59,043 nt of DNA from Pararcticibacter amylolyticus (lineage in GTDB: Bacteria > Bacteroidota > Bacteroidia > Sphingobacteriales > Sphingobacteriaceae). Below the pieces are notes generated by a model, which saw only the letters and a list, made by a program, of their open reading frames with translations, searched no databases and had not been told where the DNA came from. Of this stretch, positions 1-59,043 are shown in pieces; within the stretch, counting starts at the first letter, position 1; each line of letters starts with the position of its first letter. The position numbers and the translations under genes are program-made. The stretch covers positions 1-59,043 of the forward strand of contig NZ_QEAS01000023.1 of assembly GCF_003130405.1 (NCBI RefSeq), read 5' to 3'.

Positions 1-3000
1 TCACCAACTTTAACGCCATCTACGAGGATCTCTACGGTAGCGTTGGGTTCTGTCACACCCTTGATCGTCGGCGTGGTCGTGTTCACATGACCGCCGTTAC
101 CCGGAGCGTCCGGTGTTACTGGTTTATCAGGAGCCTCGGTATCCAGCATAACCTTGCTGGCATCCGTGGTAGAAGTCTTAGCGTCTCCGGTGTTGCCTAC
201 CAGGTCCCTGTAACCAGTAATGCCGATCTTAATATTCCCGTTTCCATCTGCAGCTTCTGAAGCATTCATCACCGCACTGGCTTTATACCAAAAGGCTTCC
301 GGGGTGGTGTTCACCGCGTCTGCTTCTACCGTAGCCTGCTGGCTGCCGATCTGGATCTGATAGGCTCCTGAAGCATTTAAGTCAAGTTCTTCGCTGACCT
401 GGAAAGAGACCGTTACCATATCGCCTTGTTTGGCCAGCTCCGGATTGGTGTTATCTGAAGCAATACGGATGATACTGATCGTTGGTTTTGCCTGATCAAT
501 AGTATAGAGTTCGCCGGTACTAAAGGCTGCGGTAATGACATTGCCTGAACCATCGGTGATCCCGGTACCTGAAGCATTCAGGTCCAGACGAAGGGTTCCG
601 TTACCACTGATAGACGGTACAGTGATGTCGTAAACCGATGAAGAGACTGCATTGATGCCAGGAGTACCCTGGCTCAATGTACCCGATACAGTAGTTGCTG
701 TAAAATCAGTTGCATCAACTCCGCTTACTGCTTCTGAGAAAGTGACTGTATATATTACTGAGGTAGTATTCGTATTCTGAGCCGACGGTGTCTTTCGCAC
801 AATGCTGCTCACTAGCGGCAGGGTTTGATCAACCAGGTAAGTATCTCCGGCAGTATAACCACCTGAAACTGCATTACCTGATACATCAATGATCCCGGTG
901 CCTGAAGCATTAACGTCCAGGCGAAGGATTCCGTCGCCGCTGATAGCCGGTACGGTGACGTCGTATACAGAGGAGGAGACTGCATTGATGTTAAGAGTTC
1001 CTTTGCTCAATGTACCCGATACAGTGGTTGCTGTAAAATCAGCTGCATCTACACCGCTTACTCCTTCTGAGAAAGTGACTGTGTAGGTTACTGAAGTGGC
1101 GTTCGTATTCTGAGCCGACGGTGTCTTGCGGACAATGCCGGTCACTGCCGGCAATGTCTGGTCAACGAGATACGTATTACCTGCAGTAAATCCTGCAGGG
1201 ATGGCATTACCGGCGACATCAACAATACCAGTTCCTGAGTTCTTCAGGTCCAGGCGAAGGGTTCCGTTACCGCTGATAGCTGGTACGGTGATGTCGTAAA
1301 CGGATGAAGAGACGGCATTGATACTAAGGGTACCCTTGCTCAATGTTCCTGATACGGTAGTAGCTGCAAAATCAGTTACGTCAACTCCGGTTACTGCTTC
1401 TGAGAAAGTTACTGTATATATTACTGAAGTAGCATTCGTATTCTGAGCCGACGGTGTCTTTCGCACAATGCTGCTCACTACCGGCAATGTCTGATCAATG
1501 AGATACGTATTACCAGTGTTAAAGCCTGCAGCAATGGCATTACCGGCTGCATCACTGATCCCGGTACCTGAGGCATTCAGATCCAGGCGAAGGGTGCCGT
1601 TCCCACTGATAGACGGTACGGTGATGTCGTAAACGGATGAAGAAACAGCTGTCGCTGTTAAAGTTCCTTTGCTCAGTGTACCAGATACAGTGGTTGCTGT
1701 AAAATCAGCTGCATCCACACCGCTCACTGGCTCTGAGAAAGTGACTGTATATATTACGGAAGTGGCATTGGTGTTCTGTACCGAAGGCGTCTTACGGACA
1801 ATACTGCTCACTGCCGGTAATGTCTGGTCAATAAGATAAGTACTACCAGTAGTATAACCTCCGGAAACCACGTTACCGGCTGCATCACTGATTCCGGTGC
1901 CGGAAGCGTTCAGGTCCAGACGAAGTGTACCGTTACCACTGATAGACGGTACAGTGATATCGTAAACGGATGAAGAAACAGCTGTCGCTGTTAAAGTGCC
2001 CTTAGTAATGGATCCGGAAACGGTAGTAGCTGTAAAGTCTGTTGCATCCACACCGCTCACTGCTTCTGAGAAAGTAATTGTATAGGTAACTGAAGTGGCA
2101 TTCGTATTCTGAGCCGAAGGTGTCTTACGCGCAATGCTGCTCACTATCGGAAGGGTTTGATCAACAAGATAAGTATCGCCACTGGTAAAGCCTGCTGCAA
2201 TGATATTGTCAGCTGCATCACTGATCCCGGTACCAGAAGCATTAAGGTCCAGGCGAAGGGTGCCGTTACCACTGATAGTTGGTACAGTTACATCGTAAAC
2301 TGAGGAAGAGGCGGCACTGATACTAAGGGTACCCTTGCTCAACGTTCCCGATACGTTAGTCGCTGTAAAGTCTGTTGCATCCACACCGCTTACTGCTTCT
2401 GAGAAAGTTACTGTGTAAGTTACCGAAGCAGCGTTCGTGTTCTGTGCAGACGGCGTTTTGCGGACAATGCTGCTTACTACCGGTAATGTCTGATCAATGA
2501 GATAAGTATTACCGGTGTTAAAGCCTGCTGCAATAGCATTGCCAGCCGCATCACTGATCCCGGTACCTGAGGCATTCAGATCCAGACGCAGGGTGCCGTT
2601 ACCATTGATAGACGGTACAACGATGTCGTAAACCGATGAAGAGACTGCATTGATGCCAAGCGCCCCTTTGTTCAATGTACCTGATACGGTAGTCGCAGTA
2701 AAATCAGCTGCATCCACACCGCTCACTGGCTCTGAGAAAGTGACTGTATATATTACGGAAGTTGAATTGGTATTCTGTGCTGAAGGCGTCTTGCGGACAA
2801 TACTGCTTACTACTGGCAGGGCCTGATCAATGAGATAAGTATCTCCTGTGGTAAAGCCTGCTGCAATGATATTTCCAGCCACATCGCTGATGCCGGTGCC
2901 TGAAGCATTCAAATCCAGACGAAGTGTACCATTACCGATGATAGCCGGAACGGTGATGTCATAAACGGATGAAGAAACTGCTGTCGCTGTTAAAGTGCCT

Positions 3001-6000
3001 TTGCTTAGTGTACCAGATACAGTAGTAGCTGTAAAATCATCCGCATCCACACCGCTCACTGGCTCTGAGAAAGTGACTGTATATATTACAGAAGTTGAAT
3101 TGGTATTCTGTGCTGAAGGCGTCTTGCGGACAATGCTGGTCACTGCCGGTAATGTCTGGTCTATGAGATAAGTCTCTCCTGTTGTAAAGCCAGCTGCAAT
3201 GGCATTACCTGCTACATCGCTGATGCCGGTACCTGAAGCGTTCAGGTCCAGGCGAAGGGTGCCATTACCGCTGATAGATGGTACGGTGATGTCGTAAACG
3301 GATGAAGAAACAGTAGCTACGCTAAGCGTACCCTTATTAACGGTTCCCGATGCGGTGGTAGCTGTAAAATCAGTCGCATCTACACCGCTCACTGATTCAG
3401 AGAAGGCAACCGTATAGGTCACCGAAGTGGCATTGGTATTCTGTGCTGAAGGTGTCTTGCGGGCAATGCTGGTCACTGCCGGCAATGTCTGGTCAATGAG
3501 ATAAGTCTCTCCTGAGGTAAAGCCTGCTGCAATGATATTACCAGCCGCATCGCTGATGCCTGTACCAGAAGGATTCAAATCCAGGCGAAGTGTACCGTTA
3601 CCGCTGATAGCTGGTACGGTGATGTCGTAAACGGATGCAGAGACGCTAGTCATGCTAAGTGTACCCTTATTAACAGTTCCCGATGCGGTGGTAGCTGTAA
3701 AGTCTGTTGCATCCACGCCGGTTACTGCTTCTGAGAAAGTTACTGTATATATTACTGAAGTAGCATTCGTATTCTGAGCCGACGGTGTTTTGCGGACAAT
3801 GCTGCTCACTGCCGGCAGACTTTGGTCAATGAGATATGTATTACCTGTCGTGAAGCCTGCAGCAATTGTATTTCCTGCCGCGTCACTAATTCCTGTGCCT
3901 GAAGCATTCAAATCCAGACGAAGTGTACCATTACCGCTGATAGCCGGAACGGTGATGTCATAAACGGATGAAGAAACGGCTGTCGCTGTTAAAGTTCCTT
4001 TGCTCAGTGTACCAGATACAGTGGTTGCTGTAAAATCAGCTGCATCCACACCGCTCACCGCTTCAGAGAAAGTTACTGTATAGGTCACCGAAGTGGCATT
4101 GGTGTTCTGTACCGAAGGTGTCTTACGGACAATACTGTTCACTGCCGGTAATATCTGGTCAATCAGGTATGTGTCACCAGTGGTATAACCACCAGAAACC
4201 GCGTTACCGGCTGCATCACTGATTCCGGTGCCGGAAGCGTTCAGGTCCAGGCGAAGTGTACCGTTACCACTGATAGACGGTACAGTTATATCGTAAACCG
4301 ATGAAGAAACTGCTGCCGCTGTTAAAGTTCCCTTAGTAATGGAACCGGAAACGGTAGTCGCTGTAAAGTCCGTTGCATCCACACCGCTTACTGCTTCTGA
4401 GAAAGTTACTGTGTAGGTTACTGAAGCCGCATTGGCATTCTGGGCTGCAGGCATTTTGCGGACAATGCTGCTCACTGCCGGTAATGTCTGGTCTATGACA
4501 TATGTACTACCAGAGTTAAAGCCTGCTGCAATGGCATTGCCAGCCACATCACTGATGCCGGTACCGGATGCATTCAAATCCAGGCGAAGTGTTCCGTTAC
4601 CACTGATTGACGGTACAGTTATATTGTAAACTAAGGCAGAAACGGCATTTATACTGAGAATTCCTTTGCTCAGTGTACCAGATACAGCAGTCGCCGTAAA
4701 ATCAGCCGCATCCACACCGCTTACTGCTTCTGAGAAAGTAACAGTGTAGGTCACTGAAGTGCTATTCGTATTCTGAGCCGAAGGTGTTTTGCGAATTATG
4801 CTGCTCACTGACGGAGCGGTCTGGTCAACCACGTAGCTGTCGCCTAAAACAAAAACGCCCGAGATCCCGTTACCAAAAGCATCAACAATACCTGTCCCCG
4901 AGCCGTTGAGGCCGAGTAACAAGTTGCCGTTTCCCGTTACCGGAACGCTGACCAGGTATTCGGCAGCATTATCGCCGTTACTTACAGACAATGCTCCGGC
5001 TGTAAGACCAGTCCCGACCATAGCAGTAAAATCGGCGGCATCTACCCCGGTAACATTTTCACTGAAGGTAACTTTGTAGATAACTGGGCTGATATTGGTT
5101 AAATTTGCAGTTGGATTATACCTGGCAATACTGGTGACTACCGGTTGATCACGGTCTACTATAAATGTTTCATTTCCTGTATACCCCCCCGGGAGCGGGT
5201 TACCTGCATCGTCCACCATACCAGTCGTGCCTGGTTTAAGATCCAGACGTATCGTTCCGCTGCCGGTAACAGGAACACTTATACCATACTCAGTATTGCT
5301 TATTCCACTTAAAACGAATGTTCCTGCAATTAAAGTTCCATCGGTTACGGCGGTAAAAGCGTCGAGGTTTACCGATGAAATAGATTCCGAAAATTTGATA
5401 CGAAAAATTACGTTGCTGGAGTTGGTATTCTGCTGAGAAGGGCCCAACCTGGTTATGGAAATCATAGAAGGTGGTGTCTGATCGATCATGTAGGTCTGAC
5501 TAGAAATTCCGGCAGGAAGTGCATTACCGGCCATGTCAGCAATTCCGTTCGACCAATTCAGGGTAATATAATAAGACCCATGACCACTTACCGACGGAAT
5601 AGTGATAAAATATTCTGCGGCAGTGGCGCCGGCACTTACCGTTAATGCGCCAGCCGTAACGGTGCTTGCTTTGGTAACAGAAAAATCTGTAGCGTCAACT
5701 CCGGAAACATCTTCACTGAAAGTGAGCTTGTAGACAAGCGAAGTTGAATTAGTTATCCCACCCGTTGGATTATACCGTGAAAGACTCACCGACGTCGGTG
5801 CGGTCTGATCAATAGTATACACTTCACCATCGGGTAGAGTGCTGCTCAACGCATTCGATCCGAGATCAGTTATCCCTGTTCCCGTTGTATTTAATTTTAA
5901 TTGTAAGGTTCCATTTCCTGTTACCGGGACAGTCACGAGGTATTCAGACGCATCACTTCCATTTGCTACAGTAATAGTTCCGGGCGTAGTTCCCGAAACC

Positions 6001-7565
6001 ATTGTATTAAAGTCAGTAGCATCTACCCCCGTAACGCTTTCATTAAATTTCACTTTGTAAATGACGGAAGTAGCTTTGGTAAGGGCAGATGCCGGCGTAT
6101 TTCTTATGATGCTGCTCAGCTCCGGTGCTGTCTTATCCAGAGTATATACATTCGTACTGCTATACGGCAGATTCAACACATTCAGGCTCGCTCCGGTAGC
6201 GTTATTCATCCTGAGCTTTACAGTCCCTGTGGCAGATGGAGTATTCACTACCACCGTCCATTGTGTATTACCAGCCACCGCCGTAACGCTTGCTACAGAG
6301 GCTCCAGTAGCTGTAGAGGCCGGATCCAGGTCAAAATTAGAGGTTGTAAGTCCTGTAACAGGTGTATCAAAAGTTACGGTGTAACTCACGGATGAAGCAT
6401 TCGTCACCAATGGCCCCGTTGAAGCCATTGACAGCACAGTAGCGCCGGTCACTACCCAGGCATGACCAGACACATAGTAATATTTAGTACCGGAAAATTT
6501 AACTGTTCCTACAGTAATCTGCCCCGGAGTATTCCGATAAGCTGTTGAAGAATAAGTTGAGTTTCCATTTGCAAGAGTACCCATGTTGTCAGCCCCCCAG
6601 GTGTACAGTGTACCATCTTTTTTAGTAGCTGATGAATTTTCAAATCCCGCTGCAATTGTATTATAATTTGAACCGACAAAATAAGGCGAAGACCGGTTGG
6701 AGGTTCCTCCATCCCCCAATTGTCCTTTACTATTAACACCCCAGCTGTAAAGATCTCCGTTAGTTTTTAGGGCAAGAACATGTTGTGCGGTCAAAGAAAC
6801 TGCCTGCCAGTCCTGGGCCGTGCCAATACGTTTGGGCACAAACGAATTAGTCGTAGTGCCGTCTCCAAAATTTCCATATATATTAGTGCCCCAGGCCCAC
6901 AACTCGCCGTTCTTTTTAATCGCAACTGCATGCGCCATCCCGCAAGCCATAGAGGCCCAGTCCGTGTCATTATTCAATTTAGTTGGAACCAAAGCCGGAG
7001 TAGAACCGCTGGTTCCTTTTCCTAACTGGCCAAACGAATTATCTCCCCAAATATACAGCGTACCGTCCTGCTTCAGGGCCATGCTGTTCGACTGACCCGT
7101 CTTTACAGCTACCCAGTCAGTAGCAGTTCCAATTTTTGTAGGGACCAAACGATCTGACTGCGTGCCGTCTCCAAGCTGGCCGTAGCTATTATCACCCCAG
7201 GCCCATAGTGTTCCATCCTTCTTTAGCGCGAGGAAATAGGCAGTTCCCGCAGAAATTGCAGCCCAATTTTTTTCGGTACCCACCTGAGTCAGGGTATAGT
7301 TCAGGGTGGTTGTCCCGTTTCCTAATTGCCCGTCAAAATTGGCGCCGCACGTCCATAAAGATCCGTCCGTCTTAATACCGCCACACATGTTACTGCCTGT
7401 TTCAAAAGCAGCCCATGCACCGTCCGCTCCTATTTTGGTAGGAGAATAAGCCTGACTGGAGCCAGTGCCCGGAGCCAATCCCCAGGAATAAACTGTTATC
7501 TGCCCGAGTACCGAAGCAAAAGGCAATGCTGAAAGAAGGAGAAACAGCGTTAACAAACGTTTCAT
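1..7565 (-). CDS. Giant secreted RCC1-repeat / Ig-like repeat protein (3' end outside window)
   Basis: The frame is open from the ATG at 7565 to the left edge, 2,521 codons with no stop; the C-terminus lies outside the window. It begins with a signal peptide (MKRLLTLFLLLSALPFASVLGQ, residues 1-22 or so). Residues about 23-375 hold around seven RCC1-type units with recurring 'WGDNSYGQLGDGT' motifs, which should fold as a beta-propeller. Four diverged Ig-like domains follow (DNA about 6134-4822), then 13 almost identical 111-residue Ig-like units ('VTYTVTFSEAVSGVDATDF ... DLNASGTGISDAAGN', DNA about 4821-493). Two different Ig-like modules end the visible part ('TPTIKGVTEPNATVEIL' near the edge). 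The DxNxSGTGIxDxxGN loops resemble calcium-binding loops of bacterial Ig-like stalks. I infer a cell-surface or secreted adhesin with the propeller at the tip and the Ig array as stalk. A C-terminal sorting domain, if any, is not visible. Confidence 0.9.
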   Translation of the reverse strand, partial: MKRLLTLFLLLSALPFASVLGQITVYSWGLAPGTGSSQAYSPTKIGADGAWAAFETGSNMCGGIKTDGSLWTCGANFDGQLGNGTTTLNYTLTQVGTEKNWAAISAGTAYFLALKKDGTLWAWGDNSYGQLGDGTQSDRLVPTKIGTATDWVAVKTGQSNSMALKQDGTLYIWGDNSFGQLGKGTSGSTPALVPTKLNNDTDWASMACGMAHAVAIKKNGELWAWGTNIYGNFGDGTTTNSFVPKRIGTAQDWQAVSLTAQHVLALKTNGDLYSWGVNSKGQLGDGGTSNRSSPYFVGSNYNTIAAGFENSSATKKDGTLYTWGADNMGTLANGNSTYSSTAYRNTPGQITVGTVKFSGTKYYYVSGHAWVVTGATVLSMASTGPLVTNASSVSYTVTFDTPVTGLTTSNFDLDPASTATGASVASVTAVAGNTQWTVVVNTPSATGTVKLRMNNATGASLNVLNLPYSSTNVYTLDKTAPELSSIIRNTPASALTKATSVIYKVKFNESVTGVDATDFNTMVSGTTPGTITVANGSDASEYLVTVPVTGNGTLQLKLNTTGTGITDLGSNALSSTLPDGEVYTIDQTAPTSVSLSRYNPTGGITNSTSLVYKLTFSEDVSGVDATDFSVTKASTVTAGALTVSAGATAAEYFITIPSVSGHGSYYITLNWSNGIADMAGNALPAGISSQTYMIDQTPPSMISITRLGPSQQNTNSSNVIFRIKFSESISSVNLDAFTAVTDGTLIAGTFVLSGISNTEYGISVPVTGSGTIRLDLKPGTTGMVDDAGNPLPGGYTGNETFIVDRDQPVVTSIARYNPTANLTNISPVIYKVTFSENVTGVDAADFTAMVGTGLTAGALSVSNGDNAAEYLVSVPVTGNGNLLLGLNGSGTGIVDAFGNGISGVFVLGDSYVVDQTAPSVSSIIRKTPSAQNTNSTSVTYTVTFSEAVSGVDAADFTATAVSGTLSKGILSINAVSALVYNITVPSISGNGTLRLDLNASGTGISDVAGNAIAAGFNSGSTYVIDQTLPAVSSIVRKMPAAQNANAASVTYTVTFSEAVSGVDATDFTATTVSGSITKGTLTAAAVSSSVYDITVPSISGNGTLRLDLNASGTGISDAAGNAVSGGYTTGDTYLIDQILPAVNSIVRKTPSVQNTNATSVTYTVTFSEAVSGVDAADFTATTVSGTLSKGTLTATAVSSSVYDITVPAISGNGTLRLDLNASGTGISDAAGNTIAAGFTTGNTYLIDQSLPAVSSIVRKTPSAQNTNATSVIYTVTFSEAVTGVDATDFTATTASGTVNKGTLSMTSVSASVYDITVPAISGNGTLRLDLNPSGTGISDAAGNIIAAGFTSGETYLIDQTLPAVTSIARKTPSAQNTNATSVTYTVAFSESVSGVDATDFTATTASGTVNKGTLSVATVSSSVYDITVPSISGNGTLRLDLNASGTGISDVAGNAIAAGFTTGETYLIDQTLPAVTSIVRKTPSAQNTNSTSVIYTVTFSEPVSGVDADDFTATTVSGTLSKGTLTATAVSSSVYDITVPAIIGNGTLRLDLNASGTGISDVAGNIIAAGFTTGDTYLIDQALPVVSSIVRKTPSAQNTNSTSVIYTVTFSEPVSGVDAADFTATTVSGTLNKGALGINAVSSSVYDIVVPSINGNGTLRLDLNASGTGISDAAGNAIAAGFNTGNTYLIDQTLPVVSSIVRKTPSAQNTNAASVTYTVTFSEAVSGVDATDFTATNVSGTLSKGTLSISAASSSVYDVTVPTISGNGTLRLDLNASGTGISDAADNIIAAGFTSGDTYLVDQTLPIVSSIARKTPSAQNTNATSVTYTITFSEAVSGVDATDFTATTVSGSITKGTLTATAVSSSVYDITVPSISGNGTLRLDLNASGTGISDAAGNVVSGGYTTGSTYLIDQTLPAVSSIVRKTPSVQNTNATSVIYTVTFSEPVSGVDAADFTATTVSGTLSKGTLTATAVSSSVYDITVPSISGNGTLRLDLNASGTGISDAAGNAIAAGFNTGNTYLIDQTLPVVSSIVRKTPSAQNTNATSVIYTVTFSEAVTGVDVTDFAATTVSGTLSKGTLSINAVSSSVYDITVPAISGNGTLRLDLKNSGTGIVDVAGNAIPAGFTAGNTYLVDQTLPAVTGIVRKTPSAQNTNATSVTYTVTFSEGVSGVDAADFTATTVSGTLSKGTLNINAVSSSVYDVTVPAISGDGILRLDVNASGTGIIDVSGNAVSGGYTAGDTYLVDQTLPLVSSIVRKTPSAQNTNTTSVIYTVTFSEAVSGVDATDFTATTVSGTLSQGTPGINAVSSSVYDITVPSISGNGTLRLDLNASGTGITDGSGNVITAAFSTGELYTIDQAKPTISIIRIASDNTNPELAKQGDMVTVSFQVSEELDLNASGAYQIQIGSQQATVEADAVNTTPEAFWYKASAVMNASEAADGNGNIKIGITGYRDLVGNTGDAKTSTTDASKVMLDTEAPDKPVTPDAPGNGGHVNTTTPTIKGVTEPNATVEILVDGVKVG
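493..4821 (-). repeat. 13 tandem 333-bp units coding for near-identical Ig-like domains
   Basis: A recurring TGATC/TGGTC anchor that encodes the 'DQT' start of each unit lies at 493, 826, 1159, 1492, 1825, 2158, 2491, 2824, 3157, 3490, 3823, 4156, 4489 and 4822. Every step is exactly 333 bp, so 13 units fill 4,329 bp without a single indel. Units differ mainly by scattered silent or conservative changes. The units upstream in the same gene (anchors at 5146, 5479, 5806 and about 6134) are diverged and step by 324, 333, 327 and about 328 bp. The array is inside the coding sequence of the giant protein. Confidence 0.95.
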
Positions 7566-7948
7566 AAAGGATGTACCGGCTAATAATACGGCCTTTCTGT
7601 TTACGAAATGTTACGATAAAAGTTACACCACCCAGACAGTCAAAACCTTCTGGTCTATTTCAGTATGTATAAATATTTATAAAACCTATGCTGGCAGATC
7701 AACCGGAGTGCCTGAGCGATGATCGCTTTGCTATTCAGACAAGTATGCCCATGGGAATCTTAACTAGTTACCAATTTTGCATATAACTGCGGCGTTTTCG
7801 TAAATAATTAATCTGAGCTGATTACAAACAAAAGCAGCTGTTAATTTATTTATGATAAATTTGTTTTCAAGCCTGTTTGCTTGTAAAGGTAAATGTGGCC
7901 TTGATTGACAGCTAAATTATGTTGTATCTGTCTGTAATTCATTAATTA
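7566..7948. other. Divergent intergenic region, 383 bp
   Basis: This AT-rich spacer separates the divergently transcribed giant repeat protein and the anchored protein at 7949. I see no open frame worth calling. It must hold promoters for both genes. A TAAATTTG match to the Bacteroidota -7 consensus faces right at 7856-7863. Facing left, only a weak TAACTTTT-like match is visible. Confidence 0.6.
7856..7863 (+). promoter_or_regulatory. Possible -7 element (TAAATTTG)
   Basis: TAAATTTG fits the Bacteroidota TAnnTTTG box and lies 85 bp upstream of the ATG at 7949. No TTTG -33 element is seen at the usual 19-21 bp spacing, so support is weak. Confidence 0.3.
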
Positions 7949-9007
7949 ATGAAAAGGATGATATTTTTTGTTGCTATTGTATTGTTGGCATCGCTTGGCT
8001 TTTGGTTCATCATGAAGAAAAACAGCGGTGTTTATGAGCGCAATGATGAAAAAATACCGTCTCCCTACCAGGCTTACCAGCCCGTTACGCCCGCTTATCA
8101 AGGTACCGATTTCTCAATAGAAGAAATTTGCAGCACCAATATTTCCTTGTCAGCATCCCCCAATCCGGTAAAGGCATATGAATCCGTTAACGACCAGATT
8201 ATCATTAATTGCGCACGCGGAGATGATGAGACCAGCAAAGGCGATAACCAATATTACAAGATCGCCGGAAATGGAACGATAACCGATTCTCTTTATGTCA
8301 AATACAGCGGGTTCTGGACGGTTTTGATCGATAGCTTTACGGTTGCCACCAAAGAATCGGAAGCTTATTTCACCTCGTGGCCACTCAATGGCGATACCAC
8401 AAGGAAACGTTTTCGGGTATATAATGCAGATTTTTCCATGCCCGGGCCAGAACTGGAAGCCACCTGGGAAAAAGCCACAAGAGAAAGTCAATACCATTTT
8501 GTACGCGCTTATGTAAACAATCGTGTATTCACCCGTGCCCTCTATTACTGCAAAGGCGGGGAGTGGAACACGCTTTGGAAAAAAACACCTGGCTACGAGT
8601 CGGAAAGGGATTCAGAAAGCGCAATGCGTTATCAGAACGATCTTTACCGAAGTGGCGATAATGATCCAACCTTACAAACAGATGTGCAACTGGAATATTT
8701 CCATCAGCAAGATCGGATAAAATATTACCACAACATTGGCGGCGGTGCTCCGGCCACAGAAGCAGTTGGTTGGCGTGGAACCGGATTTTTTAAAACTACA
8801 ATAGACAAAAAGCCCTTTCACTTCAGTATACCTGATCTGGTAGTGGAAAAGGAGCGTTCTGACGGCTTTAAAACACGGCTTTATGGAGCTAAGGAACCAA
8901 AGTCATCCGTCGTTCTCATCAGTACTAAATTTTACCACTCACCTTCCGGCTTTGCACTTTATGCCCCGGATGCCTCAAAAATGTATCGAATCAAACCGAA
9001 TCAATAG
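7949..9007 (+). CDS. Unknown membrane-anchored protein
   Basis: I do not recognise this 352-residue protein. It starts with a strongly hydrophobic segment (residues 3-21, 'MIFFVAIVLLASLGFWFIM') followed by lysines, which fits an uncleaved signal anchor or signal peptide. The rest, rich in Tyr, Asp and Ser, should lie outside the cytoplasm. There are three or so cysteines and no lipobox. The gene is isolated: divergent from the giant repeat protein and convergent with the MarR-GNAT gene. The ATG at 7949 is the only start that includes the hydrophobic segment. Confidence 0.75.
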   Translation: MKRMIFFVAIVLLASLGFWFIMKKNSGVYERNDEKIPSPYQAYQPVTPAYQGTDFSIEEICSTNISLSASPNPVKAYESVNDQIIINCARGDDETSKGDNQYYKIAGNGTITDSLYVKYSGFWTVLIDSFTVATKESEAYFTSWPLNGDTTRKRFRVYNADFSMPGPELEATWEKATRESQYHFVRAYVNNRVFTRALYYCKGGEWNTLWKKTPGYESERDSESAMRYQNDLYRSGDNDPTLQTDVQLEYFHQQDRIKYYHNIGGGAPATEAVGWRGTGFFKTTIDKKPFHFSIPDLVVEKERSDGFKTRLYGAKEPKSSVVLISTKFYHSPSGFALYAPDASKMYRIKPNQ

Positions 9008-9054
9008 ATCAATCAGACTTCATGAAGATATTTTTCAGTAAATTTATGCTTTAG

Positions 9055-9215
9055 TAATCGTAGTGCAGCCCTCTGCCACTCACCTTCACCCGAAAAGGTG
9101 CACTTTTGTACCTTTTTGCCGAAGCTGTCCGCACGAGGGCTCGGCCGAGTGTCGAACAAGCTCACCAGCGGTCCCGGCCCGTTCCGCACGAGGGCCTCAA
9201 CAGCACCTTAAAAAT
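9055..9215. repeat. GC-rich intergenic insert with a 13-bp direct repeat and a hairpin
   Basis: This stretch is clearly more GC-rich than its flanks. It carries TCCGCACGAGGGC twice, at 9128-9140 and 9183-9195 (55-bp spacing), and an inverted repeat AAAAGGT ... ACCTTTT around 9093-9116. No convincing coding frame covers it. It may be a copy of a dispersed intergenic repeat, but only one copy is visible here. Confidence 0.4.
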
Positions 9216-9250
9216 CGCTTTATGCTGCCATTTCCAGCAGCCAGATAAAA

Positions 9251-10210
9251 TTAATCTTCGCCCAGGCTTAATTCCATCTGAATATTGGCACGCGCATAAG
9301 GCGTTGCCCGGCCAAATACTTTTTTAAACCCTAGTTTATGATACAGGTTTATCGCAGGTTTCAACAAAGTGTTGCTTTCCAGGTATAACTTGGAAGCACC
9401 CAACTCCCGGGCGGCGGCAAGGGCAGTTTGTCCGAGCAGCCAGCCGATGTTTTTCCCCTGCATTGCAGGAGACACAGCCATTTTGGCTAATTCGTAGTCG
9501 TAATCCGGATCATTCATCTTTATCAATGAGCATACCCCGACAGGCTGACCTTTGTATAAAGCCACGAATATCCTGCCCCCGTTATCCAATATGTAGGATT
9601 TCGGATTGTCCAGCGCCTTACGGTCGGTATCTTCTATTACAAAGTATTTAGAGATCCATTCTTCATTCAGTGCTTTAAAGGCCTCCTGATATTTTTCATG
9701 GTATTCCACAATCTCTATCTCCCTGCCCTCTCTTTGCTTTCGCTGTTCCTGTACCCGGTTAAGCAAAGATTTCTGATCCAAAAGGTATTCCCATTCTTCC
9801 AGCGCTTCCCAAAGATTCGAACGGGCTTCGGAAATAATACTGTCAATAACGGCGTCGACATCCAAACACTGTATCCTGAGCCTTTCAGATATGGCTCTGC
9901 CCTTTTTTGTCAAAGCCACAACCGTCCTGCGTTTATCCGAAGACTTCATATTTTCCTTAACCAGGCCGCCGGCAGTCATCTCTTTTACAATTTTGCTCAC
10001 AGATGGCTGCGAATGCCCTATCTGACTGGCTATCTCAGTAACGGTGTTTTCTCCGTCCTCCGAAAGAACAAAGAATACGGGAAACCATTTCGGCACAAGA
10101 TCAACATCATAGAGCTCATATATTTTCGCAGCATCTTCAGTAATACGTGCTGTAAACAAACGCAAGCGGCTTCCTAATGCCATCTTGCCGGTCTTTTCAA
10201 ACAGATTCAT
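9251..10210 (-). CDS. MarR-type regulator fused to a GNAT acetyltransferase
   Basis: Residues about 20-145 form a MarR-family winged helix ('TEIASQIGHSQPSVSKIVKE', then a wing with 'SSDKRRTVVALTKKG'). Residues about 165-315 form a GNAT domain with the acetyl-CoA loop 'QGKNIGWLLGQ' and the late motif 'AINLYHKLGFKKVFG'. At 319 residues this is the usual size of the known MarR/GNAT fusion class. It should bind DNA through the first half and acetylate a small molecule or amine through the second; the substrate cannot be told. A perfect palindrome lies 11 bp upstream of the ATG and is the obvious site for autoregulation. The gene stands alone. Confidence 0.88.
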   Translation of the reverse strand: MNLFEKTGKMALGSRLRLFTARITEDAAKIYELYDVDLVPKWFPVFFVLSEDGENTVTEIASQIGHSQPSVSKIVKEMTAGGLVKENMKSSDKRRTVVALTKKGRAISERLRIQCLDVDAVIDSIISEARSNLWEALEEWEYLLDQKSLLNRVQEQRKQREGREIEIVEYHEKYQEAFKALNEEWISKYFVIEDTDRKALDNPKSYILDNGGRIFVALYKGQPVGVCSLIKMNDPDYDYELAKMAVSPAMQGKNIGWLLGQTALAAARELGASKLYLESNTLLKPAINLYHKLGFKKVFGRATPYARANIQMELSLGED

Positions 10211-10221
10211 ATAGCCAATTA

Positions 10222-10235
10222 CATAACTAGTTATG
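10222..10235. promoter_or_regulatory. Perfect 14-bp palindrome, likely MarR operator
   Basis: CATAACTAGTTATG is an exact inverted repeat just upstream of the MarR-GNAT start codon at 10210. MarR dimers bind palindromes of about this size and usually repress their own gene. Its position next to the ATG suggests it would block initiation or early elongation. Confidence 0.6.
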
Positions 10236-10385
10236 CAATAATAGAAAAATAATTTTAGATTATCAGGAGAAATTCATCATGCTGTTCCATCTTTCTGAAA
10301 ATATGCGTTTACAGTTACAGTGTTTGTGACTTTCTTTTTGTCATCTGTAAAGATGCGGACACCGCCGCCCGGATTTCAGAAGAAC

Positions 10386-10421
10386 CAGTGCAGATATTCT
10401 TTTCAAAGAATACCTGCACTG
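10386..10421 (-). terminator. Hairpin after rsgA
   Basis: Arms 10386-10399 and 10408-10421 are complementary over 14 bp with one mismatch, around an 8-nt loop. The hairpin lies 12 bp beyond the rsgA stop. No clear U-tract follows, so it may be a weak terminator or an mRNA 3'-end stabiliser. Confidence 0.45.
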
Positions 10422-10432
10422 CCAGGGCAGCC

Positions 10433-11539
10433 TTAAGGGTTCGCCTTATGTCTCTTCACCTCTTCTACTATTTTTGAAAAAGATTTATCTCTTCTGCGCT
10501 TTTCATGCTCAGAAGAGGAAAAAAGCAAGGCTTCACGCCGAAGTTTCAGGTAGCTCTCATATACTTTCCGTTCTATTATTCCGTCTTGTACCGCCTTTAA
10601 AACAGCACAGCCAGGTTCGCTGATATGCCCGCAATCCTTAAACCGGCATGATTCTGCATAGTCAGAAAGATCCAATATTTCATTAACAGATCCGGGATTG
10701 CCAACAGCCAGACCAAATTCGCGCACACCCGGAGTATCAATCAGAATCCCCGAGCCCTCCATCAATACCATTTCCCGACGGGTAGAAGTATGCCGTCCTT
10801 TTCCGGTTGATTGGCTGATGCCAGAGGTGAGTAATAACGATTTTTCGCAAAGCGCATTAACCAGAGAACTTTTCCCTACACCCGAAGAACCCACAAATAC
10901 TACCGTTTCTCCTTCTGCTATGGATTCTCTTAATTTAAGAATCTTCCCGGGATAAAGAACACTGGTGAAAAAGACCGGCATTTGACGGGCAATGTGGCCG
11001 AGTTGCTTTTTAACCTTCCGTTCATCAAAATCTAAATCGGCTTTATTAAGAACCAAAACAGGCCGGATATTTTCTGCCAGTATCTGAATCATTAAACGCT
11101 CGGCTCTGCGAACATTGAAGTTATCATCAAGGCTTTGAACAATAAACGCCTTATCTACATACGAAGCAATGACTTGTTTGTCGGCAACTGTTCCGCTTTT
11201 CCTACGGCACAAGGTACGTTCACGGGGCAGCATCCCAACAATAATTCCTTTGTTGCCGTCGAATGGTTGAAAGATCACCCAATCGCCTGTACAAGGCAAT
11301 TCAAAGTCCGGCTTTCCATATATCATGTTTCCGGCAAGTTCGCATTGAAACAGCCCATTTCCGGAAATCACTTCATAGCAAGTCCGATGGACTATACTCA
11401 CCCGGCCGTGGGGCAAAACCTTGTATTCTGATTCTTGTTTCAGCTGGTCTAGCATGTTATTCCAGCCATAAAAATTCAAATCAATGGTAGCTTTAAATTC
11501 GTTGTTCATTATTTTAAAGTGTTGCGTACAGCAAAGCAT
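10433..11539 (-). CDS. rsgA: Ribosome small-subunit-dependent GTPase RsgA
   Basis: This is a circularly permuted GTPase that helps late 30S subunit maturation in the cytoplasm. After an N-terminal OB fold (about residues 38-110), G4 (NKAD, 165-168) comes before G1 (GSSGVGKS, 217-224) and G3 (DTPG, 268-271), the hallmark order of RsgA/YjeQ. A zinc site follows: Cys298, Cys303, His305 and Cys311 in 'CRFKDCGHISEPGC'. Length matches the family. The ATG at 11539 gives 368 residues; an ATG at 11509 (MNNEFKAT...) would give 358 and is about as likely, since neither has a clear Shine-Dalgarno. The gene is isolated between the MarR-GNAT and SMP-30-like genes. Confidence 0.93.
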   Translation of the reverse strand: MLCCTQHFKIMNNEFKATIDLNFYGWNNMLDQLKQESEYKVLPHGRVSIVHRTCYEVISGNGLFQCELAGNMIYGKPDFELPCTGDWVIFQPFDGNKGIIVGMLPRERTLCRRKSGTVADKQVIASYVDKAFIVQSLDDNFNVRRAERLMIQILAENIRPVLVLNKADLDFDERKVKKQLGHIARQMPVFFTSVLYPGKILKLRESIAEGETVVFVGSSGVGKSSLVNALCEKSLLLTSGISQSTGKGRHTSTRREMVLMEGSGILIDTPGVREFGLAVGNPGSVNEILDLSDYAESCRFKDCGHISEPGCAVLKAVQDGIIERKVYESYLKLRREALLFSSSEHEKRRRDKSFSKIVEEVKRHKANP

Positions 11540-11599
11540 AATGATGCTTCTGCAACTGCACGCAGGTTCAAAAAGTCAAAATCTATAAAATGAAAATCA

Positions 11600-11624
11600 G
11601 CTCCGGATAGAATTTTCCGGGAGC
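11600..11624 (-). terminator. Weak hairpin downstream of the SMP-30-like gene
   Basis: GCTCCGGA and TCCGGGAGC pair with one bulged base around a 7-8 nt loop, about 120 bp beyond the stop at 11747. On the minus strand a loosely T-rich stretch follows. It could end transcription of the SMP-30-like gene; support is modest. Confidence 0.35.
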
Positions 11625-11746
11625 AAACGAAAGGACAATCTATACAGGATGTACAGATTGTTTACTACACCAAATCCGATTTACGTGAAGTCTTTAACAT
11701 GAGACAAAGCTACGGAAATCGTTCTAAATACGAATAACAAAAACAG

Positions 11747-12580
11747 TTACTCCCACTTATAAGCCAGTACCGTTTTATCCAGGGTGGGAATGATCAATAA
11801 TTTATGCTCCGGGATAAACTCTATGTCAGCGGTGATGATCTTTTTCTCCCCTAAGTCCAGTACCAGCCTTTTTTCACCTTTTGCATTCAGGTGAAAGATC
11901 TGTCCCTGCCAGGCACCAGAGATAAAATAACCATCTTTTCCATCGCTGACAATCCCATCGCAGTTCTTAATGCCTTCGCAGAACAAGGTCAGTTGTTTAC
12001 CCGCTTTGTCTCCAATGAAAACATCGCCCCGTCCCATATTTAAAATGAACAAATTTTTATCGGTACAAAGCAGACCGTTAGGGGTCGACAAGCCCGGATC
12101 ATCCGACCAAAGTTTCACTACTTCATCTGATATTCTGTATATTTTATTTTTCCGGCAGTCGGAGACATAGATATCTCCATTTTTATCAATCGTGATGTCA
12201 TTCAAAAACTGCGCTCCCTCTATTTTAAACTCTTTCTCAATCCTTGATTCCTTCACATTTATCCTTACAACTCTATCTATATCAGCAACGTATAAATTAC
12301 CACGGAAAAATCCCAATCCCTGCGGGTTATCCAGTCCCGTACACCACTTCAGATCTTCAATCTTTCCGTCGGGGTCTATTTTGGAGATAAATCCGTTCCC
12401 GTCTCTGGCCAGGTAATCTCCATTAATATTTGAGATATAAATCACCTTGTCAACCGGATTGTATAATGCAGATTCAGGCTTTAAGAACAAAGTATCCGTT
12501 TCCCATTTCAGCGAGAGATTCTGTGAAAAACTTACAATTGCGTTTAACATGATCACAGCTGTCAGAACTATCCTATTCAT
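11747..12580 (-). CDS. Exported SMP-30/gluconolactonase-like beta-propeller protein
   Basis: This 277-residue protein starts with a signal peptide (residues 1-19, ending 'IVSFSQ'), so it acts in the periplasm or beyond. The body is a six-bladed propeller with recurring 'NDITIDKNGDIYVSDCRKNK'-like strands, typical of the SMP-30/NHL superfamily. Members include metal-dependent lactonases, but many exported Bacteroidota members have no assigned reaction. The 'GLDNPQGLGFF' and 'STPNGLLC' loops sit where metal ligands occur in the family; I cannot confirm the full set. The gene is isolated. Confidence 0.75.
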   Translation of the reverse strand: MNRIVLTAVIMLNAIVSFSQNLSLKWETDTLFLKPESALYNPVDKVIYISNINGDYLARDGNGFISKIDPDGKIEDLKWCTGLDNPQGLGFFRGNLYVADIDRVVRINVKESRIEKEFKIEGAQFLNDITIDKNGDIYVSDCRKNKIYRISDEVVKLWSDDPGLSTPNGLLCTDKNLFILNMGRGDVFIGDKAGKQLTLFCEGIKNCDGIVSDGKDGYFISGAWQGQIFHLNAKGEKRLVLDLGEKKIITADIEFIPEHKLLIIPTLDKTVLAYKWE

Positions 12581-12736
12581 TTCTCTGGTTTATTCAGGTT
12601 TATAATAAGTTAACCGGCAGGTACCTCAACTTTAAGCATTGACTAACAACAGCATAAACATGAGGATGCTTAGGGATAAAATTATAAAAAAATTCTGTGC
12701 ACGACGAAAAGGCTTTTCAAATTCAAAAAAAAGGCC

Positions 12737-12907
12737 ATATTTGAAGAGGATGAATATTATTTCAGTAAGGAAACGTTTGGCTTCCGGTATCTGAATCTTT
12801 GTACCGACCATACCGGCTATTATGAAAAACATGGTTTTTATTATTACGGTCAGGGATACCATCCCTGGGAAGAGGAATCGAAGATCTACCAGATCGATTT
12901 AAAATAA
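12737..12907 (+). pseudogene. C-terminal remnant of a GNAT acetyltransferase gene
   Basis: Reading 12737-12907 on the plus strand gives about 56 codons ending in TAA. They match the last part of a GNAT family: 'GFRYLNLCTDHTGYYEKHGF', then 'HPWEEESKIYQ'. The cysteine-threonine-aspartate-histidine stretch and the final YEK-GF motif are characteristic. Upstream, the frame turns into lysine-rich nonsense ('TTKRLFKFKKK') and no N-terminal or acetyl-CoA-binding part remains. I read it as a 5'-truncated pseudogene. An overlapping minus-strand frame at 12632-12862 has no recognisable features. Confidence 0.7.
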
Positions 12908-13103
12908 GACGACCTAATGCTTGCTGCCGGACCGGGAATTGTTTCTCTACATCTACAGGACTAAAATGAGACTATTCGTCTAAATAATGAGACTGTTTAA
13001 CCCGGCTCAGACAGCTTATTTATTTAATTTTACAAGCTGTTAAAGAGCAATTATAAGCAATCCCGGACAAGCATGAAGATGAAACACGGGAATATAAAGA
13101 CCA

Positions 13104-14219
13104 ATGAATCATTACAGCGTTTCAGTAAAACCGCATTACCCGATATTGGACGGATTACGGGGCGTCGCAGCCATCATCGTCGTGACGTTCCATCTGACCG
13201 AACCGTTAGGGACGGGGCACCTGGATATCCTCGTTAACCACGGTTATCTGGCCGTCGACTTTTTCTTCCTGCTGTCGGGCTTTGTGATCGGCTATGCCTA
13301 TGACGACCGCTGGAAAAAAATGACTATTGGTACTTTCTTCAGGCGCCGGATCGAACGGCTGCAACCGATGGTGGTGCTGGGGATGAGCCTGGGGGCAATC
13401 GGGTTTTATTTTACCGATTCGACGATCTGGCCGCTCATTCATACCGTTCCCCTGTGGAAGATGTTGCTGGTGATGCTCATCGGTTATACCATTTTGCCTG
13501 TTCCTCTGTCTCTGGATATACGTGGATGGCAGGAGATGCACCCGCTCAATAGCGTGGGCTGGTCGTTATTCTTTGAATACGTTGCCAATATCCTGTACGC
13601 GATCGGCATCAGGAAACTCTCAAAAACAGCGCTGGCTATTTTGGTTGCAGCAGCGGCTATAGCTCTCGCTCATCTGGCAGTTACCAGTCCTAACGGAGAC
13701 GTCAGCGGCGGCTGGACATTAAACGCGGAACATCTTCGCGTAGGCATCACCCGTACGATGTACCCTTTTTTTGCCGGGTTGCTCCTATCACGCATAGCCA
13801 AACCAGCCCGTATCAGGAACGCCTTTCTCTGGTGCAGCCTGCTGATCGCCCTCGTTTTGTATATGCCGCGCATAGGCGGCGCAGAGCATCTCTGGATGAA
13901 TGGAATTTATGAATCAGTATGTATCATCCTCATTTTTCCGCTGATCGTTTACCTTGGTGCCAGCGGCGTGATTCATAGCCACACTGAAGGCAGGATCTGC
14001 AAATTCTTAGGGGAGATATCCTACCCGCTTTACCTGGTGCATTATCCTCTGGTATACTTTTATGTCGCCTGGATCAGCAATCAAAAAGGTGTGACCATCA
14101 TAGAAGCCTGGCCCTACGCCTTGTTGATCCTGACCGGAAGTATTATTCTGGCATATGCAAGTCTGAAATGGTATGACGAGCCGGTCCGGAGATGGCTGAG
14201 AAAAAGGACAATTGCATAA
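13104..14219 (+). CDS. Acyltransferase family 3 membrane protein (OafA/YrhL type)
   Basis: This integral membrane O-acyltransferase has 371 residues and about ten hydrophobic segments. The family motif near the N-terminus is clear: 'LDGLRGVAAI' (from residue 15) followed by the conserved histidine His30 in 'VTFHLTE'. An Arg-rich loop ('TFFRRRIERLQP') and 'FLGEISYPLYLVHYP' near residue 305 are also typical. Members move acetyl or other acyl groups onto sugars of surface polysaccharides, peptidoglycan or exported small molecules. The substrate is not evident, as no glycosyltransferases lie nearby. It converges with the lipoprotein gene that ends at 14227. Confidence 0.9.
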   Translation: MNHYSVSVKPHYPILDGLRGVAAIIVVTFHLTEPLGTGHLDILVNHGYLAVDFFFLLSGFVIGYAYDDRWKKMTIGTFFRRRIERLQPMVVLGMSLGAIGFYFTDSTIWPLIHTVPLWKMLLVMLIGYTILPVPLSLDIRGWQEMHPLNSVGWSLFFEYVANILYAIGIRKLSKTALAILVAAAAIALAHLAVTSPNGDVSGGWTLNAEHLRVGITRTMYPFFAGLLLSRIAKPARIRNAFLWCSLLIALVLYMPRIGGAEHLWMNGIYESVCIILIFPLIVYLGASGVIHSHTEGRICKFLGEISYPLYLVHYPLVYFYVAWISNQKGVTIIEAWPYALLILTGSIILAYASLKWYDEPVRRWLRKRTIA

Positions 14220-14226
14220 TAGAATT

Positions 14227-14862
14227 TCACTCCCCCTCAAAGGACTTCAGGGACCCGTCAGTATTGAATTCAATGTCGTAGTTAAAGCGTTCATTGGAAA
14301 TACTTCCGGGATGCCATCTTATTTTCCCGTTATAGATCGTAACATATACGGTGATATCATTCGTGTTCCCTCCTATTGAACTCAATTTCTCCTTCAGGCT
14401 TTTATAAACACGGGATGCGTTGCGGAAAGGGACGCTGTCGAGATCAACGACATCTTTGCCGATATTTTCACTTATTGAAAGGACCACAGGCCTGGGGGCC
14501 TGCCAGGCTCCCTTTTCGTAAACATACTCATCTACATACCGGTGGTTATCCGGATTTTGAATGGATAAGATAATACGATGATTATCATAGAAATGAATAG
14601 ACTTGTAAATTTTGATCTTCTTTCCCTTCAGTCCGGGAAGATTTCTGAATGCCTCCTCTGCGCGCTCCAATGCCTCCGGTGATGCTGCAAATTCTTTTGG
14701 AGCCACTTTTTCAACAGGGACGGTCGCCGCCGGACCGGCTTCCGGACTTACACGGGTTGCAGGACTTCCGGACTTTGTTTCTTTTATGCTTTGGGATACC
14801 CAGTCGCAGCTGCTTATGCCAAGCATTGCAGACAGGATGATCGTCAGGTTTATTATTTTCAT
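14227..14862 (-). CDS. Unknown lipoprotein
   Basis: This 211-residue protein has a lipoprotein signal (lipobox 'LGISSC', Cys19), so it is likely anchored in an envelope membrane. A Pro/Ala-rich linker (residues about 30-60) leads to a folded region of about 140 residues with alternating strands ('KIKIYKSIHFYDNHRIILS', 'YVTIYNGKIRWH'), which recalls small periplasmic beta-rich domains. I do not recognise the family. Its ATG is one base from the stop of the upstream membrane-protein gene (14864-15826), so the two are very likely co-transcribed and translationally coupled. Confidence 0.75.
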   Translation of the reverse strand: MKIINLTIILSAMLGISSCDWVSQSIKETKSGSPATRVSPEAGPAATVPVEKVAPKEFAASPEALERAEEAFRNLPGLKGKKIKIYKSIHFYDNHRIILSIQNPDNHRYVDEYVYEKGAWQAPRPVVLSISENIGKDVVDLDSVPFRNASRVYKSLKEKLSSIGGNTNDITVYVTIYNGKIRWHPGSISNERFNYDIEFNTDGSLKSFEGE

Positions 14863-14863
14863 A

Positions 14864-15826
14864 CTAATTATCTTCTATATCTTTTTCAAAAAGTGTCTTG
14901 TCTTTATTCTGCGGATCATAAAATACCACGACCTCATCTCCAGCTTTTATGCCCGGCAGTTCAATAAGGGGAACGATCTTTTTTATGCTGGTAAGATTTG
15001 TACGGCCTGAAGCATCGGGAAATTCGATCTCGAACTCCACTTCGGGCTGCTCGTTGATGTAGGTTCCTGTTTGTTTTAATGCCAGCACTTTTGCTACAGC
15101 TCTTCTCCCGTTGAATTTAAGGATCAGGGTATCTTTCCCGATATTCAATTTTCGCAAAATTATGAATTTAAAAATAGCCCAGATAATGAAGGAGAAAAAC
15201 AGGAGCACCAGGGGAGTCATAAGAAGCGGGTGGTCCAGACTCAAAAAACGCCAGCCATATCCTGCGCTTTCAAGATCATAGACAAAAAAGTACGCGCAGG
15301 CAATGAGAAAAGGGAGACACGCCCATAGAAGCATCCAGGTCCATCTGGCCCTGGGGGCGCTTTCTTCCAGTGCAATGTACGGAAACCTGGAAAATGATTC
15401 ATCTATTCGCAGCGCAACAAGGCTTCCAGGATGAGGTATGCGGGTAGCTGTCTCATCGCTTTTCAAAAGCATCCTGTGCCGTACCCTTTCGTTTTGAAGG
15501 TTATCAAACTCCAAAAGTAAATTCCCTGCATGATCACCGCCGGCAGCAGAACTAATTACCCTTGCTTCCCGCTTTCTGCCCTGCTTTTTTATATAATTCG
15601 TATTCCTCGCAGACCGCACGAAGTATTTAAATAAAAGGTAGAAGCTGACCAGCAGAACCACCAACCAGAGAAAAAGACTTAAGCCCAGGCAGACCAGGGC
15701 CCATGTTGCATCGCTGTAAGCCAGATTGGTTTTAGGAAATGACGCACCGTAGTAGATAATCGCAGGATGAACAAAAACGAAGTAAAAGAAAAATAATAAC
15801 CAGAATAAAACGAATACTTTTTTCAT
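14864..15826 (-). CDS. Four-helix membrane protein with DUF3592-like domains
   Basis: This 320-residue protein has four hydrophobic segments (about 4-25, 41-69, 164-182 and 197-222). Each pair is followed by a soluble beta-rich segment ('REARVISSAAGGDHAGN', 'RRAVAKVLALKQTGTYINE', 'VVVFYDPQNKDKTLFE'). The pattern of two TM pairs with small beta domains and a final 'FYDPxxP/N'-like strand resembles DUF3592 proteins; function is unknown. It is the first gene of a two-gene operon with the lipoprotein that starts at 14862. A terminator-like hairpin lies about 70 bp upstream of the ATG, inside the probable leader. Confidence 0.75.
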   Translation of the reverse strand: MKKVFVLFWLLFFFYFVFVHPAIIYYGASFPKTNLAYSDATWALVCLGLSLFLWLVVLLVSFYLLFKYFVRSARNTNYIKKQGRKREARVISSAAGGDHAGNLLLEFDNLQNERVRHRMLLKSDETATRIPHPGSLVALRIDESFSRFPYIALEESAPRARWTWMLLWACLPFLIACAYFFVYDLESAGYGWRFLSLDHPLLMTPLVLLFFSFIIWAIFKFIILRKLNIGKDTLILKFNGRRAVAKVLALKQTGTYINEQPEVEFEIEFPDASGRTNLTSIKKIVPLIELPGIKAGDEVVVFYDPQNKDKTLFEKDIEDN

Positions 15827-15894
15827 TAATAAAGAAGTTAACCGGCCGGCTTATTGTCCCGGAAGATACTTCACACTGATGACCGGCCTAAGCT

Positions 15895-15915
15895 AAAAAA
15901 ACGGCCTCCTGGCCG
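15895..15915 (-). terminator. Terminator-like hairpin upstream of the DUF3592-like gene (possible attenuator)
   Basis: On the minus strand CGGCC-AGGA-GGCCG is followed directly by seven Ts, a canonical intrinsic terminator shape with a short stem. No minus-strand gene lies to its right before 17 kb and beyond, while the start codon of the DUF3592-like gene is 69 bp downstream. GGCCGG and CCGGCC segments at about 15881-15888 and 15842-15849 could form a competing hairpin. Confidence 0.5.
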
Positions 15916-16047
15916 ATTATACCCAATAACATCGCGAATGATAAGTTGTTCAAAAAAATTCCAATGAAATTAACAGCCCGTTAAAATCAGTAACTCCTGA
16001 TGGCACTGTATTTGTAAACGGACATGTTTTTTACTTAACACATCAAT

Positions 16048-16443
16048 ATGAACAAATTTTCAAAATTCCTTTTCATGGGCCTGGCCCTTGGTCTTACCGT
16101 TTTTTCTTCTTGTAAAGATGATGATGACAATTCACCATCCGGTTCACACAAAGTTGTTTTCAAAGCCATTGGATCAGCCAATGTGGACATTTCCATGGCT
16201 GTATACACAGATGGAGCCGGAAAAAATGAAAGTTTCACGAGCCTGTCCGGATCTACCTGGACCAGCCAGGAATACATTGTTCCATCATCAGCACAGGTTG
16301 TTTCATTCGGAGCCAATGCAATGGGACCGGCTGATAATTCCACTTTAGTCGCTGAAATCTGGGTAGATGGGGAGAAAAAGATCGAAAATAAGTCTACCGG
16401 AAAAATTTTAAGTGCTAGCGCCACCTATAGCTTCAAGAAATAA
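16048..16443 (+). CDS. Small lipoprotein, unknown
   Basis: This 131-residue protein has a lipoprotein signal ending 'TVFSSC' (Cys22), followed by Asp residues ('KDDDDN'), a common surface-export signal for Bacteroidota lipoproteins. The remaining 100 residues form a small beta-sandwich-like domain without known motifs ('GSANVDISMAVYTDGAG', 'ASATYSFKK' at the end). It is probably surface exposed. It is a single gene with a strong hairpin right after the stop. Confidence 0.75.
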   Translation: MNKFSKFLFMGLALGLTVFSSCKDDDDNSPSGSHKVVFKAIGSANVDISMAVYTDGAGKNESFTSLSGSTWTSQEYIVPSSAQVVSFGANAMGPADNSTLVAEIWVDGEKKIENKSTGKILSASATYSFKK

Positions 16444-16452
16444 ACATTTTCC

Positions 16453-16512
16453 GAAATTTAGAATAATGAAAAAAGGGCTGCATGCAGCCCTTTTTTCATT
16501 ATTCTAAATTTC
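16453..16512. terminator. 60-bp perfect palindrome, bidirectional terminator
   Basis: Bases 16453-16482 and 16483-16512 are exact reverse complements, with the centre at CTGCA|TGCAG and no spacer. The inner part is a GC stem (GGGCTGC) flanked by A6 and T6, so it can work as an intrinsic terminator in both directions. It lies 9 bp after the lipoprotein stop. The outer 18 bp of each arm (AT-rich) go beyond what termination needs. Confidence 0.85.
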
Positions 16513-17242
16513 AAGTGCACTTAAAGCAATACAGTTTCGACCAAAATAGGAGTCAGTTGCTCTATCAGCTCTGGGTGTTTTTCAGTTTATCACTATATGG
16601 CCATCGCCAAGCTGTTTGCATGGGCACACCGTCACAATTAACATTAATCCTTTCTGCTCAATTTGTAAGCATCGGGTTCTCAACTGGGTCCTTCCTCCCT
16701 TGTGTCCAGATATGAGGCAACAATAAACAGAGATAAGTAACGGGGATCTAAAAGAATAAAGTTAGATTCTACACATGCATTAAAAACACATAACACTACA
16801 TATCAACCTCTTACCATTATTCAAATTTAGATTTTAATGAGTTTCCGGCGGTAATCAAAACGGGTATAAAAGCATTTACAGAACTTTGACCTGCTACTTA
16901 ATCAAAAGATTCTATGGGAAATTTCAACAAGCATTTAATGTTAGGACAAGGGCTATCCGGACCTCCTCCGGATGCTGAAAAGGTCTGAGGAATCAAGCCT
17001 GCTTCTGACACCCTTCTTAATGCAAAGCGTCGGATTTTGTATAAAAGACGGAGAACAAACAAAAAACAAATTAATCGAACCAGCCAATTACCAGCAGCTA
17101 ATAAACCGGTATAGCGAAACCTCCCGCATCTAATAACAGACCTTATAAGATCTGTTGCAGGCAGCAATCCCGGAAATTAACTCTTTACCAACAGCTGAAC
17201 CGGTCTGTTTAGCGCTGTTGATTGACCTAAAATTAACCCTGT
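16513..17242. other. 730-bp non-coding region upstream of the SusC gene
   Basis: No frame here has convincing coding features; short frames on both strands carry no motif. Two palindromic elements stand out: ATCCGGA-CCTCC-TCCGGAT (about 16953-16971) and AACAGA ... TCTGTT at 17135-17156. The region is long enough for a promoter, an operator and possibly a small RNA ahead of the SusC/SusD operon, none of which I can prove. Confidence 0.5.
17135..17156. promoter_or_regulatory. Near-palindromic operator-like site before the SusC gene
   Basis: AACAGA-cc-TTATAA-ga-TCTGTT: two 6-bp arms flank a central TTATAA palindrome, in a 22-bp symmetric layout 86 bp upstream of the ATG at 17243. This suits a dimeric regulator. 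No regulator gene is adjacent. Confidence 0.35.
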
Positions 17243-20230
17243 ATGAAAAGTAAAAAGAAATGGCTTTTACCTATCCTGCTTGGCTGCATTTTGCTCGGAG
17301 GGCGTCTGTATGCAATCCCCGGCAATAAAGCATCCTATGCAGCGAAGATTCAACAAACAACTATTAAAGGCACCGTTACGAACTCGAATGGCTCGGAGCC
17401 ACTGATCGGCGTAAGTGTAAAGATCAAGGGCGCTTCGGGAGGCACCTCTACCAATCAGAACGGCGCTTTCGAGATCGCTGTACCCGCTGCTGGTGCTACA
17501 CTGATCTTCTCTTACATCGGCTACGTGACAAAGGAAGTGCGGGTAACAACCGGCCAGCCGGACCTGACCGTACGCTTGCAGGAACAGGCCAACACGCTCA
17601 GCGAGGTGGTCGTGGTGGGCTATGGTTCCATTGACCGGCGCGAGCTCACCAGCGCCGTATCGAACCTGAAACAGGACGATCTGGTTGCGGGCAGCGTTTC
17701 GCCCCTGATTGCGATTCAGGGGAAGGTACCCGGCCTGAATATCTCCTCCGGCAACGGGTCTGATCCCAATGCCAGTGTATCCCTGCAACTGAGAGGGGTT
17801 AATTCCGTTAAGGCATCGCAGGGGCCGCTGGTCGTAATCGACGGAGTACCGGGAGGCGACATCAATTCGGTTGCCAAAGAAGATATTGAATCAGTCAACG
17901 TGCTGCGGGATGCCTCAGCCGCCGCTATATATGGAACCAGGGCATCGGGAGGTGTCATCCTCATCACCACGAAAAGGCCGCAAGCCGGAAAGGCAGCCGT
18001 TAATTTCACTTCCGAGTATTTCGTAGAGAGTGTCCGGAGAAAACCGGAACTGCTTTCGGGTGACGAATATGTTGCTCTTGGACTCGGAGATGATAAAGGA
18101 GCGAGAACGGACTGGTACGACGTCGTCACAAATAAGAACCCGTTTAGTAACCGCCAGGTGATCAACGTAAGCGGAGGATCGGAGACGGCCAATGTATATA
18201 CCACCTTCTTTAAGCGGGACGCCAAAGGGATTTCCATCGGCTCAAAACGGGGCGAAATAGGCGGCAGGCTAAACAGTAACTTCAAATTCTTCGATAACCT
18301 GCTTGAGCTGACCACCAATGTAAGCTATAACCAGGTCAATGCTGATTTTCCGGGCAACAGCGCACCAGGCAATTTCAGGGATGAGAACAACAGCCTTTAC
18401 AACATCGCCATCGGCCTTGATCCGACAATCTCGCCATACGATGCCTCCGACCCTACCGGGTACAACGTCCTCACAGGCGGATTCGACAGATGGAACCCTC
18501 TGGCAGAGGTGATGCTCAGGAAAAAGGAAAATCAATACCGCTACCTGCTTGCTAATGCCACGGTGAAGCTGAACATCACGAAAGACCTCTACACATCAGC
18601 CATGTTCGGAATCAAGAACAATACGGAACACCCAAGCTTCTTCCGGTCCTCGCAGCACCGCGTATCGCGTGAACAGAACGTTGATGGCTATGCCAAGCAG
18701 GAATACAAACGCTGGGACGACCGCATCTTCGAATGGACCGTCGGGTACACCAAAAGGCTCGAGGATCACCAGATCAACGCCGTTGCGGGGTATAGCTACC
18801 AGGACTTTAACGGGCAGGGATTCTGGGCAGAAAATTCGGACTTCCCGGTCGACGGCCTGGCGGAGCACGACATGGGTTCAGGTACCTGGCTTGCCGACGG
18901 AAGAGCAGGCCTCGGATCATGGAAAGATCCCTGGGTAAAACTCGCTGCATTCTTCGGCCGCATCAATTATTCGTTCAAAGACCGCTATATTATTACCGCT
19001 AACCTTCGGCATGAAGGTTCCTCAAAATTCGCCCCGGGAAACCGCTGGGGCTCGTTCCCCGGAGTATCCGTGGGATGGCGGCTGAGCCAGGAGCCCTTCA
19101 TGAAAGGCATAAGCTTCATTGATGATATCAAGATCAGGGGTGGCTATGGCGAAACAGGGAACGAAGGCTTCGGTGCGGAAGTCTCCACCCGGATGTACTC
19201 TGCCGATACCTGGTGGCTTTTTGATGGCGGCTGGAACCGCACCTTCGGTGTAAAACACAATCAGAATCCCGGCATTCGCTGGGAAGTAAAGAAAGAGTTC
19301 AATGCAGGTATAGACTTCGCCATCCTGGCCAATAAATTAAGCGGCAGGTTTGACTATTACAAAAGAGTGATCGATGATCTGATCTACGACATCAGCGTTT
19401 CTCAGCCCCCGGCGATCCACGACAAAACCACGATGAATGTGGGCAGTATGGAGAACCGTGGACTGGAGTTTGAATTGAATTATAATGCTGTCAAAACAAA
19501 GAATTTATCATACACGACCTCCATTGTAGCAGCACATAACAAAACAACGCTGCGCAGCCTCTATGGCAGTCAAACCTTCCAGGATGAGATGAGCTTTCCG
19601 GCACCAGGTTCACCGGGAACTGCCGTACGCCTCTACCCGGGCGAGCCCATCGGGCAATATTACATCTGGAAATTTGCCGGTTTCAGAGAAGATGGTGAAT
19701 GGCTTCTCTACAATAAAAATAATGAGGTGATCCCGGCTGGTGATAAAAAGCCGGAAGATAAACGCTTTACCGGCAATGCCATCCCCAAACTGCAGCTCTC
19801 CTGGAACCATACTGCCTCCTACAAAAACTGGGATGCCGGCGTCTACCTGCGCAGCTGGCTGGGATATGATGTGTTCAACATGATGAATATGTACTACGGC
19901 ATTCCGAATATTAAAGGCCGGAATGCGTTGAAAAGCGGCTTAGGGGAACTTCAGAATGTAAAAGAGAAACAATTGAGCGATTACTGGCTCGAAAAGGGAG
20001 ACTTTCTGAAAGTGGACGCGATCAGCGTTGGATATACCTTTAACAAGAAATGGACAGGGCCGTTCCGCAGTATCCGCGTGTATGCAGCAGGAAGGGACCT
20101 GTTTGTCATCACCGGATACAATGGACTGGATCCTGAAACAAATATTAACGGGCTCACGCCGGGCTTTGAGGTGCTTGATGTGTATCCGAAAACCCGCACG
20201 TTCATGTTTGGTCTGCAGGCATCATTTTAA
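17243..20230 (+). CDS. SusC/RagA-family TonB-dependent outer-membrane transporter
   Basis: This 995-residue transporter starts with a signal peptide (residues 1-24), then a carboxypeptidase-like regulatory domain (about 38-112, 'TVTNSNGSEPLIGVSVKIKG'), a TonB-box-like 'SEVVVVGYGS', the plug ('VLRDASAAAIYGTRASGGVI', near residue 225) and a C-terminal beta-barrel. It should import a ligand bound by its SusD partner, using TonB energy. There is no STN domain, so it is unlikely to signal to an anti-sigma factor. The SusD gene starts 18 bp after its stop, so the pair is one operon. No CAZyme, peptidase or regulator is adjacent, so the substrate cannot be inferred. Confidence 0.95.
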   Translation: MKSKKKWLLPILLGCILLGGRLYAIPGNKASYAAKIQQTTIKGTVTNSNGSEPLIGVSVKIKGASGGTSTNQNGAFEIAVPAAGATLIFSYIGYVTKEVRVTTGQPDLTVRLQEQANTLSEVVVVGYGSIDRRELTSAVSNLKQDDLVAGSVSPLIAIQGKVPGLNISSGNGSDPNASVSLQLRGVNSVKASQGPLVVIDGVPGGDINSVAKEDIESVNVLRDASAAAIYGTRASGGVILITTKRPQAGKAAVNFTSEYFVESVRRKPELLSGDEYVALGLGDDKGARTDWYDVVTNKNPFSNRQVINVSGGSETANVYTTFFKRDAKGISIGSKRGEIGGRLNSNFKFFDNLLELTTNVSYNQVNADFPGNSAPGNFRDENNSLYNIAIGLDPTISPYDASDPTGYNVLTGGFDRWNPLAEVMLRKKENQYRYLLANATVKLNITKDLYTSAMFGIKNNTEHPSFFRSSQHRVSREQNVDGYAKQEYKRWDDRIFEWTVGYTKRLEDHQINAVAGYSYQDFNGQGFWAENSDFPVDGLAEHDMGSGTWLADGRAGLGSWKDPWVKLAAFFGRINYSFKDRYIITANLRHEGSSKFAPGNRWGSFPGVSVGWRLSQEPFMKGISFIDDIKIRGGYGETGNEGFGAEVSTRMYSADTWWLFDGGWNRTFGVKHNQNPGIRWEVKKEFNAGIDFAILANKLSGRFDYYKRVIDDLIYDISVSQPPAIHDKTTMNVGSMENRGLEFELNYNAVKTKNLSYTTSIVAAHNKTTLRSLYGSQTFQDEMSFPAPGSPGTAVRLYPGEPIGQYYIWKFAGFREDGEWLLYNKNNEVIPAGDKKPEDKRFTGNAIPKLQLSWNHTASYKNWDAGVYLRSWLGYDVFNMMNMYYGIPNIKGRNALKSGLGELQNVKEKQLSDYWLEKGDFLKVDAISVGYTFNKKWTGPFRSIRVYAAGRDLFVITGYNGLDPETNINGLTPGFEVLDVYPKTRTFMFGLQASF

Positions 20231-20248
20231 AACTCAAAAAGAACAAAA

Positions 20249-21931
20249 ATGAAAAAGCTTTTCATATATCTGCTCCTTCCGCTGCTGATCCTCGGAAGCT
20301 GTACAAAATTAGATCAGGAGTTCTACAGCCAGGTTACTCCCGGAACATTTTTCAAAAGTGAAAAAGACATCCTGGCAGCCCTGAACAGGCCCTTTACCCA
20401 TGCCCGCTGGTATGTTGGCGAAGACCGCTGGTATTTACAGGAACATACGGCTGACAATTTCGCTATTACCACCAAAGGACCGCACTGGGAAAACGGCGGA
20501 GAAAACAAACGCTATCATTACCACAGCTGGACGCCCGACGACGGATGGATCTGGGGAAGCTGGCGCGGAACATTGATGGGGATAGCCCTTGCCCTTGATG
20601 CACGCAGCGACCTCGAGAAGCTCGACTACAGCAAATTTGCCCTGACGACCGACGATCAGCAGGCACATATCAACCAGCTAAATACCCTGATTGCTTATTT
20701 CTATATGAGGGGGCTCGACTTTTTCGGAGGCTTACCCATCTTTAACAGTCTCGAAGGCGAAAACCTCCCGCGTAACACCGACCAGGAAGTGTTTGCTCAT
20801 ATTGAACAACTGCTGAAGACGGCCATAGAAAAATTACCCCCAAAAAGTCAGTTAGATGAACCTGCTGCCGGCGAGCTGAAGCAGGCAGCAGCCGCAGCTA
20901 TGCTTGCGGAGCTTTATTTCAATGCCGAAGTATATATCGGCCGTCCTATGTACCAGGAATGCCAGCAGCTGTCACAGGACATTATAGACGGGAAGTACGG
21001 CCCCTACCAGCTGGATGCCACCTGGTATGGCCCGCATAGTTTTAAAAACGACAGATCTCCCGAGATTATCTGGTCGATCCCCTCTGAGTTCAATAAGCTG
21101 CAGTACGACTGGTTCTACAGCAGTTTTTACCATTATAACAGCCGCGAATATTTCGGACAGGATATGGGTGCCAATAACGGCACACACATGACCCCTTCAC
21201 GCCGTCCCGACTCCACGCTTTACCGGAACGAATGGAAGCTTGGCTCCCCCTTTGAAAAATTCGACAACGGCGATCTCCGTAAAAAGCCCTACCGGTATCT
21301 CGGAAGCAGTAATTATGAGGGCATGTTCCTGGTTGGAGAACAACGTAAACCGGATGGCGGTGTTATTAACGGTACCCAGGAATATGATCGCCGGCCACTC
21401 TTCCTGCGCGACCAGGTGGGCCGGTTCTCAGAAGTGGGGCCGGGAAAAAAATACAGTTCCGTTGCCCAACTTCCGTCTAACATGTCAGAGGGAGAAGAGA
21501 ATACCGGTGTCCGCCTGGTCAAGGTGCCTATCCCTACTTTAGCCGACAACTCCCTGCGCTGGGGTGCCGACAACCCAGTCATCCGCCTCACAGAGATCTA
21601 TTACATGCTGGCAGAATGTAAATGGCGCAGAGGCGACATAGCAGGCGCTGCCGGATTAATCAATACCGTCCGGAAACGCAACTTTGTCAACGGAGCCGAT
21701 CCCAATCCGGTTCTGGCTGCAAACTTTGATAAATACCGGTTTATTGATGAATGGAGCATTGAATTCCTGGGAGAAGGGCGCAGGCGTACAGACCTGCTGC
21801 GCTGGAATATGTTTACGACAGAAAAATGGTGGGATCATAATCCTTCCGGGTCCGATCACCTGAAACGGTTTCCGGTACCCACACAGGCAATCTCCGGAAA
21901 TAACAATCTGCAGCAGAACCCGGGCTATTGA
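20249..21931 (+). CDS. SusD/RagB-family surface lipoprotein
   Basis: This 560-residue protein is the ligand-binding lid for the SusC channel encoded just upstream. The lipobox is 'LLILGSC' (Cys18). TPR-like helices and the C-terminal family signature are clear: 'IRLTEIYYMLAECKWRRGD', 'EFLGEGRRRTDLLRW', and a final 'FPVPTQAISGNNNLQQNPGY'. A strong terminator follows immediately, so the operon contains only these two genes. Confidence 0.95.
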   Translation: MKKLFIYLLLPLLILGSCTKLDQEFYSQVTPGTFFKSEKDILAALNRPFTHARWYVGEDRWYLQEHTADNFAITTKGPHWENGGENKRYHYHSWTPDDGWIWGSWRGTLMGIALALDARSDLEKLDYSKFALTTDDQQAHINQLNTLIAYFYMRGLDFFGGLPIFNSLEGENLPRNTDQEVFAHIEQLLKTAIEKLPPKSQLDEPAAGELKQAAAAAMLAELYFNAEVYIGRPMYQECQQLSQDIIDGKYGPYQLDATWYGPHSFKNDRSPEIIWSIPSEFNKLQYDWFYSSFYHYNSREYFGQDMGANNGTHMTPSRRPDSTLYRNEWKLGSPFEKFDNGDLRKKPYRYLGSSNYEGMFLVGEQRKPDGGVINGTQEYDRRPLFLRDQVGRFSEVGPGKKYSSVAQLPSNMSEGEENTGVRLVKVPIPTLADNSLRWGADNPVIRLTEIYYMLAECKWRRGDIAGAAGLINTVRKRNFVNGADPNPVLAANFDKYRFIDEWSIEFLGEGRRRTDLLRWNMFTTEKWWDHNPSGSDHLKRFPVPTQAISGNNNLQQNPGY

Positions 21932-21937
21932 TAAAAA

Positions 21938-21977
21938 AGTACAGGGGCTGGCTTGCCGGCCAGCCCCCTGTACTTTT
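21938..21977. terminator. Bidirectional terminator between convergent operons
   Basis: AAAAAAGTACAGGGGCTGGC and GCCAGCCCCCTGTACTTTTTT pair with one bulged C around a short loop. A-tract and T-tract on the two sides allow termination of the SusD gene from the left and the TlpA-like gene from the right. Confidence 0.85.
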
Positions 21978-23483
21978 TTATTTTTCGCTCCTCACCATGT
22001 CAACCATCAGGGAGATCTCATCCACCGCTGCCTGCCTGCTGCTGTTGAACCCGGTCAGCTTAAAACGGATATTCCCTTTCCCGTCGATAAGGAATTTTGC
22101 CGGGATGCCTGATACATGGTAATCCGCTACCACCTTGTTTGCTTTGGTTTCAGGATCCTTTGTATCCATCAATACATGAAAATCATATTTCATACCGGCA
22201 ATATATGCCCTGGCGTCCGCTGCCGGATCTGGGGTTCTTTCCCAGGTATGAATAAATAAAAACTTCACGTCAGGATCGTCTTTATATTTATCTACAGCCA
22301 TTTGCATCGCAGGAAAAGAAGCCTTACAGGGCACACACCAGGTTGCCCAAAAATCGAGAATGACGATCTTTCCTTTGAAGGCAGAAAGGGTAACCTTCTT
22401 CCCGTTTAAGTCTGTCAGCGTAAAATCGACAGCCGGTTCACTGATCATTTTTTTCATCAGTCGTTCTTTCAGATCGTTGCCGGCCCCTTTACGAATATCT
22501 TCCGTCAAGGTCTCCAAACCTGCATTACTTCCTTTAACTCTCACATATAACATCCGGAATACCTCCCACATTTCCTCCGTTGTCTCTCCCGATCTTACCG
22601 CCATTTCGATCTTGTCATAAGCGTCGCGGTCCCGGTTAAGTGCTATCAGGATATTGGCATAAGTGAAATTCACCGGGGTGCTTCTTCCTTTTGCGGCACT
22701 GTCAGCGATCTCTATATATTTCAATGCTTCCAGATATTTTTTCTGTTCATATAATATCCGGGCATATCCTCCGCACATTTCAGCATAGCCTGAAGCGGCC
22801 CACTTAGCCGCTGTGCTGTTACCTATTTTTCCTTCGGCATAGGGCAAAGTGGCCTCCACCGCCTTTTTCTGGTATAAAGCGGCGTTTGTTAAGTCGCCGT
22901 TGGCATGAAAAATATCAGACAGATCGTGATAGGGCTTCCGCTTCCAAAAATCTGCCTCCAGTAAACCGGCATAATAGTTTGCCTTAGCCTTATTCTTTTC
23001 CATTGCGTAGCCTTTAGCCAGGGTATAGCGTATACGATCATAAGGCAGCCTGTCCTCGCCCAGGGGTAATCGCGGGTAGTTTCCCGGAGGAAAGTTTTTA
23101 ATGAATGCCCGGTATCCCTCTTCCATTTCCGGCAGGCTTTTCATCCGGGTGATTTCCTGCTGTGCCTTGCTCCGGGCTTCCAGGCCCCGCGGGAACTTCC
23201 TGATCGCAGCAGTCACCACCGAATCGAACGCCTTTGTATTGTTAATCCGGAAGTAATAGCTCGCGGCTATCCCCATATCATCTTCACGGGAGCTGGCAGC
23301 TAAAGCCTTGAGGCGACTGTTCAGCAGCTGCAGGACTGCCGGGTCTTTAGATGCAGCTAACCGGTCTAACTGTTTTTTGACGCTGTCAGGATTCATCCCG
23401 TTTTGCGGCTGTGCATGAAGAGTTACCACAGAAAGCAGTACTGCCGCACAGACAAAAACACCTTTATATTTCATCGTGTCCAT
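21978..23483 (-). CDS. TlpA-like thioredoxin-domain protein
   Basis: This 501-residue exported protein has a signal peptide (ends 'VVTLHAQ'; the ATG of MKYKG at 23474 is an alternative start). A helical region with TPR-like repeats covers about 30-350, and the C-terminal thioredoxin fold covers about 355-495 with the redox motif WATWCVPC. It should act in the periplasm as a thiol-disulfide oxidoreductase. It is the last gene of the ECF/FecR/STN-SusC/SusD operon (30 bp after the SusD stop); this arrangement is common in Pedobacter-type uptake islands, though the reason for a redox partner is not known. Confidence 0.88.
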   Translation of the reverse strand: MDTMKYKGVFVCAAVLLSVVTLHAQPQNGMNPDSVKKQLDRLAASKDPAVLQLLNSRLKALAASSREDDMGIAASYYFRINNTKAFDSVVTAAIRKFPRGLEARSKAQQEITRMKSLPEMEEGYRAFIKNFPPGNYPRLPLGEDRLPYDRIRYTLAKGYAMEKNKAKANYYAGLLEADFWKRKPYHDLSDIFHANGDLTNAALYQKKAVEATLPYAEGKIGNSTAAKWAASGYAEMCGGYARILYEQKKYLEALKYIEIADSAAKGRSTPVNFTYANILIALNRDRDAYDKIEMAVRSGETTEEMWEVFRMLYVRVKGSNAGLETLTEDIRKGAGNDLKERLMKKMISEPAVDFTLTDLNGKKVTLSAFKGKIVILDFWATWCVPCKASFPAMQMAVDKYKDDPDVKFLFIHTWERTPDPAADARAYIAGMKYDFHVLMDTKDPETKANKVVADYHVSGIPAKFLIDGKGNIRFKLTGFNSSRQAAVDEISLMVDMVRSEK

Positions 23484-23513
23484 TTATTCATAAAGAGTGG
23501 ATAAAACAGCTGA

Positions 23514-25010
23514 TTATAAAGGATTCTGAACAATCAGTGGATTGATCGCTGTCTCCGAGCTCGGTACAGGCCAGATGTAGCGGTTGTCTGCTGCCGGTAT
23601 AGCGGGTGCATTACCCTGGGCTCCTGATTTAGCGGGCAATGTTAAGCCCTGGCGCTGCAAATCCGGAACGAGAAAGCCCTCTCCCAGCAGTTCGATCTTC
23701 CTCTCCTGTAATATGGAAGCGAGCAGGGTTGTTTGTGTATTAACAGTTCCTGAGGGGAACACATAAGAAGCATCCGACCTGTTCCTTACCGCGGCAAGCA
23801 AGTCCCTGGCCCTTGTGAGATTGGCTTCGCCGCCGGTACGCGTCAAAGCCTCTGCGTACGTTAAGAGCACTTCAGCATAACGGATCACCGGCACCCAGTC
23901 GGAATAAGAAACGGGGACTTTGAATTTACTTAACCATTTTTGGCTGGTGTTGGTAAATACAAAGTTTTTGCGTGCATCGGCAGACGTTGCTGAACTGTAA
24001 ACAGGATCAGAGATAGTTGCCGAAGCATTAAGATAATACGAGCCATTGAAAGGAGCGATATTGAAAAAATTCGCGAGCAAGCCCGGCTCCGTAGAGGTAA
24101 ACGGCAGTGAAAAAACTGACTCCGGTCCGGCATAGCTGCCGCTGAATACAGTTGCAATGCTGGCCTCCAGTTTATTGTTAACACCGCCGGAGGGAGCCTG
24201 AAAGGGAGCCTCAGCTGATACAATTTTACTACCTTCGGCGATAACCCCGGCATAATCGCCTTTAGCCAGATCCACTCTTGCTTTAAGCGCGACGGCTGTA
24301 TTTTTTGTGGCCCTGGTAGTATTTAAAACGGTGGTACTATAGTGAACCGGCAAAGCCCCCTCAGCATCATTTAAATCTTCGAGCACCTGGTTGTAGATCT
24401 CAGCAACCGAACTTCGTGCCAGCTGGTTCCCTTCATTGGATCTTTCCGCCTTCAACCGTAAAGGCAGGCCAGGTGAGGCTCCTCCGTCACGTGTATAAGG
24501 CTGGGCATAAATTTGTACCAGGGTGAAATAGCAAAGGGCCCTGATAAACTTAGCTTCACCGGAAAAACCGGCATATTGCTCTGCTGTAATTTTATTTTTG
24601 TTCTGTTCCAGGCCCGCCAGGAAGGTGTTTACAGCATTAATTGCCGCATAACCGGTGCTCCAGGTATTAATCACCTCTGTGGTACTGGGATTAACGGCCT
24701 GCAGCCAACTTTGCTGCCCGGTGGTGACGTTGGGCTTATTCATAATAAATTCGTCGCCCCGCAGTTCGTTGTAGATGATCACCCCTCCGCCATAAAAGAA
24801 AACACTTTTTAAAGACGCGTAAAGTCCGTTGATCTGGGCTGTGATGCGGGTTTCATTATCAAATGCCGTAGCATCGGAGATACTGGTCCGGTTGGCAGGG
24901 TCCAGGAGGTCTTTTTTGCAGGCAAAGCCCGACGTTAAAAGGCAGCCTAGCAGTGAGGCTCTTATAATGATTGTTTGATATCTTCTGATGGTTTTCATTG
25001 TGTTTGTCAT
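23514..25010 (-). CDS. SusD/RagB-family lipoprotein
   Basis: This 498-residue partner of the STN-SusC has a lipobox 'LTSGFAC' (about Cys31, or Cys27 from the second ATG). The family features are present: a 'RALCYFTLVQIYAQPYTRDG' helix near residue 150, 'VIRYAEVLLTYAEALTRTGG', and a terminal 'WPVPSSETAINPL'. The start codon overlaps the stop of the SusC gene (TAATG), so translation is coupled. It should bind the ligand at the cell surface. Confidence 0.95.
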   Translation of the reverse strand: MTNTMKTIRRYQTIIIRASLLGCLLTSGFACKKDLLDPANRTSISDATAFDNETRITAQINGLYASLKSVFFYGGGVIIYNELRGDEFIMNKPNVTTGQQSWLQAVNPSTTEVINTWSTGYAAINAVNTFLAGLEQNKNKITAEQYAGFSGEAKFIRALCYFTLVQIYAQPYTRDGGASPGLPLRLKAERSNEGNQLARSSVAEIYNQVLEDLNDAEGALPVHYSTTVLNTTRATKNTAVALKARVDLAKGDYAGVIAEGSKIVSAEAPFQAPSGGVNNKLEASIATVFSGSYAGPESVFSLPFTSTEPGLLANFFNIAPFNGSYYLNASATISDPVYSSATSADARKNFVFTNTSQKWLSKFKVPVSYSDWVPVIRYAEVLLTYAEALTRTGGEANLTRARDLLAAVRNRSDASYVFPSGTVNTQTTLLASILQERKIELLGEGFLVPDLQRQGLTLPAKSGAQGNAPAIPAADNRYIWPVPSSETAINPLIVQNPL

Positions 25011-28000
25011 TAAAATCCTACATTAACTCCGATGATGAACGACCTGCCTGCAGGTACAGAATTCTTATCACGTCCGGAGGCCGTATTAGAATCGCCGTTG
25101 GCAGAAATTTCCGGATCGGAACCTGAGTACTTCGTATGTAAAATAATGTTGCTGGCCGAACCATACACCCTGACCGATGAGATCCCGGTCTTCCCGTACA
25201 GCTTTACAGGGATGGTGTATCCGAGAGAAGTGGTACCCAGTTTGATATATGTTCCGCTCTCTGCATTGAAAGAATTAGGCAATACAGAACCACTGGCCTG
25301 CTGATCATTATAATACACGGCCGGAATGTCTGTCACATCCCCCGGAGCTCTCCACCTGCGTAAGATATCTTTCTGATTATTAAAGAAATTATTATTCAGC
25401 AATGTGGCTTTCGTCCCGTTATAGATCAGGTTGCCGCCCGAGAATACCACATTTACATAGAGATCGAATTGTTTGTATCTGAAAGTATTGTTGAATCCGC
25501 CATACCAGGTGGGCAGGGATGGCCCCATAATCACCCCATCGCCATAAGCATCCATTGCAGGAGCTGCGGTTCCATCCAGGTAAGACCATTTGCCTCCTAC
25601 AGGGTTATACTGTACGGTTGCACCGTCCCTGTTGATATACGTCCTTAATCCATTCTCCGGATTTACCCCATTTGTTTTAACTACATACACCGAAGCTACT
25701 GAGTATCCGGCCCGGGTAATATTAGAGGTTTCCAGGCTGGCCGTCCAGATATCGGTATTGTTGGCCAGGGCGGTAACGCGGTTTTTTAGTGTACTGATGT
25801 TAAACCCGGAGGTCCACTGGAAAGCGCCGCGATCCATAACATGGGCCTTGATATCAAATTCGAAGCCCCGGTTAAACATGGATCCCACATTCGTATTAAT
25901 GGAATTACCCGGAATACCTTTTGAAGGAGCCTGGGGAGCGGCTAAGATTAGTCCGTCGATACTGTTATGGTAATAATCAGCGTCGAGGGTAATTTTATTC
26001 TGCCACAGCCCGATGTTCACCCCTATATCTGTTTTCTTGCTGGTCTCCCACTTCAGGTCAGGGTTTCCCGTTTGCGAGAGAGCAATCGAGGCAACTCCCC
26101 CATAAGTGCCTGCACTGTACAATGACGATGCGGCATAATCACCAATGTTAACGTTACCTACCTGGCCGTAGCTGGCGCGAAGCTTAAGGGAGGAAACCGT
26201 TCCTGCCAGGACTGAGTTGCGGTAGAAGTTTTCTTCGGAAAGGTTCCAGCCAACAGAGCCTCCGCCAAAGTTCCCGAACTTATGATTAAGCGCAAGCCCC
26301 GAAAATCCATCTCTTCTGAAGCTCGCACTTAACAGGTACTTTTTCTTATAATCATAAAAAACATTACTGAAGTAAGACCTGTACCCATTTTCCGTATGGG
26401 TCCCCTCAGCATCGCTTATGTCAGTGAACCCACCGGCATAAGAATCAAAGTAGGGATCGATCAAACCGGTACGGGTGGCGGATGTTCCATTCATTACCGT
26501 ATGGATCTCTTCATAACCTGCCAGCGCACTGATATGATGATCACCCGCTATTGTCGTTTTATAACTAATGGCGTTGGTAAAGCTTGTGCGGTAGTTGGTA
26601 TTGTAGTCGCTGGAAGCAGAACCATTACTGCCAAACGCGCTGCCCTGGAGTGGGTTACCAAAACTGGTGTTAGCCACATTGAGGCTGTTGATACTGTAGT
26701 TTGTTTTTACCTTAAATCCTTTAAACAGTTCCCACTCGGCGTATACCAGTCCCAGGAAGTTATTGCTTTCAGAAGCATACTTATCATGATCGATTATCGG
26801 CAAAGGGTTATAGTAGCCGACAAGGATGGTATTGGGACCGAAGCCAAGGCTGTTGGCGCTGACATTATACGAGCCGTCCGGGTTATAGGGCAGCACATTG
26901 GGCGGCAGCACCATAGACTCGCGCGTCAGGTTATTCCTGCCGAAAGAATTATTGACACCTGTGGTCAGGTTGTTGTTGACAGCGTTGCTGTAAGTGAAAT
27001 TAGTTCCGATATGCAAGCCTTTTATCAGCAGGTGATCCAGGTTTGCCCTGGCCGACTTACGCTGGAATTTATTCTTTACCAGGAATCCCGTCTGGTCGCT
27101 GTAATTGAGCGACACAAAATAACTGGTGGTTTCCGAAGCTCCGGAAACACTGAGATTGTGATTTTGCGAGCGGCCGGTTTGATAGAAGTAATCGTACCAG
27201 TTGGTTTCCTGTATGGAGCCGTCAGCATTTTGTCCAAGGGCGTATGCCTGCTTGAGGCCCGAGTTGGCCTGGGCTTCGTTCTTAATCGTCACATAATCCT
27301 GCGCACCCAGCAATTCGGGTAACTTGGGTTTTCGGGTAATTCCCGCGTAGGCATCATAAGACACCCTTGCTTTACCGGCTTTGCCCTTTTTAGTGGTGAT
27401 CACCACCACGCCGTTTGCAGCGCGGGAGCCGTAAATCGCTGTTGCTGAAGCGTCTTTTAGTATTTCAACAGACTCAATGTCATTTGGATTGATGCTGGAC
27501 AAGGGATTGTTTCCGGTAGCCGCCGAAAAGCCGGCATTCCCGGTAAATGATGTAACCCCGTCAATAATGATCAGCGGATAAGAACTCAGGTTGATGGAGT
27601 TAGTTCCCCTGATACGGAATACCGGGGTGGCATCCAGGGAACCGCCGTTCGATGTCATCTTAACGCCTGCTGCCTGCCCCGCTAAAGCCTGGTCGAAACT
27701 TGGAACCGGCCTGTTCTCAATCGCACTGCCGTCAATCCGTGCTGAAGAACCGGTGAACTCAGCCCTGTTCTGAACGGTATAACCGGATACCACTACATCT
27801 TTAAGTTGTTCGGCAGCGGGGGAAAGTGTCACTGAGAAAACGGTCTCCGTCCCGGTTTTGATCTCCTTCGGTTCGTACCCGATAAATGAAAAAACAAGAA
27901 CAGCATCGCGGCTGGTCACTTCCAGGCTGAAATGGCCTTCGGAATCCGATATTACCACATTGCTTTTCCCTTTCTCCTTCACCGTTACTCCCGGCATGGT

Positions 28001-28447
28001 CTGCCCCTTCTCGTCTTTAACTGTTCCCGAGATGGTCACCTTGTCCGGGGCAGCCTTCGTTTCCTGTACCGGCACAGGCTTTCTCCTTCCTTCAATCAGG
28101 ATGATCTTATTTTCCTGATCAATAGTATAGCCCAGGTTATACTTACCCAGTAATTGTTTTAAAACATCTGCCAGCTCGCTTTTATTGAAATCTGCATCCA
28201 CAGAAAGGTCTTTATTCACCTCTTTAGACGACCATACGAAGTTATAGCCTGTTTGTTTCCTGATTTCCTTAAACACTTTAATCAGGGAAACCCTCTTCTG
28301 AGTGAAGGTGACGGATTGCCCGAAAGAGGAAGCGCTTACCTGCAGGAGCGAAACAAAAACGAGAAGGAACGTGAGCTTCATAATCCGGAGAATATTAGGG
28401 ACGCAGCGTGGCAGCCGCATAAAATTCCTGGTAAAAATTCTATACAT
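25010..28447 (-). CDS. SusC-family transporter with STN signalling domain
   Basis: This 1,145-residue outer-membrane transducer has a signal sequence around residues 23-44 ('MKLTFLLVFVSLLQVSA'), an STN domain (about 50-120, 'VFKEIRKQTGYNFVW'), a carboxypeptidase-like domain (about 137-213), the plug ('EILKDASATAIYGSRAANG') and the barrel ending 'IIGVNVGF'. The STN domain passes the occupied state of the receptor to a FecR anti-sigma factor, which is encoded just upstream with its ECF sigma. The SusD gene overlaps the stop by one base. The ligand is unknown. Two stem-loops separate it from the FecR gene. Confidence 0.95.
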   Translation of the reverse strand: MYRIFTRNFMRLPRCVPNILRIMKLTFLLVFVSLLQVSASSFGQSVTFTQKRVSLIKVFKEIRKQTGYNFVWSSKEVNKDLSVDADFNKSELADVLKQLLGKYNLGYTIDQENKIILIEGRRKPVPVQETKAAPDKVTISGTVKDEKGQTMPGVTVKEKGKSNVVISDSEGHFSLEVTSRDAVLVFSFIGYEPKEIKTGTETVFSVTLSPAAEQLKDVVVSGYTVQNRAEFTGSSARIDGSAIENRPVPSFDQALAGQAAGVKMTSNGGSLDATPVFRIRGTNSINLSSYPLIIIDGVTSFTGNAGFSAATGNNPLSSINPNDIESVEILKDASATAIYGSRAANGVVVITTKKGKAGKARVSYDAYAGITRKPKLPELLGAQDYVTIKNEAQANSGLKQAYALGQNADGSIQETNWYDYFYQTGRSQNHNLSVSGASETTSYFVSLNYSDQTGFLVKNKFQRKSARANLDHLLIKGLHIGTNFTYSNAVNNNLTTGVNNSFGRNNLTRESMVLPPNVLPYNPDGSYNVSANSLGFGPNTILVGYYNPLPIIDHDKYASESNNFLGLVYAEWELFKGFKVKTNYSINSLNVANTSFGNPLQGSAFGSNGSASSDYNTNYRTSFTNAISYKTTIAGDHHISALAGYEEIHTVMNGTSATRTGLIDPYFDSYAGGFTDISDAEGTHTENGYRSYFSNVFYDYKKKYLLSASFRRDGFSGLALNHKFGNFGGGSVGWNLSEENFYRNSVLAGTVSSLKLRASYGQVGNVNIGDYAASSLYSAGTYGGVASIALSQTGNPDLKWETSKKTDIGVNIGLWQNKITLDADYYHNSIDGLILAAPQAPSKGIPGNSINTNVGSMFNRGFEFDIKAHVMDRGAFQWTSGFNISTLKNRVTALANNTDIWTASLETSNITRAGYSVASVYVVKTNGVNPENGLRTYINRDGATVQYNPVGGKWSYLDGTAAPAMDAYGDGVIMGPSLPTWYGGFNNTFRYKQFDLYVNVVFSGGNLIYNGTKATLLNNNFFNNQKDILRRWRAPGDVTDIPAVYYNDQQASGSVLPNSFNAESGTYIKLGTTSLGYTIPVKLYGKTGISSVRVYGSASNIILHTKYSGSDPEISANGDSNTASGRDKNSVPAGRSFIIGVNVGF

Positions 28448-28490
28448 TTACATACTTTTAAATCGTGAATAATTGTTTGAGACGCAGTCA

Positions 28491-28555
28491 TTCCCCGGTC
28501 TTACCGGGAAAGATTTAAGAGCCTGAGAAAGGGAGTGTTGACAGCACTTCCTTTC
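28491..28555 (-). promoter_or_regulatory. Two stem-loops between the FecR and SusC genes
   Basis: Hairpin one (28491-28510) pairs TTCCCCGGT with ACCGGGAA around a 3-nt loop with one bulge. Hairpin two (28527-28555) pairs GAAAGGGAGTG with CACTTCCTTTC with one mismatch. They lie in the 179-bp gap between the FecR stop and SusC start. No U-tract follows, so partial termination or differential mRNA stability is more likely than full stop. Confidence 0.4.
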
Positions 28556-28626
28556 GCTCTGTAAGCCGTTTGGTAATTTCCCTGTTGATTCCTCCTTTTA
28601 TCAGTGTAGCAAATAATTTTCAGCGT

Positions 28627-29757
28627 TTAACGGACATTTCCCGGATATACCGTTATCACCCTGCCTTCGATTTTAAAACGGACCTGTCTGGTCATTTCCA
28701 TCACCTGCAATACCTTCGATATATTAGTATACCGGGTGATGCTGGCCACAAAGGTGAGCTGCCTTAAAGACTCTTCTTCAAACCTGACGTCTACGTCGTA
28801 CCAGCGGCCCAGCTCCTGCATCACACTAGCCAGCGCCACGTCATTGAACATAAAATAACCGTTTTTCCAGGCAACCGACTCCTCTGTATCCACATCCCTC
28901 ACTTCGATGTTTCCTTGCCTGTATTTTGCCTGTTCTCCGGGCTTAAGAAGCCGGGAAGACTCCTTCGTGGTGATCTTCACTGCACCCTCCAGCAAGGTGG
29001 CAGATTCATGTTTTTCATCCGGATACGCGTGGATATTGAACTGGGTACCTATATCTTCCACTATTCCGCCGGCAGTTTGCACTTTGAATGGATGCGCAGC
29101 GTGATGGGTCACTTCGAAATAAGCTTCACCGCTCAGTTTCACCACACGCTCCGCGCCGCTGAAGTTCACAGGAAAGGTGAGGCTTGACTGAGCATTTAGC
29201 CAAACCCTGGTTCCGTCGGCCAGCACAACAGGATAGGGCGATTGTTCCCCCCTTGCTGTCGTTAAAGTATTGAATCCGGTTTCCTGGTTTCCGCTGGCAG
29301 ACTGATAAACAAGCTGCCCGTCGAGAGCATCTATGCGGGTCTGCCCCTCGGTTGCGATCTCTCCGTTCAGACTCCGGGTGAGCGTTATCTTTTTCCCGTT
29401 AGCAAGAACAAGCGTAGCCCGCGAATGGCCGGGGGCTACGTCGTCTTTAGAGGCAAGTTGCTGCGAAGATTGTTTTGCAGATCTGTTCAGAAAGAAGTAG
29501 CTGCCAATGATAATGGATAACAGGATCGTAGCCGCTGCTGAGACAGGAATCCATGCCCGTCTTCTGCGAGCCGGACGTAAACGACTGTCGAGCAGAGCTG
29601 CAAGACGATTTTCGTCTCCATATTTAGCGGCGTCCCATGATAATCGCTTATCCTGCTGGAAGCGCTCATAGATTGACGCGTAAAGCCTCAGTTCTTCGTC
29701 TGAAGCCTTCCCGCCGGCAACTTTAGCCGCCAGTTCAAGGAAGTCTTTTTGTTCCAT
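28627..29757 (-). CDS. FecR-family anti-sigma factor
   Basis: This inner-membrane protein holds the ECF sigma until the STN-SusC signals. From the ATG at 29757 it has 376 residues: a cytoplasmic N-terminal part (about 1-70, 'MEQKDFLELAAKVAGGKASD'), one transmembrane helix (about 73-95, 'IPVSAAATILLSIIIGSYFF'), a periplasmic FecR domain (about 160-265) and a C-terminal STN-like DUF4974 domain (about 300-370). A frame extending upstream to 29775 begins with TTG and is less likely. It lies 67 bp after the sigma gene. Confidence 0.93.
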   Translation of the reverse strand: MEQKDFLELAAKVAGGKASDEELRLYASIYERFQQDKRLSWDAAKYGDENRLAALLDSRLRPARRRRAWIPVSAAATILLSIIIGSYFFLNRSAKQSSQQLASKDDVAPGHSRATLVLANGKKITLTRSLNGEIATEGQTRIDALDGQLVYQSASGNQETGFNTLTTARGEQSPYPVVLADGTRVWLNAQSSLTFPVNFSGAERVVKLSGEAYFEVTHHAAHPFKVQTAGGIVEDIGTQFNIHAYPDEKHESATLLEGAVKITTKESSRLLKPGEQAKYRQGNIEVRDVDTEESVAWKNGYFMFNDVALASVMQELGRWYDVDVRFEEESLRQLTFVASITRYTNISKVLQVMEMTRQVRFKIEGRVITVYPGNVR

Positions 29758-29824
29758 ATCATGTGTATGGCACAAAAAGGACCTTCAGCCCCTATATAAT
29801 TTTAAAAAAAAATTAACACGCTGA

Positions 29825-30394
29825 TTAAAAGAAGATCATATAAGCTGATAAGCGGCTTAGTGTGACCCGTAGTTTTTTGAGCGTTGAAGTCATATGGTTT
29901 TCCACTGTTTTTTCAGAAATGTCGAGGCGGCTGGCAATCTCTTTGTTGGACAGTTGTTCATAACGGCTTAAGCGGAATACTTCCCTGGCTTTTTCCGGTA
30001 AAGACCTGGTAAATTCAGCAATCACATTTTTGAGCTCTTTCAGCTCTAATGTTTCATCACTAAACCCAGGTTCATGACCGCTTATTTGTTCCAGTGCAGT
30101 AAAGAAGCCGCTCCTGGCTTTGCCCTCCCTCAAGGCATTTGCTACCTTAAAGCGGACAGCCGCATAGAGATAAGCCCGTAGATTGTCTACGTGGAAATTC
30201 TCCCTGTTAGACCAGATCCAGGCAAAAACCTCCTGCAGCACGTCGAGCGTTGCAGCTTCATCACGCAATACATTGTAGGCGGAACGATAGAGTGCCGACC
30301 AATGCCGGGTATAAATTTGTGTATATGCAGCGGTGTTACTCCCCCGCAGAAGGACAACTAATTCACTATCGGTCAAAACGCTATAGGAGCTCAT
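29825..30394 (-). CDS. ECF-type RNA polymerase sigma factor
   Basis: This 189-residue protein has region 2 (about 25-90, 'VLQEVFAWIWSNRENF') and region 4 (about 120-180, 'SNKEIASRLDISEKTVENHM'), with no region 3, as expected for the ECF sigma-70 class expanded in Bacteroidota. It should direct transcription of the STN-SusC island once released by the FecR protein encoded next. It is the first gene of the island. Confidence 0.95.
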   Translation of the reverse strand: MSSYSVLTDSELVVLLRGSNTAAYTQIYTRHWSALYRSAYNVLRDEAATLDVLQEVFAWIWSNRENFHVDNLRAYLYAAVRFKVANALREGKARSGFFTALEQISGHEPGFSDETLELKELKNVIAEFTRSLPEKAREVFRLSRYEQLSNKEIASRLDISEKTVENHMTSTLKKLRVTLSRLSAYMIFF

Positions 30395-30460
30395 GAGACC
30401 CTAATATAAGCTTTTCTCCGACAAAGATCAAATCCATGAACCCGGTACAGTCCCGGCAGC

Positions 30461-30910
30461 TTACAGTTTAGCCACTCCAACAGCCTGAAGACCTCTGGGG
30501 CCGCGCTCTGTTGTAAAAGTTACCTTATCATTCTCTTTAGCCTCGTAGGTCAGGCTGTTCACATGAAAGAACACATCTTCTTTCGTCTCGCTGTCGCGGA
30601 TAAATCCGAAGCCCTTCGCCGTGTTATAAAAGTTGATAACGCCGGTATTCGGGGCGTCTTTCGGCCGTTGTACCTGTTTTGGTATAGCCACTGCTATGTC
30701 GTCCAGATCAACAGGCTTTGGAGCCATAAATTCTGTAAATGTGGTGGTGAGATTACCGTTCTCATCCACATACGCCATCATATCTTCCAGGCTTTTGCCT
30801 TTGTCTGAATTGGCTTTCCGGTTCTCTGCTTTAGCTTTCTTGTCCTGTTGCTTTTTAAGGCGTTTCTTTTCTTTTTCTTTTTTGTTAAATGTCTCGTTGG
30901 ATCTTCCCAT
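30461..30910 (-). CDS. Cold-shock-domain protein with lysine-rich N-terminal extension
   Basis: This 149-residue protein ends with a cold-shock domain (about 88-149) containing RNP1 'KGFGFI' and RNP2 'DVFFH', so it should bind single-stranded RNA or DNA. The first 45 residues are highly charged and lysine-rich ('NKKEKEKKRLKKQQDKKAK'), followed by an acidic linker. The extension probably adds nucleic-acid or ribosome contact. It lies just downstream of the csp gene at 30987 on the same strand, separated by that gene's terminator. Confidence 0.92.
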   Translation of the reverse strand: MGRSNETFNKKEKEKKRLKKQQDKKAKAENRKANSDKGKSLEDMMAYVDENGNLTTTFTEFMAPKPVDLDDIAVAIPKQVQRPKDAPNTGVINFYNTAKGFGFIRDSETKEDVFFHVNSLTYEAKENDKVTFTTERGPRGLQAVGVAKL

Positions 30911-30933
30911 TCGGTTTGTTAAAATTATATGAT

Positions 30934-30963
30934 AAAAAAAACACCTGCCGGTGGGCAGGTGTT
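30934..30963 (-). terminator. Intrinsic terminator after the small csp gene
   Basis: On the minus strand, 10-bp arms AACACCTGCC/GGCAGGTGTT with a 4-nt loop are followed by a run of eight Ts. It lies 23 bp after the stop of the 64-residue cold-shock gene and 23 bp before the next start codon. Confidence 0.9.
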
Positions 30964-30986
30964 CGAAGTAAATCTTATAGTGATAA

Positions 30987-31181
30987 TTAAATTACTTTAA
31001 CGTTTACTGCGTTCAGCCCTTTCCTGCCATCTTCCACTTCGAAGCTCACTTTGTCGTTCTCACGGATCTGGTCAATCAAGCCAGTAGAATGTACGAAGAT
31101 ATCTGATCCCGTACCATCTTGCGAAATAAATCCAAAACCCTTCAGGGTATTGAAAAACTTCACTGTTCCTTCTTTTTGCAT
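30987..31181 (-). CDS. CspA-family cold-shock protein
   Basis: This 64-residue single cold-shock domain has RNP1 'KGFGFI' and RNP2 'DIFVH' and the standard beginning 'GTVKFFN'. It is an RNA chaperone of normal family length. The final third ('DGRKGLNAVNVKVI') is typical of the Bacteroidota branch. The gene has its own terminator. Confidence 0.96.
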   Translation of the reverse strand: MQKEGTVKFFNTLKGFGFISQDGTGSDIFVHSTGLIDQIRENDKVSFEVEDGRKGLNAVNVKVI

Positions 31182-31404
31182 TATATTATTTTTTAATAAG
31201 TGTGCAATATAGGCTTAATTTCCGACATCCTCCCCATTTTGAAAAAAAATATACTAAAAGTTAGGAATCACGCCCGGAGACGAAAAGATTTATTTAATTT
31301 CTTATGTAACCTTTTTCAGAGCCTAACGTAGCAATCAGCGGGCACTCAGACCTTATTCTTTCTGACTGCCGAAAAAGAATTTATTTAATTAACAGAGAAA
31401 AGAA

Positions 31405-32148
31405 ATGAAGAAAACCTTTCTGGCCGCAGGTATTTTCGCCCTGGCCTTATTCGGAGCGTGTAAAAAGGGTGATAAAGACCAGCCGGTAAACCTGGTAACG
31501 AAAATTTCCAACGTCGACGGTTCAACTGTCCAGGAATATGATTACGACAGCAGACACCGCTTAATCAACATCCGGTTTAAAAGTGACAGCCGCCGCGACA
31601 GCGACGTTATTTCATATGATGCTGCGGGAAGAGTGGCTAAGTTCGACCAGTATGATACTGAAGGCCTGGACGAAAGCATCAGCTACTCGTATGAGGGTAA
31701 TACTGTTACCCGGACAAAAACGGGTTACTCCAGTGACGGGATCACTTCAACGAGCTCCTCTTCATTCGTGATCAACGCACAAAATCAACTGCTTGAACAA
31801 CCCAGGGGGGATTATAAGTATATGTATGAATACGACCAGAACGGCAACATGGTGAAAAAGATCAAGGTATATACGGATGGCACGCAAAATGTTGCAGACT
31901 TCTATGTGTTTGACGACAATTCGGGCATGGCTTCCAATTGCACCACTCCTTACTGGTGGTTCATCGTTGAAGACCTGTTTCCCTTTGGAAGCAGTACCAA
32001 CCTGTTATCAACCAAAGACGAGACCAAGGCCTTCGCATACGCCTTTGACCTTCATGGCTACCCCGAGGGGATGCTTGAGGTCAAAATAAAAGATGGAGTG
32101 AGAACCCCTTACCGTGAATTTAAGCTGGAATACATCACGATAAGATAA
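31405..32148 (+). CDS. Lipoprotein with YD/RHS-like repeats (DUF4595-like)
   Basis: This 247-residue protein has a lipobox 'LALFGAC' (Cys19). The body has loose repeats of the 'EYDYDSRHRLINI', 'SYDAAGRVAKF', 'EYDQNGNMVKKI' kind, as in YD/RHS-type beta-strand proteins and DUF4595 lipoproteins of Bacteroidota. It is likely anchored in the envelope; function is unknown. It is a single gene, ending in a strong terminator shared with the convergent PUL. Confidence 0.8.
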   Translation: MKKTFLAAGIFALALFGACKKGDKDQPVNLVTKISNVDGSTVQEYDYDSRHRLINIRFKSDSRRDSDVISYDAAGRVAKFDQYDTEGLDESISYSYEGNTVTRTKTGYSSDGITSTSSSSFVINAQNQLLEQPRGDYKYMYEYDQNGNMVKKIKVYTDGTQNVADFYVFDDNSGMASNCTTPYWWFIVEDLFPFGSSTNLLSTKDETKAFAYAFDLHGYPEGMLEVKIKDGVRTPYREFKLEYITIR

Positions 32149-32157
32149 AGTATTTTC

Positions 32158-32211
32158 AAAAAGAGGCTGTCCGGCTTTGAAATGAACTTCAAAAGCCGGA
32201 CAGCCTCTTTT
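32158..32211. terminator. Bidirectional terminator
   Basis: AAAAGAGGCTGTCCGGCTTT pairs with AAAAGCCGGACAGCCTCTTTT over about 20 bp with one bulge. It is placed to end the lipoprotein gene from the left and the PUL operon from the right. Confidence 0.88.
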
Positions 32212-32252
32212 CATACAGACGCCTTCTTTTCAGCGGCAGCCTCCGGACCGCA

Positions 32253-34265
32253 CTACCTGAAGTAGCCGGAAACCCTCTCCGGACTGAGCATTTGCCAGAG
32301 CGAGGCAACAGTCCAGCCCGGCGCAAAAATGTCATTGTAAAAACCTTTGCCGTTTTTGCCATAGTCCCAGTTGGTGTGCTGTACTACCTCGGGGTAATAG
32401 CCTGCCTTCCCGATATCATACATATTACCTTCCTGCGGCATCAGCTGCAGCATGGAGCTCCTGATAACGGAAGAAAACTCAGAAAACCGGGGTTCTTTCC
32501 GTTCGCGGGCCAGCCAGTCAAGAACCGTGGCAAATTCAAAAATGAACACGTCAATATGGTTGTTTTCAACCGAGACATTCCCCCACCCTCTTGATTTAAA
32601 CCCAACATCTCCGAGCATCTGTCCACGCGCAAACGGCACATCCCACAAATAATACCATGACAGGCAGAAGTAAGCTGATTTCTTGCAGAGATCCGTGTAA
32701 CGCTGACGCTCTTTCCCTTTTGAAACCATAGCCAGGTAGTACATGGCCGTAGAGGCATACAGGGAAGCTTCTTTGTCTTCACAGTTAGCGTCGAGTGTGG
32801 AAGAAAAATAATCGGCTTTTGAGATCAGTTCTTTCTCCAGGTACACGGCAGTCCTCTTAGCACTCTCCAGGTATTGCTTGTTTTTAAAATAAGCATATGC
32901 CATTGTCAGCGGCAATGTCGCAGAAGGGGTGCTCCCGCCGGATGCATCTGTTAAGCTGAAATTATCATCAAACTTACGCGGAAAGCTGCCCTCCGGCTCC
33001 TGTAGTTTCAGAAAGTTATCAAGCAGCTTTTTCATCCTGGTCTCCCACTGAGGGTGCAAGCGCCCTCTTTTCCGTTCATATCCCAGGTAGTTAAGAACTG
33101 CAAACACGCCTTCCGACTGACGGCGTATGCTGAATTCTTTGGTCTCTGAATGGTGATCATAATCAACAAACTCCCTGAAGAATCCGGCGGGGGTAAATCC
33201 TGCTTTCAGGAAACTGTCAAACACCGCATTTGCTTTCGCTACCAGGTCAGGTTTGCTGTTCTGCTCTCCATACTCAAGCGCGTTGAAGGCGTTAAGCAAA
33301 ACACGGCCTACAAAGCCTACTTCTACGGAACCTGTACTTTGGCAGTCATCGATTCTCATATGAACTCCCGAAAAGTACTTTAGATCATATTTATCCACGT
33401 AACTTTCTGTAAAGAAGTTAGACAGGGCAGCTTTTGCTTCCGCAGTATTCATGGTGCCGGCGACCTGCTGAGGACGCATGGCATCAAACGAGTAGTTCCA
33501 TACATCGGCTACAAATGCAGAATAATCTGCGGCCCTGCCCCTCCTGATCTCCCAAACCAGTTCGCGGGTTTCACCCTGCTCCAGTTTTTCAAATGCCTGT
33601 ACACCGGGAGCCAGTGTAAGTTTGCGGATATATGTTTGAGGCGCTTCATGATACGGAAACCCGAATACCAGGGCCGTTCCGCCGTCTGTATTGCGGAATC
33701 CGGTATGCCCCAGGGAGGTTTTCCCGGAAAGGATCACCTCTCCGGAATTATGCGCCGAAAGGCTCTCATGTTCAAATTTATCAACCCTCAGAACAGTATA
33801 ATAATCACCTGTCCTTTCGTTATAAATACCCGTTAGCGGTGCACTCAGGCGGTCTTCCCTCACCTGCCAGCTATCGCTGGTATGGAAGGAAGGCGCCTCT
33901 TTGGGCGAACGCAGGTTGCGGCGATACCAGAAGCCGGGCATCAGGAACTGGCAGTCGCTGTGCCTGATGGCGTCCGGAAGTTTATATACCTCTTCGAAAT
34001 TGTAATAAACAGGCTGGTTCGCTTTCAGCGTAACCGTAATGCGGGTAATATCACCATTTTGTATTTTCCGCTGCCTGATTTCGAGAGGCAGGGTTTCATT
34101 TGCCCGGAGCTCTCCTGACGGTGATTCCAGCAGCAAATGTGATGAAGCCGGGTTCCCCGGCTTTTTTAAGGTGATCCTGTACTCTGTTCGGGTTTCAGAT
34201 ACCTGGGCAGAACTAAATGCCCAGGTTGTTATCAATAAGGTAACCGCAAATAATCTTCTCTTCAT
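32253..34265 (-). CDS. Exported alpha-barrel carbohydrate-active enzyme candidate
   Basis: This 670-residue protein has a signal peptide (residues 1-20, ends 'TWAFSSAQ'). The first 270 residues look like beta-sandwich; the rest (about 280-670) is helix-rich with repeats typical of an (alpha/alpha) toroid ('FVGRVLLNAFNALEYGEQ', 'EASLYASTAMYYLAMVSKG', 'IDVFIFEFATVLDWLARER'). Such folds are used by many glycoside hydrolases and lyases. I do not recognise the exact family and cannot name catalytic residues. As the last gene of the PUL, 41 bp after a GH43 gene, a role in breaking down the same glycan is likely. Confidence 0.65.
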   Translation of the reverse strand: MKRRLFAVTLLITTWAFSSAQVSETRTEYRITLKKPGNPASSHLLLESPSGELRANETLPLEIRQRKIQNGDITRITVTLKANQPVYYNFEEVYKLPDAIRHSDCQFLMPGFWYRRNLRSPKEAPSFHTSDSWQVREDRLSAPLTGIYNERTGDYYTVLRVDKFEHESLSAHNSGEVILSGKTSLGHTGFRNTDGGTALVFGFPYHEAPQTYIRKLTLAPGVQAFEKLEQGETRELVWEIRRGRAADYSAFVADVWNYSFDAMRPQQVAGTMNTAEAKAALSNFFTESYVDKYDLKYFSGVHMRIDDCQSTGSVEVGFVGRVLLNAFNALEYGEQNSKPDLVAKANAVFDSFLKAGFTPAGFFREFVDYDHHSETKEFSIRRQSEGVFAVLNYLGYERKRGRLHPQWETRMKKLLDNFLKLQEPEGSFPRKFDDNFSLTDASGGSTPSATLPLTMAYAYFKNKQYLESAKRTAVYLEKELISKADYFSSTLDANCEDKEASLYASTAMYYLAMVSKGKERQRYTDLCKKSAYFCLSWYYLWDVPFARGQMLGDVGFKSRGWGNVSVENNHIDVFIFEFATVLDWLARERKEPRFSEFSSVIRSSMLQLMPQEGNMYDIGKAGYYPEVVQHTNWDYGKNGKGFYNDIFAPGWTVASLWQMLSPERVSGYFR

Positions 34266-34306
34266 TTATTTCTGTTGTTAATTCAAATATATCCATGCAG
34301 GAGTCA

Positions 34307-35257
34307 TTATCTCACCACAAGGGGCTGCTGCACATTTTCACCCGTTTGCATTACCGGGATTCCGCTTCCTGTGAAATTGACATCTGTTATATACATTACC
34401 CTGGGCAAAACTTTGCTGCTGGAATAATGCGCATGAAAAACCATCTTTAACTGTCCGGCCTTATCCCTGAAGAGAGAATGATGGCCTACCCCAACAAGGT
34501 TACCCGGCTTTTGCAACACCGGGTTTCCGCTGTACTTGGTCCAGGGGCCGGCAGGTGATGCAGCAGTAGCGTATCCCACTCCATAATACTGGCTTTCAAA
34601 ATGATTAGCCGAATAAGTCATGTAATAAACACCTTCATGTTTGATCACGAAAGGCCCTTCATTGATTCGTCCCTGGATGGTTTCCCAGGGCTGCGACACA
34701 TTGAAGCAACGCGTCATTGTCCCGGGCTTTATCGTTTTCAGATCGCTTTCCAGCTCAGCCATCCATATCACCGATCCGTCTGTGAACCTGACAAAGTACA
34801 GATAGGCCTTTCCGTTTTCATCGATGTACAGGGAATTATCAATTGCCTTCTCTGTAGTGAGCATCGCTCCTTTGGTTTCCTGCCTGAACGGGCCCATCGG
34901 CGAATCTGCTGTGGCAACTCCAATATGCTCGTCTGCAGTGAAGTACATAAAGAATTTGTTTTTTTCCCTGATGTAATAAACTTCAGGCGCCCAGAACCAG
35001 CGGCCCGCCCAGGTACTGTCTTTATGAAGTGCCAGAGCCGGTGATCTTTTCCACGTCTGCAGATCATCCGAGGTGTATACCTCTATGCCATCGGAGGCAT
35101 TAGTGCCGTAAGCATAGTATTTTCCCTCATGGAGCAGGATATAAGGGTCACCCAGTAATACAGGGGTGTTATATTCAAAATCTGTTGTTTTATCTTTTTC
35201 ACACGACAGGATCACCGTCAGTATAAATACAAAGAACACATATTTTATTGCTTTCAT
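34307..35257 (-). CDS. GH43-family glycosidase, lipoprotein (copy 1)
   Basis: This 316-residue lipoprotein (lipobox 'VILSC', Cys19) has the five-bladed propeller of GH43. The expected triad is visible: general base Asp in 'LLGDPYILLH', pKa modulator Asp in 'AIDNSLYIDENG', and general acid Glu in 'GRINEGPFVIKH'. GH43 enzymes release arabinofuranose, xylose or galactose from plant-type or similar glycans by inversion. It lies 27 bp after the SusD gene and resembles the second GH43 of the locus (39924-40904) along its whole length. Confidence 0.92.
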   Translation of the reverse strand: MKAIKYVFFVFILTVILSCEKDKTTDFEYNTPVLLGDPYILLHEGKYYAYGTNASDGIEVYTSDDLQTWKRSPALALHKDSTWAGRWFWAPEVYYIREKNKFFMYFTADEHIGVATADSPMGPFRQETKGAMLTTEKAIDNSLYIDENGKAYLYFVRFTDGSVIWMAELESDLKTIKPGTMTRCFNVSQPWETIQGRINEGPFVIKHEGVYYMTYSANHFESQYYGVGYATAASPAGPWTKYSGNPVLQKPGNLVGVGHHSLFRDKAGQLKMVFHAHYSSSKVLPRVMYITDVNFTGSGIPVMQTGENVQQPLVVR

Positions 35258-35284
35258 ATTAATCTTCTTTAGCCGTACTAATTG

Positions 35285-36847
35285 TTAGTACCCAGGATTC
35301 TGTTTTACATTAGGATTATTGCTTACATCGTCTGACGGGATAGGCAGACTACGGTGGCGGCCTATTTCGAAATTATTAAAGTCGGCATCGCGCTGCTTAA
35401 GTTCATCTATGCCTGCCTGGTTATCCAGCAAGCCCCAGCGCTTAAGATCGGCCCAGCGGTGGCCTTCCGTCGAAAGCTCCAGCACACGCTCCATCTGAAG
35501 GCGCTTCAGGAACCTGTCGGTGCCGGTAGTAGCGGTAAAATGATTGACCGATAAAGAAGGCATATTCACCCGTGCCCTCACGCGGTCGACACACGCAACA
35601 GCCGCAGACAGGTCGCCGCCAGACTCAGCAATACACTCCGCATACATTAAAAGCACGTCTGCGAAGCGGATCACCCTCACATTTATAGGATTATAATAGT
35701 CATCAAACCCCCGCTCATACGAAGCATATTTCCGGAAGAATACGCGGCCGTTCCAGTTGGACTGCTGCCACAGGGCGTTATTGCTTACCAGCCTGTACAC
35801 CAGGTTATTGTCCGTAAAATCGGCTTCCATTCCCTGATAGAACGCAGTGTATTTCAGGCGAATATCATTTCCGTTGCTGATATTCTTTTCACGCTTTAGT
35901 TCAGTAACCAGCCATGGACGAAGCTCACCATCATTCCAGCCTATGCCCGGCGGCGCGAAGAATTGCCCCCTGTGCAGGCCAAGGTTAGGATTAACATCGT
36001 TAACACCATCTCCTGCCGGTGCCGGGTTTGCGCTTGAATACTGGATTTCGAATACCGATTCAATATTATTTTCCGTCCGGTCGCTGAAGTTGTCGCCATA
36101 ATTCTGAACAAGGTTGTAGTACGACTTGCCTTCACCTTCTACCAGCCACTGAAGATCGGTTCTTGCTTCATTCCATTTATGCAGCTGCATATAACACTTG
36201 GCCCTGAACGCAAGCGCAGCCCCTTTGGTAGCCCGTCCTTTATCTGCCCCCTGCCACACTGCCGGAAGTACATTCTGGGCGGCAGTAAAATCACTGATAG
36301 CCTGCATAAAGACTTCTGTTTCCGTATGCCCTTCCGGCTGCATATCGGGAGTGGATGGTTCAAGGACGACCGGCAGGCTCTTGTTGCCGGTCCCCCATAG
36401 CACCGCCAGGTTATAATAATACAATCCGCGAAGGAAATACGCCTGCCCCAGGAGACGGTTCTTTTTCTGTTCATCGGCAAACTGGATAGCAGGCACATAA
36501 GCAAGCACCTGGTTGGCCCTGAAAATAGCCTGGTAGCATTCTGAATAGGTTACGGCATTGCCTTCGGCAAAGTTGTAATTATTGTATCTGAACTGAGTCC
36601 ACTCCTTCAGCTCTGCCCAGGGACTCTGGCTGAACCCTTCATCAGAAGTAAGGTCATGCCTGAACCACAGCCAGCGGGCATAGGTTCCGGGTTTATAAAA
36701 CATGTTGTAAATCGCATTAACGCCGTATTCCGCATCGGTTTCCGTTAACCAGAAATTCTTTTTTGTGATCGAATTCGGATTGTCTACATCCACTTTACAT
36801 GCATTGAACAGGATAGCTACCCATACGATGTATAAAAACTTTTTCAT
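35285..36847 (-). CDS. SusD/RagB-family lipoprotein of the PUL
   Basis: This 520-residue surface glycan-binding lipoprotein has a lipobox 'ILFNAC' (Cys17). The 'GQAYFLRGLYYYNLAVLWG' helix and the terminal 'SLPIPSDDVSNNPNVKQNPG' are classic for the family. It lies 19 bp after the SusC gene, so the two should form the import complex of this PUL. Confidence 0.96.
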   Translation of the reverse strand: MKKFLYIVWVAILFNACKVDVDNPNSITKKNFWLTETDAEYGVNAIYNMFYKPGTYARWLWFRHDLTSDEGFSQSPWAELKEWTQFRYNNYNFAEGNAVTYSECYQAIFRANQVLAYVPAIQFADEQKKNRLLGQAYFLRGLYYYNLAVLWGTGNKSLPVVLEPSTPDMQPEGHTETEVFMQAISDFTAAQNVLPAVWQGADKGRATKGAALAFRAKCYMQLHKWNEARTDLQWLVEGEGKSYYNLVQNYGDNFSDRTENNIESVFEIQYSSANPAPAGDGVNDVNPNLGLHRGQFFAPPGIGWNDGELRPWLVTELKREKNISNGNDIRLKYTAFYQGMEADFTDNNLVYRLVSNNALWQQSNWNGRVFFRKYASYERGFDDYYNPINVRVIRFADVLLMYAECIAESGGDLSAAVACVDRVRARVNMPSLSVNHFTATTGTDRFLKRLQMERVLELSTEGHRWADLKRWGLLDNQAGIDELKQRDADFNNFEIGRHRSLPIPSDDVSNNPNVKQNPGY

Positions 36848-36866
36848 CTCTTTCTACCGTTAATGA

Positions 36867-39800
36867 TTAAAATGATAATTGTGTACCGAATGTGATCCCT
36901 CTTGGTGTTGGAAAAGCTCCTCCGTCATAAGTACGGTCCCATATATTGGTATTCAGGAACTCAGGATCGAGCCCGGTATAGGAGGTAAACGTGAACAGGT
37001 TCTGCCCGTTCACATAAAAACGGGCACTGTCGAATGCCTTACCCAGCAGCGATTTTGGCAGGTTATATCCCAGGGCTATCTGCTTTATCCGCACATAATT
37101 GCCGTTTTCGAGCCAGCGGTCCTGATCGGCCCGCGAGTTACGCGAATCGCCGAATATTGGCCGCGGATCTGCGGCGTTTGGATTCTGCGGAGTCCAGGGA
37201 TCATAATCAGCACGGTAATTGGAATTATCATTATAACTATCGAAGCCATTGCGCGGTCCGTTGAAGATCTTATGTCCAAAAGCACCGGTCATCTGTACCT
37301 GCAGGTCAAATCCTTTATAGCTGAACCCGAGGTTCATGCCAAGCTGGTACGACGGAATGGTCGAGCCCGCATGCTGCCTGTCGGCATCCGTGATCATGCC
37401 GTCATCATTGTAATCGATATACCGGATGTCGCCGGGCTTTGCATTTGGCTGGATCAATTTCCCCTGGCTGTTGCGGTGCGACATCACTTCTTCCTCAGAC
37501 CGGAATAATCCACCGGTCTTTATCAGATACCATTCGCCAACCGGACTTCCCACTACAGACATTGTATTCCATTGAGTGAAACGCTGGCGGTCATATCCGA
37601 GCTTTCTGATCTTATTTTTCAGGTAAGAACCATTGACATCTATATTGTAGCCGAAATCACGGCCAATCTTATCCCTCCAGCTCAAAGCCAGCTCCACTCC
37701 CCGGTTTTCCAGTGTAGCAGCATTTACAAAAGGATTGCCACCATTATTCCCCGTTGACCGGAGGATCTGCATAGGGGTTAATACGTCACGCGTTACCTTA
37801 AGAAAATACTCTGCAGACACATTCAGCCTGTTTTTAAACATGGAAGCGTCGGCACCTAAATTGAGCTGCGACAACTTTTCCCACTTCAGATCTTCGTTGA
37901 TGAGCTGCACCTGGGTCATTCCGGAAACGACGGTGTTATCACCAAACACGGCCTGCGGAAAAGCATTCACCAAAGCAACCCAGTCCCAGAAACCTATATT
38001 TGAAGTACCTAATATTCCATAGTTGGCCCTGAGTTTCAAATCATCTATCCAGGATACATCAAAAAAGTTTTCTTTGCTGATCCGCCAACCGCCGGCCACC
38101 GACGGAAAATACCCGGCACGATGCTGAGGTGCAAAGCGCGAAGACTCATCACGGCGCATGGTAAAGCTGAGCAGGTAGCGCTCATCAAAATCATAATTCA
38201 CGCGGCCGAAAACCGAGAACAATTTCGATTCATCCAGATAGCTACCTGTTCTGGGATTCACCAGTGTGGCGTTAAGCTGGTCATAGTATTCTCCCGTCAA
38301 ACTATTGGTAAGCACTCCATTTTTGGTCCCCCATACCTGTTCGTAAAAGAATGGCTGGAAACTGATGCCTGCCACCGCCGAAATTCCGTGCCTGCCGAAC
38401 TTCCTGTTAAATTCCAGGGTGTTGTCAAAGACAAATTCGCGCGACTGCCCCTGGTTCCTGTTCAGCGATGAAGGGTCCTGCGGCTGGTTGGCTTGCCATG
38501 ACCCTATTTTACGTAAATAGCGATACCGGTCGTTACTGATATCGAAGCCGAAATTGAACCGGTACTTAAACATCTTCACCACTTCCAGCTCCGTAAAGGC
38601 GTTCCCCCTGATACGGAGATTGCTGTTGCGGGTATCTGTAAAATCTTCCTTAGCAAAAGGATTACTTCCGAAGGTGATATCATAGGTACCGTTGCCAAAT
38701 CCATACCCTCCGTAGTTCCTTGAATCACGGATCGGAATGGTGGGCAGCATCCGGTACACATCAATGATCGGGTTAGTGTCCATCTGGTCTACGCCAAAAT
38801 GGCTCAGGATTATATTCTCACCAATCGTAAATTGAACATGCTTCCCAAAATCCCGGCTGGCGGAGGTGTTCGAACGCAGCGTAAAGCGTTCGCTTTTTGT
38901 TCCGATCGTGGTACCCGTATTACCCTGGTAGTTACCGGAGATAAAATATCGGCTGGCTTTCCCGCCGCCCGAAAATGAAATATTGTGATCCTGGACCGCT
39001 CCGTTTTTAAATACTTCTTCCTGCCAGTCGGTATCAGCCTCAAAGTGGTTGGCTAACCCATTGAGATTTGGATTTCCATCGGCAATAGCATTCATAAATG
39101 CGAGATCATTCAATTTGATCCACTGCCCGCGGTTTGTCAGGTTGTAGCGGGGAAGCCACTGGGTGGTCAGCCGCGAAGACACATCGATCTTCATGGCGCC
39201 TTCCCTGCCCTTTTTAGTGGTGATGATGATCACCCCGTTCCCAGCCCTGGAGCCGTAGATGGCCGCAGCAGAAGCGTCCTTCAGCACCTGGATGGTTTCA
39301 ATATCGTTGAAATTGAAATCCCTGTTTGCGCCCGAGATCACTCCATCTACGACATACAGCGGATTGTTGTTGCCAAAAGTGCCGGTACCGCGAATCTCTA
39401 CTTTTCCTTCGCTACCGGGCGCTCCCGACGAACGCACATTGATTCCGGGCACGGTCACCAGTGCATCGCCGACGGTTCCGGTTACGATGGTATTTTTCAT
39501 CTCATCCGGTTTAAACACTGAAACCGCACCGGTAAGATTGGCCTTTTTCACCGTCTGGTATCCAATGACTACCACTTCTTCCAGTTGCTGTCCGTCGTTC
39601 TTCATAATCACTTCGATCGTTTTCTGCCCTTTATAGACGATCTCCTGCCGGGCCATGCCTATCTGGAAAAATACCAGGGTATCGTTTTGCGCTGCCCGCA
39701 CTGAAAAGTTTCCATTTTCGTTGGTGGTAGTCCCCTGCGACGTACCTTTTATACGTATACTTACTCCTGGCAGGGCCTGCTTCTGAGCATCCAGTACACG

Positions 39801-39878
39801 CCCGCCGATCGCTGTCTGCTGACCGCGGGCGATCCCCATGCAGGCAACAAGTAGTAGTAATAAAGTTATCCTTACCAT
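36867..39878 (-). CDS. SusC/RagA-family transporter of the PUL
   Basis: This 1,003-residue outer-membrane transporter has a signal peptide ('MVRITLLLLLVACMGIARGQ'), a carboxypeptidase-like domain (about 23-97), a TonB-box-like 'LEEVVVIGYQT', the plug ('QVLKDASAAAIYGSRAGNGV') and the barrel ending 'GITFGTQLSF'. No STN domain is present, in agreement with control by a hybrid two-component regulator rather than an anti-sigma factor. It is in the middle of the operon, 45 bp after the second GH43 gene. Confidence 0.96.
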   Translation of the reverse strand: MVRITLLLLLVACMGIARGQQTAIGGRVLDAQKQALPGVSIRIKGTSQGTTTNENGNFSVRAAQNDTLVFFQIGMARQEIVYKGQKTIEVIMKNDGQQLEEVVVIGYQTVKKANLTGAVSVFKPDEMKNTIVTGTVGDALVTVPGINVRSSGAPGSEGKVEIRGTGTFGNNNPLYVVDGVISGANRDFNFNDIETIQVLKDASAAAIYGSRAGNGVIIITTKKGREGAMKIDVSSRLTTQWLPRYNLTNRGQWIKLNDLAFMNAIADGNPNLNGLANHFEADTDWQEEVFKNGAVQDHNISFSGGGKASRYFISGNYQGNTGTTIGTKSERFTLRSNTSASRDFGKHVQFTIGENIILSHFGVDQMDTNPIIDVYRMLPTIPIRDSRNYGGYGFGNGTYDITFGSNPFAKEDFTDTRNSNLRIRGNAFTELEVVKMFKYRFNFGFDISNDRYRYLRKIGSWQANQPQDPSSLNRNQGQSREFVFDNTLEFNRKFGRHGISAVAGISFQPFFYEQVWGTKNGVLTNSLTGEYYDQLNATLVNPRTGSYLDESKLFSVFGRVNYDFDERYLLSFTMRRDESSRFAPQHRAGYFPSVAGGWRISKENFFDVSWIDDLKLRANYGILGTSNIGFWDWVALVNAFPQAVFGDNTVVSGMTQVQLINEDLKWEKLSQLNLGADASMFKNRLNVSAEYFLKVTRDVLTPMQILRSTGNNGGNPFVNAATLENRGVELALSWRDKIGRDFGYNIDVNGSYLKNKIRKLGYDRQRFTQWNTMSVVGSPVGEWYLIKTGGLFRSEEEVMSHRNSQGKLIQPNAKPGDIRYIDYNDDGMITDADRQHAGSTIPSYQLGMNLGFSYKGFDLQVQMTGAFGHKIFNGPRNGFDSYNDNSNYRADYDPWTPQNPNAADPRPIFGDSRNSRADQDRWLENGNYVRIKQIALGYNLPKSLLGKAFDSARFYVNGQNLFTFTSYTGLDPEFLNTNIWDRTYDGGAFPTPRGITFGTQLSF

Positions 39879-39923
39879 GCTTTTGTCAATAGTCTAATAA
39901 TCGTTTGGTTAATTTTATGCTTC

Positions 39924-40904
39924 TCATTTAATAGTAGATGGCGATATAATGGAGTTCCTGTCAAACGTAATCGTGTTATCACGTATCGCCATGTTGATAA
40001 TATACATCAGCCGCGGTGACACTTTAGTGGTGTCGTGGTGCGCGTGAAATACATACTTAAAATTCTGGTCTTTGTCCCTGAAATAAGCCCCGTGCCCTGT
40101 TCCTGCCATGCCAGCCGCCGGACGCTGCAGGATGGGGTTATGCTCACTTTTCTTCCACGGCCCCAGTGGCGAGCCGGCAGTAGCGTACCCTATGCCGTAG
40201 TCCTGGCTGCGGAAATCATTTCCCGAATAAAGCATGTAGTACCGGTTATTGTATTTGAGCACAGAGGCTCCTTCTGCCACCTTGCCCATCACGGTTTCCC
40301 ATGGATCGGAGGCGGTAACACATTTTGTCAGTGTTTCTTCCCGGATGGTCAGCCAGTCGTCTTCCAGCCGGGCAGCCCAGATCTCATTCCCGTTGGTAAA
40401 GCGAACGAAGTAAATGTAGGGGGTCCCGTCCTCATCGATAAACAGCGACGAATCAATTCCCTTTTCATCGCGCATAGGCCTTTTGTTGTCCTGCTTAAAT
40501 GGCCCGAGAGGCGAGTCGGCCGTTGCCACACAAATATGTTCTTCTGCCGAATAAAACAAATAGAACTTCCTGGTTGCCGGATTGTAATACACCTCCGGTG
40601 CCCAGAACCACTTGGTACCGTAGGAGTCAGCTTTTTTCAGCAGCATCTCTCCATGCTTTTTCCACGACTTCAGGTCCCGGGAGTAAAATACCTCAAAGCC
40701 TTCGTCGGAGCTGGTTCCATACGCATAATAAGTGTTCTCATGGAAAAGAATAAAAGGATCGGCGATGGGTACATTGGGGGCCACTGTCACAACAGCTTCC
40801 CTGCCGGATGATAGCGGGTTCGCGCTATTGAGCGTCCTGACATTACATGACACAGCCATCACGGCATATAAGCATATACCTGCAAATCCATGGAGTTTTC
40901 TCAT
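39924..40904 (-). CDS. GH43-family glycosidase, lipoprotein (copy 2)
   Basis: This 326-residue lipoprotein (lipobox 'AVMAVSC', Cys20) is a GH43 propeller. The triad is visible: Asp in 'PIADPFILFH', Asp in 'GIDSSLFIDEDG', Glu in 'GKVAEGASVLKY'. It is close to the first GH43 of this locus throughout, for example 'KWFWAPEVYY' against 'RWFWAPEVYY' and 'VATADSPLGPF' against 'VATADSPMGPF'. The pair likely arose by duplication and may differ in linkage or in the sugar at +1. It follows the IPT/NHL gene by 18 bp. Confidence 0.92.
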   Translation of the reverse strand: MRKLHGFAGICLYAVMAVSCNVRTLNSANPLSSGREAVVTVAPNVPIADPFILFHENTYYAYGTSSDEGFEVFYSRDLKSWKKHGEMLLKKADSYGTKWFWAPEVYYNPATRKFYLFYSAEEHICVATADSPLGPFKQDNKRPMRDEKGIDSSLFIDEDGTPYIYFVRFTNGNEIWAARLEDDWLTIREETLTKCVTASDPWETVMGKVAEGASVLKYNNRYYMLYSGNDFRSQDYGIGYATAGSPLGPWKKSEHNPILQRPAAGMAGTGHGAYFRDKDQNFKYVFHAHHDTTKVSPRLMYIINMAIRDNTITFDRNSIISPSTIK

Positions 40905-40922
40905 TGTTCTGTTATATAAGTT

Positions 40923-42236
40923 TTATTCGTTTTTGATGATCCTGATCCTTGAGTTGCGGAGATCCGCGACATACATGTTGCCTTCATTGTCGAAGGCAAT
41001 CCCTTCGGGCTCATTAAATTTGGCACTGCCGGCACCGCCGTCAAGAAAGCCCTGGTTACCCGCCCCTCCGTCACCAGCATACCGAACTACCTTTCCGTCG
41101 GGGCTCACCTGCCGCACCCAATGATTGAATTTCTCGGCGATGTAGAGATTACCACTGGCATCCACGGTTGCCTGCGCGGGCTGATCAAAGCTGGCCTGTG
41201 CACCTGTACCGTCAACCGCCCCCCAGGAGCCGGTACCCGCAAACTTCTGAAAACCGCCCGTAATGCTTTTGGTAGCAGGGTCATACCCGGCTTTCAGGAT
41301 CCCGATATAGGGATATTTTGCGATCAGGTACAATTGCCGCCCGTCCGGGGAAAAGCAGAAACTGGCATAGAAATCAGCGTTAATTCCGGGGAATCCAACA
41401 AAATCATAAAGGAGCTTTATGCGGTTTTCACTTTTATCCCAGGTATATAGTTTCCTTGGCCAGCAGTAAAATATCAGGCTGCCATCTGTGGGATGTATGC
41501 CTGCAAAATTGACGTGCCTGGTCTCATTCTGTGAGCGCACATAATCCTGCTGCACGGCAAAGCCACTGTTCCGCGTCAGTATTGCTACCGTCACATTGTT
41601 ATTGTTCCCTGCATTGTCATTGCCGATAAAAAGAGTGTCGCAGCTGACCGACATGGTAATACTGCGCGGGTTGTTTACAGACCCGGAGAGTGTCGCTACG
41701 GTCTCTACCCTTCCGTCCTTAATGCGGCGCACCTTCCTGCCCTCTTCAAGCACAAATAAGGCGTTGTCTTTGCGGTCGTATGTCAGCCAGTACGGCCTGT
41801 TAAAGCTTGCCTGGCGTAAGCTTCCGTCTACAGAAACCGCAGCACCACTGCCGCTGAAGGTATAAACATTCCTGGTATAGGTGTACGTAAAGGGAACTGA
41901 AGGACTAAACTCAGCACCACCTACCGTCACTTTCACGGCTCCGCTGCCGGCATTTTGCGGGACAATAGCGTAGATGCGCGTTGGGGTGACACCTGCAACT
42001 TTTGCCTCAACATTGTTGACCCAGACCTTAACATCGCCCGCGCTGCTGCCAAAGTGATTACCATTGATCGTCAGTTCCGATCCGCCGCCGCCTGTTTGCG
42101 GAGAGAATCCTTCAACAACCGGTTCACCCCCTTCGGGGCCGGGGTCAGGTTTACTGCAGGCACCAGCGCAAAACGCGAATGCCAGTACAGCTGCAAACAG
42201 GCGATTTGCATAATTTCTTTTTAACGCAATTTTCAT
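40923..42236 (-). CDS. IPT/TIG and NHL-repeat lipoprotein, first gene of the PUL operon
   Basis: This 437-residue lipoprotein has a lipobox 'AFCAGAC' (Cys27), an IPT/TIG immunoglobulin-like domain (about 40-118, 'GGGSELTINGNHFGSSAGDV') and NHL-type propeller blades to the end ('GNLYIAEKFNHWVRQVSPDG', 'NEPEGIAFDNEGNMYVADL'). Such proteins recur in Pedobacter-type PULs as probable surface glycan-binding or scaffold proteins, the place SusE/F has elsewhere. It leads the operon, with a TAGTTTTG promoter box upstream. Confidence 0.85.
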   Translation of the reverse strand: MKIALKRNYANRLFAAVLAFAFCAGACSKPDPGPEGGEPVVEGFSPQTGGGGSELTINGNHFGSSAGDVKVWVNNVEAKVAGVTPTRIYAIVPQNAGSGAVKVTVGGAEFSPSVPFTYTYTRNVYTFSGSGAAVSVDGSLRQASFNRPYWLTYDRKDNALFVLEEGRKVRRIKDGRVETVATLSGSVNNPRSITMSVSCDTLFIGNDNAGNNNNVTVAILTRNSGFAVQQDYVRSQNETRHVNFAGIHPTDGSLIFYCWPRKLYTWDKSENRIKLLYDFVGFPGINADFYASFCFSPDGRQLYLIAKYPYIGILKAGYDPATKSITGGFQKFAGTGSWGAVDGTGAQASFDQPAQATVDASGNLYIAEKFNHWVRQVSPDGKVVRYAGDGGAGNQGFLDGGAGSAKFNEPEGIAFDNEGNMYVADLRNSRIRIIKNE

Positions 42237-42271
42237 GTTAGTTTTGATTTAAATAGTACAATTGGTTTCTC

Positions 42272-42279
42272 CAAAACTA
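42272..42279 (-). promoter_or_regulatory. -7 element of the PUL operon (TAGTTTTG)
   Basis: TAGTTTTG matches TAnnTTTG exactly, about 35 bp upstream of the IPT/NHL start codon. A TTTG lies 24 bp further upstream (42304-42307), longer than the usual 19-21 bp. The poor spacing fits a promoter that needs an activator, here the adjacent hybrid regulator. Confidence 0.5.
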
Positions 42280-42385
42280 GGCGGGACAGCTATGCGGCGT
42301 TATCAAAAAAGTCTCATTTATTGAAAAAATCGTATCAGATTTATTTTCTCAAAAACAAGTAAAACACTCATTAAAAGCAACTTAA

Positions 42386-45300
42386 TCAATTGAAGTCTTT
42401 TGGAGCCACACCAAACTGCTCCTGGAAACACCTGGAAAAGTAGGAAGGAGAATTGAAGCCGACCAGGTGACATATCTCGCCGATCTGGTATTTATTTTTC
42501 CTGATCAGTACGGCGGCCATTTTAAGTCTTTCTAACCTTAAGTACTCGTTCGGGCTCATATCAAGTACTCCTTTGATCTTCCGGTAAAAGCTGGCCCTGC
42601 TTATATTCAGCGATTCCGCAAGATCTTCCATTTTGAAGTCGGGATTTTGAATATTCCGGTGAATAGCTTCCCGCAGGGCATCAAGAAATACTTTGTCCGT
42701 TTCCGTTGTGATCATGGTGCTGGAGGTCACCATGGGATTCTTCAGGAAAGCATCCCTCAGTTTTTCTCTTCCAAGGATGAGGTTGGCAACCATTGCCGCC
42801 AGGTATTCCGGGGAGAACGGCTTCTCAACGTAGGCATCAGCTCCGGTCTCCATTCCCTCTATCTTCGACTGAAGGTTAGTCTTAGCCGTCAGCAGGATAA
42901 GGGGTATATGACTGTAACGAATGTCCGACTTGATCTTCCCGCATAGTTCTATCCCCGTCATTTGCGGCATCATAATATCGCTGATCACGAGGGTCACCAT
43001 ATTCTTTTTCAGAACTTCCAGGGCTTCTGTGCCGTTAGCTGCCATCAGCACATGGTATTTATCAGCCAGTAATTTCCTGATAAACCGCTGCATATCTCCA
43101 TTGTCCTCCACAATCAGTATAGTATGCACCCTGTTAGCAGGTTCACTGCCTGCTGAATACACCGGAAGGCCGGCGGTACTGTTCTCTTCTGCAGAGACGG
43201 GTACCGTGACGGCATTTTCCCGGTGTGCGGGAAGTACCAGGGAGAATACATTATAAATCTCGTCCCTGAGTATGCGCAGGCTTCCCCCATGCAGCTCTGC
43301 CAGCGTACGGGCCAGGTGCATCCCCAGGCCGGTACCATTTATCTGACCATGTTCGTGAAGGCGGATGAAGGGTTTGAAGATGTCGTCGTACTGCTCAGGA
43401 CCGATCTCCGGTCCATCTGTCGCCACACGGATCTCAAACATCCCGTCTGCCTGTATAGTTATCAGCTCCGCCCTGATAGTGTGCGCAGCATATTTAACTG
43501 CATTGCTGAAAAGATTACTGATGATCTTGGTCACTGCCTCCTTATCTATAACCGCAGTAAAATCGTCGTTATCCATTTCGAGTGCAAATGTCCGGTTGTA
43601 CTCTTTAACCAGGGGCGAAAAACTCTGCTGCAGTTCGGTGATCAACTTCGAAATATTGCACTCCGATACGTTGAGCGTATAAACCGACTTTTCGATCTTC
43701 CTGAAATCCAGTAACTGGTTCGTAAGGTCGAGCAGCCTGTCTGTATTTTTCTTCATGATCCGCAGGTCGTCCAGGGTATCCTCATCCTGAAGGTTGCTCT
43801 GCACCATAATGTTTTCCAGGGGTCCCCTGATAAGGGTAAGCGGAGTTCTGATCTCATGCGTGATATTTGTAAAAAAGCGGATCATCGCATCGTGGATCTC
43901 CCGTTCCTTATCCTGCTCCAGTTTTTGTATAAACAAAGTTTGCCTGAACCGCTGCCGTCGTTTCAGGAATCGCACCAGCATGTACACTAGTCCGATAAAC
44001 ACCCCTGTATAAATGGCGTAGGCCCACCGGGTAAGGTAAAAAGGCGCCAGGATCGTGATGTGCAGGCGCCTTTCCTGCGGGTTCCACAACCCGTCGTTAT
44101 TAGAACCGCGTACCCGGAATACATACTTGCCGCTAGCCAGATTCGAATAGCTGACGAGGGATGACTCGGTCACTCTCTGCCACTTATCTTCAAGCCCCTC
44201 AAGTTTATATTGAAGAAAGTTGATTTCCGGCGCCTGGTAACTAAGTGCAGCAATGCGGAGCGAAAAATGGTCCTGATCATGCTTCAGGGTGATGGAATCC
44301 GAAAATATAATGCTTTTATGCAACGGAGAGCCGGGCTGCCCTGCTACAGCAGGCTGGTTGAATATCAGGAAGCCGGTAATATATACCGGGGGGATATACC
44401 TGTTTTCCGTAAAAGTATCCGGTTTAAAGGCGATCAGGCCGTTGATAGATCCGAGCAGTATGGTGCCATCGTCGTCCCGGTAGCCCGACTTATAATTAAA
44501 CTGCTTGTCCAGCAGTCCGCTGGCCTGGGTATATGTTTTAGTAAGGCCGTTGCGCGGATCAAACCTGACCAGTCCGCTGTTGGTAGTAAGCCAGAAGAAA
44601 CCTTTACCATCTTCCACCATTTGATACACCACCCCGTTTAAAGGGCCCGGCCGGGCCGGATACCTTTTAAAAGTACCCTGTTCCGGTTCAAATTTACAGA
44701 AGCCCCTTCCTTCGGTAGTCAGCCAGATCTGCTTATTGCTGTCTTCAAAAATGCTCAGCACTTTGTTGTGCGGCAGGCTTCTTTTGTCGTCTGAATGCTG
44801 AAAATGCATCCATTTTTTATGGACAGCATCGTGCAGGAATACACCGTTGGTATAAGTAGCTACCCAGATATTGCCCTTACTATCTTCAAGAATATCATAA
44901 ACGAGGTTATTGTCGAGCTCAGGCACCGTCTCAAAAGCCCCTGTTGATTTGTTGTACCTGATCAGGCCCATAGATGTCCCCAGCCAGATATGCCCGGTAC
45001 TTGCTTTCCTGACAGAGAACACAAAATTGTTCCGGATAGTAGCGGGATGGTCCCCCGCAGTATATGATTTAATCTGCCCTGTACGCGTATTAATGACCCG
45101 GACTCCCTGGGAAAAAGTCCCAACCCAGAGCAGATCGCCGTCCATGCACAAACCATGGATATTGGAAAAGCCCTTACTCGGCGCAAAATGCTCAAAGGTC
45201 CTGTCCGACCGGTTAAAGCGGAATAGTCCGGCATCTTCCGTCCCGATCCATAGCTGATCGCCATGCCCCCTGACGATTTCCCGGACCCGCTGCCCCTTTA

Positions 45301-46423
45301 ATGCTCCCTTGTTGTCTGTCGGATAGTATTTTTCGAAATAAGTTGTCTGCCCGGGAAAATAATTGACCCCTCCAAAATAAGAACCGATCCACATGCCCCC
45401 TTCTTTATCCTTGTACAACGAATAAATAGCATTATCCGATATAGAGAAAGGGTCTGACCTGGCATGCTGCAGGTGCCTGCTGGTGCCCGTTCGGCGGTCA
45501 TAAACGAAAACGCCTATTTCTGTCCCGATCCAGAGTTCATTCGCAGAATAGGGATAAATACACCTGACGAAGAGGGGGCCTGTCTGAGCTGCCGGCAATG
45601 CCAGCTTCTTTACCTCCCCGGTATGCAGGTCAAGCTCCATCATTCCGTTAGTTTCCGAACCGGCATACAATTTATTATCCTCCGCCAGGAACAGGCTATT
45701 TATAAGTTCATCCTTAAACGGCTCTTTACCCTGGTTAGACGTATAAGGTTTCAGCGTTTTAAAGTGATCGTGCGTCACATAAAGTCCCTTGTAAAAACTG
45801 ATCCACAGGCCATTCTGTCTATCCGGATAAAAATCCCTCACAGACCCTTTATCCTCAAAGGGAAAGTTCAGGAGCTCTTTACGCACCGTATTGTAGCTAA
45901 AAAGTCCGCGTCCGTGCACTGCAAACAGAATGCTGCCTCCCGGCCCTGATCCAATCTTATTAACAGTCCTGTCAACAGACCGGCCATTGCGGGCAACAAC
46001 TGAAAACCGTTCAAACTGCTCTTTACGGGGATTATAAAGATAGGCGCCCACATCTGTGCCGACCCAGATATTCCCTTCCCTGTCTTCAAATAAGGTGGTA
46101 ATAAAACTATGATCCAGCCCGGTTGCACTCCCATCGTTGCCCTTAAATACCTTTACGGTTACCCCGTCATACCTGTTCAGGCCATCTTTAGTACCAAACC
46201 ACATAAACCCATTCCTGTCCTGAAGAATGGCATTTACTGTATTTTGCGACAGGCCGTTGGTTATGTCCAGTTTCCGGAAATAGTAGGATTGCGCCGGCTG
46301 GGACAGCGAATGGAAAGCAAAAAAGAAAAAAACTATACACCAAAAAGCTTTCGCTCTGCATTGATTTCTAAACCCCGCAACCGGCAACATCCTCAAAAGT
46401 ACAAAATTACGGTACCGGCCCAT
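42386..46423 (-). CDS. Hybrid two-component system regulator (HTCS)
   Basis: This 1,345-residue protein spans the inner membrane and combines sensor and regulator. In order: an N-terminal hydrophobic segment (about 25-42), about 14 Reg_prop propeller repeats (about 50-690, 'GNIWVGTDVGAYLYNP'), a Y_Y_Y domain (about 710-775), a transmembrane helix (about 793-815), HisKA with 'FFTNITHEIRTPLTLI', an HATPase domain with 'NLFSNAVKYA' and 'GTGLGMHLA', a receiver domain (about 1105-1220, Asp in 'LVISDIMMPQ') and an AraC-type helix-turn-helix at the end ('DLAESLNISRASFYRKIKG'). It should bind an oligosaccharide and activate the PUL operon next to it. A GTG one codon earlier is possible. Confidence 0.96.
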   Translation of the reverse strand: MGRYRNFVLLRMLPVAGFRNQCRAKAFWCIVFFFFAFHSLSQPAQSYYFRKLDITNGLSQNTVNAILQDRNGFMWFGTKDGLNRYDGVTVKVFKGNDGSATGLDHSFITTLFEDREGNIWVGTDVGAYLYNPRKEQFERFSVVARNGRSVDRTVNKIGSGPGGSILFAVHGRGLFSYNTVRKELLNFPFEDKGSVRDFYPDRQNGLWISFYKGLYVTHDHFKTLKPYTSNQGKEPFKDELINSLFLAEDNKLYAGSETNGMMELDLHTGEVKKLALPAAQTGPLFVRCIYPYSANELWIGTEIGVFVYDRRTGTSRHLQHARSDPFSISDNAIYSLYKDKEGGMWIGSYFGGVNYFPGQTTYFEKYYPTDNKGALKGQRVREIVRGHGDQLWIGTEDAGLFRFNRSDRTFEHFAPSKGFSNIHGLCMDGDLLWVGTFSQGVRVINTRTGQIKSYTAGDHPATIRNNFVFSVRKASTGHIWLGTSMGLIRYNKSTGAFETVPELDNNLVYDILEDSKGNIWVATYTNGVFLHDAVHKKWMHFQHSDDKRSLPHNKVLSIFEDSNKQIWLTTEGRGFCKFEPEQGTFKRYPARPGPLNGVVYQMVEDGKGFFWLTTNSGLVRFDPRNGLTKTYTQASGLLDKQFNYKSGYRDDDGTILLGSINGLIAFKPDTFTENRYIPPVYITGFLIFNQPAVAGQPGSPLHKSIIFSDSITLKHDQDHFSLRIAALSYQAPEINFLQYKLEGLEDKWQRVTESSLVSYSNLASGKYVFRVRGSNNDGLWNPQERRLHITILAPFYLTRWAYAIYTGVFIGLVYMLVRFLKRRQRFRQTLFIQKLEQDKEREIHDAMIRFFTNITHEIRTPLTLIRGPLENIMVQSNLQDEDTLDDLRIMKKNTDRLLDLTNQLLDFRKIEKSVYTLNVSECNISKLITELQQSFSPLVKEYNRTFALEMDNDDFTAVIDKEAVTKIISNLFSNAVKYAAHTIRAELITIQADGMFEIRVATDGPEIGPEQYDDIFKPFIRLHEHGQINGTGLGMHLARTLAELHGGSLRILRDEIYNVFSLVLPAHRENAVTVPVSAEENSTAGLPVYSAGSEPANRVHTILIVEDNGDMQRFIRKLLADKYHVLMAANGTEALEVLKKNMVTLVISDIMMPQMTGIELCGKIKSDIRYSHIPLILLTAKTNLQSKIEGMETGADAYVEKPFSPEYLAAMVANLILGREKLRDAFLKNPMVTSSTMITTETDKVFLDALREAIHRNIQNPDFKMEDLAESLNISRASFYRKIKGVLDMSPNEYLRLERLKMAAVLIRKNKYQIGEICHLVGFNSPSYFSRCFQEQFGVAPKDFN

Positions 46424-46431
46424 CACTTTAT

Positions 46432-48528
46432 TTATCCCGCTGTAAGAGGCATCTCGATCTTGACGACAGTACCCTTCCCCGCATTTGACGATACCTGCAT
46501 ACTCCCGTTCAGAAGACTTACCTTATTTCGCATCGAGGAAAGTCCGATTCCCTTTTTCGAGGTTTTACCATTGTCAAAGCCCTTACCATTATCGCTCACC
46601 CGTATTTTGATATTCCTGCCAACTACATTGAGATCTACACCCGCTATGGTAGCGTCTGCATGCCTTACCACGTTCAGCAGCAGCTCCTGGACAAAGCGGT
46701 AGACGGCGAGTTCAAGATAGTCGTCCAGCCGTTTATACAGCCCGTGTACGTTACACTTAATCGTGATCTTCTCCCCCAGCTGCCGGCAAACATCCTCCAG
46801 TGAAGCCTGGAGGCCATAATCGCGAAGCATCATGGGCATCAGCTCATGCGAAATGCTCCGGGTTTCCTTTATTGCATTGGAAAGCAAGTCGTCTGTGTAC
46901 CGGCTGTTTTTTCTGAATTTCTCCGGATTGTTCCTTGCATTTTCCTCTGAAAGATTGGCTAATCCGAGTTTAACGGCATAAAGGATCTGCCCTAATCCGT
47001 TGTGAAGACTTTCTGAGATCCGTCTCCTTTCTTCCTCTTGCGCACTCAGGCTCGCCCTGAAAATCTCAAGCCGCTGTTCCGCTTCCATCCGCCTGATCTT
47101 TTCTTCAGCCTGCATACGGGCGGTGATGTCCATACTGGTGGCTACAACTCCGTCGCCCATCTTTACAAATACGCAGGAAAACCATTTTTCAGCCCCTTCA
47201 TACTGCTGAAAATACTCTGTGGCATGAGGCTGTCCGGTATTTATAGTATTGACGATCAGATTGAAAAGGCCATTTTTTCGTATCTCCGGATATTCCTCTG
47301 CATATCGCTTTCCTACCAGGTCAAGCCGTCCTGTTTCTCTCGCCATCTTCTTGTTCACAATTTTAATCTCCAGGTCTGCAATGTTTCCGAGGTTGTCTCT
47401 CCTGGCTTCCAGGATAAACATCTGAACCAGGGTGGCATCGAAAATCGACTGCAATTGATGATGGCTATGTTCCAGTTCAGCTGTTCTCTGTCTTACTTCC
47501 GACTCCAGCTGCATGCGGTACTGCATTTCAGCTTTCCTCAAAGCCTCTTCGGCCCTGATCTTTTCTGCGATTTCTCTTGTACGTTTCGTGATATCGGTAA
47601 ACAATACCGCCACCTTCCTTTCTTCCGGCTCACCAATACGGAAAGCATACAGATCAAAAACACGGTGAAGGGCATCCGAACTCTCTTCAAACCGGATGCT
47701 CTCGCCTGTTTCAGCCACTTTCCCATAGATATCCATCCACTTAGGCTCTATATCCGGTGTAAGTTCGCGTATTGTTTTCCCGCTGGCTTCAGACAGTCCG
47801 TTATGCCTTTCAAATGCAGGGTTCACTTCCAGAAAGCGCCAGTCAACCGGTTTCCCCTGTTCGTCGTATAACATCTGGATAATACAATACCCCTCATCCA
47901 TATAATTAAACAGGACATGATATTTGTCTTCCGCTTTGCGGGCAATTTCATCTTTTAACCATAAGTTTTCCTGCTCTGCTATTTTCCGTTCGGTAATATC
48001 CCTGGTAGTAGTGGCAACCCCATCGTTCAGCTTCACAGTTGACTGATGGAACCAGCCATTGAATTGTTCACTAACGTAATACCTTTCGCTTCTGTCAGGG
48101 ATACCCGTTTCCAGTACTTTTTTGAACGTATTAAAGATCTCCACCTGTAATACACCCGGGTTAAGCGTCAGGAGGCTTTTCCCGATGACATCCCCATACA
48201 CCTTTTCAGATGCCGAGTTATTCAATATCCAGACAAAGTCAACGATCTCATTCTTATCATTGCGCACAGCCCTGAAAACCTGGATCATATCAATGGAGCT
48301 ATCAATAGTCGCCTTCAGGAGATCCTTCCTTTCTTTCAGTCCTTTTGTATGAAACAGCATTTCTTCCGCGGTCTTAAGAGCGTTTTTATCTTCTGCTTCG
48401 TTCAGCATTCCGATTTGATCGTTAAGCTGAAGAGGCTCCATGTCCCCTAAATACCCTGCTCCGCCCGCCTCAAGCGCCTGACGCGCAAGATCATTACACC
48501 CTGTTCCTTGTCTCTCCCCGATACTCAT
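46432..48528 (-). CDS. Cytosolic PAS-domain sensor histidine kinase (HisKA_3 type)
   Basis: This 698-residue protein has no transmembrane helix. Three PAS domains (about 65-190, 200-320 and 360-480) lead to a HisKA_3 dimerisation domain (about 495-570) and an HATPase domain (about 595-695, 'DNGKGFDNGKTSKKGIGLSS'). The H-box reads 'EEERRRISESLHNGLGQ': the acidic residue that usually follows the phospho-His in this family is Asn. The stop lies 8 bp before the HTCS ATG, so the two genes are very likely co-transcribed. No response-regulator gene of the NarL type is nearby. A TTG one codon before the ATG is a less likely start. Confidence 0.92.
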   Translation of the reverse strand: MSIGERQGTGCNDLARQALEAGGAGYLGDMEPLQLNDQIGMLNEAEDKNALKTAEEMLFHTKGLKERKDLLKATIDSSIDMIQVFRAVRNDKNEIVDFVWILNNSASEKVYGDVIGKSLLTLNPGVLQVEIFNTFKKVLETGIPDRSERYYVSEQFNGWFHQSTVKLNDGVATTTRDITERKIAEQENLWLKDEIARKAEDKYHVLFNYMDEGYCIIQMLYDEQGKPVDWRFLEVNPAFERHNGLSEASGKTIRELTPDIEPKWMDIYGKVAETGESIRFEESSDALHRVFDLYAFRIGEPEERKVAVLFTDITKRTREIAEKIRAEEALRKAEMQYRMQLESEVRQRTAELEHSHHQLQSIFDATLVQMFILEARRDNLGNIADLEIKIVNKKMARETGRLDLVGKRYAEEYPEIRKNGLFNLIVNTINTGQPHATEYFQQYEGAEKWFSCVFVKMGDGVVATSMDITARMQAEEKIRRMEAEQRLEIFRASLSAQEEERRRISESLHNGLGQILYAVKLGLANLSEENARNNPEKFRKNSRYTDDLLSNAIKETRSISHELMPMMLRDYGLQASLEDVCRQLGEKITIKCNVHGLYKRLDDYLELAVYRFVQELLLNVVRHADATIAGVDLNVVGRNIKIRVSDNGKGFDNGKTSKKGIGLSSMRNKVSLLNGSMQVSSNAGKGTVVKIEMPLTAG

Positions 48529-48630
48529 CAATTACCATATTATTTAAAGATTAGCCGACTGAATATTTCAACGACAGTCAGCATAAATCCATTAAAAATA
48601 ATAAAAGAGTCCTACACTAAATAACTGATC

Positions 48631-48675
48631 ATAAAAAAAGCCGGTATGCTGTTATTGCATACCGGCTTTTTTTAT
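48631..48675 (-). terminator. Intrinsic terminator after the ABC-F gene
   Basis: Two perfect 19-bp arms (48631-48649 and 48657-48675), GC core GCCGGTATGC, loop of 7 nt, flanked by A7/T7. It lies 18 bp after the ABC-F stop, and its symmetry could also stop plus-strand transcription. Confidence 0.93.
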
Positions 48676-48692
48676 TTCTGTCTTCTTTTATT

Positions 48693-50372
<1,680 letters not shown>

Positions 50373-50403
50373 AGCCTGAAAAGGTTTATTTTAGCATGTT
50401 TTT

Positions 50404-50946
50404 ATGATGACAAAAGACCAGTTAATCCAACAACTTAAAGCCAGCTTAACCAAACGGGGAAGCCAGAGAATCGCTGATATCTGTGTCAGTGAACCTGCTC
50501 TAATGCACGAACTGCTCCTGTTGTCTTTCCATCATGAGCCCGAAATTGCTTTCAGGGCTGCGTGGGTACTGGAAACATCGGCACTGCAATACCCGGAAGG
50601 GTTCAGGCAAAATATCCCGGTTTTTCTGCAGCGCTACGGAGACCAGTCAAATAACAGCTGCCAGCGTCACTTCAGCAAGATCATGATGCATTTGCTCAAA
50701 ACGAACGCCATTCCTGAACCATTTGATTACGCCGCTATTATCGAACCCACCTTTGTGTGGCTGGCTGATGAACAAATCCCCGTTGCCGTAAAAGCAAATT
50801 GCATGAGCATCCTTTTCATGCTCAGGAAGAAAGAGGACTGGATCGGGGAAGAACTAAGGGCGCAGATAGAGTTCCTGATGAAGGATGGTACTGCGGCGAT
50901 CCAAAGCCGTGGAAAAAAGATCCTGCATAAGCTGGCCGCAAAATAA
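50404..50946 (+). CDS. HEAT-like helical repeat protein, unknown
   Basis: This 180-residue protein is predicted all-helical and cytosolic, with repeated helix pairs ('HEPEIAFRAAWVLETSA', 'QIPVAVKANCMSILFMLRKK', 'GTAAIQSRGKKILHKLA') that resemble HEAT/ARM repeats. Such proteins usually bind other proteins. I do not recognise a specific family. A second ATG directly follows the first, so the start could be 50404 or 50407. It is divergent from the ABC-F gene and lies 42 bp before two DUF2721 genes, probably in one operon. Confidence 0.75.
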   Translation: MMTKDQLIQQLKASLTKRGSQRIADICVSEPALMHELLLLSFHHEPEIAFRAAWVLETSALQYPEGFRQNIPVFLQRYGDQSNNSCQRHFSKIMMHLLKTNAIPEPFDYAAIIEPTFVWLADEQIPVAVKANCMSILFMLRKKEDWIGEELRAQIEFLMKDGTAAIQSRGKKILHKLAAK

Positions 50947-50988
50947 ATACATTCTGTATTATTGCACTGTTAAATCACAGCCGTTACG

Positions 50989-51402
50989 ATGGAATTAACT
51001 CTTACAACCCCGGCTCTTTTATTCCCGGCTATTTCTCTGTTGCTTCTTGCTTACACCAACCGTTTTCTGGCACTGGCAAGCCTGATCCGGAACTTAAAAA
51101 ACCAGTATTCCGAAAACAAAAATCCTAACCTGCTCGGCCAGATCAGCAATATCAGGAAAAGGATTATCCAGGTGAGGAATATGCAGGCCTGCGGAATTAT
51201 GGGCTTTTTGATCTGCGTTTTGTCTATGTGGCTTCTCTATAGCAATCAGCAAAAGATCGCAGAGTATGCATTTGGCTTCAGCCTTCTGCTCCTGATGATT
51301 TCGCTGCTCATCTCCTTCAGGGAAACGCAGATCTCGGTAAAAGCACTGGAAATAGAATTGAGCGATCTCGAAGAATCAATAAGGGAAGACAAAAAGCGAT
51401 AA
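50989..51402 (+). CDS. DUF2721-family membrane protein, copy 1
   Basis: This 137-residue protein has the DUF2721 layout: a hydrophobic N-terminus ('PALLFPAISLLLLAYTNRF'), an amphipathic cytosolic segment ('NQYSENKNPNLLGQISNIRK'), and two closely spaced transmembrane helices (about 65-110). The tail is charged. Function is unknown. It is followed one base later by a paralogue and likely belongs to the operon that starts at 50404. Confidence 0.85.
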   Translation: MELTLTTPALLFPAISLLLLAYTNRFLALASLIRNLKNQYSENKNPNLLGQISNIRKRIIQVRNMQACGIMGFLICVLSMWLLYSNQQKIAEYAFGFSLLLLMISLLISFRETQISVKALEIELSDLEESIREDKKR

Positions 51403-51403
51403 G

Positions 51404-51796
51404 ATGACCCTTTCTGTCAGCACACCGATTATTCTGTTCCCGGCGATATCGCTGATCCTGCTCGCCTATACAGAAAAGTTTGTCCAGCTGGCCCGCCTGG
51501 TGCGGACATTAAAAAAGCAATATGAGAACAACAGTGCTACTCACCTGGTTGAACAGATAGAAAACCTCAAAAGGCGTATCTACCTGATAAAGAACATGCA
51601 GGCTTTCGGTACGTTAAGCTTTTTTCTCTGTATCGCCACCATCTTTCTGCTGTTCAGCTCCCTGGAAACCCTGGCATATTACACCTTCTGGATCAGCATG
51701 ATCCTGCTTATGACTGCGCTTTACCTGTCATTCAGGGAGATCCGGCTCAGTTCAGATGCCTTAAAACGCGCCCTGGACGACGAAACACCCCGGTAA
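51404..51796 (+). CDS. DUF2721-family membrane protein, copy 2
   Basis: This 130-residue paralogue of the preceding gene has the same layout and shared motifs ('TPIILFPAISLILLAYTEKF', 'VEQIENLKRRIYLIKNMQAF', then 'ALYLSFREIRLSSDALK'). The one-base gap implies coupled translation and suggests a hetero-oligomer or a recent tandem duplication. Confidence 0.85.
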   Translation: MTLSVSTPIILFPAISLILLAYTEKFVQLARLVRTLKKQYENNSATHLVEQIENLKRRIYLIKNMQAFGTLSFFLCIATIFLLFSSLETLAYYTFWISMILLMTALYLSFREIRLSSDALKRALDDETPR

Positions 51797-51923
51797 TTTC
51801 CATTCTCTGCCAACTTCCCGGCTGTCTTATCACGGCACAGCCAGCGCCTGGTGACCGGAAAATAAATCCCGCTCCGGGTTACATTTCAATCCTCATCAGG
51901 ATTAAATATAAAAACCAACCTCT

Positions 51924-52793
51924 ATGAAAGTATCAAAAAAGCTTATCCTGTTTGCAACGGCTGTTCTCATAGCTGGTTGCAGTTCTAACAAAACGGAAGA
52001 AAGTAGTGTCTACTCTGCTGCCGATTCTGCCAGCAGTGATTACCCGGCTTCAGACCCCTCTCAGAAACTGGTAAAAACGGCCAGTATGGATTTTAAAGTA
52101 TCCGATGTCAATAAAAGCAGCCGGCTTATCTCCGATAAGGCACGAAGTCTCGGCGGAATGGTTATGAACCTGGATATTGAAAGTATGGAGAACAGCAGCA
52201 AGACGATCAAGCTATCAGAGGATTCTGTGCTTCTGGTTGGTTCGTATACCACGAGGGCTGTGATGAACGTAAGGGTCCCCTCCCTCCACCTCGAAGAGTT
52301 CATCAATGAGGTAAATGCTTTATCCTCCTATCTCAACAACAGCAAGCTTCAGATTGACGACAAAAGTGTAGACTACATTGCCACACAGCTGAAGCAGCAA
52401 AGCAGGGAAAAATTACTGAAAGACGCGGGAGACAAAGCCGTTAAAAGCAGAGAAGTGACAGACCTGATCGCCAGGTCCGATGAAATGATTGATCAAAAGG
52501 CAAATACACAAAGGATTGACCAGGACGTAAAGTACAGCATGGTTGCCCTGTCCTTCTATCAGAATGAATCGGTGAGAAAAGAGAAAGCAGCAAACGGCGA
52601 CCTGTCTGCATACCGGCAGCCGTTTTATAACCGCTTCACAGATGCTCTTGAATATGGGTGGTATTTCTTACTTGAGATTGTGATCGCCCTGAGCAACCTA
52701 TGGGCAATCTTGCTGTTAGCCGCCGCAATATGGTTTATATACCGCTACCTGAAAACCAGGAACAAGCTGATCCTGCACCCTAAAGAGAATTAA
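51924..52793 (+). CDS. DUF4349-family lipoprotein with C-terminal membrane helix
   Basis: This 289-residue protein has a lipobox 'VLIAGC' (Cys19) and a DUF4349 body (about 50-225, 'KTASMDFKVSDVNKSSRLIS', then a long coiled-coil-like helix 'DYIATQLKQQSREKLLKDA'). One transmembrane helix near the C-terminus (about 250-272, 'LLLAAAIWFIYRYLK') is followed by positive residues. With both ends in a membrane it forms an envelope loop or bridge. Members have been tied to envelope stress in a loose way; no precise role is known. An AATCCT-catc-AGGATT inverted repeat lies at 51888-51903, just upstream. Confidence 0.85.
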   Translation: MKVSKKLILFATAVLIAGCSSNKTEESSVYSAADSASSDYPASDPSQKLVKTASMDFKVSDVNKSSRLISDKARSLGGMVMNLDIESMENSSKTIKLSEDSVLLVGSYTTRAVMNVRVPSLHLEEFINEVNALSSYLNNSKLQIDDKSVDYIATQLKQQSREKLLKDAGDKAVKSREVTDLIARSDEMIDQKANTQRIDQDVKYSMVALSFYQNESVRKEKAANGDLSAYRQPFYNRFTDALEYGWYFLLEIVIALSNLWAILLLAAAIWFIYRYLKTRNKLILHPKEN

Positions 52794-52813
52794 AATTCTG
52801 AAGAAGCAGAGAA

Positions 52814-53584
52814 TTATTTAAATGCAAGGACAGCGTTCAGGAGGCAGGATACGATCTCTTCCTGGCCGCTGTCCGATTTCATATAAGTCTCTTCAGAAGG
52901 ACTGCTGAGATAGCCGATTTCAGTCAGAATTGCAGGCATAGAAGCTCTGGCCAGCACCGCCAGGCTTTTTTCGTGAACGCCCCGGTCAATCCTTCCCACC
53001 TTTTTATACTCCTTTTGCAGAAGGCTGGCAAGCTGGATGCTTTTAGTGCGGAAGGCATTTTTCATCAGCGATAACAAAATGATACTCTCCGGGTCTTTTG
53101 GATCGTAGCCATTATAGTTCTTCTTGTAATCCTTTTCAAGGAGGATAGAAGCATTTTCCCGGATCGCGATGTCCTGCTCATCCAGGCGGCCAAAACCGGA
53201 AACATAGGTCTCTACCCCCCTGATTGCGGCCCTGTTCTTTTTATTGTAGGGAAGCGAGTTACAATGGATTGAGATAAAGAGGTCAGCTTTTACGTCGTTG
53301 GCCTTTTCTATACGCTCATACAAAGGGACAAACACATCCGTACTCCGCGTCAGAACCACTTTAATTCCCTTTGTTTTCAGAGCCCGGCTCAGCTTTAAAG
53401 CAACATCCAGCGCTACGTCTTTTTCATTTGTGCGGGCACTCCGGGTGCCACCGTCTTTACCGCCATGGCCTGCGTCCACAACAACTGTAAAAGTCCCTGC
53501 CGCCCCGTTTGAGGGAAGGTTATCAGCATACACCGAAAGGGATACAAAGAGAGCAAAAGCAACGTAAAAAAATAGTCTAATCAT
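52814..53584 (-). CDS. N-acetylmuramoyl-L-alanine amidase (Amidase_3 family)
   Basis: This 256-residue exported zinc amidase cleaves the bond between MurNAc and the stem peptide. The signal peptide is residues 1-21 ('MIRLFFYVAFALFVSLSVYA'). Zinc ligands are His40 ('VVDAGHGGKDGG'), Glu54 ('NEKDVAL') and His107 ('FISIHCNS'); the catalytic Glu is in 'ILTEIGYLSSPSE' (about 229). An insert with 'RGVETYVSGFGR' follows His107 as in AmiC-like enzymes. The frame is open up to 53605 but that start would be TTG, so I chose the ATG at 53584. Confidence 0.95.
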   Translation of the reverse strand: MIRLFFYVAFALFVSLSVYADNLPSNGAAGTFTVVVDAGHGGKDGGTRSARTNEKDVALDVALKLSRALKTKGIKVVLTRSTDVFVPLYERIEKANDVKADLFISIHCNSLPYNKKNRAAIRGVETYVSGFGRLDEQDIAIRENASILLEKDYKKNYNGYDPKDPESIILLSLMKNAFRTKSIQLASLLQKEYKKVGRIDRGVHEKSLAVLARASMPAILTEIGYLSSPSEETYMKSDSGQEEIVSCLLNAVLAFK

Positions 53585-53705
53585 CAAAATCTGTACTTTG
53601 GGCAAAAATTATAATTTACAAACTACCATACAAACTATTTCCGCAGATGTTTAAAATAGCTGGTATTTTCTGCCGGTTCTACGTCTGTAACGCTATAAAG
53701 TTTAC

Positions 53706-56426
53706 TTATTTCACAGTGTAACGATAAATCGTTCTCATCATATTTCCGTCCTTATCCATTCCTTCCACAACAGCCCTGTAGGGGCCTCGTCCGTCAGCGT
53801 TAAAGAATTCAACACTGGCCTTCCCTTCAGCATCTGTCACCACCGATGGATTCCAGTAGATGGTGCTCCGCAGGTCGTTCGTAACCGGCCCGCTTCTCAC
53901 CACCGCGTATTTCGGAGAGTAAAACTGCCGGGCTTTCTGATAGCCCATAGGAGTAAAGTTTATCAGATTGCTTTGGGGCAGCAGCTCCTGGAGATCCGAC
54001 AACTTCACGGGAGTTCCTTTAGGCGGTTTCTTCGTGTTTACCACCAGTACCCCGTTGGTGTTATAAAGGCGGTTTACAGTCCCCAGATCGTCGCGAAGGA
54101 ATATCTCAACAGATTCCACTTCGGAAGAATTAACCGAACTCAGGTTGATCGCATCTACCGGCATCCCGTTCAGGAATACCTGGACAGGTGTCCTGTTTCC
54201 CGAATTATAATCCCTCGTGATATAGAAGTTTTCTTCCGAGAACATCATCCCCATCGTACCTCCCTTTAAACAATCGAGAAGAAACGGGCAGCTTTGAAAA
54301 CGATCCCCGGGGATCAGCTGGTCAGGCATGGCGCTAAGACCGCTCAATGCCGGATAATCCTTATGGCTCGGCTTCGGAGTGGCCCGGCTCTTAATCACAA
54401 CCTCCTGAAGCACCACAGCCGTCCTGTATACTTTTTTGCTGTTCGCCAGGTAGGGGTTCAGCGTACTGTCGATATTGATCATCACATCACCCTGGTTCAC
54501 ATTCGGAGTAGCTCCCGGCAAAACATCGCCGTCCACCATGATCATCATGTTGCGCGAATTGACATTCCCCCGGGCACTAAGGATCGCCTTTGAAGAGTCG
54601 GGAAATACCAGGTTGGTAAACCTGAACTTGCCCTCTGCATTTGTCTGGGCACTTGCCGACACCCCTTTTTCAGGAACAATGAACTGAACTACTCCCTTAT
54701 TCACCGGCAGCCCGTTCTTCATCCTCAGTGTTCCTGATATCTCAATGCCCTGTTCCGGTAAATAGCTCACTGCAGGCACTTTATCGTCGAGGATGTCGCG
54801 GTAAGAATAAGACCGGTATCCCTGCGTCAGCATGAGAACATCAAGATCAGCTATTTTCTTTTCATCCATCTGGTGGAAGTAGTAATTCGGCTTTTCAACA
54901 TACCCCTTAAGATCTGAAGAGAGAAGCAGGGAGCTCATGATACTGGTTTCAGAATCCTCGTCATAAGGCACTTTACTCTCGTCTACAACCGCTACAGAAT
55001 AAGACCCTTCCAGCGGTTGGCCCGTATATTTTGCAGTGATCCCCAGCTTTACCTTCTGGCGGGTCGTGTAAGCCGGTTTATCCGAATTCATGGTAATTCC
55101 CGGTGTATTCGGATGGGTAATAAAAACAAGGCGCTCTGCTACCGGAGATCCCGTAGCCGTAAAAAGAGTAATCTCTACCACCCCTGAAGGAAACTTATCT
55201 TTTGGAATAGCAGCGTTATGTACGGCACTCTGAAGACGGGTCTGAGCTGCATAGCAGGTTACCCCCCCGCTCCTCGCGATAATATAAAAAGGCTCATCCT
55301 GGTGCCGCTCGAGGTAGGCAGGTGTGGCAGCGATCCTGACCGCAATATTATCCGGTGCCATGGCATTCACAGCGAGGCCAATGCCGGATGTGCGCGGTTT
55401 CGGAAGATCGTAAGATGCCTTCGATCCGTCAGCAAAGGTGACATTCGCTTTATATGTCTTCTCCGCATCGGGAGTAAAGTTCAGCATCCCCATTCCGAGG
55501 TGGCGCGAATTAAACTTTGCCACGGTTGTACCGCTGTTGTCGGTAACAGTACCGCTTGCCTCTATTCCCATCCCGTTAGCCCTGATGGCTTTAAACGCAA
55601 TATTCGAACTTACCCCCGAAATAAGCCTTCCCCCCTCGGGAAAAAACTGCATATCAGGCTTGCTGAATGCAGGCTGAACAGAGAACGTACTTGTCAGATC
55701 CTTCTGATCGCTTACCGAAATCACCGTTTCAAGCTGCGGCGTTTTTACCGGTATCGAGGCAAGGACGGCATTTACCACGAGGTAACCGCTCTGATCGGTC
55801 GTTCCGCGGCCTTTACTCAAAGTTTCAAGGCCGGCAATGATCCGCCAGTTTACCTTCTTATTTACGTAGGGTTTCCCGGTTTCATCCTTAAAAAGAACTT
55901 TTGCATTAACCTTATATCCCTTATCAGCGGGTTCGCCCTGCAGGGAAATATGGGTGGTAAGTTCCTTATTCATGGTGTTCCCTATGTTGATCGTTTTAGT
56001 GAAGAAATAGGCGTCCGCAAAATTGAGCATCCAGCGGGTATATGCCCTGAACTGGTAACTTCCCTGCCTGAAGTTCATCGGGGAAAGCGTCAGGCTGCCG
56101 GAGGCCACACTGTTCCGAACGGGTAACCTCAGGGTTTCTATAATAGAATCCCGGCTGTTACTGATGTCCACATAGACCACTTTGCTCAGCTGGGAAGGCA
56201 GGTGAAGATTACTGGTCAGATAAGTCTTAAACCAGATCGTATCCCCCACAGCATAATAAGGTTTGTCGAAATGTACGTGCACCTTTTCCAGCGGCCGGCC
56301 CTCTGTAATTGCCTGCGCCTTTTCTACAATCGAGTTAATACTGATCGTATCTGGCTGCGAAAAAACAGAAAAACTGATGGTGAATATGAATGCAAACAGC
56401 GAAGTCAAAAATTTATTGGTATTCAT
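53706..56426 (-). CDS. Exported MG2-domain protein with TonB-plug-like domain
   Basis: This 906-residue protein has a signal peptide (residues 1-23, ends 'SFSVFSQ'). Near the N-terminus lies an MG2-type macroglobulin domain ('HVHFDKPYYAVGDTIWFKTY', about 48-150); several further beta-sandwich domains follow, including a carboxypeptidase-like one ('GTLRMKNGLPVNKGVVQFIV', about 560). A plug-like segment (about 705-830, 'VESVEIFLRDDLGTVNRLYN', 'GVLVVNTKKP') recalls TonB-dependent receptors, but no barrel follows. Such chimeras are widespread in Bacteroidota with unknown function, probably in the periplasm or at the outer membrane. It lies 121 bp upstream of the amidase gene on the same strand. 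Confidence 0.85.
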   Translation of the reverse strand: MNTNKFLTSLFAFIFTISFSVFSQPDTISINSIVEKAQAITEGRPLEKVHVHFDKPYYAVGDTIWFKTYLTSNLHLPSQLSKVVYVDISNSRDSIIETLRLPVRNSVASGSLTLSPMNFRQGSYQFRAYTRWMLNFADAYFFTKTINIGNTMNKELTTHISLQGEPADKGYKVNAKVLFKDETGKPYVNKKVNWRIIAGLETLSKGRGTTDQSGYLVVNAVLASIPVKTPQLETVISVSDQKDLTSTFSVQPAFSKPDMQFFPEGGRLISGVSSNIAFKAIRANGMGIEASGTVTDNSGTTVAKFNSRHLGMGMLNFTPDAEKTYKANVTFADGSKASYDLPKPRTSGIGLAVNAMAPDNIAVRIAATPAYLERHQDEPFYIIARSGGVTCYAAQTRLQSAVHNAAIPKDKFPSGVVEITLFTATGSPVAERLVFITHPNTPGITMNSDKPAYTTRQKVKLGITAKYTGQPLEGSYSVAVVDESKVPYDEDSETSIMSSLLLSSDLKGYVEKPNYYFHQMDEKKIADLDVLMLTQGYRSYSYRDILDDKVPAVSYLPEQGIEISGTLRMKNGLPVNKGVVQFIVPEKGVSASAQTNAEGKFRFTNLVFPDSSKAILSARGNVNSRNMMIMVDGDVLPGATPNVNQGDVMINIDSTLNPYLANSKKVYRTAVVLQEVVIKSRATPKPSHKDYPALSGLSAMPDQLIPGDRFQSCPFLLDCLKGGTMGMMFSEENFYITRDYNSGNRTPVQVFLNGMPVDAINLSSVNSSEVESVEIFLRDDLGTVNRLYNTNGVLVVNTKKPPKGTPVKLSDLQELLPQSNLINFTPMGYQKARQFYSPKYAVVRSGPVTNDLRSTIYWNPSVVTDAEGKASVEFFNADGRGPYRAVVEGMDKDGNMMRTIYRYTVK

Positions 56427-56553
56427 CTAATGTCCCCTGATCTTCTAATTGAATGGTAAATATATTCATTTCCGGTTTGCGGGGGCAAGCCGGAACAATT
56501 CTTTTACATTTTTTAACGAAGATCATACAAAGCCCCTTGCCGGTGGACCGGAG

Positions 56554-57690
56554 CTAGAGCAGCAGCGACTCGATCCGGTATGCGGCCACCATCTCAGCAG
56601 CGTCCGACCACGAAAACACCGTAAAATGGCCGTCCTGAGACGCAACCAGCGCAAGGGCATCCCGCTGATCATACACAAACTGGGCCGCCGACAGGTGCCG
56701 CGTCCCTCCTATTTGTCCGGGGTGCACCACACTGACTGTGCCTCCCTGCACCGGCTCTATCAGCGAGATAAAACCGATATCATCATTTCCCCTCTTCCTG
56801 GCAATTTTGGCACCGAAAGCCAGCAGTTCATGCCGCCTGTTAATAACAGTAGCTCCGTCAACGGCTGTAAGCCCTGCGAGATGATCCACTTCCCGGTTCA
56901 GTGAACTTTGCCGGTCAGCCCCATGCAGGTCGCTGTTCCTGGTCAACGAGGCCAGTCCCGAGAATGCCGGCGAGATAGAATATTGAATAGGATGAATGAT
57001 AGAATTGCGCCATGCTTCGGTATCGTCAGGCACGATCAATAGTGCTCCTCCGTGCCGGTGAGAACGCATGGAAACAGCCAGCTGGATCAGGATGTTTATC
57101 GGATCGCTCCAGTCACCGGGCGCTTCCAGGTCAAGCAGTATCTTCAGCAAGGGAGGGCAATCAGACAGCAGCGTTCCCTTATTATCTATTATTTTCACCT
57201 GGTCGCCCTTCAGCACCGCCACGTTCGAGAATTTACCAAAACCACATACACGCCTGTGTTTAATCACCAGCAGACCTGGTTCGGATACATCCAGGACAAA
57301 ACAAAGGTTAGGAATCTTCAGGGTGGTGCCCCATATAAACAACTCGCCGTCTTCCAGGCAAACACCCAGATGAATGCCGGCGCGCTCCAATCCCGGTGCC
57401 AGTTTGGTTAGAATGCCAGTAGTCAAAGGCATCCGGTGCTCAAACAAAAGCGGGTCACCGGCCTGTTCCGGAGTAAGAAACGCAATAGAGATCTTCGGGG
57501 GATTCCCTTCCTCCTTCCGCAGGCTGGCCCAGAACGCCGCATCAATGATCGCTTCAATCACCTGCGCCGAAGGTATGCTGGCAACATCGCCCGTATCCTT
57601 CAGGGATGCAGTTTTCAGATTCTCTTTGAAATGTGTTTCTATTGCAGCCGCAACCATTCGTGCCGGTTTATATGTAGCCTGATAATTCAT
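56554..57690 (-). CDS. DACNV sensor-domain protein (diadenylate-cyclase-like)
   Basis: This 378-residue cytosolic protein has the features of the DACNV group, relatives of DisA-N diadenylate cyclases proposed to act as nucleotide sensors. The C-terminal part (about 205-360) shows 'SHRHGGALLIVP', 'VDGATVINRRHELLAFGAKI' and 'GGTRHLSAAQF', which line up with the cyclase DGA and GTRHR motifs. The third residue of RHR is Leu333 and the later SEE-like motif is 'SQDG', so activity is uncertain. The N-terminal half is a separate alpha/beta region. It follows a small gene by 8 bp, downstream of ddl. Confidence 0.8.
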   Translation of the reverse strand: MNYQATYKPARMVAAAIETHFKENLKTASLKDTGDVASIPSAQVIEAIIDAAFWASLRKEEGNPPKISIAFLTPEQAGDPLLFEHRMPLTTGILTKLAPGLERAGIHLGVCLEDGELFIWGTTLKIPNLCFVLDVSEPGLLVIKHRRVCGFGKFSNVAVLKGDQVKIIDNKGTLLSDCPPLLKILLDLEAPGDWSDPINILIQLAVSMRSHRHGGALLIVPDDTEAWRNSIIHPIQYSISPAFSGLASLTRNSDLHGADRQSSLNREVDHLAGLTAVDGATVINRRHELLAFGAKIARKRGNDDIGFISLIEPVQGGTVSVVHPGQIGGTRHLSAAQFVYDQRDALALVASQDGHFTVFSWSDAAEMVAAYRIESLLL

Positions 57691-57698
57691 ACTAAATG

Positions 57699-57926
57699 TT
57701 AAGAGAATGAACTTTTGAAGGCAACCAGCACCTTCAGAAATGTATCACGGTCAAGATCAACCTCCGCAGGTTTCTCCGGCCGCTGAGGATTTCCGTTTTT
57801 GTAATGCATTGGAAAGAGACAAATGAATTCCTGCTGCGATATTTCGTCACCCAGCCAGGGATGCTGCCTGTAAATCTCAATCAGCTTCATCTCAAACTGC
57901 TTTTCCTTAATAAAATCATTCGCCAT
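57699..57926 (-). CDS. Small protein of the ddl/DACNV cluster
   Basis: This 75-residue protein (from the ATG at 57926, 'MANDFIKEKQFEMKLIEIYR') has one or two helices, a Pro/Lys-rich loop ('NGNPQRPEKPAEVDLDRDTF') and a last amphipathic helix. I do not recognise it. The frame is open to 57998, but the extra 24 residues (with two Cys and several aromatics) look unlike coding sequence. The 8-bp gap to the DACNV gene suggests tight co-expression and perhaps a complex. Confidence 0.7.
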   Translation of the reverse strand: MANDFIKEKQFEMKLIEIYRQHPWLGDEISQQEFICLFPMHYKNGNPQRPEKPAEVDLDRDTFLKVLVAFKSSFS

Positions 57927-58035
57927 ATCAGAACTCAATAGAATATTTCCCGGCAAATTTCTAAAAAAGAGATCACAAAACCATCGCCCGGATGTCACTT
58001 TCGCTCCCCGTAGTAGACCGGTTGAGCAGCAAGCT

Positions 58036-59022
58036 CTATGGCAATATCATTTCGAGCAATTCAGTATAAAAGTCCTGGATAGTCCTTCCTGCTGCCCTTA
58101 CCTGCTGCGGGATCAAACTGCCTTCAGTCTGCCCCGGAACTGTATTCACCTCGATAAAATAAAAATGATCCGTTTCGTTCTCCAGGATATAGTCAATGCG
58201 AACCACGCCGCTGCAATTCAGCTTCGTGTAGGCGTCTGTCACGATCTTCTGCACCCGCGAAAGCTCTTCCTCTGTCATCCGTCCCGGCGTAATCTCATCG
58301 GTAATCCCCGCTGTATATTTCGCTTCAAAATCAAAGAACTCCTTCGAGCTCACAATTTCAGTAGCCGGAAGCACCTGAATACCTTCTTTTCCCTTGTACA
58401 CCCCTATGGTAAATTCCCTGCCGCCAATAAACTCTTCCACCAGCACCTGCGATCCTTCCTTAAAAGCCCGTTCGAGCGCAGCAGGCAGCTCCTCAGCAGT
58501 CTTCACCTTGCTCATACCAATGCTGCTTCCCCCGTTATTCGGTTTCACAAAAAGAGGAAGCTTCAGGCTTTCCGTAATCTGTACCGCTGCCTCCGGGCTA
58601 TTCTCAAAAAGCATGGCCGATTTAGCCACATACAGATCTTTCACCCCATCAACAATCGCCTTTGTATAGCCTTTGTTCATGGTAATGGCAGAAGTAGCCG
58701 CATCACAGCTGGTATAAGGAATACCGATCATATCAAAATACCCCTGCAGTTTTCCATCCTCTCCGGGAGATCCGTGGAGCCCGATGAACACTCCGTCGAA
58801 GCGCACCACGTGATTCTGAACAGTCAAAGAAAAGTCGTTCTTATCGACAGAATGCTTCACGGCATTATCATCTACATAATACCAGCTCTCAGGCGTAATA
58901 ATGATCTTATAAACATCAAATTTCTCACGGTCAATATTCTTGTCGATCACTTCCGCACTTTGCAATGAAATCACCGACTCTCCGGTAAAGCCACCGGTTA
59001 CCAGGGCAATAGTCTTCTTCAT
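58036..59022 (-). CDS. ddl: D-alanine--D-alanine ligase
   Basis: This 328-residue cytosolic ATP-grasp enzyme makes D-Ala-D-Ala for the peptidoglycan stem peptide. The N-terminal 'VTGGFTGESVISLQSA' holds the catalytic Glu. ATP-grasp motifs follow: 'VKPNNGGSSIGMSKV', 'VEEFIGGREFTIGVYKG', 'FDFEAKYTAG' and, at the active site, 'FIEVNTVPGQTEGSLIPQQ'. Length is normal. The start 'MKKTIALVTGG' matches the family. It is probably the first gene of a cluster with the small protein and the DACNV protein. A TATCTTTG box lies only 5 bp from the ATG. Confidence 0.97.
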   Translation of the reverse strand: MKKTIALVTGGFTGESVISLQSAEVIDKNIDREKFDVYKIIITPESWYYVDDNAVKHSVDKNDFSLTVQNHVVRFDGVFIGLHGSPGEDGKLQGYFDMIGIPYTSCDAATSAITMNKGYTKAIVDGVKDLYVAKSAMLFENSPEAAVQITESLKLPLFVKPNNGGSSIGMSKVKTAEELPAALERAFKEGSQVLVEEFIGGREFTIGVYKGKEGIQVLPATEIVSSKEFFDFEAKYTAGITDEITPGRMTEEELSRVQKIVTDAYTKLNCSGVVRIDYILENETDHFYFIEVNTVPGQTEGSLIPQQVRAAGRTIQDFYTELLEMILP

Positions 59023-59027
59023 GGCGG

Positions 59028-59035
59028 CAAAGATA
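59028..59035 (-). promoter_or_regulatory. -7 element of ddl (TATCTTTG)
   Basis: TATCTTTG matches TAnnTTTG exactly and ends 5 bp before the ddl ATG at 59022. Transcription would begin at or within a few bases of the start codon, giving a leaderless or nearly leaderless mRNA. The -33 element would be outside the window. Confidence 0.6.
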
Positions 59036-59043
59036 CAATTTAA

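Follow-up and report, generated by a model that had tools for sequence, protein, structure and literature searches.

The question raised by this locus is whether a protein that resembles a diadenylate cyclase (DAC), and in which the second arginine of the RHR motif is replaced, makes a nucleotide product, binds a nucleotide or does neither, and which of the genes around it take part. The window, by which we mean the whole stretch of 59,043 nucleotides that was analysed, takes up bases 1 to 59043 of a Pararcticibacter amylolyticus contig that is 88869 bases long. An earlier note on this DNA had described a cluster of ddl, a 75-aa open reading frame (ORF) and a 378-aa ORF, and this cluster exists with the coordinates, strand and order described there, as does the identity assigned to Ddl. 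On the minus strand the order is ddl, the 75-aa ORF and the DACNV gene, with gaps of 109 and 8 nt, and the features are as follows.

58036..59022, minus strand: ddl, D-alanine--D-alanine ligase (NF002527, 328.9 bits, cut-off 310), a neighbour, probably outside the unit
57699..57926, minus strand: 75-aa protein, ORF 8 nt upstream of DACNV
56554..57690, minus strand: DACNV-DAC protein of the short clade, 378 aa, with DGA, GTRHL and SQDG motifs (Pfam PF21751 and AlphaFold2 model)
57322..57585, minus strand: DACNV domain, residues 36-123 (Pfam)
56557..57165, minus strand: C-terminal DAC domain, residues about 176-378 (predicted fold; coordinates computed from residue numbers)
56851..56859, minus strand: DGA motif, residues 278-280 (coordinates computed from residue numbers)
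56692..56706, minus strand: GTRHL, residues 329-333, with Leu333 for the second Arg of RHR
56629..56640, minus strand: SQDG, residues 351-354, where other DACs have SEE

The 378-aa ORF, a single-copy gene in its own genome, matches the DACNV family of Pfam (PF21751) well above cut-off (113 bits against 27, E 7.8e-33), and it was correctly named a DACNV protein in the earlier note. The DACNV domain itself is already known, from Pfam and, reportedly, from a 2023 review of DAC architectures by Galperin. The protein gave no NCBIfam or PADLOC match at the limits used, no Pfam match to a DNA-binding or membrane part, and no sequence relative in the PDB by single-sequence or profile search, four profile matches at E 0.22-0.38 having the look of chance. 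Its match to the Pfam DAC family (PF02457), over residues 329-354, falls below cut-off at 17.9 against 27 bits, and the family is likewise sub-threshold in each of the four short proteins scanned (window, L122, L033 and L159) and the three long DACNV proteins scanned (L074, L075 and L083). The DAC reading of the C-terminal half is sound despite this missed cut-off, since structure match and profile comparison both find the relation. The AlphaFold2 model of the 378-aa protein, made with 55 sequences, is confident (pLDDT 86, pTM 0.82), and in this predicted model residues 176-378 align with Mycobacterium tuberculosis DisA bound to c-di-AMP (9y9y_D) at Z 14.8 (rmsd 2.2, 133 residues aligned), with Thermotoga maritima DisA (3c1y) at Z 13.9 and with ATP-bound CdaA (8c4o) at Z 11.3. 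When a profile of the C-terminal half, built from 109 rows of short and long proteins together, was compared by hhalign with 21 CdaA-type proteins from the same order, the relation was found at E 2.2e-5 and a probability of 76%, pairing DGA, GTRHL and SQD with HDGA, GLRHR and SEE of CdaA. HDGA and GLRHRA are present in all 21 of these CdaA-type proteins, and a strict VSEE in 17.

The short protein has its predicted DAC fold, DGA and an Arg-His pair in common with DisA and CdaA, but differs from them in having GTRHL for G(T/L)RHR, SQDG for SEE and a longer motif spacing. The SEE motif is a DAC signature. The retention of DGA and GTRH, and the Leu in place of the second Arg, had been noticed before and hold; the lack of a SEE-like motif, claimed at the same time, is correct in that SEE is absent and incorrect in that the position is not empty, as it reads S351-Q-D-G. 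To place these residues in the family, every short DACNV ORF was counted in the 192 loci given, of which 186 have one and the remaining six hold long proteins or a piece; the 186 ORFs merge to 135 distinct genes by identity of their last 250 residues. The 135-gene set represents the loci supplied to the count and is no random genome sample, the earlier ortholog sets having been selected from larger ones (24 out of 39 order loci besides the own one, and 54 out of 80 named loci), the 40-locus order set consisting of the own locus and 39 of 119 other places, and some genomes being present twice across order loci and named loci. Asp278, Gly279, Arg331, His332, Ser351, Gln352 and Asp353 are invariant in the 135 distinct short genes, Ala280 is kept in 132 and Gly354 in 134, and residue 330 is Thr in 130 and Ser in 5. 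Residue 333 is Leu in 109, Phe in 23, Met in two and Val in one, and is Arg in none. Within the 40 order loci, Asp278, Gly279, Arg331, His332 and SQDG are present throughout, with Leu (36), Met (2) or Phe (2) at residue 333. These motif residues rank among the most conserved of the protein. Judged from the aligned sequences, the change from RHR to RHL is no decay, because Asp-Gly, Arg-His and Ser-Gln-Asp never vary and the second Arg is always replaced by Leu, Phe, Met or Val.

Comparison with the long DACNV-DAC proteins, which have about 425-485 aa and occur both in the same order and in the G866 phylum sample, separates the two departures from the classical motifs. Both groups have the DACNV plus DAC layout and SQDG, but the long proteins retain GTRHR or GMRHR whereas the short clade has RH(L/F/M/V). 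Among the long proteins of the order, all 12 places fetched, out of 20 seen, carry GTRHR and SQDG, with Val (9), Leu (2) or Met (1) and never Ala as the third residue of DGA; in the G866 phylum sample all four long proteins, one of them a fragment, have RHR and SQDG, and three of the four also have DGA. Since relatives that bear RHR also carry SQDG, the latter reads as a mark of DACNV-linked DAC domains and no private loss of the short clade, and it is the loss of the second Arg that, as far as seen, marks the short clade alone. The same residue distinguishes the short clade from the PF21751 proteins ('Probable sensor domain DACNV'), with which it shares a DAC-like domain placed after a DACNV domain that scores above cut-off. 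In a tree of 45 sequences, 31 short and 14 long proteins are split by a branch with an SH-aLRT of 99, for which the program warns of long branches. Eleven intact long proteins (L073-L083) keep RHR and lack the Ala of DGA, a mirror image of the short clade, and at L072 (G128) a long DACNV gene is broken into separate ORFs, one of 155 and one of 213 aa.

In 120 of the 151 order genomes, its own included, the short protein has a full-length match, those in the others being at 47-63% identity, which places its conservation far beyond chance; the 31 genomes without it are 26 of genus g2 and five others. Each of the 151 genomes, including those 31, has one canonical DAC above cut-off, so that synthesis appears to be covered elsewhere, and in the own genome this is a CdaA-type protein with DGA, GLRHRA and SEET, encoded on a contig other than that of DACNV. 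Outside the order, a class sample gave a match in 16 of 395 genomes, and the best 80 of at least 490 named loci include Pedobacter, Arcticibacter, Chitinophaga, Rufibacter, Sporocytophaga and one metagenome-assembled genome (MAG) titled Acidobacteria. Of 199 genomes from the phylum of this MAG, 12 have a DACNV domain, and in ten of these, the MAG itself among them, it belongs to a short protein. An origin in a phage or other mobile element was considered and set aside: a tblastn search of plasmids with the short and one long DACNV protein gave no match, no relatives were found among the 108 viral stretches that matched a pattern, and viral structures gave no match at E 0.001.

We propose, with a probability of about 0.5, that the short DACNV protein binds a nucleotide, ATP or c-di-AMP, instead of carrying out diadenylate synthesis of the normal kind. 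The C-terminal DAC domain would keep the Asp-Gly of DGA and Thr-Arg-His, the second Arg being replaced by a non-polar side chain, and would hold an adenine nucleotide, either ATP or c-di-AMP made by the one canonical CdaA-type cyclase of the cell. The DACNV region or a contact with another protein would then relay occupancy, and in some genomes the 75-aa protein is the best candidate for such a contact. Binding instead of synthesis is probable because a non-polar residue replaces the signature Arg in every relative examined, and a nucleotide-binding pseudo-cyclase is the best reading because the pocket motifs are kept, one Arg is lost and a full CdaA-type cyclase exists in the cell. The suggestion, offered before this analysis, that the protein may have a cyclic dinucleotide as its ligand and not as its product fits these observations as far as sequence can take it. 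It also agrees with contacts reported for Staphylococcus aureus DacA with ApCpp (PMC6368335), in which the ribose is held by the Asp and Gly of DGA and the phosphates by the Thr that precedes RHR. The equivalents in the short clade are D278 and G279, present in all 135 distinct genes, and T330, which is Thr or, in five genes, Ser. A doubt about binding is raised by M. tuberculosis DacA, since changing RHR to AAA is reported to abolish both synthesis and ATP binding (PMC3328451); that mutant, however, changes all three residues and the short clade only the third. S. aureus DacA is also described as having an adenine-stacking Tyr (PMC6368335), in addition to the residues compared here.

The strictness with which DGA, RH and SQD are kept is compatible with an enzyme as well, and the first alternative is a working diadenylate cyclase that tolerates a hydrophobic residue for the second Arg or makes a different product from ATP. 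The invariance of Asp278, Arg331, His332 and Ser-Gln-Asp over 135 genes agrees with this, and SQDG is evidently compatible with RHR in the long proteins, three of the four in the G866 phylum sample (one of the four a fragment) combining DGA, RHR and SQDG. We nevertheless consider an active variant unlikely, given that a triple RHR to AAA mutant of Mycobacterium bovis CdaM is reported to have lost synthesis (PMC13022847), as did the M. tuberculosis DacA mutant, and that a canonical DAC is already present in each of the 151 sampled genomes.

A second alternative is that the protein is a pseudo-DAC that regulates CdaA, poisoning or modulating the active dimer by pairing with it head to head. DACs are reported to function as such pairs, and inhibition of CdaA by GlmM has been proposed to work by blocking this pairing (PMC8573169). 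The canonical DAC and the short DACNV protein do occur together in 120 of 151 genomes, but as the canonical DAC is in all 151, co-occurrence with CdaA says nothing specific, and the canonical DAC is kept in the 31 genomes, mostly of genus g2, from which the short protein is absent. As cdaA and DACNV moreover lie on different contigs in the own genome, we regard such regulation as distinctly improbable.

The DACNV region is possibly a degenerate second DAC fold. Residues 1-178 predicted alone (pLDDT 85.5) have DACs as all of their best 39 structural entries, at Z 6.1-7.3 over 105-112 residues with the next entry at Z 3.0, where the structure tool warns that Z under 8 can reflect a common arrangement, and Foldseek ranks three mycoplasma DAC chains first at E 0.08-0.16. 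Profile comparison of the DACNV region with either the C-terminal half or CdaA, carried out three times, gave no sign of an internal duplication (probability 0.1-0.4%, next to 0.7% for an unrelated control, the 75-aa family against CdaA, and 76% for the positive control, the C-terminal half against CdaA). The resemblance of the DACNV region to a DAC fold is best called suggestive only. A fuller version, which we regard as a tentative and rather unlikely extension, is a fused tandem DAC whose first fold is fully degenerate and whose second is one Arg short of catalysis, the two pairing head to head as an internal pseudo-dimer with c-di-AMP or ATP as its ligand. Such a protein would be a dedicated receptor born from a cyclase fold, retained both among Bacteroidota and in a sample led by Acidobacteriota, and some genomes would add a lineage-specific partner, the 75-aa protein.

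As to that partner, homologues of the 75-aa protein occur in 22 of 151 order genomes (21 of genus g4 and the own genome) and in the genome of L084, which alone has the gene among 20 short-DACNV genomes tested apart, most of them from other families or phyla. In five g4 genomes the 75-aa gene follows DACNV on one strand, its start lying 18-24 nt downstream, placements that are probably one event because the far-side genes are shared, and in the own genome and that of L084 it ends 8 and 28 nt upstream. The gene thus adjoins DACNV in 7 of the 23 genomes holding it, in two opposite orders, and lies away from it in the other 16 (14 inspected; G075 and G025 judged by coordinates only). The window protein has no Pfam match, and a scan of 13 members of its family gave two families with one stray weak match each (E 0.11 and 0.47). 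Since two separate side-by-side placements would be unlikely by chance among several thousand genes, by our estimate, a partnership of the 75-aa protein with DACNV is plausible but unproven. The tie drawn in the earlier note is in part upheld, the adjacency recurring in the five g4 genomes and L084.

The position of DACNV beside a cell-wall gene, by comparison, looks mostly accidental. Conservation of the neighbourhood had been suggested as a check, and it separates the two neighbours, the 75-aa gene recurring with DACNV as described and ddl failing to do so: ddl is near DACNV in none of the other 39 loci from the order, each covering up to 12 kb, and beside it in one of 80 named loci (the best 80 of at least 490), namely L084, which has the same gene order as the window and is the closest named relative among the matches listed (64%). 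The ddl link is on these counts a local arrangement, we reject ddl as a functional partner, and the connection to wall precursors drawn in the earlier note is not supported. DACNV neighbours otherwise vary from one genome group to another, with no output partner common to the groups that were compared. Among 14 loci of the G866 phylum sample no DACNV neighbour recurs beyond locus pairs, the DACNV ORF being lost in tiling in four (L218, L222, L223 and L225). This absence of a conserved partner or output would agree with a structural or vestigial protein that has no nucleotide role, but few residues of the protein are as conserved as those of the motifs and the gene is kept across most of the order, and we give this reading very little weight. 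That ddl, the 75-aa protein and DACNV form a unit sensing cell-wall precursors is scarcely credible, the shared strand, the short gaps, the L084 order and the PASTA- and MltG-like genes divergent from ddl beyond the window being outweighed by the near absence of ddl from the other loci compared.

Several other features of the own locus (L032, G000:C76) were observed. Past the window end, at 59482-62875, the genes divergent from ddl are by eye PASTA-, MltG-, thioesterase- and YihY-like, so that the wall context belongs to ddl. After DACNV, a 906-aa protein is encoded at 53706-56426 on the minus strand, with Big_1 above cut-off and a weak MG2; of the 80 named DACNV loci, the best of at least 490, 37 have a homologue, in differing places and orientations, possibly a second, looser DACNV association. 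Between the two genes, at 56470-56495, lies an inverted repeat of 11 pairs that is terminator-like on the plus strand. Adjacent proteins of 137 and 130 aa, at 50989-51402 and 51404-51796 on the plus strand, are alike by eye and probably a tandem duplication. No Rfam families were found at 50000-59043, and a Bacteroidota-type promoter pattern had no match on the L032 minus strand. Sigma-70-like sites numbered 5 against 2.6 (sd 1.8) in shuffles, and terminator-like sites 6 against 2.6 (sd 1.6); neither count enters the readings above.

No papers were found in the literature search under the term 'DACNV'. Loss of the second Arg throughout the clade, the SQDG signature and the possible DAC nature of the DACNV region were not met in a limited, mostly general search, and an earlier description of the Arg loss is possible; nor was the 75-aa partner met in that general search, of which the 75-aa protein was no subject. 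To our knowledge, few c-di-AMP receptors have been described in Bacteroidota. Cyclic di-AMP is reported to be essential for growth of Porphyromonas gingivalis (PMC9259658). If the proposed nucleotide-binding role is true, the short DACNV proteins, in which the pocket motifs are kept and one signature Arg is lost in every member examined, would provide a clean model for the passage of a second-messenger enzyme to a sensor, and a single residue, 333, would be enough as an entry point for testing that change.
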